Positions 1-33,815 of a stretch of 33,815 nucleotides of DNA are shown here, in pieces. The position numbers and the translations under genes are program-made. Source of the DNA: Saprospiraceae bacterium. GTDB lineage: Bacteria; Bacteroidota; Bacteroidia; Chitinophagales; Saprospiraceae. The stretch covers positions 1 to 33,815 of the forward strand of contig JAHQWA010000178.1 of assembly GCA_019634045.1 (NCBI GenBank). The letters are read 5' to 3'. Numbering within the stretch: the first letter of the stretch is position 1; every line of letters starts with the position of its first letter. Under the pieces are notes generated by a model. The model made no database searches and was not told the origin of the DNA. It saw only the letters and a list, made by a program, of their open reading frames with translations.

Positions 1-746
1 ATATTCATAACCACCTTATAGTCATATTCTACCCCAGCTTGCTGCCGGACATGGTACTCCTTCCACTTGCTATTTAGGTCATTCACACTCATTCTGGTCA
101 TCTCTCTTTCAAACCCAATTGGTAATACAACTGGGGCATTATTGATCATCTCAAATAAGACATAGGAAGTACCCAGATCATGAGCCAGATCCATCAACTG
201 CCCTTTGTCTTTATAGCTCTTATAGTACCTTCCGATCTTTTCCAATTGGTCATACGCTCGTCGAGCAGCCATTCGGTCTCCCTCTTGAGCCTGCTTCAAG
301 TGGCTTCGGGCATCTGCATACAGAAACGCTGCTGCTTTTTCGCGAGACTCTCGCTCCAAACCTTCAATCTTCACGAAGCGGAAATTAGCTTTGATTCCAT
401 CTTTATCAATCAAAGGAAGTAAGGGCATGATTTTGTCCTGGCGATTTTTAATCCTCTTATATATGGCATTGATCTTTCCCCAATTTTCTGGTTGCCCCTC
501 TCGCTTCAAGTTATCCGCCATATCCATGTCACGGGCTGTAATTTTAGCAAATGCTTCTTCCAGTGCCTGCACATACTTTACTTTCTTTTGCTTCTTTCCT
601 GCTAAACGTTTCAGCGCTATTTCAATGGCTTGATCATAGTTGCCGGTCTCAACCATTTTCATGGGGGAAGCACAAGCACCTAAGATTAAAGCACAAAGGA
701 TCGCCATGATCGTCGGTCTACTGCTGAAATTAGGTAACTGTCTCAT
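1..746 (-). CDS. Partial lipoprotein / TPR-like hypothetical protein (C-terminus beyond window start)
   Basis: Reverse-strand frame is open from ATG at 746 to the window edge: MRQLPNFSSRPTIMAILCALILGACASPMKMVETGNYDQAIEIALKRLAGKKQ... with a lipobox-like LGAC. Missing from the ORF track because it runs off the edge. Confidence 0.8.
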   Translation of the reverse strand, partial: MRQLPNFSSRPTIMAILCALILGACASPMKMVETGNYDQAIEIALKRLAGKKQKKVKYVQALEEAFAKITARDMDMADNLKREGQPENWGKINAIYKRIKNRQDKIMPLLPLIDKDGIKANFRFVKIEGLERESREKAAAFLYADARSHLKQAQEGDRMAARRAYDQLEKIGRYYKSYKDKGQLMDLAHDLGTSYVLFEMINNAPVVLPIGFEREMTRMSVNDLNSKWKEYHVRQQAGVEYDYKVVMN

Positions 747-1096
747 ACGCTTTTCTTTAAATGGGTTATAGTGGTCGGTTCGTCTTATATGCAAGATGTT
801 CGATTTAATCCCCATTTGTCACTAATGAATCGTTAAAGAGATTCGCTATTTGGTTAAATACTCCTAAAGAATTTTAAGAAAATGTTACAAAGAGAATAAT
901 TCAGCTTAGTTGTAGTGCAGCCTCTCGGTACTGAAGGGTATCTATAAGCGCGGAAAGCCCTGGAAACAAAAAGGATATACCGGAACTTCATTATTTCCGA
1001 TAAAAACCAAGATTTATCGTAAAAACTTAGCAGATTTAGTCCTTTTTACTAATTTGTTAGTGTTAAGAAGTTATTGATCAACCCAAAATATAAATT

Positions 1097-2050
1097 ATGG
1101 AAGCAGGAATGATCATTCCTTTTGTAATACTCGCGCTCATTGCTCTTTCGGGTATATTCACGGTTAAGCAACAAACCATTGCGATTTTAGAAAGACTTGG
1201 TAAGTTTCATAGCATTAAAGGCCCAGGGCTACAGTTTAAGATTCCCTTGATCGACCGAGTAGCTGGCAAAGTCAGCATAAAGGTGAATCAATTGGATGTA
1301 TTGGTTGAAACCAAGACGAAGGACAATGTATTTGTAAAACTAAAAGTTTCGGTCCAGTTTAAGGTACTGCAGAATGCGGTGTATGATGCATTTTACAAGC
1401 TGGAAAACCCGTACGAGCAAATCACTTCCTATGTCTTTGATACAGTTAGAGCTGAAGTACCAAAGATCAAATTGGATGATGTTTTTGAACGCAAAGATGA
1501 TATTGCAAATGCGGTAAGGCGTGAAATGGAAGAAGCTATGACAGAATATGGTTATGGCATCGTCAAAGCGCTGGTTACAGATATTGATCCAGATCATGAG
1601 GTGAAAATCTCCATGAACCGTATCAATGCTGCTGAGCGGGAAAAGTTAGCAGCTGAATTTGAAGCGGAAGCCGATCGCATTCGAATCGTGGCCAAGGCTC
1701 GTGCCGAAGCAGAAAGTAAGCGCCTGCAGGGACAAGGTATCGCCGATCAGCGTCGTGAGATTGCTAAAGGCTTAGAGGAGTCTGTAGAGGTACTGAACAA
1801 AGTAGGAATCAATTCTCAAGAAGCCTCCGCTCTAATCGTTGTAACACAGCATTACGACACCTTGCAATCGATGGGTGAAAATGCAAATAGTAATTTAATC
1901 TTGTTGCCAAATAGTCCTTCTTCGGGAAGTGATATGCTTTCCCAGATGGTGACCTCCTTTGCTGCTTCTCAGCAAATTGGTGAGGCCATGAAGGATCGCA
2001 ATTTAGAATTAAAGGAAAAGGAGAAGATTGAACTCCCTCCGAAGAGATAA
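1097..2050 (+). CDS. SPFH/band-7 domain protein (stomatin/prohibitin-like)
   Basis: N-terminal TM helix, then TVKQQTIAILERLGKFHSIKGPGLQFKIPLIDRVAGKVSIKVNQLDV..., AEREKLAAEFEAEADRIRIVAKARAEAESKRLQGQGIADQRREI typical of the family. Confidence 0.93.
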   Translation: MEAGMIIPFVILALIALSGIFTVKQQTIAILERLGKFHSIKGPGLQFKIPLIDRVAGKVSIKVNQLDVLVETKTKDNVFVKLKVSVQFKVLQNAVYDAFYKLENPYEQITSYVFDTVRAEVPKIKLDDVFERKDDIANAVRREMEEAMTEYGYGIVKALVTDIDPDHEVKISMNRINAAEREKLAAEFEAEADRIRIVAKARAEAESKRLQGQGIADQRREIAKGLEESVEVLNKVGINSQEASALIVVTQHYDTLQSMGENANSNLILLPNSPSSGSDMLSQMVTSFAASQQIGEAMKDRNLELKEKEKIELPPKR

Positions 2051-2099
2051 ATGATGATGAACAATCATCAGAAGACCTTATTTTTTCTGAATTGAATGT

Positions 2100-2137
2100 A
2101 AAAGTCAAACCTGCTAGCGGGTTTGGCTTTTCTTTTT
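2100..2137. terminator. Hairpin terminator between convergent genes
   Basis: AAAAGTCAAACC (2100-2111) pairs with GGTTTGGCTTTT (2120-2131) with one G-U; T-rich tail (CTTTTT) on the + strand. Overlaps the 3' end of the minus-strand OMP gene. Confidence 0.75.
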
Positions 2138-2752
2138 GCTTGGGCGAGTTAGGGGGATGATCAAACCGAAATCAAAGTACAGTGATTCTAGATAGAATAC
2201 GCTTTCCTGCTTTTTATTCAGATTCTCAAAGCCTTGATAATATCGAACATCCACAAAAATTTTCTGCTTTTTTCTAATCCTTTTCTCCAATCCCAGGCCA
2301 ACAGTCCCACCCCAATCCCAGGTCTTGACCTCATAGGAAGACAGGGGAATGCGGATTCTCTTATATATCCCGTCCTCTCCCTCATAGACCGCTATCGCCC
2401 CGCCAAACATACTCGCGGAAGGGCCAGCCAATAGATATATGGCCAAATCCGAAAACTCTAATTTTACTTTAGCTAAGACCGATGCTGAGAACACATCGAT
2501 GGCGCCATAGCCAAGCCCGGGCGGTTCCTCAAAGAGTCGATCGACTAAGCTGGAATGTCCTTTCTGTAGATAAGAAAATTCTGGTTGGAGGGTCAACCAT
2601 GGTTTGAGTTCCTCTTCGTAAAAAGCTGCAAGTCGGAGACTCGTTATTGGATCGACACTCGCCCCACCACTTAATCCAAAATGTTGAGTGAAAGCAGAGT
2701 TGACGGAGAACAAAAGAAAGAGTAGTATACCACAAATGCCTATACCTTTCAT
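2114..2752 (-). CDS. Outer membrane beta-barrel protein (PorT-like)
   Basis: Signal peptide (MKGIGICGILLFLLFSVNSAFTQ) then HFGLSGGASVDPITSLRLAAFYEEELKPWLTLQPEFSYLQKG... barrel-like alternation. Confidence 0.75.
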   Translation of the reverse strand: MKGIGICGILLFLLFSVNSAFTQHFGLSGGASVDPITSLRLAAFYEEELKPWLTLQPEFSYLQKGHSSLVDRLFEEPPGLGYGAIDVFSASVLAKVKLEFSDLAIYLLAGPSASMFGGAIAVYEGEDGIYKRIRIPLSSYEVKTWDWGGTVGLGLEKRIRKKQKIFVDVRYYQGFENLNKKQESVFYLESLYFDFGLIIPLTRPSKKKSQTR

Positions 2753-2855
2753 GGGATGCCAAGATGTTAAGGTGCTCTATTTAGTTAGAACGGCAAGTCA
2801 TGGTCTGTATTTTGGAAGTAGATAATTTTATCATTTTTAGCCCAACAGAAGACAG

Positions 2856-5800
2856 TTAGCGAATCAAAGTCACATTTCCCTTAGTTATATATTCTTCTCC
2901 GTCAAAACAAGCTACCCTTACATAGTAAGCGTAGACATCAGGTGCCAAAGCTTTCCCTCTAAAGGTCCCATCCCAACCATCTCCTTTTTGACTAGATTCA
3001 AAAACCTTCTCTCCCCAACGATCATAGATGATCAATTCCAATTCATCTATCGGATCACCGAAAACTCTAAATTCATCGTTACGACCATCACCGTTAGGTG
3101 TAAAGGCGTTGGGCACGTAAATAAATGGTGGAAGACAGGCCGGGTTGAAAACCACTATCGTAATAAAGGCCTCATTCAGGCATCCGTTTTGATCTCGGAT
3201 ATTCAATCGGTAAGTCGTAGTTTCGGAAGGGCTCGCCATCGGATCTGAGACATCTAGTACATCTAAGGAGGGATCAGCTTCCCACTGATAAATATAACCT
3301 TCATTTTCTGTAGCCATCAACTGTGCACTCTCCCCTTCCCGGACGGTATCTCGATCCGATGTGATATCCAAAGGAGGGATAAAATTAAATATACTGACTA
3401 CTAAGGAGGTGTCAAGATTACAACCTGCAGCATTATTGATGCTTACCTCATATCTACTGTCCTCTGATGGACTCACTAAAATGGAAGCCGTATTTGCAGG
3501 ACCTATAATCCGCTCGACGGGACTCCAGCTAATCATCAAGCCCTCTTGCCCCAAAGCATCAACAAATAGCTCGGCGGTATCTCCAATACAGACAGTCTCC
3601 TCCCCTCCCAAATTCACTCTGATGGCTTGACCATCAATGAAAATCTCATCCTCTACCACACATCCTAGTTCATCCTCCAATCGCAGATAATAGGTCTGTC
3701 CACCAACTGGTTCTACCGTCAGGTTGGCGCTTGTTCCTATTAAACTTTGGAATAGTGAGTCCGTAGCCCAGCTAATCCGCAAGTCTGACGCCGCATCTAC
3801 TGCAAGATCAAAAGTTTCCTCACACAAGATTTGATCTTCAGGAAGTTCGTATTCAAGAGGTTCACTTACTGCGACAAAGACCTCTTGCTCTAACTGACAA
3901 ATAGCGTCTGGTGTATTGATCAAAACCGAATAAGAGGTAGAAACCAAAGGTCCCGCCAAAGGATTGAATGAGGCTGGATTATCTAGTCCCTCCTTAGGTA
4001 TCCAGTTATATACTAAATCAGGATCTCCTTGTGGGTTTAATCCAATTGAGTCACCAAAGCAAAGCTGCAAAGAATCAAGTATCAGAGCTTCGATAAGCGG
4101 CACAGAAATATCTTGCATTAGGCTATCTAAACATCCATCGGAAGATTCCAATATCAAAGTAGACTGAATAATTTGAGCTCTATCAAAGGTTAAATCCACC
4201 ACCTCTCCCCCACTAATCAAAGTATCAGGGAATCGCCATTCCCAATCGATGATGCTACTTTGTGTATTGGTTGAAGTATTTTGAAACCGGATAGTTGTGC
4301 TATCTCCACAAGATTGAATTTCCCAGTTGAAGTCCGGGACTATCTGTGGATCTTCCAATACAATATCTTGTGTAAAGGTATCCAGACAGGCCTCATTTCC
4401 TTCGACCAAAATAGTCACCGGATATATACCGCTAGCCTCATATTGGTGACTTACTGGTATGCCTTCCGCTGTTGCATTTGGATTCATTGGGTCCCCAAAA
4501 TCCCATCGGTAAAAGATCGCGTTGGGGCTTTCCGATTGGAACTGTACATTATAATCACTACAAGCTGTCACCGTAAAAAAATTAGCATCTACGCCGGTAT
4601 CTATTGTTCGGATTTCAATGGTCTCTTGAGCTTCACAACCAAACTGGTTCTGAACCATAACCGTAACGGGAATAAGGCCACCTCTATCTGCTAACACTGA
4701 AGCCATTAGGCCATCTATATTCAGGATTATAGGATCACTATCCCATTCAATTTGTAGTTGATCATCCAAGTCTTCATTTATAAATTCTATCTCAACTGTA
4801 TCTCCTAGGCAGGCTATCTCCGTATCCAATCCTTCTATATCTACTGCATTCCCTGAAACTGAAATCGTATCAAGCAGTTGACACCCAAGCTGGTTTTCCA
4901 CCTTTAAGTAATACGAAGTCAGACCGATAGGTTCCAGCTCAGCAGTAGAATCAGTGCTAAGCAGCTCTGAAAAATCAGGAGTCTCCGACCATTGGTAGCT
5001 CAATTCTTCCTCGGAAGTTATAGATAGTAGAACCTGTTTTTCGCAGATGATGGTATCTGGTGGGAAATCGGCCTGGACTCTATCTATTGCAACCAATACG
5101 CTATCTTGGTAAAAGCATTGATTTTGATTTGAAATAGATAGCTGATACAGAGTCGTGCTGTCTGGAGTAGCTTGTGGATTTGAAAGATTTGGATTATCTA
5201 AGCCCTCGCTTGGAGACCATTCAAGCTGATAGTTTTGAAATTCTATACTCCCTATTCTGATCGTTTCACCTCGACATATCTGTAATGTGTCGCTGAGATT
5301 CGGCACTTGGATAGCGTTGGAAACAATAGTTTTCTCCAGTTCGCTGACACAACCATTAGCCGCGGTGACCTCTAGTCTCACCGTAACTTCACCGTCAATA
5401 GTCGTAAATAAATCGGGAGATTGCCCTTGGAAGATTCGGCCCTCCGGAAGAATTTCCCAGGTCCACTGTAAGGGCATGCCATCAGGATCCACACTATTTT
5501 CATCTACATGCAAAAACAGGGTATCTGAACACTGGTCAATTTCTAAATCAAAATTAGGCAACAGAGAATTGTCATTTAAGCGTAGCTCTCTCATAAAAGT
5601 ATCTCGACAAGATTCCTCAGGTTCTGCAATCAGGATGACTTGGTACAAGCCTGTGTCAGGAAAAGTGAAAGTCGGATTAACCTCCGTACTTGTACTTAAA
5701 GTTGCTCCTCTTTCCAGAAACAGCCACTGAAAGTTGTTTGCCCCGTCGCTTGTGTTTTCAAACTCCACCGTAAGATCATCACATTGAATATCCGGAGCAA

Positions 5801-6707
5801 AAAAGGAGGAGACGGACTGCCCGCAGATTCCCACATTGTATTGGAAGTCCCTCCTTGTGGTGGAAATTAACTTTCCATCTCGATACTCTTCAATGCAAAT
5901 GCCTACTACAAACTGGCCAATGGTATTAGGCAAGCCGGTAAGAAGTCCAGTTTCTGGATTGATTTGCAGAGGCTCACCTCCGGGAGCACCGTTCAACATA
6001 TTGTCTACGTTGTATGGAGGATCAATCCAGCTTATGGGTTGATACGGGGGAGGGTTGGGGGGCTGAGGCTGAGGAATAGTCTGGTTGGCACCTTGCAATG
6101 GCGTACAAAGTCGGTATACGATGGAATCTCCATCCAAATCAATAGCCGATTGATCAAAGGAAATCGGCTGATCCACGCAAATATATAAGGGGGGCCATTC
6201 TTGAAATTTTGGGTTGCTATTACACTCCAGTAGTGCTTGTTCCGAGATAGTGACCCCATAGGTAGCACCAGTAGCCAATGGTTCAACGATATTGACGATA
6301 GTCTGATTTCGGCAACAGCGTTGATAAGCCAATTGATAACCCCCAATAATGGGAGGTAATGTTATTGTAGTACGATAGGTTGTCGTGTGAACACATACGT
6401 TGGGAGGTACGACAAAACACTCTCCACTCAACACAGGATTCAAGGTGTCATTATTCATTAATGGCACCAAGACCTCTTGGAGCAGCTGATTTTCTCTATC
6501 GAAAATACCGATCGAAGCAGGGTTGTCAAACCAAGCATTAGGATCCCCATTAAAGCAATCTCTAAATATGGTCAAGGTGATTTCATACTGATCATCGCCT
6601 AGACAAGTGTAGTTCATTTCACCGCCTACAATATGAGTAGCCTTCAGCACGGAAGGAAGAAGTACAAAGGTAAGGGCTAGGCAAATCAGATTAAAAATTC
6701 GCTGCAT
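2856..6707 (-). CDS. Large secreted PKD/Ig-like multidomain protein with gliding-motility-associated C-terminal (T9SS type B) sorting domain
   Basis: Signal peptide; PKD-like motifs (FYRWDFGDP, WEWRFPDTL); C-terminus PPFIYVPNAFTPNGDGRNDEFRVFG...LIIYDRWGEKVFESSQKGDGWDGTFRGKALAPDVYAYYVRV typical of the gliding-motility C-terminal domain. Confidence 0.93.
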   Translation of the reverse strand: MQRIFNLICLALTFVLLPSVLKATHIVGGEMNYTCLGDDQYEITLTIFRDCFNGDPNAWFDNPASIGIFDRENQLLQEVLVPLMNNDTLNPVLSGECFVVPPNVCVHTTTYRTTITLPPIIGGYQLAYQRCCRNQTIVNIVEPLATGATYGVTISEQALLECNSNPKFQEWPPLYICVDQPISFDQSAIDLDGDSIVYRLCTPLQGANQTIPQPQPPNPPPYQPISWIDPPYNVDNMLNGAPGGEPLQINPETGLLTGLPNTIGQFVVGICIEEYRDGKLISTTRRDFQYNVGICGQSVSSFFAPDIQCDDLTVEFENTSDGANNFQWLFLERGATLSTSTEVNPTFTFPDTGLYQVILIAEPEESCRDTFMRELRLNDNSLLPNFDLEIDQCSDTLFLHVDENSVDPDGMPLQWTWEILPEGRIFQGQSPDLFTTIDGEVTVRLEVTAANGCVSELEKTIVSNAIQVPNLSDTLQICRGETIRIGSIEFQNYQLEWSPSEGLDNPNLSNPQATPDSTTLYQLSISNQNQCFYQDSVLVAIDRVQADFPPDTIICEKQVLLSITSEEELSYQWSETPDFSELLSTDSTAELEPIGLTSYYLKVENQLGCQLLDTISVSGNAVDIEGLDTEIACLGDTVEIEFINEDLDDQLQIEWDSDPIILNIDGLMASVLADRGGLIPVTVMVQNQFGCEAQETIEIRTIDTGVDANFFTVTACSDYNVQFQSESPNAIFYRWDFGDPMNPNATAEGIPVSHQYEASGIYPVTILVEGNEACLDTFTQDIVLEDPQIVPDFNWEIQSCGDSTTIRFQNTSTNTQSSIIDWEWRFPDTLISGGEVVDLTFDRAQIIQSTLILESSDGCLDSLMQDISVPLIEALILDSLQLCFGDSIGLNPQGDPDLVYNWIPKEGLDNPASFNPLAGPLVSTSYSVLINTPDAICQLEQEVFVAVSEPLEYELPEDQILCEETFDLAVDAASDLRISWATDSLFQSLIGTSANLTVEPVGGQTYYLRLEDELGCVVEDEIFIDGQAIRVNLGGEETVCIGDTAELFVDALGQEGLMISWSPVERIIGPANTASILVSPSEDSRYEVSINNAAGCNLDTSLVVSIFNFIPPLDITSDRDTVREGESAQLMATENEGYIYQWEADPSLDVLDVSDPMASPSETTTYRLNIRDQNGCLNEAFITIVVFNPACLPPFIYVPNAFTPNGDGRNDEFRVFGDPIDELELIIYDRWGEKVFESSQKGDGWDGTFRGKALAPDVYAYYVRVACFDGEEYITKGNVTLIR

Positions 6708-6905
6708 AAGGTTGAGATACTGTTGGCAACACTATAATCACAGAAAACTCAATATATAATAACCTCATTATAAATCAAATTATTTCTCAATTTGCTAAGA
6801 TCCGCAGATCAGGTCTCACCATGCTTGCTCTTTTTCGGGACCTCCCATTTATTTTCTCCAGAACAAGATTGAGATATAGTATCTTTACCTTGAACATTTA
6901 ATTCT

Positions 6906-8411
6906 ATGAAGATTTTCTCTGCCGCTCAAATTCGACAATGGGACCAATTCACCATACAGAATGAGCCCATTTCCTCTTATGATCTCATGGAAAGGGCATC
7001 AACCAAATTCGTTGAGTGGTTCATTTCAAAATACCCTAATACGGATCAAGACATTTCAATCTTCTGCGGCAGCGGGAATAATGGCGGGGACGGATTTGCC
7101 GTCGCGCGTTTACTACACCAAGCCTTCTACCGAATTACTGTCTTTCAGTGTAAAATCGGGAAAGCTACTGAAGACTGCGAAAAAAATTATCAGCAGCTAA
7201 AGTCCCTACAGGCGGTTGAACTTCTATCCATACAAAAAGATGCCCCTCTACCAGAGCTCTCCAGTTCGGATTTAGTGATAGATGCCCTATTTGGCTCTGG
7301 CCTCAATCGTCCGATCAAGGGGTACTGGGCAAAACTAGTGGAACACATTAACCAGAGTTCTCGTAAAATTGTAGCGATTGATATCCCATCGGGGCTCTAC
7401 AGTGATCAATCTAGCTTAAATCAAGTAACAATAAAAGCTAAAGCTACGCTCAGTTTTGAAAGACCAAAACTGGCTTTTTTCTTCCCACAAAACTACGCTG
7501 CCATTGGGGAATGGGACCATACTTCGATCAGCTTGCATTCCATATTTGATCAGCAAACCGATAGTCAGTATCATTTAATCACTGAAGAATTAATCGGGAC
7601 CAAATTAAAGAGTAGAAAAAAGTTTGACCACAAGGGAACTCATGGCCATGCTTTATTGGTTGTAGGTAGTTATGGGAAGATTGGTGCAGGAGTTTTGGCG
7701 GCAAAAGCCTGTCTGCGAACGGGTGTGGGACTCCTAACTATCAATGTTCCTAAATGCGGTTATAGTATTCTACAAGGTCAGGTTCCGGAAGCCATGGTAA
7801 TAGCTGACCCAGAGGAGGAATTTTGGTCAAAGGCACCAGGAATTGATGGATATAAAGCGGTGGGTATCGGATGTGGCCTGGGTCAAGCTAGTTCATCAGC
7901 AGAAGCACTAAGGCAGTTGCTTGGATCTGCTACAAGACCTCTCGTCCTAGACGCTGATGCTTTAAACATAATTAGTCAAAACCCCAGTTGGTTAGATGAG
8001 ATTCCAAAGAATAGCATCCTCACCCCTCACCCAAAAGAATTTCAACGTCTCTTTGGAGCGATAAAGGATGATTTTGCTCGTCTAGATTTGCTTCGTACTA
8101 AGGCACGGGAGTATCAATTCATCATACTTTTGAAAGGGGCTCATACGGTTGTCGCCTTACCGGACGGGCACTGCTATTTTAACAATACCGGGAATCCAGG
8201 AATGGCAACAGGAGGTAGTGGTGATGTATTAACGGGAATCATTACCAGTTTGCTGGCACAAGGATATGCACCGGCGGATGCTACTGTGGTAGGTGTATTT
8301 CTTCATGGTAGTGCTGGTGATCTTGCCGCACAAGATATCAGTGAAAACGCATTGTTACCAAGTGACCTAATCAACTATATTGGAAAAGTATTTTTAAGCT
8401 TAAAGAAATAG
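6906..8411 (+). CDS. nnrD: Bifunctional NAD(P)H-hydrate epimerase / ADP-dependent NAD(P)H-hydrate dehydratase
   Basis: N-terminal YjeF domain (CGSGNNGGDGFAVARLL, AIDIPSGL) and C-terminal kinase-like domain (KGTHGHALLVVGSYGKIGAGVLAAKACLRTGVGLLT, TGNPGMATGGSGDVLTGIIT). Confidence 0.95.
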   Translation: MKIFSAAQIRQWDQFTIQNEPISSYDLMERASTKFVEWFISKYPNTDQDISIFCGSGNNGGDGFAVARLLHQAFYRITVFQCKIGKATEDCEKNYQQLKSLQAVELLSIQKDAPLPELSSSDLVIDALFGSGLNRPIKGYWAKLVEHINQSSRKIVAIDIPSGLYSDQSSLNQVTIKAKATLSFERPKLAFFFPQNYAAIGEWDHTSISLHSIFDQQTDSQYHLITEELIGTKLKSRKKFDHKGTHGHALLVVGSYGKIGAGVLAAKACLRTGVGLLTINVPKCGYSILQGQVPEAMVIADPEEEFWSKAPGIDGYKAVGIGCGLGQASSSAEALRQLLGSATRPLVLDADALNIISQNPSWLDEIPKNSILTPHPKEFQRLFGAIKDDFARLDLLRTKAREYQFIILLKGAHTVVALPDGHCYFNNTGNPGMATGGSGDVLTGIITSLLAQGYAPADATVVGVFLHGSAGDLAAQDISENALLPSDLINYIGKVFLSLKK

Positions 8412-8413
8412 AA

Positions 8414-9103
8414 ATGAAAAAAATTGCAGTCTTGACAGGTGCAGGAGTTAGCCAAGAAAGTGGCATTAAAACGTTCAGAGATGCGGATGGATTATGGGAA
8501 GGACATGATGTAATGGAAGTAGCCTCTCCGCAAGGCTGGCAAAGAAACCCGAGTCTAGTCTTAGATTTCTACAATCAACGCCGCCGCCAACTGAAAGAGG
8601 TACAACCTAATCTAGCACATCTCAATTTAGCGGAACTAGAATCCAGATATTCCACCACCGTCATCACCCAAAATGTTGATGATCTACATGAGCGTGGCGG
8701 TAGTTCAAATATTATCCACCTTCATGGTGAACTGCTGAAATCAAGAGGTGTGAAATATCCGTTTGACATTTATGATCAGCCAGGTGACATCAATCTCGGA
8801 GATATGTGTCCACAAGGCAGTCAACTAAGGCCGCATATAGTCTGGTTTGGAGAGGCCGTCCCGATGTTAGAACGAGCTGTCCCTGTCGTGGCCAGTGCAG
8901 ATATAGTGATAATCATCGGCACCTCCATGCAGGTCTACCCCGCTGCGGGGCTAGTAGGCTTAGCTCAGGATCATGCCGAGATATTCTATATCGACCCCCG
9001 CCCCGCCATTAATCATGAATTGTCTTTAGCAAAGAATCTAGAGGTGATAGAGGCAAGAGCTACGGATGGGGTGAGGGAGTTAGTAGATCGATTACTTGGG
9101 TAA
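8414..9103 (+). CDS. Sir2-family NAD-dependent protein deacylase (class III-like sirtuin)
   Basis: AVLTGAGVSQESGIKTFRDADGLWEG, YSTTVITQNVDDLHERGGSSNIIHLHGE, PHIVWFGEAVP, IIIGTSMQVYPAAGL. Starts 2 nt after the nnrD stop. Confidence 0.93.
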   Translation: MKKIAVLTGAGVSQESGIKTFRDADGLWEGHDVMEVASPQGWQRNPSLVLDFYNQRRRQLKEVQPNLAHLNLAELESRYSTTVITQNVDDLHERGGSSNIIHLHGELLKSRGVKYPFDIYDQPGDINLGDMCPQGSQLRPHIVWFGEAVPMLERAVPVVASADIVIIIGTSMQVYPAAGLVGLAQDHAEIFYIDPRPAINHELSLAKNLEVIEARATDGVRELVDRLLG

Positions 9104-9114
9104 TCGATCTACTA
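9081..9114. repeat. 15-bp perfect inverted repeat spanning the sirtuin stop codon (possible intrinsic hairpin)
   Basis: TAGTAGATCGATTAC (9081-9095), loop TTGG, GTAATCGATCTACTA (9100-9114). No T-tract on either side. Confidence 0.75.
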
Positions 9115-9126
9115 GGGGTTGGAACT

Positions 9127-9864
9127 TTATTCTCCGGTCTTTTCAGTGCCAGGTAAGCGGTGGAAGAGGGAGATACCACCGAAACTGTACCAGTCCCTGT
9201 TTTTTGAGATACCCGCATGACTGATCCCATCTAAATAGTCCGTGAAAGCATAATGCATTCCGAACTCAAAAGCCACAACCCAAAGATCATTGATATCATA
9301 CTTAACTCCAAGGCCAGCAGCTACTGTGAATCTAGTCTTGAAGTAGCTTTCATTCTGGTCTCGTTCTATATTCTGCATAAATTGAGCTCCGACTGTTCTT
9401 GAAGAATCCACCTTGGGGTTCATAAAAACCAAGCCTGGTCCTAAAAATAGGAACGGTGAAAAGAAGGACTTAGATTGATTCAAAGAAAGATAATGCTGTT
9501 CCCCAAACGGCTCCCATTCAAGACGGAATGTCACCTCGGTGAAAGGGGTCTCAAAGCTTACTCCCCTCCGCATTCGATAATCATTACTAGAGTTAAAATC
9601 ATCACCAGTTAGTTGCCCAATTAGGATATTGCCGCGAATAGCCCAATTATAATTTAGTAGGTATCTGCCACCAATTCCAAAACTCAGGTTTCCTTCTTTA
9701 AATAATGGCAGATTACTTTCCACTAAATCTCCTTGATAATTTGCCAACCCCACAACAGCTCCAGCCTCCCAGCGATATTGTCCGGCCAATTGCCCGCTCA
9801 GAATCAGAGTAAAAAACAATAGGATGTAGTTCTTCTTCATTTTCGGATAGTTTTTAATGCACAA
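9127..9864 (-). CDS. DUF6089-like outer membrane beta-barrel protein
   Basis: Signal peptide, then YRWEAGAVVGLANYQGDLVESNLPLFKEGNLSFGIGGRYLLNYNWAIRGNILIGQLTG...; homologous to the N-terminal half of the next gene. Confidence 0.8.
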   Translation of the reverse strand: MCIKNYPKMKKNYILLFFTLILSGQLAGQYRWEAGAVVGLANYQGDLVESNLPLFKEGNLSFGIGGRYLLNYNWAIRGNILIGQLTGDDFNSSNDYRMRRGVSFETPFTEVTFRLEWEPFGEQHYLSLNQSKSFFSPFLFLGPGLVFMNPKVDSSRTVGAQFMQNIERDQNESYFKTRFTVAAGLGVKYDINDLWVVAFEFGMHYAFTDYLDGISHAGISKNRDWYSFGGISLFHRLPGTEKTGE

Positions 9865-9939
9865 AAGAAGTAATGGATTAAAGGCTGATTTGTTAAAGCG
9901 AGATGAAGCTAAAATTCACCTTTTGGAAGTATGGCCGTT

Positions 9940-11643
9940 TTATTTTATGTAAAGATTGAATTCGACACGACGGTTTAGTTTCCGACCGGCAGCAGTGGTA
10001 TTGTCACCGATTGGTTGATCTTCGCCAAACCCTTCGTAATTCATACGGGTTTTGTCGATGCCATTTTTAGATAAGTAGTTGAAACAGGAGCGAGCACGAC
10101 GTCGAGAAAGATCTAAATTTAGTTTATCATTTCCACGGCTGTCGGTATGTCCCCCAATTTTTAGTGAGTAGTACGGATATTCCTCTAAAATGTTCGCAAT
10201 TTCCTCAAGAGTTTTCAAAGAATTTTTCTTAATGACATCACTTCCTGTCTCAAACTCAATGGCCTTGGAGGCAAAGGTAAGCACTTTCTTGGCTTCTTCA
10301 GAAATATCAGGGCAACCTTCTTTCGACTTTAAGCCTGGTAAATCAGGGCACTTATCTGCTAAGTCGGCAACTCCATCACGATCCTGATCAGGGCAACCAT
10401 TTGCTCCTAACAAACCAGGAACATCAGGGCAAAGATCATCACTATCAGGGGTTCCATCCTGGTCTGTATCGGTAAACAGACAGCCGTAACATTCTGCATA
10501 GCCTGCTTGATCTGGACAAGAATCTGCCCAGTCTGCAACTCCATCTCCATCCGCATCGGGGCATCCGTTCAGTTCCAATAGACCTGCGATAAATGGACAA
10601 GTATCCTCTTCATCTGCAATTCCATCTTTATCAGAATCGGGACATCCATTCGTTGCTTCCGTGCCTGGCTCATCAGGACATTGGTCCAAGATATCATTTA
10701 CAAGGTCACTATCACGATCCGGGCACCCATTCATAGCAAGAGTGCCTTTTTGATCTGGACATACGTCCTCTAGGTCTTCAACCCCATCACCATCACGATC
10801 TGGGCACCCATAGGCTGAATAGCTTCCAGCCACACGGGGACACTTATCCTCCTTATCTACTATACCGTCATTATCAGCGTCTTTCGGGCCAAACCTAAAA
10901 GAATAGGTTAGTCCACCGAAAGTATACCAATCGTTTTTTTCGGGATTCCCCGTATAGCTGATTCCATCGATGTAATCGGTAAAGGCAGTTCTTAGACCTA
11001 ATTCTAGGCTTATGACAGCCTTTTTCCCCAAATCACGTTTAAGTCCGAGCCCGATAGGTAGACTCAAGCCAGATTGTGTTCCTCCATTTGGCCTGTCTTT
11101 CTGGATTCGTTCAAACCATGTCTCCCGAGATGCCAAAGAAAAGTCAGGTTGAGCATCCCAGAATGTCATACCTATTCCGGCAAAGATGTAGGGTGAAAAT
11201 ATTTTTCGGAACCGATGGTCTTCACGATATCTTCTTTTACCAAATGGTTCCCAGGTGAGAACTAAACTAGCCTCCGTTATTTCTGTGTTAAAGCTGAAAC
11301 TTCTCTTAATCGTCTCAGGATCATCAAAGTTACTATCTCGGCCTGTTAGTCGGGATCGGACCCCTCCTAATCGAATGCCCCATTCATTCCCAAACACAAA
11401 AGTGCCACTCAAACCGTAAGCAGCCTGAGTTTCACGAAAGAAAGGGAACTTCGTTTCTACCAAGTCTCCCAAATAATTGGCTCCCCCTCCAAAAAAGCCA
11501 AGCTCAAATTGAGCCTGCGAATTGGCATTCATTGCCAATAGCAAAATAATTGTGGTGTAGTAATACCTTCTCATTTCCAACACTTTTATACCCCAGAATG
11601 ATTTCTCAAAACAAAAAACGTTCTTTAAGACCATGATCTGCAT
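9940..11643 (-). CDS. OmpA-family protein: N-terminal beta-barrel, thrombospondin type 3 repeats, C-terminal OmpA peptidoglycan-binding domain
   Basis: Repeats such as DKDGIADEEDTCPFIAGLLELNGCPDADGDGVADWADSCPD; C-terminal LKIGGHTDSRGNDKLNLDLSRRRARSCFNYLSKNGIDKTRMNYEGFGEDQPI. The real start may be the internal MRRYYYTT. Confidence 0.93.
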   Translation of the reverse strand: MQIMVLKNVFCFEKSFWGIKVLEMRRYYYTTIILLLAMNANSQAQFELGFFGGGANYLGDLVETKFPFFRETQAAYGLSGTFVFGNEWGIRLGGVRSRLTGRDSNFDDPETIKRSFSFNTEITEASLVLTWEPFGKRRYREDHRFRKIFSPYIFAGIGMTFWDAQPDFSLASRETWFERIQKDRPNGGTQSGLSLPIGLGLKRDLGKKAVISLELGLRTAFTDYIDGISYTGNPEKNDWYTFGGLTYSFRFGPKDADNDGIVDKEDKCPRVAGSYSAYGCPDRDGDGVEDLEDVCPDQKGTLAMNGCPDRDSDLVNDILDQCPDEPGTEATNGCPDSDKDGIADEEDTCPFIAGLLELNGCPDADGDGVADWADSCPDQAGYAECYGCLFTDTDQDGTPDSDDLCPDVPGLLGANGCPDQDRDGVADLADKCPDLPGLKSKEGCPDISEEAKKVLTFASKAIEFETGSDVIKKNSLKTLEEIANILEEYPYYSLKIGGHTDSRGNDKLNLDLSRRRARSCFNYLSKNGIDKTRMNYEGFGEDQPIGDNTTAAGRKLNRRVEFNLYIK

Positions 11644-11961
11644 GCTCTAATTTAATGAAGGCTACAGGCTTAACTTGTTTAATAGTAAGCACTTATAAAC
11701 CTACGTTATATTGCATTGAGGTAGATCAGCTCCTAGTGAAGCTCATTGAAGTTTTCTCAAGTATGTGATGGGAACCGTACTGAAAAAAGGGGTCAGTGGC
11801 GTCCCTTTTGATTTAAGCCTAAATCGGCTTAGGAGGGCGAATTTATTGTATGTGTATTGGACTCTAAATCTATCACTTTATACAAATGTACTAAAAGACC
11901 AGGGATAAAGGGCAAATTATATGAAAAATAACATTCAAATGTAACCTACAAAACCATCATA

Positions 11962-11996
11962 AAAGAAGGCCCAGTGAGATCACTAGGGCCTTCTTT
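11962..11996 (-). terminator. Hairpin terminator downstream of nrdA
   Basis: AAAGAAGGCCC / GGGCCTTCTTT plus inner AGTGA/TCACT; on the minus strand the stem is followed by a short T-run. Confidence 0.75.
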
Positions 11997-12044
11997 GCAA
12001 AAGTATCAGTAAATTAGGTTAACCACTATTCTTTAAGGGATTGC

Positions 12045-14459
12045 TTAGCTTCCGCACATCAAGCAATCAGGATCATCAAGGTTACAAGCTTGGCCTTCAC
12101 TATCACCAAGATCATTTTCGATTACCGAACCTCCTTGAGCTATAGTCGTTGTACCAACATTTCCACCTTCAGCAGCAACTGCTACTTTCTGGGCTTTCTG
12201 GTTCACCGTAAACTTAATAGGATCAGTAGCTGCTTTAGACCTCAAGTAATACATGCCAGTCTTCAATCCTTTTTGCCATGCATAGAAATGCATAGAGGAT
12301 AACTTACCAAAGTTCGGGTTTTCTACGAACAGGTTCATACTTTGGCTTTGACAGATATATGCTCCTCGATCAGCAGCCATATCGATAATAACCTTCTGAC
12401 TTAATTCCCAAACTGTTTTATACAAATCCTTCAAGTCCTGTGGGATATCAGGGAAGTCCTGAATCGAGCCGTTTGATGCCATTAGACGGTGCTTCATCTC
12501 ATCATTCCATAAGCCAAGACGGATTAGGTCTTTCAATAAGTGTTTATTCACCACAATGTACTCACCTGATAAAGTTCTACGCGTGTAGATGTTCGAAGTG
12601 TAAGGCTCAAAACACTCATTATTGCCTAGAATCTGAGAAGTGGATGCCGTAGGCATAGGAGCGAGCAATAGGCTGTTTCGTAGACCATTTTTCTTGATCT
12701 TCTTCTTCAAATCACTCCAATCCCATCTATTGGTAGGCTCAACACCCCACATATCATATTGCAACTCACCTTTGCTTGCCGGAGAACCAGGATAAGATTG
12801 GTAGGCTCCGTCCCGCTCCGCAAGTGCATTGGACTCCGTTAAAGCAGCGAAGTATATCGTTTCAAAAATGTCTTTATTTAATTGCTTAGCTTCAGGACTA
12901 TCAAATGGATGACGCATCAAAATAAATGCATCTGCTAATCCTTGCACACCGATTCCAATTGGCCGGTGTCTCATATTAGAGTTTTCCGCCTCAGGAATAG
13001 GATAGTAATTAATGTCAATTACCTTATTCAGGTTTTTAGTGACAACTCTTGATATCTCATATAAACGCTCAAAATCATAGGTTCCATCTTCCTTTACAAA
13101 CTTACCTAGAGATATAGAGGCTAGATTACAAACAGCCACCTCGTCAGGAGAGGTATACTCCATGATCTCCGTACACAAGTTACTGGATCGGATGGTGCCA
13201 AGATTCTTCTGGTTCGATTTGCGATTTGCGGCGTCCTTGTATAAGATGTAAGGTGTCCCTGTTTCAATTTGAGATTCAAGAATTGCAAACCAAAGATCCT
13301 GGGCCTTCACCGTCTTTCTAGCCTTTCCTTCTTGCTCGTATTTGTGGTACAATGCCTCAAATTCTCCACCATAGGTGTCGTAAAGGCCTGGACATTCATT
13401 CGGACAGAACAAGGACCATTCAGCATTTTCCTTCACTCTTTCCATAAAGAGATCAGAAATCCACATGGCATAAAATAAGTCCCTGGCTCTCAGTTCTTCC
13501 TTTCCATGATTCTTTTTAAGATCCAAGAATTCAAATACATCAGCATGCCAAGGCTCTAAGTATACAGCAAATGCCCCTTTTCTTTTTCCACCACCTTGAT
13601 CTACATAGCGAGCGGTATCATTGTAGACTCTCAACATGGGAATGATGCCATTTGAGGTTCCTCCTGTACCTTTTATGTAACTACCTTGTGCTCTTATATT
13701 GTGAATACTCAAACCAATACCCCCAGCAGATTGCGAGATCTTCGCACAGCGAGATAGGGTCTCGAAGATGCCTGAAATACTATCGTCCGTCATGCTCAAT
13801 AAGAAGCAAGAAGAAAGCTGTGGTTTTGGTGTTCCGGCATTAAACAATGTTGGAGTAGCATGAATAAACCACTTCTCAGACATTAAATTATAGGTATCCA
13901 CCGCTGCCTCAATGTCGTCACTATGAATGCCGATTGCAGCACGCCTCAGCATATGCTGCGGGCGTTCTACTACCTCTCCATCCATTCTAAGCAGGTAGGA
14001 GCGCTCAAGGGTCTTGAAACCAAAGAAATCAAAACTATAATCTCGATCGTAGATAATAGCAGAATCTAATCGATCTCTATTTTTCCAAATTAGTTTGTAA
14101 GTGTCTTCCCCAATCAAACCTGCCTTTTCTCCCGTTTTAGGGTCAATATAATTAAACAGAGCCTTGACGGTTTTAGAGAAAGACTTGTCCGTATTCTTAT
14201 GAAGGTTCGATATGGATATACGTGCAGCTAGCAAAGCATAATCTGGGTGTGTTGTTGCCATGGTAGCAGCAGTCTCAGCAGCCAGATTATCCAATTCGGT
14301 GGTCGTAACGCCGTCGTATAATCCTAGAATTACTTTTTTAGCTATCTCTATGTGGCTTACATAACGCGTATCCAAGCCATAACACAATTTTTTTACTCTA
14401 GCGGTGATTTTATCAAAACTTACATCTTCCCGCTTGCCGGAGCGTTTTACTACTTGCAT
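12045..14459 (-). CDS. nrdA: Class Ia ribonucleoside-diphosphate reductase, alpha subunit (eukaryote-like NrdA)
   Basis: ATP-cone N-terminus ([29 protein letters not shown]), [72 protein letters not shown]-terminal CLMCGS. Confidence 0.98.
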
Positions 14460-14491
14460 AAAAAGGGTCTTTGAAGGTTAAATGTTTGTGG

Positions 14492-15475
14492 TTAAAAGTC
14501 TTCGTCAAGGGTAAATACTTGCTTCTCGCGATCGGTCATTACACCAGATTTCTGGTAATCCCCCACTCTCTTCTCGAAGAAGTTTGTCTTTCCTTGTAGG
14601 GATATCATATCCATCCACGGGAATGGATTTTCGACATTAAATATCTTTTCTTGCTGTAAGGCAGCCAACAGACGATCTGCAACAAACTCAATGTATTGAC
14701 ACATCAAATCTGAGTTCATACCAATCAAGTTAACTGGTAGAGCATCCGAAACAAATTCTTTCTCAATCTCAACCGCGTTGGAAATGATCGTTCTAATGGT
14801 CTCTCCTGAGAGCTTGTTCTGGATGTGATTGTTGTAGAGCAGGCAGGCAAAATCACAATGCATCCCCTCATCCCGAGAAATCAATTCATTGGAAAAGGAC
14901 AAGCCAGGCATTAAGCCTCTTTTCTTCAACCAAAAAATGGAACAGAAAGAGCCTGAAAAGAAAATACCTTCTACAGCAGCAAAGGCAATCAAACGCTCAG
15001 CAAAGGAAGCCTCTTCGATCCAACGTAAAGCCCATTCGGCTTTCTTTTTCACACAATCCATTGTATCGATGGCGTTAAAGAGATAATCCTTATCCTTGGT
15101 ATCGCTTATGTAGGTGTCAATCAATAAGGAGTAAGTTTCCGAATGGATATTCTCCATCATTATCTGAAAGCCATAGAAGAACTTCGCCTCTGTATATTGA
15201 ACTTCACTAACAAAGTTTTCTGCTAGATTTTCATTTACTATACCATCACTGGCCGCGAAAAAGGCCAAAACGTGCTTTACAAAGTGTCTTTCGTCATCAT
15301 TTAACTTGTCATTCCAGTCCGTAAGATCTTGTGAAAGATCAATCTCTTCTGCAGTCCAGAAACTTGCCTCAGATTTCTTGTAAAATTGCCAGATATCATC
15401 ATGTACAATGGGAAATAGAACAAATCTATTGGGATTTTCTTCCAAAATGGGCTCCAAATTCTTACTCATCTTCAA
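14492..15475 (-). CDS. nrdB: Class Ia ribonucleoside-diphosphate reductase, beta subunit (eukaryote-like NrdB)
   Basis: [55 protein letters not shown]..., C-terminus VFTLDEDF. Confidence 0.98.
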
Positions 15476-15721
15476 TAAAAATTTAAAAATGGTTTATTTA
15501 GGTTCAAAACATCAAATAAGGTGTAGACAGGGGGAGGCTAGGTAACAAGAAGCAAGCGGTAGTCGAGCTACTCATCTCGAAAACCGATTTTTAATTAGGC
15601 CTATAACTTATAAAGGATTTCCCTTCTTTTGTAATGTCTAAGCGGCTATGTTTTCTCGTATATTATCCACCAGTATTTTGTCACCACTAAAGTAATAAAA
15701 AGGAGTACTGAAAACCGCCGA

Positions 15722-15746
15722 AGTTATCCACATTATGTGGATAACT
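15722..15746. promoter_or_regulatory. Perfect palindrome of two opposed DnaA-box consensus sequences
   Basis: AGTTATCCACA-TTA-TGTGGATAACT; each 11-bp arm contains TTATCCACA (15724-15732 and, reversed, 15736-15744). Confidence 0.75.
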
Positions 15747-15789
15747 ATTTCAACTAACTGATTTCCAGTTACTTATTTTGCTTTCGTTT

Positions 15790-15822
15790 TTTTCCACAAT
15801 GTGGATAACTTTATGTGGATAA
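15790..15822. promoter_or_regulatory. Second group of DnaA-box-like sites
   Basis: TTTTCCACA (15790-15798, matches TTWTNCACA), TGTGGATAA at 15800-15808 and 15814-15822 (reverse complement of TTATCCACA). Confidence 0.7.
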
Positions 15823-15889
15823 CTAAAGGGCTATCAGCAAATAAGTGAGCATTAACATAAAATTAATGTATAAATAACATGAAAATCAG

Positions 15890-16837
15890 CTAAAAAAGTC
15901 GTTTACGCTGAAAGTACCACGCCACTAACAGGCTGCTTAAGACAGATGCAATAATGATACCATATACGGTGAATCCACTTTCCATAAATGGAATCGGTAC
16001 GTTCATCCCGTAAAAGCTCGCAATTAAGGTGGGGACCATCAAAATGATGGTGATCAAGGTAAGTCGTCGTATGGTGAGATTGAGGTTGTTGGAGATAATT
16101 GATCCATAGGCATCCATTGTCCCATTCAAGATATTGGTGTAGACGTTAGCCATCTCCAAGGCCTGACTATTATCGATGATGATATCTTCAAATTGGTCAG
16201 ATTTATCCTCGTCTTCCCTAATCCCTAGATAGTCTGAACGCTTCATTTTCATCTTCAAAAGCTCATTTGAGCTTAGCGAGTTCATGAAGTAAACTAGACT
16301 CTTTTCGATACTTAACAGCTCCTTGAGCTCCTTGTTTCTACTAGAATCATATAGCTCCTTTTCTATAAGGTTGCGTTTTAGGTTGAGCTTCTTCAGACAG
16401 CTTAGATAGCGATAAACGGTTTGTTCTAGGATCTGAATAACAAATAAGGATTCATCGGCAGGATCAAAGTGCTTTACTTTATTATCTAGGAATAATTGTA
16501 TAACCGGATTTTCATACGAAGAAATCGTTACGATATGATCAAGCGTTAAAATGATACCGATGGGAACCGTAATATAGATGGCATCATTTTCCTCCTCCGA
16601 TTCATTCAGGATAGGCGTATTAACCACGATCAAGCGGACATCATCCTCCTTTTCATAACGGGAACGTTCGTCAATATCTAAGGAGTCGATAAGGAAATCT
16701 AGAGGAATAAAAAATTGTTGCGCAATTTCTCCTAATTCTTCTTGGCTGAAGGGAGGGGAGATATTGATCCAGCATGATGCTTGGGGCTCTTCTAACTCCT
16801 TCAGTCTCCGATCAGCCTTGGCATAATACTGTATCAT
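15890..16837 (-). CDS. corA: CorA-family magnesium/divalent cation transporter
   Basis: C-terminal two TM helices with signature IASFYGMNVPIPF; N-terminal acidic cytosolic domain. Confidence 0.93.
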   Translation of the reverse strand: MIQYYAKADRRLKELEEPQASCWINISPPFSQEELGEIAQQFFIPLDFLIDSLDIDERSRYEKEDDVRLIVVNTPILNESEEENDAIYITVPIGIILTLDHIVTISSYENPVIQLFLDNKVKHFDPADESLFVIQILEQTVYRYLSCLKKLNLKRNLIEKELYDSSRNKELKELLSIEKSLVYFMNSLSSNELLKMKMKRSDYLGIREDEDKSDQFEDIIIDNSQALEMANVYTNILNGTMDAYGSIISNNLNLTIRRLTLITIILMVPTLIASFYGMNVPIPFMESGFTVYGIIIASVLSSLLVAWYFQRKRLF

Positions 16838-16920
16838 AGCCTTACTCTTTGATTGCTAGAAAAATAATTAAAAGGCCTTTCAAGCAGCCCGACAAACATA
16901 CAACTTAAACAGTTATCATC

Positions 16921-17613
16921 CTAGCTCAGTTCTACAAGCTGATCTACGAAATACTCATACTCCGAAATATCACTTAAGGTTGCATTCCCCCATCGAGCAG
17001 AACGCCCAGTTTGTAATCGATAATAATCCATTACTATATCGGCCTGTTGTTCAAAATTAAAATCCGCAAGTTTACCGCTTTCATTTTTCACCTTATCCAA
17101 ATTCATCCACCCGCCATAGTCATATCCTTCCTCCCATTGAGCGAGCAAAGCCTTGGCGATATAGACCGCTCCGTATCTTTCATACTGCCACACGTGCACT
17201 AGTTCGTGAATCAAGATATCATCTCGCATTTGGCCCCAGCTATTGATGGTATGGAAACTAACATAACAGAAATGATACTGCTTAGGGCCGAGCCAAGCCT
17301 GCTCATCTATTCTAACTCTTCTATAGTCTATTGTATTGTCGAAAATGGGTTTGGCTCGCCTTATTTCTTCCTCCCGTAAGGGTCTTGTTCTCTTCTTCGA
17401 TAGCGAAGCTACTCCTTCGTACAATTCCACGATCCCTAAGAGGTCAAGTAACAATAAAAAAAATCCAAACCACCACCAGAGAATCCGCTTCACACGAATA
17501 TTAAAACGAACGATAGCTTTTCCTCCCTCAGCCACATACCGCAGAAGCCTCCAAGTTCGGATAGGGAACTTAAACACAAAATCCTTTGTCAGCTGCCCGA
17601 AATAATACTGCAT
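16921..17613 (-). CDS. Hypothetical protein with HELVH putative metallopeptidase motif
   Basis: DDILIHELVHVWQYERYGAVYIAKAL; one TM segment (RILWWWFGFFLLLLDLLGIVELYEG). Confidence 0.7.
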   Translation of the reverse strand: MQYYFGQLTKDFVFKFPIRTWRLLRYVAEGGKAIVRFNIRVKRILWWWFGFFLLLLDLLGIVELYEGVASLSKKRTRPLREEEIRRAKPIFDNTIDYRRVRIDEQAWLGPKQYHFCYVSFHTINSWGQMRDDILIHELVHVWQYERYGAVYIAKALLAQWEEGYDYGGWMNLDKVKNESGKLADFNFEQQADIVMDYYRLQTGRSARWGNATLSDISEYEYFVDQLVELS

Positions 17614-17616
17614 TCT

Positions 17617-18912
17617 TTACTTGAATCGTATGGCCTGAACTGGCGTGATTCTGGTAACCAAGTAGGAAGGAATCACCAAGAACAATAAGGTTACAAGGAG
17701 CGTGCCGATATTAAGGAACAGCACTGTCCATAGGTTGAGTTCTACCGGTGCCACGGATAGGTAGTAATCTGCCTCCGAAAGCTTAATGAATTCAAATTTT
17801 TCTTGAAAATAACAGAGCCCAATTCCGATGAGATTGCCCCAAAAGAGGCCTACTCCGATGATTAGACCAGCATGATACAGAAAAATCCGTCTGATTTTCC
17901 AATTACTTGCCCCAAGTGCTTTCAGGATACCTACCATATTGGTTCTTTCCAGGATAAGAATCAATAGCGCCGTAACCATATTGATAATGGCAACTATGAC
18001 CATCAAACCAAGAATTACAATCTCGTTTATATCCTGTAGATCCAACCAGTTGAAAATCTCCTGTCGCTTTGTCCGTATCGGCTCTGCATAAAGACTATGA
18101 GGAAGCTTTTCCATATATATGTACTCAGCCATCTTCATCATGTCGTCCAAGTCATCTAGATACACCTCGAAACCACTTACTTCATCCTCCTTCCACTTCA
18201 TTAAGCGCTGTATCTGCCTGATATCGATCAATGCAAATTGTCGATCATATTCTTCCAAGCCTGTTTTGTAGATACCTGCCACATAGAATTTAAGCTTTAT
18301 GGGTTCTTTATCTACAATGAAATTCACGATAAACGAATCTTGTACCCCCACCTGCAAGCGGGTAGAGGTCTGTTTCGAAATCAAAATTTCACGACTCCTA
18401 ATCGAATCTGACAATTCTAGCTTCCGGCCTTCTTGCAGATATTGCTCCATGAATTGCCAATCGAAATCCTGCCCAATTCCCTTTAGGAAAATGCCCTCCA
18501 TTTCCCGTTTCACGGTAATAATTCCGGGCATGATAGCGAAGGTTTGGATGTGACGTACACCGCCCTTACTCGGTTCTACTCGTTCTCTCCCCTCTCCCAT
18601 CCATTCTTCGTACAGCAGAAAATCTACCTGCTTTATAGTATCAAGATAGGGATAAAAGTCTTGATTCATACTGATGGGATTAACTTCCATCAGGCTTTGA
18701 TTCATGGTAGGTTCAGTGATATGTATATGCCCCCAAAAGCCAAAGATTTTTTCGCTAATCTCTTTTTTAAAGCCTGTAACCAAGGCATTGGTGATGATCA
18801 TAACAGATAGGCTAATGGCCACAGCCACCATCGCAATGCGAATGATCAGACGGGTAAAAGATTTTTGGCCAGCACCGGCCACTTTTCGTGCTATGAAATA
18901 CTCTATATTCAT
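17617..18912 (-). CDS. ABC transporter permease, FtsX/MacB family (LolC/LolE-like)
   Basis: N-terminal TM (LIIRIAMVAVAISLSVMIITNALVTGF), large periplasmic domain, C-terminal INMVTALLILILERTNMVGILKALGASNWKIRRIFLYHAGLI and terminal ITPVQAIRFK. Confidence 0.93.
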   Translation of the reverse strand: MNIEYFIARKVAGAGQKSFTRLIIRIAMVAVAISLSVMIITNALVTGFKKEISEKIFGFWGHIHITEPTMNQSLMEVNPISMNQDFYPYLDTIKQVDFLLYEEWMGEGRERVEPSKGGVRHIQTFAIMPGIITVKREMEGIFLKGIGQDFDWQFMEQYLQEGRKLELSDSIRSREILISKQTSTRLQVGVQDSFIVNFIVDKEPIKLKFYVAGIYKTGLEEYDRQFALIDIRQIQRLMKWKEDEVSGFEVYLDDLDDMMKMAEYIYMEKLPHSLYAEPIRTKRQEIFNWLDLQDINEIVILGLMVIVAIINMVTALLILILERTNMVGILKALGASNWKIRRIFLYHAGLIIGVGLFWGNLIGIGLCYFQEKFEFIKLSEADYYLSVAPVELNLWTVLFLNIGTLLVTLLFLVIPSYLVTRITPVQAIRFK

Positions 18913-19164
18913 ATTCTAGATAAAAGCATCGCAAATTTAGACTTCTTACTGATTAAGTACACATATGGATGCTTCCTTTTGCAAGAAAAGTTGCGTTTTG
19001 ATAATCAGAAAGGACATATCCTGTCTTTGACTTCAGTCAAGGTCTGTAATCTCGACCTCAAATCATCTTTTCTTAATCAACGATATGTTATAAGAAGTTG
19101 CTTAGAAGTAAAACTCAATTTGGCCACTCCGTATTTTTGTTTTCAGCAATATCCTCAAAAAAAG

Positions 19165-19172
19165 TATTTTTG
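19165..19172 (+). promoter_or_regulatory. Candidate Bacteroidota -7 element (TANNTTTG) for tyrS
   Basis: TATTTTTG at 19165-19172, upstream of tyrS; a TTTG lies upstream at 19136-19139 but the spacing (25 nt) is longer than expected. Confidence 0.3.
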
Positions 19173-19244
19173 TGGCCAATTGACGGGAGCACGGAACTTT
19201 CCCTGGATAAAGACAATTGACTGATATATATAAAACTCAAGATA

Positions 19245-20519
19245 ATGGATTTTTTGGAAGAACTTAGCTGGAGGGGAATGATACAGGACCAAACCCCAGG
19301 AGTCGACGAAAAGTTACAAGAAAGCATGGTGACCGCCTATATCGGCTTCGACCCGACGGCCCCTTCTCTGACTATCGGGAATTATGTGCAAATCATGCTG
19401 TTAAAGCTATTCCAACTTTCAGGCCACAAGCCTATTGTTCTTATGGGTGGGGCTACCGGTCGAATTGGAGACCCAAGTGGTAAAGACAAGGAGCGACAAC
19501 TAAAATCTTACCAAGAACTTGATGAAAACCTAGCTCGTCAAGCTGAGCAGTTCAAAAAATTCCTAAATTTTGATGAAGGCGAGAATAAGGCTGTCATGGT
19601 CAATAATCTCGACTTTTATAAAGATATGGACGTCCTGTCCTTCATGAGAAATGTGGGGAAGACGCTTACTGTCAATTATATGATGTCAAAGGAGTCGGTT
19701 AAGAAACGTATTGAAACGGGGATCTCCTTCACTGAATTCAGCTACCAACTCCTTCAAGGATATGATTACCAATGCCTCTATGATCAATACAATTGTCGGC
19801 TCCAAATGGGCGGATCAGATCAATGGGGGAATATAACTACTGGCACGGAGTTCATTCGCAGAAACTCTGGCGGTAAGGCCTATGCCATTACTACGCCATT
19901 ATTGACCAAGGCTGATGGCACTAAATTTGGTAAATCTGAGCAAGGCAACATTTGGCTTTCAGCGGACCACACCTCTCCTTATAAGTTCTACCAGTTCTGG
20001 ATCAATGCGGCAGATGCTGACCTTCCTTCTTTCACTAGATACTTTACGCTTAAATCAAAGGAAGAGATTGAGGCGCGTGAAAAGGAGTTCGCAGACAATC
20101 CGCGGGAGCTGAAGAAATTACTAGCTGAAGAGCTAACCAAACGAGTGCACTCTGAGGAAGATTTCCTGGCAGTCATGAAGGTTTCGGAATTGTTATTTAA
20201 CAGGAAGGCAAGTAAAGAAACGCTGCACTCACTAAGTAAATCTGCCTTAGCTACGGTCGCAGAGGAAATCCCAAGTTTTAAAATCCCTCAATCCGTGCTA
20301 TCCAGTGGAGTGCCGATCGCTGACCTTTTGGCCGACCATACCAGCATCTTGGCTTCCAAGGGGGAAGTACGAAGAGCCATAAAGGGTAATGCCATTAGTA
20401 TCAACAAAGAGAAGATTACTTCGCACGAAGCGATGATTAATCACGAAGTACTCCTACATGGTCAATTCTTCATGATCGAAAATGGTAAGAAGAATAAATA
20501 CATGGTCATTGCTGAATAG
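19245..20519 (+). CDS. tyrS: Tyrosyl-tRNA synthetase
   Basis: YIGFDPTAPSLTIGNYVQIMLL (HIGH-like), LLQGYDYQCLYDQYNCRLQMGGSDQWGNITTG, KADGTKFGKSEQGNIWL (KMSKS-like), C-terminal S4 domain. Confidence 0.98.
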   Translation: MDFLEELSWRGMIQDQTPGVDEKLQESMVTAYIGFDPTAPSLTIGNYVQIMLLKLFQLSGHKPIVLMGGATGRIGDPSGKDKERQLKSYQELDENLARQAEQFKKFLNFDEGENKAVMVNNLDFYKDMDVLSFMRNVGKTLTVNYMMSKESVKKRIETGISFTEFSYQLLQGYDYQCLYDQYNCRLQMGGSDQWGNITTGTEFIRRNSGGKAYAITTPLLTKADGTKFGKSEQGNIWLSADHTSPYKFYQFWINAADADLPSFTRYFTLKSKEEIEAREKEFADNPRELKKLLAEELTKRVHSEEDFLAVMKVSELLFNRKASKETLHSLSKSALATVAEEIPSFKIPQSVLSSGVPIADLLADHTSILASKGEVRRAIKGNAISINKEKITSHEAMINHEVLLHGQFFMIENGKKNKYMVIAE

Positions 20520-20521
20520 TC

Positions 20522-20638
20522 TCAATTGGCCAGGCCCTTATTATTCAAGACGTTCAACATGGATTTGTCCGGAAGGCTTGCGGTGAGCCCAGTCTCACTT
20601 GGAAACTGCAGAATCTCAATGTTATTCGATTTCACCAT
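20522..20638 (-). other. Small unlisted ORF (38 aa) or gene remnant in the tyrS-phzF gap
   Basis: ATG at 20638 to TGA at 20522: MVKSNNIEILQFPSETGLTASLPDKSMLNVLNNKGLAN; the frame is bounded by TAA just upstream. Confidence 0.3.
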
Positions 20639-20655
20639 CTCACTAAGCACTTACT

Positions 20656-21441
20656 ATGCAGCTACAGCTCTTCCAAGTAGACGCTTTTGCAGGCAAAGCA
20701 TTTGAAGGTAATCCGGCAGCAGTATGTCCACTCGAAGCATGGTTACCCACTGAAATAATGCAATCTATTGCTTTAGAAAACAATCTATCTGAAACGGCGT
20801 TTTTCGTACCTAATACGAAGGGATTTGAGATTAGGTGGTTTACTCCTGCCATTGAAGTGGATCTATGTGGCCATGCCACCCTCGCCAGCGCCCATGTCCT
20901 TTTTCATCATTTGGGATATCAAGACGCTTTGATTTCCTTTGATTCGAGAAGTGGGCTGTTGGAAGTTGAAAGGGTAGAATCTGGGTACACCATGGATTTT
21001 CCGACAGATATCATTGAAGAACAGTCCGTAGACAATTTACACAAAGCGGTTCTGGGAGTAAAACCATTAGAAGCTTGGAGTGGCAAAGACGATCTCATGT
21101 TGGTCCTAGGGACTGAAACAGATGTTCTAAATCTCAAGCCTGATTTTCAGCAAATGAAACAGATCCCCACTCGCGGAGTCATAGCTACCGCCCCTGGCGA
21201 TAAAGCCGATTTTATAAGCCGTTGTTTCTTTCCCAATGCCGGAATCGATGAGGACCCGGTGACTGGATCTGCTCATACTACCCTAATCCCGTATTGGAGT
21301 GAAAAGCTCGGTAAAAAGTCTCTAAAAGCCAAACAAGTGTCAGATCGGGGAGGTAATCTCATCTGCCAAATGCTTGGTAATCGGGTCAAAATAACGGGGA
21401 CTTGTGTCACTTACCTGGAAGGAACAATTCAATTGCGATAG
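20656..21441 (+). CDS. PhzF family isomerase/epimerase
   Basis: LQLFQVDAFAGKAFEGNPAAVCPL, NNLSETAFFVP, IRWFTPAIEVDLCGHATLASAHVLF, NAGIDEDPVTGSAHTTLIPYWSEKLGK. Confidence 0.96.
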   Translation: MQLQLFQVDAFAGKAFEGNPAAVCPLEAWLPTEIMQSIALENNLSETAFFVPNTKGFEIRWFTPAIEVDLCGHATLASAHVLFHHLGYQDALISFDSRSGLLEVERVESGYTMDFPTDIIEEQSVDNLHKAVLGVKPLEAWSGKDDLMLVLGTETDVLNLKPDFQQMKQIPTRGVIATAPGDKADFISRCFFPNAGIDEDPVTGSAHTTLIPYWSEKLGKKSLKAKQVSDRGGNLICQMLGNRVKITGTCVTYLEGTIQLR

Positions 21442-21505
21442 TCCTTCCTTTTTTCAGACAAAGACCGAGTATACTGCATAATTTGGCTAGATTTAGCACA
21501 AAAAA

Positions 21506-22666
21506 ATGCATCAGAGTGAAATTCTGACTCACCTTGGAGAAGAACGGGAAAAATATTTTCAGGCAGTTTCGCCACCGGTCATCCAAACCAGCAACTTTTG
21601 TTTTTCGGACTTGAAGAACTTTCGCAAAGCTTTTCAAAATGAACTGGAAAATCATATTTATAGCAGAGGCAATAATCCAACAGTTAAAATTCTACGCGCC
21701 AAATTAGCAGCCTTAGAAGGTACGGAAGATGCCCTCGTCTTTTCCAGTGGCAGTGGAGCCATTGCCGCAGCAGTTATTGCACAAGTTCAAGCTGGCGATC
21801 ATATCGTTTGCGTGGAAAGTCCATATTCCTGGACACATGCGCTACTTACGCAGTTCCTAGCAAGATTTGGCGTCACGCACACCTTTGTGGATGGACGTGA
21901 TATTGCCGCCATTGAGGAAGCTATACAAGATAATACGAAAGTACTTTACCTGGAAAGTCCCTCTTCTCTGACTTTTAACTTACAGGACCTAAAGGCTTGT
22001 GCTCAACTAGCCCAAAAATATGGACTCGTTAGCCTAATTGACAATAGTTTTGCCTCTCCTATCTTCCAACAACCAGCTAAACTGGGTATTGATCTGGTAT
22101 TACATTCTGGTACCAAATACATCAATGGTCATAGCGATGTGGTTTGTGGGGTCGTTTGTGGATCCAAAGAAAAAATCTTCGAAATCTTTAATTCAGAGCA
22201 GATGACCTTGGGTTCGATACTCCCGCCGCATGATGCCGCGATGGTCATCCGAGGATTACGCACCTTGCCATTGCGCATGGAACGAGTGGCTACCAGTGCC
22301 CTGATCATAGCACAATACCTGGAGGAGCATCCGAAGGTCAAGCAAGTGATTCACCCCATGTTACCGTCCTTTCCACAATATGACTTAGCCCAGGAACAGA
22401 TGAGTGGAGCCGGAGGTTTGTTCTCCGTCTACATTAAAGCCGAAACACTCGCTCTGATGGAGACCTTTATTCACAGTTTAAAGCGGTTCCTAATTGCCGT
22501 TTCCTGGGGAGGTCATGAGTCATTGATTATGCCCGTGGCCGGCTTCTATGGCATAGAGGGTCGAGAGGACTCGGAGCTTCCCTGGAACCTAGTTCGCTTT
22601 AGCATCGGCTTAGAAGATCCGGCCTGGTTGATAGAAGATATTGAGCAAGCATTGGACAAATTATGA
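21506..22666 (+). CDS. Cys/Met metabolism PLP-dependent enzyme (cystathionine beta-lyase/gamma-synthase-like)
   Basis: YSRGNNPTVKILRAKLAALEGTEDALVFSSGSGAIAAA, SLIDNSFASPIFQQPAKLGIDLVLHSGTKYINGHSDVVCGVV (PLP lysine motif), SWGGHESLIMP. Confidence 0.95.
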   Translation: MHQSEILTHLGEEREKYFQAVSPPVIQTSNFCFSDLKNFRKAFQNELENHIYSRGNNPTVKILRAKLAALEGTEDALVFSSGSGAIAAAVIAQVQAGDHIVCVESPYSWTHALLTQFLARFGVTHTFVDGRDIAAIEEAIQDNTKVLYLESPSSLTFNLQDLKACAQLAQKYGLVSLIDNSFASPIFQQPAKLGIDLVLHSGTKYINGHSDVVCGVVCGSKEKIFEIFNSEQMTLGSILPPHDAAMVIRGLRTLPLRMERVATSALIIAQYLEEHPKVKQVIHPMLPSFPQYDLAQEQMSGAGGLFSVYIKAETLALMETFIHSLKRFLIAVSWGGHESLIMPVAGFYGIEGREDSELPWNLVRFSIGLEDPAWLIEDIEQALDKL

Positions 22667-23070
22667 GTTCGCGGTTCACAAAGTTCATAACCAAGGAACA
22701 ACGGACCATTATTTTCAATGCCAGAAGGGCGCTGTTCATCTACGCCTCATTCCATCTAATGATGGCACTCTTCCTCCTTTTATATGGTGGAGTATTCCAT
22801 GTATTAGGGCTCGTCAATCTTGCCTTATTTCCGATGCTCTTTTTGGGGCTCGGTTTTTGGAGCATTGGCAGACCGTACCAAGGATTTTCAATCGCCATCG
22901 GTGCGCTAGTGCTGTGCCTGCTGCTGCAAATTTACTATCAAAATTTAGTTGGGATTGGCGTATTGGCGCTTGTGATCTACTATGTAAATCAAGGTCGTAT
23001 CACTAGTTTTAGTGTTCAAAAAACAGCTGATGGACAAGTGGACATACTAGACGCAGAGTTGGAAGATTGA
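22663..23070 (+). CDS. Small multi-TM membrane protein of unknown function
   Basis: Overlaps the previous stop (ATGA); hydrophobic segments LFIYASFHLMMALFLLLYGGVFHVLGLVNLALFPMLFLGLGFWSIG and AIGALVLCLLLQIYYQNLVGIGVLALVIYYV. Confidence 0.75.
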   Translation: MSSRFTKFITKEQRTIIFNARRALFIYASFHLMMALFLLLYGGVFHVLGLVNLALFPMLFLGLGFWSIGRPYQGFSIAIGALVLCLLLQIYYQNLVGIGVLALVIYYVNQGRITSFSVQKTADGQVDILDAELED

Positions 23071-23157
23071 AGCCTAAGAATTACCTTTAAGACGAGCAGC
23101 AGTGATTGGGAAGATTCAAATATCGACATTGCTGAACACCTACTAATCGATAAAACC

Positions 23158-25098
23158 TTGTTTATGAGCAACGAAAACCAGAAGCCACATATCGGGCCGG
23201 AAATCAAACTGCCCGAAATTACAGTGAAGGCATTTATCCTGGGCGCTGTCCTCTCGGTAGTCCTCTCAGGTGCCAATGCCTATCTTGGGCTTTTTGCAGG
23301 GATGACCGTGTCTGCCAGTATACCAGCCGCCGTTCTTTCCATGGCCATTCTTAAACTATTTAAGAACAGTAATATCCTTGAAAACAATATTGTCCAGACC
23401 TCCGCTTCTGCTGGGGAATCTCTCGCCGCGGGAGTCATCTTCACCATACCCGCCTTGATTATCATGGACTATTGGACTTCCTTTAGCTATCTCGAAACGG
23501 CCTTAATATCTCTTTGCGGGGGCGTACTTGGCGTGCTGTTCACGGTTCCATTGCGTTCCGCCTTGATTGTACGGCAGAAATTGCAATTTCCTGAAGGGGT
23601 AGCAACTGCGGAAGTTTTGAAGACTGGAGAAAAAGGCGGGGATGCCGTCAAGTATCTGATTTGGGGAGGTATAGCTGGAGCCTTGATCAAGCTGGCGGAG
23701 GGTGGCCTGAAGCTGTGGCACGGCCTAGCAGAAGCGGCTACCTTGGCAGGTAATAAGGTATATTTGTACGCTGGAGTCAACCTCTCCCCTGCCCTAATCG
23801 CCGTGGGTTATATCGTTGGTTTGCGGATCGCATTTCTGGTCTTTTTAGGTGGTGTGATTAGTTGGTGGATAGCTATTCCCGCTTTCATTGCCGTGAATGG
23901 AGCGCCCGATGGAACGGCAACAGCGATTGGTGGTGAGATTTGGAATAGTCAAATTCGCTATCTAGGTGTGGGTGCCATGGTTGTCGGTGGGCTTTGGGCC
24001 TTGATCAATCTTCGCAACGCCATCGGTTATGCCGTGAAGAGCGGTATGGCGGCTTTGAAAGGTGTGAAAGACCAAGGAAAGGTGCTTCGTACTGAACTTG
24101 ACACGCCGATGTCCTGGGTGATCATTGCGATTGGAGCCATGATCGTGCCAGTTTTCATTATTTACTTACGTGAAATTGAAAATGTACCGATCTCAGCTTT
24201 GATGGCCGTGCTAATGGTGATTGCCGGATTCTTATTTTCCGCGGTTGCGGGATATATGGCCGGACTGGTTGGTAGTTCCAATAACCCGATCTCAGGTGTA
24301 ACAATAGCAACCATATTGACAGCGGCCTTGATTCTTCTGGCCTTATTGGGCAGCGGTGCCGAAAAAGGTCCAGCTGCAGCCATTATGATTGGGGCTGTGG
24401 TTTGTTGTGCGGCGGCCATTGCCGGGGATAACATGCAGGATCTTAAATCTGGTAATATATTGGGAGCAACACCGAGGAATCAGCAGATTATGCAAATGGT
24501 GGGTGTGATTGCGGCTGCTTTATCACTCCCGTTAGTGTTGCAATTATTGAATTCCGCTTACGGTATTGGAAGCGATACCTTGCCAGCTCCTCAAGCAGCT
24601 CTAATGGAAAGTGTCGCTGTTGGGATCTTCCAAGGTGGCTTGCCCTGGAACATGGTATACATTGGAATGGGAATCGGGGTGTTGATCATCCTTGCAGATG
24701 AATATCAGGCCGCTAGAAAAAGCGATTTCCGAATTCCAGTACTAGCCGTTGCCGTGGGTTTATACCTGCCTTTCGAGTTAGATAGTGCTATCATGGTAGG
24801 TGGTTTAATAGCATGGTTGGTTAGTCGTTACCAGACCCGAACTGCTGCACAAAAATCTGGAGACGTGGAAGTTGCGAAAGAAAAGAGTAATAATGCTGGG
24901 CTATTATTTGCCTCCGGTCTTATTACGGGTGAGGCCTTGATCGGTATCTTCTTAGCCATTCCGATTGCCATTTATCAGGATACCGAAATTCTAGCTCTTT
25001 TGGATCAACCACTCGGTAGCTACGCTGGCTTGACTGTGATCATCGGCATTTGTTACTGGCTGTATCATATTGCTAGACGGGAGTTTGACAAAGCTTAG
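23158..25098 (+). CDS. OPT family oligopeptide transporter
   Basis: ITVKAFILGAVLSVVLSGANAYLGLFAGMTVSASIPAAVLSMAIL, QTSASAGESLAAGVIFTIPALI, LQFPEGVATAEVLKTGE, CCAAAIAGDNMQDLKSGNILGATPRNQQ. Confidence 0.96.
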   Translation: MFMSNENQKPHIGPEIKLPEITVKAFILGAVLSVVLSGANAYLGLFAGMTVSASIPAAVLSMAILKLFKNSNILENNIVQTSASAGESLAAGVIFTIPALIIMDYWTSFSYLETALISLCGGVLGVLFTVPLRSALIVRQKLQFPEGVATAEVLKTGEKGGDAVKYLIWGGIAGALIKLAEGGLKLWHGLAEAATLAGNKVYLYAGVNLSPALIAVGYIVGLRIAFLVFLGGVISWWIAIPAFIAVNGAPDGTATAIGGEIWNSQIRYLGVGAMVVGGLWALINLRNAIGYAVKSGMAALKGVKDQGKVLRTELDTPMSWVIIAIGAMIVPVFIIYLREIENVPISALMAVLMVIAGFLFSAVAGYMAGLVGSSNNPISGVTIATILTAALILLALLGSGAEKGPAAAIMIGAVVCCAAAIAGDNMQDLKSGNILGATPRNQQIMQMVGVIAAALSLPLVLQLLNSAYGIGSDTLPAPQAALMESVAVGIFQGGLPWNMVYIGMGIGVLIILADEYQAARKSDFRIPVLAVAVGLYLPFELDSAIMVGGLIAWLVSRYQTRTAAQKSGDVEVAKEKSNNAGLLFASGLITGEALIGIFLAIPIAIYQDTEILALLDQPLGSYAGLTVIIGICYWLYHIARREFDKA

Positions 25099-25129
25099 CA
25101 AAGAACGGATTTGAAAAAATATCTAGTAA

Positions 25130-25165
25130 TAGAAATCCCTCAAGAGTACACTTGGGGGATTTCTA
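25130..25165 (+). terminator. Hairpin terminator after the OPT transporter
   Basis: TAGAAATCCCTCAAG (25130-25144) / CTTGGGGGATTTCTA (25151-25165), one G-U wobble; followed by GTTTGTCT. Confidence 0.7.
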
Positions 25166-25271
25166 GTTTGTCTACTATCTCCCAATTCTCCAAGTTGTCT
25201 AGATATCGGCTTTCAGACAATTCAAATTGTGAGTGGTATAGCAATTAGCTAAAGAAAAAATTCGATCTTTA

Positions 25272-25316
25272 AGAAGCTATTTGAATCTAGCAGGCTGCTA
25301 GATTCAAATAGCTTCT
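25272..25316. repeat. 22-bp perfect inverted repeat with a 1-nt centre
   Basis: AGAAGCTATTTGAATCTAGCAG-G-CTGCTAGATTCAAATAGCTTCT. Confidence 0.9.
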
Positions 25317-25391
25317 AAGGAATTCACGCTTTACTTTAAACAAGTTGATGAAAGCTTTTTGCGAAAGGCTTTCAGATATAAAGTCGCAGCT

Positions 25392-28300
25392 ATGTCGCTC
25401 GCCCACCTTAACAAAGCATCTAGTCTTCGGTCAGTTCTTGGCTTTTTTGCCCTATCTCTTGTGTTACTAATTCTCAGTTCTTGCCAGACCACTATTCCAG
25501 ATGAGATTGAAGCTGAAATGGCCAACTTACCCGAAAAGTTAGACTTCAACATCCATGTAAAACCGATTCTTAGCGATCGCTGCTATGCTTGTCATGGCCC
25601 AGATCAGGCCAAAAGAGAAGCCGGATTACGGCTAGATGAAGCCCAGGCCGCTTACGCTCCCCTTCCAGACCATCCCGACAAAGTCGCCATTACCCCTAAA
25701 AGCCTTCGAAATAGCGAAGCTTTCCATAGAATCACTTCTGCTTCTCCGGACTTAGTAATGCCTCCACCAAAATCAGAACTCCACTTGAGTGCCAGGGACA
25801 AAGCTATTCTCATTCGTTGGATACAAGAAGGAGCTGAATACAAGCCACACTGGGCCTTTACTCCTCCAATAAGTCCGGAAATTCCGTCAGTTCAAAGCAA
25901 AGACTGGCCCCGTAATGACATAGACCAATTTATCCTCCACAAGCTAGAAGAACAGGCACTCCCAGTCTCCGCTCAGGCTGATGCTGAAATCTTAAGGAGA
26001 CGCCTAAGTCTGGACCTTACGGGCCTACCGCCTGATGAGCATTTACGCACCGTCAAAGAGGGAGAATTAACTGATGAGCAATACGAAGCTTGGGTCGATC
26101 AGCTCTTGGCTTCGCCCCATTTTGGAGAAAGAATGGCAGCAGATTGGATGGATGTATCCCGATTTGCCGATACCCATGGATACACCGTAGATCGGTACCG
26201 AGATATGTCTCCTTGGCGAGATTGGGTGATCGAGGCTTTCAACGAAGACATGCCTTTTGATCAGTTCATCACTTGGCAATTAGCCGGTGATCTCTTGCCA
26301 GATGCCACAGATGAAAGCATTTTGGCGACTGGTTTTAATAGAAATCACCAGCAGAATATGGAAGGAGGTATCGTCCCGGAAGAATTTCGGGTAGAATATG
26401 TAGCCGACCGTACCAATACCCTGGGTACAGCATTTATGGGCATGACCCTGGAATGTGCCCGCTGCCATGATCACAAGTACGACCCTATTTCACAAGAAAA
26501 TTACTATCAGCTGTTTAGCTTTTTTAACAATGTACAAGAAGCTGGGCAAATTAGCTGGGATAACGCTACGCCGGTGCCTACACTCCTACTTACATCTGAA
26601 AGAACGGATAGTCTCCTGGCTTTGCATAAGCAAAATATCGAGCAACGGCAACAAGAACTAGCAGCCTTTGATCAGAGCCGTCTTCAGGAATTTGAGGCTT
26701 GGTACCAAAGGAAGAAGAAGCAAGAAGTAGGTATTCAGCCCCCCTTGCAAGCACATTTTGATTTTGACGGCAATCGAATTCAAAATAGACTCCCACCTTA
26801 CCAAGTGGGAGTAATGAAACAGCAACATGTCAAAGGAAAAATCCAGGCTGACCTAGTGGAGGGTAGATCAGGGAAAGGTTTGAGACTGGACGGCGATGCC
26901 TGGCTGGATATGGGAGCTGCTGGTGTATTTGATCGAGCTACTCCCTTCAGCATTGGTTTATGGGCGAAGATTCCAACTGGATTAGAAAACGGGGTCTTAT
27001 TTCACAAAGGTATTGGAGCAGCCTTGTATAATTTTCGAGGATACCACTTAGCGCTGAAGGATAATCGCTTCGAAATCTTGATGGCCCGAACCGAGCCGTA
27101 CAATGCCATCATTGAATATAGTGATGATATTCCTAGAGATGAATGGATACACCTTGCCTTGACCTACGATGGTTCTTCTACCGCGGACGGTCTTCGATTC
27201 TTTATCAACGGGAACGAACAATCTACTGAAGTTACCAGCAACCACCTGTATAAAAGTATACTCTTTGATATGCCGAAGGCCCAAGAGCCTGGTTTACAGA
27301 TTGGGGCTAGATGGCGAGGTGTAGGAGCAGCAGGAACTGTCGTAGATGATATCAAAATATTTGAAGGTCAATTGAGTGGTCTCGAAGTAAAACAGCTAGC
27401 TGCAGCGTCGACTACTGATCCGTCGTCTGATCTAGTCGATTTATACAAGGAGTATTACCAATTCAATTCATCTAAGAACCGCAAGAGCCTGCTCTCAGCC
27501 TTAGAATCAGAACGGAGACAGTATAACCAGGTGATGGATACTATAAAGGAAATCATGGTTATCAGAGAAATGGAGAAGCCACGCTCCACCTTCATTCTGG
27601 ATCGAGGTCTTTACGACAGCCCGAAAGATCAAGTTTTTCCCAACACACCTGAACGGCTTTTACCCTTTTCCGATGAACTTCCGAAGAATCGACTAGGGCT
27701 AGCCCAATGGCTACTTGATCCTGCTAATCCTACGACAGCCAGGGTAATGGTCAATCGAATATGGCAACAATTCTTTGGTCGGGGCTTGGTAGCAACCGCT
27801 GAAGATTTTGGCAACCAAGGGCAACTCCCCTCCCATCCGGCCTTATTGGATCTGCTAGCGGTTGAATTCAGAGAATCAGGATGGGATACGAAAGCTTTGG
27901 TAAAGTTGATCGTGATGTCCTCTACCTATCGACAAAGTTCCAAGGCTAGTACTTTACAGAGAGAAAAAGATCCAGAAAACATTTATCTATCCAGAGGACC
28001 AAGTATGCGTTTAACAGCTGAAATGTTACGAGATAATGCTTTGGCAGCTAGTGGTCTGCTGTCAGACCAAATTGGAGGGCCCAGTGTCAAGCCTTACCAA
28101 CCAGATGGTCTTTGGCGCATCAATGGGTCTAAATATCAGGCGGACAAAGGGGAAAAGCTATATCGCCGCAGTTTGTACACTTTCTGGAAACGAACGATTC
28201 CTCATCCTACTCAAGCGACCTTCGATGCGCCCAGTCGAGCCAATTGCACGGTACGGCGGCAAAAAACCAGTACTCCTCTGCAAGCTTTGGTTTTACTCAA

Positions 28301-28613
28301 TGATCCTATCTTTTTGGAAGCCGCAAAGGTATTGGGACAAAAGATTAGTACCGAATCAGATAATAGACGAGCCATCACGAACGCCTTCAAAAGCTTAGCG
28401 GGCCGTTCCCCTACTGCCGATGAACTGCAAGTTTTATTAGATCTACAACAGCAAGAAATTGAAAAATTCAAGTCTGACCCTGGAAAAACGGCCGGCTGGT
28501 TGCAAGCGGGAGAGTTCGAATTGGAAACATCAATAGACCCCGCTTTGCTTGCCGCGAATGCCGTAGTAGCTAGCACCATAATCAATGCTGATGCCAGCCT
28601 AATCAAAAGATAG
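25392..28613 (+). CDS. Planctomycete-type cytochrome c (PSCyt1) / DUF1549 / LamG-like / DUF1553 lipoprotein
   Basis: Lipobox LSSC; heme motif CYACH (VKPILSDRCYACHGPDQAKREAGLRLD); ECARCHDHKYDPISQENYYQLFSFFNN; LamG-like region with FSIGLWAKIPTGLENGVLFHKG; C-terminal RQSSKAST...PTQATFDAPSRANCTVRRQKTSTPLQALVLLNDPIFLEAAK. ORF track starts at TTG 25359; ATG at 25392 gives a clean lipoprotein signal. Confidence 0.93.
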   Translation: MSLAHLNKASSLRSVLGFFALSLVLLILSSCQTTIPDEIEAEMANLPEKLDFNIHVKPILSDRCYACHGPDQAKREAGLRLDEAQAAYAPLPDHPDKVAITPKSLRNSEAFHRITSASPDLVMPPPKSELHLSARDKAILIRWIQEGAEYKPHWAFTPPISPEIPSVQSKDWPRNDIDQFILHKLEEQALPVSAQADAEILRRRLSLDLTGLPPDEHLRTVKEGELTDEQYEAWVDQLLASPHFGERMAADWMDVSRFADTHGYTVDRYRDMSPWRDWVIEAFNEDMPFDQFITWQLAGDLLPDATDESILATGFNRNHQQNMEGGIVPEEFRVEYVADRTNTLGTAFMGMTLECARCHDHKYDPISQENYYQLFSFFNNVQEAGQISWDNATPVPTLLLTSERTDSLLALHKQNIEQRQQELAAFDQSRLQEFEAWYQRKKKQEVGIQPPLQAHFDFDGNRIQNRLPPYQVGVMKQQHVKGKIQADLVEGRSGKGLRLDGDAWLDMGAAGVFDRATPFSIGLWAKIPTGLENGVLFHKGIGAALYNFRGYHLALKDNRFEILMARTEPYNAIIEYSDDIPRDEWIHLALTYDGSSTADGLRFFINGNEQSTEVTSNHLYKSILFDMPKAQEPGLQIGARWRGVGAAGTVVDDIKIFEGQLSGLEVKQLAAASTTDPSSDLVDLYKEYYQFNSSKNRKSLLSALESERRQYNQVMDTIKEIMVIREMEKPRSTFILDRGLYDSPKDQVFPNTPERLLPFSDELPKNRLGLAQWLLDPANPTTARVMVNRIWQQFFGRGLVATAEDFGNQGQLPSHPALLDLLAVEFRESGWDTKALVKLIVMSSTYRQSSKASTLQREKDPENIYLSRGPSMRLTAEMLRDNALAASGLLSDQIGGPSVKPYQPDGLWRINGSKYQADKGEKLYRRSLYTFWKRTIPHPTQATFDAPSRANCTVRRQKTSTPLQALVLLNDPIFLEAAKVLGQKISTESDNRRAITNAFKSLAGRSPTADELQVLLDLQQQEIEKFKSDPGKTAGWLQAGEFELETSIDPALLAANAVVASTIINADASLIKR

Positions 28614-28617
28614 AACC

Positions 28618-30087
28618 ATGAACAGAGACCTTTTTAATATTGAGGAAAAACAGTCGCGTAGAAACTTCTTAACCAAGACCTCTATGGGATTGGGCGCAAT
28701 GGCCTTGGGGTCGATCGTTGGTGGGAGTCAACTCCTAGCACAGCAGTTCAAAGCCCCTCCTGGTTCTCAGGTAGCACCATTGATCCCTTCTTTTCCAAAT
28801 TTTCTTCCGAAGGCCAAACGAGTTGTATACTTATTCATGAGCGGGGGGCCTTCCCAAATGGATTTGTTTGATTATAAACCGGAATTGCGGGCAGTGCACG
28901 GCCAGAACTTACCCGATTCCGTTCGAAAGGGGCAGCGGCTTACCGGTATGAGTGCGGGGCAAACGGCGCTACCCATGGCAGCATCGGTATTTGACTTCCA
29001 AAAACATGGCAAATCGGGAGCGTGGGTCAGTGAACTTCTTCCGCATACGGCCAATGTAGTCGATGAGCTTTGCTTTATTAAGACAATGCACACTGAGGCC
29101 ATCAATCATGATCCAGCGATAACCTTTTTCCAATCCGGAAATCAAATAGCTGGGCGTCCATCTATCGGGGCCTGGGTGAGTTATGGATTGGGGTCTCTAA
29201 ATGAGAATTTACCAACTTTCATTGTACTCGTTTCAAAAAATGCTGGCGGGCAGCCTTTGTACGCCAGACTCTGGGGTAATGGCTTCTTGCCTACCAGGCA
29301 TCAAGGGGTTCAATTCCGGTCCGGGAAAGACCCTGTCCTATATCTGAACAATCCGGAGGGGTATGACGGTATGGATAGACGGGCCATGCTCAATTACCTA
29401 AAGAAACTCAATCAATTCCAAAGAGATGCGTACAATGATCCAGAAGTGGATAACAGAATAGCTCAATATGAAATGGCCTACAGGATGCAGACTGCGGTAC
29501 CCGAAGTTACGGACCTCTCAAATGAACCAGATTACATCTTCGATCGCTATGGGCCTGACAGTCGAGACCCTGGCACTTTCGCAGCTAACTGCTTATTAGC
29601 CAGAAAATTGTTAGAAAAAAATGTGCGCTTCGTACAACTTTACCACCAAGGTTGGGATCAACATACCTATCTGAATGGTGGACTGCGGCATCAAGCTAAA
29701 AGTACGGATCAAGCTACGGCTGCTCTGATCACCGATCTTAAGGAAAGAGGACTACTTGAGGACACGCTGGTGGTGTGGGGAGGGGAATTTGGACGAACGG
29801 TATATTCCCAAGGGAAATTAGCAGGAGAGAGTTACGGACGAGATCACCATCCGCGCTGCTTCACCATGTGGATGGCCGGTGCTGGTGTAAAAGCTGGTAT
29901 GACCTACGGACGCACCGATGACTTCGGCTACAACATCCTGGAGAACCCCGTGCATGTACATGACTTCCAGGCTACTTTGATGCACCTAATGGGTATCAAT
30001 CATGAGCAGCTGACCTTTAAATACCAAGGGCGTCGATTCCGCTTAACCGATGTTCATGGGCATGTGGTTCATGATATCTTGAGCTAG
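28618..30087 (+). CDS. DUF1501 family protein with Tat-type signal
   Basis: SRRNFLTKTSMGLGAMALGSIVGG; KRVVYLFMSGGPSQMDLFDYKPEL; VWGGEFGRTVYSQGKLAGESYGRDHHPRCFTMWMAGAGVKAGMTYGRTDDFGY. Confidence 0.95.
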   Translation: MNRDLFNIEEKQSRRNFLTKTSMGLGAMALGSIVGGSQLLAQQFKAPPGSQVAPLIPSFPNFLPKAKRVVYLFMSGGPSQMDLFDYKPELRAVHGQNLPDSVRKGQRLTGMSAGQTALPMAASVFDFQKHGKSGAWVSELLPHTANVVDELCFIKTMHTEAINHDPAITFFQSGNQIAGRPSIGAWVSYGLGSLNENLPTFIVLVSKNAGGQPLYARLWGNGFLPTRHQGVQFRSGKDPVLYLNNPEGYDGMDRRAMLNYLKKLNQFQRDAYNDPEVDNRIAQYEMAYRMQTAVPEVTDLSNEPDYIFDRYGPDSRDPGTFAANCLLARKLLEKNVRFVQLYHQGWDQHTYLNGGLRHQAKSTDQATAALITDLKERGLLEDTLVVWGGEFGRTVYSQGKLAGESYGRDHHPRCFTMWMAGAGVKAGMTYGRTDDFGYNILENPVHVHDFQATLMHLMGINHEQLTFKYQGRRFRLTDVHGHVVHDILS

Positions 30088-30505
30088 CATTTTCTTCATG
30101 CACCAGGTAATGGCAATTGTAAGTAGGCATCTTCAATAATCAAGATCCATCCTTGTCCTCATCCATGAGTAGGTGGTGTGTAAGTTTGAATAGAGAAAAC
30201 ACTGCCCGAGAAAACACAGTATTTGAGGCGGTCTAGGCAGGGATTAGCAAAATTTCTTTAACTTGTATCTGAGTATATTATACCATAACACTAGGAGTAG
30301 GTTTAAAATTCCATCAATTGGCTGGGAGCGTTAAATTTCATCCTGCACATCATTAAAAAGCCTCGCTCAGAACAAAATTTGCTCTCCCTCACGCAATCAT
30401 GGAAGTTTAAACATACTCTAATAAACTGCGCGGTAGATATCCGAAGTTTTCTCATGCAGTAGCATCCTTAATCTTCGAATACCTTGCTTAGCCTAATAGA
30501 TTCAA

Positions 30506-31534
30506 ATGGCACCAGTAAATCCATCAAAACAGTCAAATCAATGGAGTAGAAGAGAATTTATTAAGTATTCTGCTGCCCTGGGGGCAGTGATGAGCCTCCC
30601 TATTGGTTTACAGTCGATGAGTCAGGACAAATGGGGTCCGGTCCTAGCAAAACGACAGCTAGGTAGTACGGGCATTGATGTTACCTGTTTTGGAATTGGG
30701 GGAGGCGCATTTGATGCAGATTATGCCAAATCTGAAGAGATCATAGAAAAGGCGATACAGAAGGGGTGTAGATTTTTTGAAACGGCCAGAGTATATGGTA
30801 GAGGAGCTAGTGAAGAAGGTTTTGGTAAATATCTAACTCCTAAGTATCGAAAGGACATCACCTTGATGACCAAAACCCATGCCAAGGATGCAGATACCTT
30901 AAACAGAGAATTAGATGAATCGCTAACAGCGCTCAATACCGATCATGTAGACATTTACTTGATGCACGCCATTGGTAGTCCAGAAGATTTCGAGCGGCGG
31001 CGGAAAGGCGGCGTATTGGATGCGGCGATCAAAGCCAAAGCGGAAGGTAAAATCAAGCATATTGGTTTTAGTGGCCATGCCGACCCGGCAGCCCATAGCT
31101 ATGTTATCGATCAAAACATTGACGATATCGAGGTAGTACTCATGCCTATTAATGTCGCTGATCCTACTTGGAAGAGTTTTATCTTAAATACCTTACCTAA
31201 AGCCAATGCCAGAAATATGGGGGTTATTGGGATGAAGATATTTGCTGGTGGAGGATTCTTTGGAGGAGATGTGGTTTGGGGTCGAGATCGAGGAGCGAAG
31301 CGCGATCTGGTCATTCCTAGATTGATCAGCACAGAGGAAGCACAGCATTTTGCTTTATCCTTACCCATCACCACTACCACCATTGGTTGCCATGATGCGC
31401 AACATGTGGAGGAGAACATTAATAATGTAATGACTTTCAATGGTATGAATGAGGAGGATAGACAAGCGTTAATTGAAAAGGTTACCGCTACTGCTTTGAG
31501 TAATACTATCGAACACTATAAGTCAGCAGATTAA
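30506..31534 (+). CDS. Aldo/keto reductase family protein with Tat-type signal
   Basis: WSRREFIKYSAALGAVMSLPIG; KRQLGSTGIDVTCFGIGGGAFDADYAKSEEIIEKAIQKGCRFFETARVYGRGASEEGFG; DHVDIYLMHAI. Confidence 0.93.
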   Translation: MAPVNPSKQSNQWSRREFIKYSAALGAVMSLPIGLQSMSQDKWGPVLAKRQLGSTGIDVTCFGIGGGAFDADYAKSEEIIEKAIQKGCRFFETARVYGRGASEEGFGKYLTPKYRKDITLMTKTHAKDADTLNRELDESLTALNTDHVDIYLMHAIGSPEDFERRRKGGVLDAAIKAKAEGKIKHIGFSGHADPAAHSYVIDQNIDDIEVVLMPINVADPTWKSFILNTLPKANARNMGVIGMKIFAGGGFFGGDVVWGRDRGAKRDLVIPRLISTEEAQHFALSLPITTTTIGCHDAQHVEENINNVMTFNGMNEEDRQALIEKVTATALSNTIEHYKSAD

Positions 31535-31540
31535 CTATAG

Positions 31541-32338
31541 ATGCAGGAACTTAGTCAATTAAAGCAGTGGTTTGCTCAGCATACGTCAAGCATTACCGCT
31601 TTTTCTGGTGGTGTAGATTCAGCCCTAGTTTTATACGTCTCTCACTTGGTCTTAGGGGAAAAGGCCATAGGATTAATTTCTAATTCTGAAAGTTTAAAAT
31701 CGAAGGATTTTCAGGTAGCCTTGGACTTTTGTCAACAATATGGAATCCACCTTGAGGTAATCAAAACACAGGAATTACAAGACCCTAACTATTTTCAAAA
31801 CCCTGCTAATCGTTGTTTTTATTGCAAGAATCACCTTTACGAAGCCATGATTGAGGTTGTCCAATCTAGATACCCTGGATACGTTCTGCTCAATGGTACG
31901 AATCACGACGACCTTGGCGATTATCGTCCAGGCATCCAAGCATCCAAAGTGCACAGTATTGTTTCCCCTTTAGCTGAATTGGGCTTCACTAAAAAAACCG
32001 TAATTGAATTAGCGGCCTACCTGGGCCTACCCAATGCTTTCAAGCCGCCTAGTCCTTGCTTAAGTTCCAGAATACCCTATGGAACTGCTGTGACCGAAGC
32101 ACGCCTAAAGCAAATTGAAAAGGCGGAATACCTTCTCCAACGATACGGCTTTGAACAAGTGCGGGTACGACATCATGGTAGCCGGGCCTCCATTGAAGTT
32201 CCTACAGGAGAGGTTGCGAAATTGCGGCTACAGCTTCCGGCAATTAAGGAAGGATTACAACTCCTTGGTTTCGAAGTCGTAGAGATCGATGAGGAAGGTT
32301 TTGTTTCAGGAAAACTAAATCGAGCCTTGCATGAGTAA
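31541..32338 (+). CDS. larE: ATP-dependent sacrificial sulfur transferase LarE
   Basis: PP-loop SITAFSGGVDSALVLYVS; NRCFYCKNHLYEAM; GTNHDDLGDYRPGIQAS; FKPPSPCLSSRIPYGTAVT. Confidence 0.96.
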   Translation: MQELSQLKQWFAQHTSSITAFSGGVDSALVLYVSHLVLGEKAIGLISNSESLKSKDFQVALDFCQQYGIHLEVIKTQELQDPNYFQNPANRCFYCKNHLYEAMIEVVQSRYPGYVLLNGTNHDDLGDYRPGIQASKVHSIVSPLAELGFTKKTVIELAAYLGLPNAFKPPSPCLSSRIPYGTAVTEARLKQIEKAEYLLQRYGFEQVRVRHHGSRASIEVPTGEVAKLRLQLPAIKEGLQLLGFEVVEIDEEGFVSGKLNRALHE

Positions 32339-32984
32339 AGCTTTTGAACTGGACGAGGACCGTGAAAACCGCCTGGGTTTTGAGGAAGTCATTTACGGCG
32401 CTGCTAAGGATATTTCCGCACTCTCTGATCTTCTCGTAGAACTCCAAGAGGCCAAGAAAAATGCTTTGGTTACCAAAGTTCAAAGAGAAAAGGGAGAGGT
32501 TTTACTATCCCTATTTCCATCTGCTTTTTTCCATCCCCCTTCGGGAATCTTTATGCTCCAGGCCAAAACGGCGGCGTCAACAGATCAACCCAAAATAGCC
32601 GTAATAACGGCGGGTACTTCAGATATGGGTGTGGCTTACGAAGCCTTTTATACCCTACAATACATGGATGTGCCAGTTGATATAATCCAAGATATTGGTG
32701 TCGCTGGAATTCATCGTTTGTTAAATAAATTGGAACAGCTACAAACCTACAAAATCTTGATCGTCATTGCCGGCTTTGAGGGAGCACTACCAACCGTCGT
32801 TGGAGGCCTACTCCCCCAACCCATTATTGCTGTACCCACCTCGACCGGGTACGGTACAGCAAAAGCTGGAGAAACGGCTCTACATGCGATGCTCACCAGT
32901 TGTGCCAATGGAATTACGGTCGTAAATATTGACAACGGCTATGGCGCTGCTATGAGTGCCCTTCGAATACTAAAAATCATCTGA
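32331..32984 (+). CDS. larB: Nickel pincer cofactor biosynthesis protein LarB
   Basis: LDEDRENRLGFEEVIYGAAKD; IAVITAGTSDMGVAYEAFYTLQYMDVPVDIIQDIGVAGIHRLL; FEGALPTVVGGLLPQPIIAVPTSTGYGTAKAGETALHAMLTSCANGITVVNIDNGYGAA. Overlaps larE by 8 nt. Confidence 0.97.
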   Translation: MSKAFELDEDRENRLGFEEVIYGAAKDISALSDLLVELQEAKKNALVTKVQREKGEVLLSLFPSAFFHPPSGIFMLQAKTAASTDQPKIAVITAGTSDMGVAYEAFYTLQYMDVPVDIIQDIGVAGIHRLLNKLEQLQTYKILIVIAGFEGALPTVVGGLLPQPIIAVPTSTGYGTAKAGETALHAMLTSCANGITVVNIDNGYGAAMSALRILKII

Positions 32985-33779
32985 ATGAACAATATCTACA
33001 TTGAGGCCTTCTCTGGGTTGTCAGGAAATATGTTTTTGAGTGCCTTTAGTCAATTGCTTGGCAAATTAGAGGATTTAAAGGAACTACCAAAGCAATTACA
33101 TTTGCCTGACGCCAAGGTCGAAATTGCTATGGTGAATAAGAATGGAATCAATTGTCCTTATGTAGAGGTAATTGACTTAAATGAAGGAAAAGAGGCTGCC
33201 TCTTCTTCTCATCATGAACATCACCACCACCATCATCATCACCACGGAAGGCATCTCAAAGATATCCAGAAAATTATTGATGAAGCGCAGATCTCCGCTG
33301 GTGCCAAGCAGATAGCCCATGAGATCTTTCTCCTGATAGGTAAAGCAGAATCTCATATTCATCAAATTCCCTTAGAAAAGATTCATTTCCATGAGATTAG
33401 TGCCGTAGACTCCATCGTCGATATTGTAGGCAATGCCATTATGATTGATCAATTGGGTGTACAGCAAGTAATCTGTAGCCCGATCTGCACAGGATTTGGA
33501 ATGGTTAACACCCAGCATGGCATGCTTCCTGTCCCAGCCCCTGCAACAGCGGAACTCCTACAGGGTATGCCCACCTATGCGGGCGAAGAAGCCGGTGAAA
33601 AGATTACACCTACGGGGGCTGCCATTCTTAAGTATCTCCAGCCATCCTTTGTCTCCAGCACTTACACCACAAAAAAGATCGCTTATGGACCCGGAAAAAA
33701 AGATTTCCACTACCCTAATGTGGTACGGATTTCCCTTCTCGATGCTGCTCCAATAAAAAAAAAGTCTACTTACAACTAG
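32985..33779 (+). CDS. larC: Nickel insertion protein LarC, N-terminal part (LarC1)
   Basis: IYIEAFSGLSGNMFLSAFSQLLG; His-rich HHEHHHHHHHHHGRH; IHFHEISAVDSIVDIVGNAIMIDQLGV; TPTGAAILKYLQPSF. Zero-frame stops at 33777-33779. Confidence 0.95.
   Translation: MNNIYIEAFSGLSGNMFLSAFSQLLGKLEDLKELPKQLHLPDAKVEIAMVNKNGINCPYVEVIDLNEGKEAASSSHHEHHHHHHHHHGRHLKDIQKIIDEAQISAGAKQIAHEIFLLIGKAESHIHQIPLEKIHFHEISAVDSIVDIVGNAIMIDQLGVQQVICSPICTGFGMVNTQHGMLPVPAPATAELLQGMPTYAGEEAGEKITPTGAAILKYLQPSFVSSTYTTKKIAYGPGKKDFHYPNVVRISLLDAAPIKKKSTYN
33755..33764 (+). promoter_or_regulatory. Putative recoding (frameshift) site A9G joining LarC1 to LarC2
   Basis: ATA AAA AAA AAG; -1 frame continues KKKVYLQLESSIDDMSPEFL to the window end. 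Confidence 0.8.
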
Positions 33780-33815
33780 AAAGCTCCATTGATGATATGT
33801 CTCCTGAGTTCCTAG
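33755..33815 (+). CDS. larC: LarC2 segment (partial, -1 frame, continues past the window)
   Basis: VYLQLESSIDDMSPEFL matches the conserved LarC C-terminal-domain entry motif (LExxIDDMxxE). No start codon between the upstream in-frame TAA (33716-33718) and this motif. Confidence 0.8.

Follow-up and report, generated by a model that had tools for sequence, protein, structure and literature searches.

We conclude that larC of this Saprospiraceae/Lewinella-type bacterium is very probably a functional recoded gene, read through by slippage of either RNA polymerase or the ribosome. The gene consists of two overlapping open reading frames, with LarC2 in the −1 frame and without a start of its own. 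The split, the conserved A-run at the junction, the conserved direction of the shift and an intact, conserved LarC2 are established here. From the sequences we infer slippage in the source organism, the dominance of the polymerase in that slippage and the use of both products. Comparison among relatives indicates that the frame break is kept by selection, and slippage on the A-run probably carries expression across the break, as known for larC in other bacteria.

The window (33,815 nt) is the whole stretch of DNA analysed and comprises the entire contig C108 of the source genome (G000; 10.16 Mb, 644 contigs), so position 33815 is also the contig end. The features of the locus are the following.

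31541 to 32338, plus strand: larE (TIGR00268 LarE, 2.6e-80), upstream of larB
32331 to 32984, plus strand: larB (NF033503 LarB, 7e-77), directly upstream of larC
32985 to 33779, plus strand: larC zero-frame open reading frame (LarC1, 264 aa), matching PF01969 and TIGR00299
33210 to 33248, plus strand: His-rich stretch HHEHHHHHHHHHG of LarC1, highly variable in length across relatives
33719 to 33815, plus strand: −1 frame, free of stops as far as the contig end and encoding KKKVYLQLESSIDDMSPEFL from about 33755
33755 to 33763, plus strand: A9 run, the candidate slippage site, followed by G at 33764 and present as A9 at the same site in the congener G003
33758 to 33764, plus strand: in-frame A_AAA_AAG heptamer within the A9 run (zero frame ATA AAA AAA AAG)
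33777 to 33779, plus strand: zero-frame TAG stop of LarC1

LarC1 matched PF01969 at 6.3e-77, covering positions 1-238 of the 375 in the profile, and TIGR00299 (nickel_LarC1) at 1.9e-60, scoring 203 bits where the cut-off is 90. By these matches the product is the N-terminal part of the nickel-pincer cofactor nickel insertion protein, with CTP-dependent nickel insertion as its putative activity. The gene order larE-larB-larC is preserved among relatives, and the operon is intact here. The His-rich stretch of LarC1 is a possible nickel store. Immediately upstream of the three genes is an aldo/keto reductase (30506-31534) with a weak TAT-type signal (PF10518, under its cut-off). A homologue adjoins larEBC in the Flavobacteriaceae loci L045, L046, L048, L049 and L050 and in the Saprospiraceae loci L067 and L075, and the reductase may be part of the lar pathway. 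LarA (PF09861) was not found in six larC-bearing genomes (G000, G003, G463, G603, G517 and G500), and G652, G712 and G554 gave weak matches only, of about 430 aa.

The zero frame passes through ATA-AAA-AAA-AAG and ends in ...AAPIKKKSTYN followed by TAG; the initial annotation had placed this frame and its stop at 33777 correctly to the base. It had also given the A9G run correctly, although it described the site only as ATA-AAA-AAA-AAG and left the canonical A_AAA_AAG heptamer unnamed. The −1 frame begins after TAA at 33716-33718 and has no stop up to the last base of the contig, and KKKVYLQLESSIDDMSPEFL is the start of the conserved LarC2 domain. The first ATG, GTG or TTG of this frame is the ATG at 33797-33799, within the IDDM motif. 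Read directly, the sequence thus bore out the earlier statement that LarC2 has no start of its own, and an independent LarC2 start was rejected because no ATG, GTG or TTG precedes 33797. The predicted −1 junction reads KKKVYLQ..., and its tryptic form starts VYLQLESSIDDMSPEFL.

The A9 run is the sole A or T run of at least nine within the window. Run lengths in about 513 kb of sampled coding sequence from the source genome were compared with expectations from synonymous-codon shuffles of the same sequence. A-runs of at least nine were observed 3 times against 12.2 expected, and T-runs of at least nine 0 times against 7.8; for runs of eight, the counts were 11 against 24.9 (A8) and 3 against 18.8 (T8). 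The nine-A choice is rare for Lys-Lys-Lys: among 57 KKK triplets counted in these genes, 3 are encoded by AAA-AAA-AAR. Two further A9 runs of the source genome sit inside unbroken genes.

C108 ends 52 nt past the A9 run. The expectation that an open LarC2 frame continues past 33815 was borne out in part: searching the source genome for the family located the remaining LarC2 on the minus strand of contig C444 at 10426-10794, where it matches PF01969 positions 271-372, with about 35 nt, by homology to the congener, unread between the two pieces. The final 59 nt of C444 (L008:10795-10853) are an exact copy of window positions 6888-6946, which places a chimeric contig end inside larC2 and makes a direct join of C108 to C444 impossible. 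LarC2 of the source genome was read in part only, and the complete LarC2 was taken from the congener.

The congener (G003; contig CAJXUM010000040 of an uncultured Lewinella MAG) is another species of the same genus and was independently assembled. It has the same A9G, the same frame break four codons ahead of TAG, and the matching LarC2 motif KKKAFVQIETAIDDMSAEFL in its −1 frame. Early stops in the downstream −1 frame had been named initially as grounds for refuting recoding; LarC2 of the congener is complete and open, and matches PF01969 positions 237-371. Between the two species, LarC1 has a pS of 0.89 and a pN of 0.18, and in LarC2 dS is saturated with no internal stop. Identity is 73% for LarC1 and 47% for LarC2, which evolves faster in this genus. 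The end of the congener contig (L007:3983-4017) resembles a leftover Nextera-type adaptor.

Nine of 398 genomes in the family carry larC, which is split in six (G000, G003, G463, G603, G652 and G712) and fused in three (G500, G517 and G554). A seventh split larC is found in G1135 (matches RFHT01000792), from a different family of the same class. All seven split genes come from draft assemblies, six of them labelled MAGs. At the junction G000, G003, G463 and G1135 have A9, and G603, G652 and G712 have A10; every one of the seven has LarC2 in the −1 frame. According to lineage, the first A of the run falls at codon position 3, 1 or 2, giving three phases relative to the zero frame. An alignment of larC across relatives, proposed in the initial annotation as a check, thus found both the A-run and the frame break conserved in the seven split Bacteroidota genes. 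The congener and the other split genes agree with its view that larC is split, that the shift is −1 and that recoding is required.

All other larC genes fetched from Bacteroidota and Verrucomicrobiota are fused, and none has a run of at least nine at the linker except those of G517 and L082, apparently a twin record of G517, which keep an A10 in frame; in G517, stops follow soon after the A10 in both other frames. The fused genes of G500 and G554, of the same family, and those of Flavobacteriaceae are without an A9 run, and the longest A-runs in the Flavobacteriaceae linkers are 3 to 7. Relatives with an uninterrupted larC, regarded at first as a refutation, therefore exist (Flavobacteriaceae, G500 and G554). 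They do not refute recoding, because the run is absent in them and the congener keeps both run and break. In a tree of LarC1, five changes are needed to account for the split state, three of them forced by strongly supported branches, and the G000 and G003 genes form the sister group of fused genes from Flavobacteriaceae. Since split genes are sister to fused, run-less ones, the simplest history is a joint origin of run and break, on more than one occasion.

Among Bacillota, twelve genomes in which LarC2 is adjacent, picked for split family matches and not for any A-run, have A9 (n = 10), A10 (n = 1) or A11 (n = 1), and all need a −1 shift. Lactiplantibacillus plantarum plasmids have an A10C-TAA junction with LarC2 in the −1 frame. 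All 20 start-less overlapping splits (seven Bacteroidota, twelve Bacillota and L. plantarum) therefore have a run of at least nine and need −1. No run is present where LarC2 lies distant (L181 and L188). Niallia taxi (L169) was rejected as a slippage case and serves as a contrast, because its larC is split without an A-run and its LarC2 frame has its own ATG between the two parts. Near-identical lactobacillus lar plasmids have either A10 with a split larC (L166, L213, L214, L217 and L218) or A11 with a fused one (L165, L215, L216 and L219), and both states occur among near-identical L. paracasei plasmids. A single A at this site thus toggles larC between the two forms. Fused genes keeping A10 or A11 in frame are thus found in two lineages, G517 and the L. 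paracasei lar plasmids.

Could the break be a homopolymer error of sequencing or assembly, the true gene being an uninterrupted A10? The assembly is a draft, the contig ends shortly beyond the run and the end of the partner contig is chimeric. However, the independently assembled congener shows the same A9 and the same break, a −1 shift is needed in each of five more split genes, of which three have A10, the two other A9 runs of the source genome lie in unbroken genes, and fused relatives are without such a run. On the strength of the congener and these five genes, error was rejected, and we consider it very unlikely. We give a similarly low probability to larC being a decaying, frame-lost pseudogene. 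The failure to find LarA in the source genome or the congener, and the faster evolution of LarC2 relative to LarC1, would fit decay, but both parts remain open despite saturated synonymous change, the larE-larB-larC operon is intact, and G500 and G517 have fused larC and likewise no LarA was found in them. The identical break retained in the congener, together with the five further split genes, led us to reject a pseudogene. The A10 and A11 forms of the L. paracasei and L. plantarum lar plasmids would fit a contingency locus, at which replication slippage would flip the run length and leave larC fused in some cells and split in others. Contingency loci usually target surface genes. larC is not a surface gene, and A9 is identical in two congeners despite their great divergence, which makes such switching highly improbable here.

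On balance, we lean towards RNA polymerase slippage by one extra A as the main route to full-length LarC, possibly in a mixture with ribosomal slippage. Unslipped messages would give LarC1 of 264 aa with the C-terminus KKKSTYN. Polymerase slippage would add one A, and the A10 transcript would hold LarC1 and LarC2 in one frame; full-length LarC, made by the slip on A9 into the −1 frame, would insert nickel into the nickel-pincer nucleotide. The ribosome may contribute at the same A_AAA_AAG site. Polymerase slippage is favoured by the run of at least nine in all 20 split genes, whereas seven would suffice for the ribosome, and by the different phases of the run relative to the zero frame. No conserved downstream hairpin was found in the six Bacteroidota sites folded, where structure was no better than in shuffles (z from +0.9 to −1.5); in the window itself only about 50 nt could be read downstream. 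A and T runs of at least eight are depleted on both strands of coding sequence, as expected if a polymerase slips on them. Runs usually become prone to slippage at nine A or nine T, and from this length many bacteria show selection against them, which has been ascribed to transcriptional slippage (PMC1088944). In Thermus dnaX, polymerase slippage at nine adds A's (PMC5009743), which would give exactly the −1 frame of larC. Against polymerase slippage, the depletion of long runs could also stem from replication slippage, the Bacteroidota split genes come from draft assemblies, and LarC2 here is partly read.

The main alternative, programmed −1 ribosomal frameshifting alone, would occur on A_AAA_AAG or on A_AAA_AAA one codon earlier, with the mRNA remaining A9. 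We regard it as a serious though lesser possibility. A canonical X_XXY_YYZ heptamer is in the zero frame, and any A9 also holds an in-frame A_AAA_AAA; the zero-frame stop is at most five codons away. The L. plantarum site has a stable downstream hairpin (z of −3.3 for 60 nt), which speaks against the polymerase, and LarC of L. plantarum is reportedly made by ribosomal frameshifting. All 20 split genes share one direction, and in PMC3711429 a constant direction of shift is taken as a mark of ribosomal frameshifting. The DUF111 reporter result described below is compatible with either mechanism. In contrast, the bare heptamer was never seen, the run being always at least A9 and in three phases; the Bacteroidota sites show no downstream structure beyond shuffles; and no common Shine-Dalgarno-like element was seen by eye upstream of the run in these sites. 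The tRNA-Lys content, one isoacceptor or two, bears on ribosomal slipperiness; the 626 kb sampled from the source genome contained no tRNA-Lys gene. Polymerase slippage, which the initial annotation had raised and given equal standing, is therefore ranked modestly ahead of ribosomal slippage, a choice that sequence alone cannot decide.

A more tentative proposal is that A-run slippage in the linker between LarC1 and LarC2 evolved convergently, under selection, as a device setting the LarC1:LarC ratio. It would have been acquired several times within Bacteroidota and independently in Bacillota, in every case with at least A9 and a need for one extra A. Under this proposal the short LarC1 would have its own function, as suggested by the genes that keep the run with a fused default frame (G517 and the L. 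paracasei lar plasmids). If so, the short LarC1 could serve, for example, as a nickel store through its His-rich stretch, or as a partner subunit. The natural series of A9, A10 and A11 in split, fused and fused-with-run genes allows polymerase and ribosomal slippage to be distinguished, and makes it possible to test what the short LarC1 is for. Solved structures cover the LarC2 domain and full-length LarC (6bwo, 12bi). Automatic annotation of such genomes is likely to call LarC1 and to miss or truncate LarC2.

We take DUF111 to be the former name of the Pfam family PF01969 (LarC). PMC3711429 names DUF111 as a new programmed-frameshift family in 2013 and describes a cluster with two open reading frames at an A-rich site and reporter recoding of up to 39%. 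That cluster was measured in an E. coli reporter, whereas the present case is known from a Bacteroidota draft genome. Recoding of larC was thus already known, and its extension to a group of Bacteroidota is well supported. L. plantarum larC1/larC2 (L166, NZ_CP055122) is likewise interrupted by a frame break at a long run of A (GAA AAA AAA AAC TAA, A10) with LarC2 in −1. The long A-run is therefore no point of difference, contrary to the contrast first drawn with Lactiplantibacillus. L. plantarum differs in having A10C rather than A9G, a stop straight after the run and a strong downstream hairpin, none being seen here in the roughly 50 nt read; its split is presumably of separate origin. Magnesium chelatase genes (PMC3711429, PMC5009743) are likewise split, carry a metal chelatase annotation, need a −1 shift and have runs of A7-A11 whose efficiency rises with run length in E. 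coli, but belong to a protein family unrelated to LarC. Thermus thermophilus dnaX shares with larC a run of nine A/T at which extra A's in the mRNA shift the frame, and shares with the fused A10 gene of G517 the stops soon after the run in both other frames. The two genes differ in their default product, which is the long form when dnaX messages are unslipped and would be the short form for larC here.
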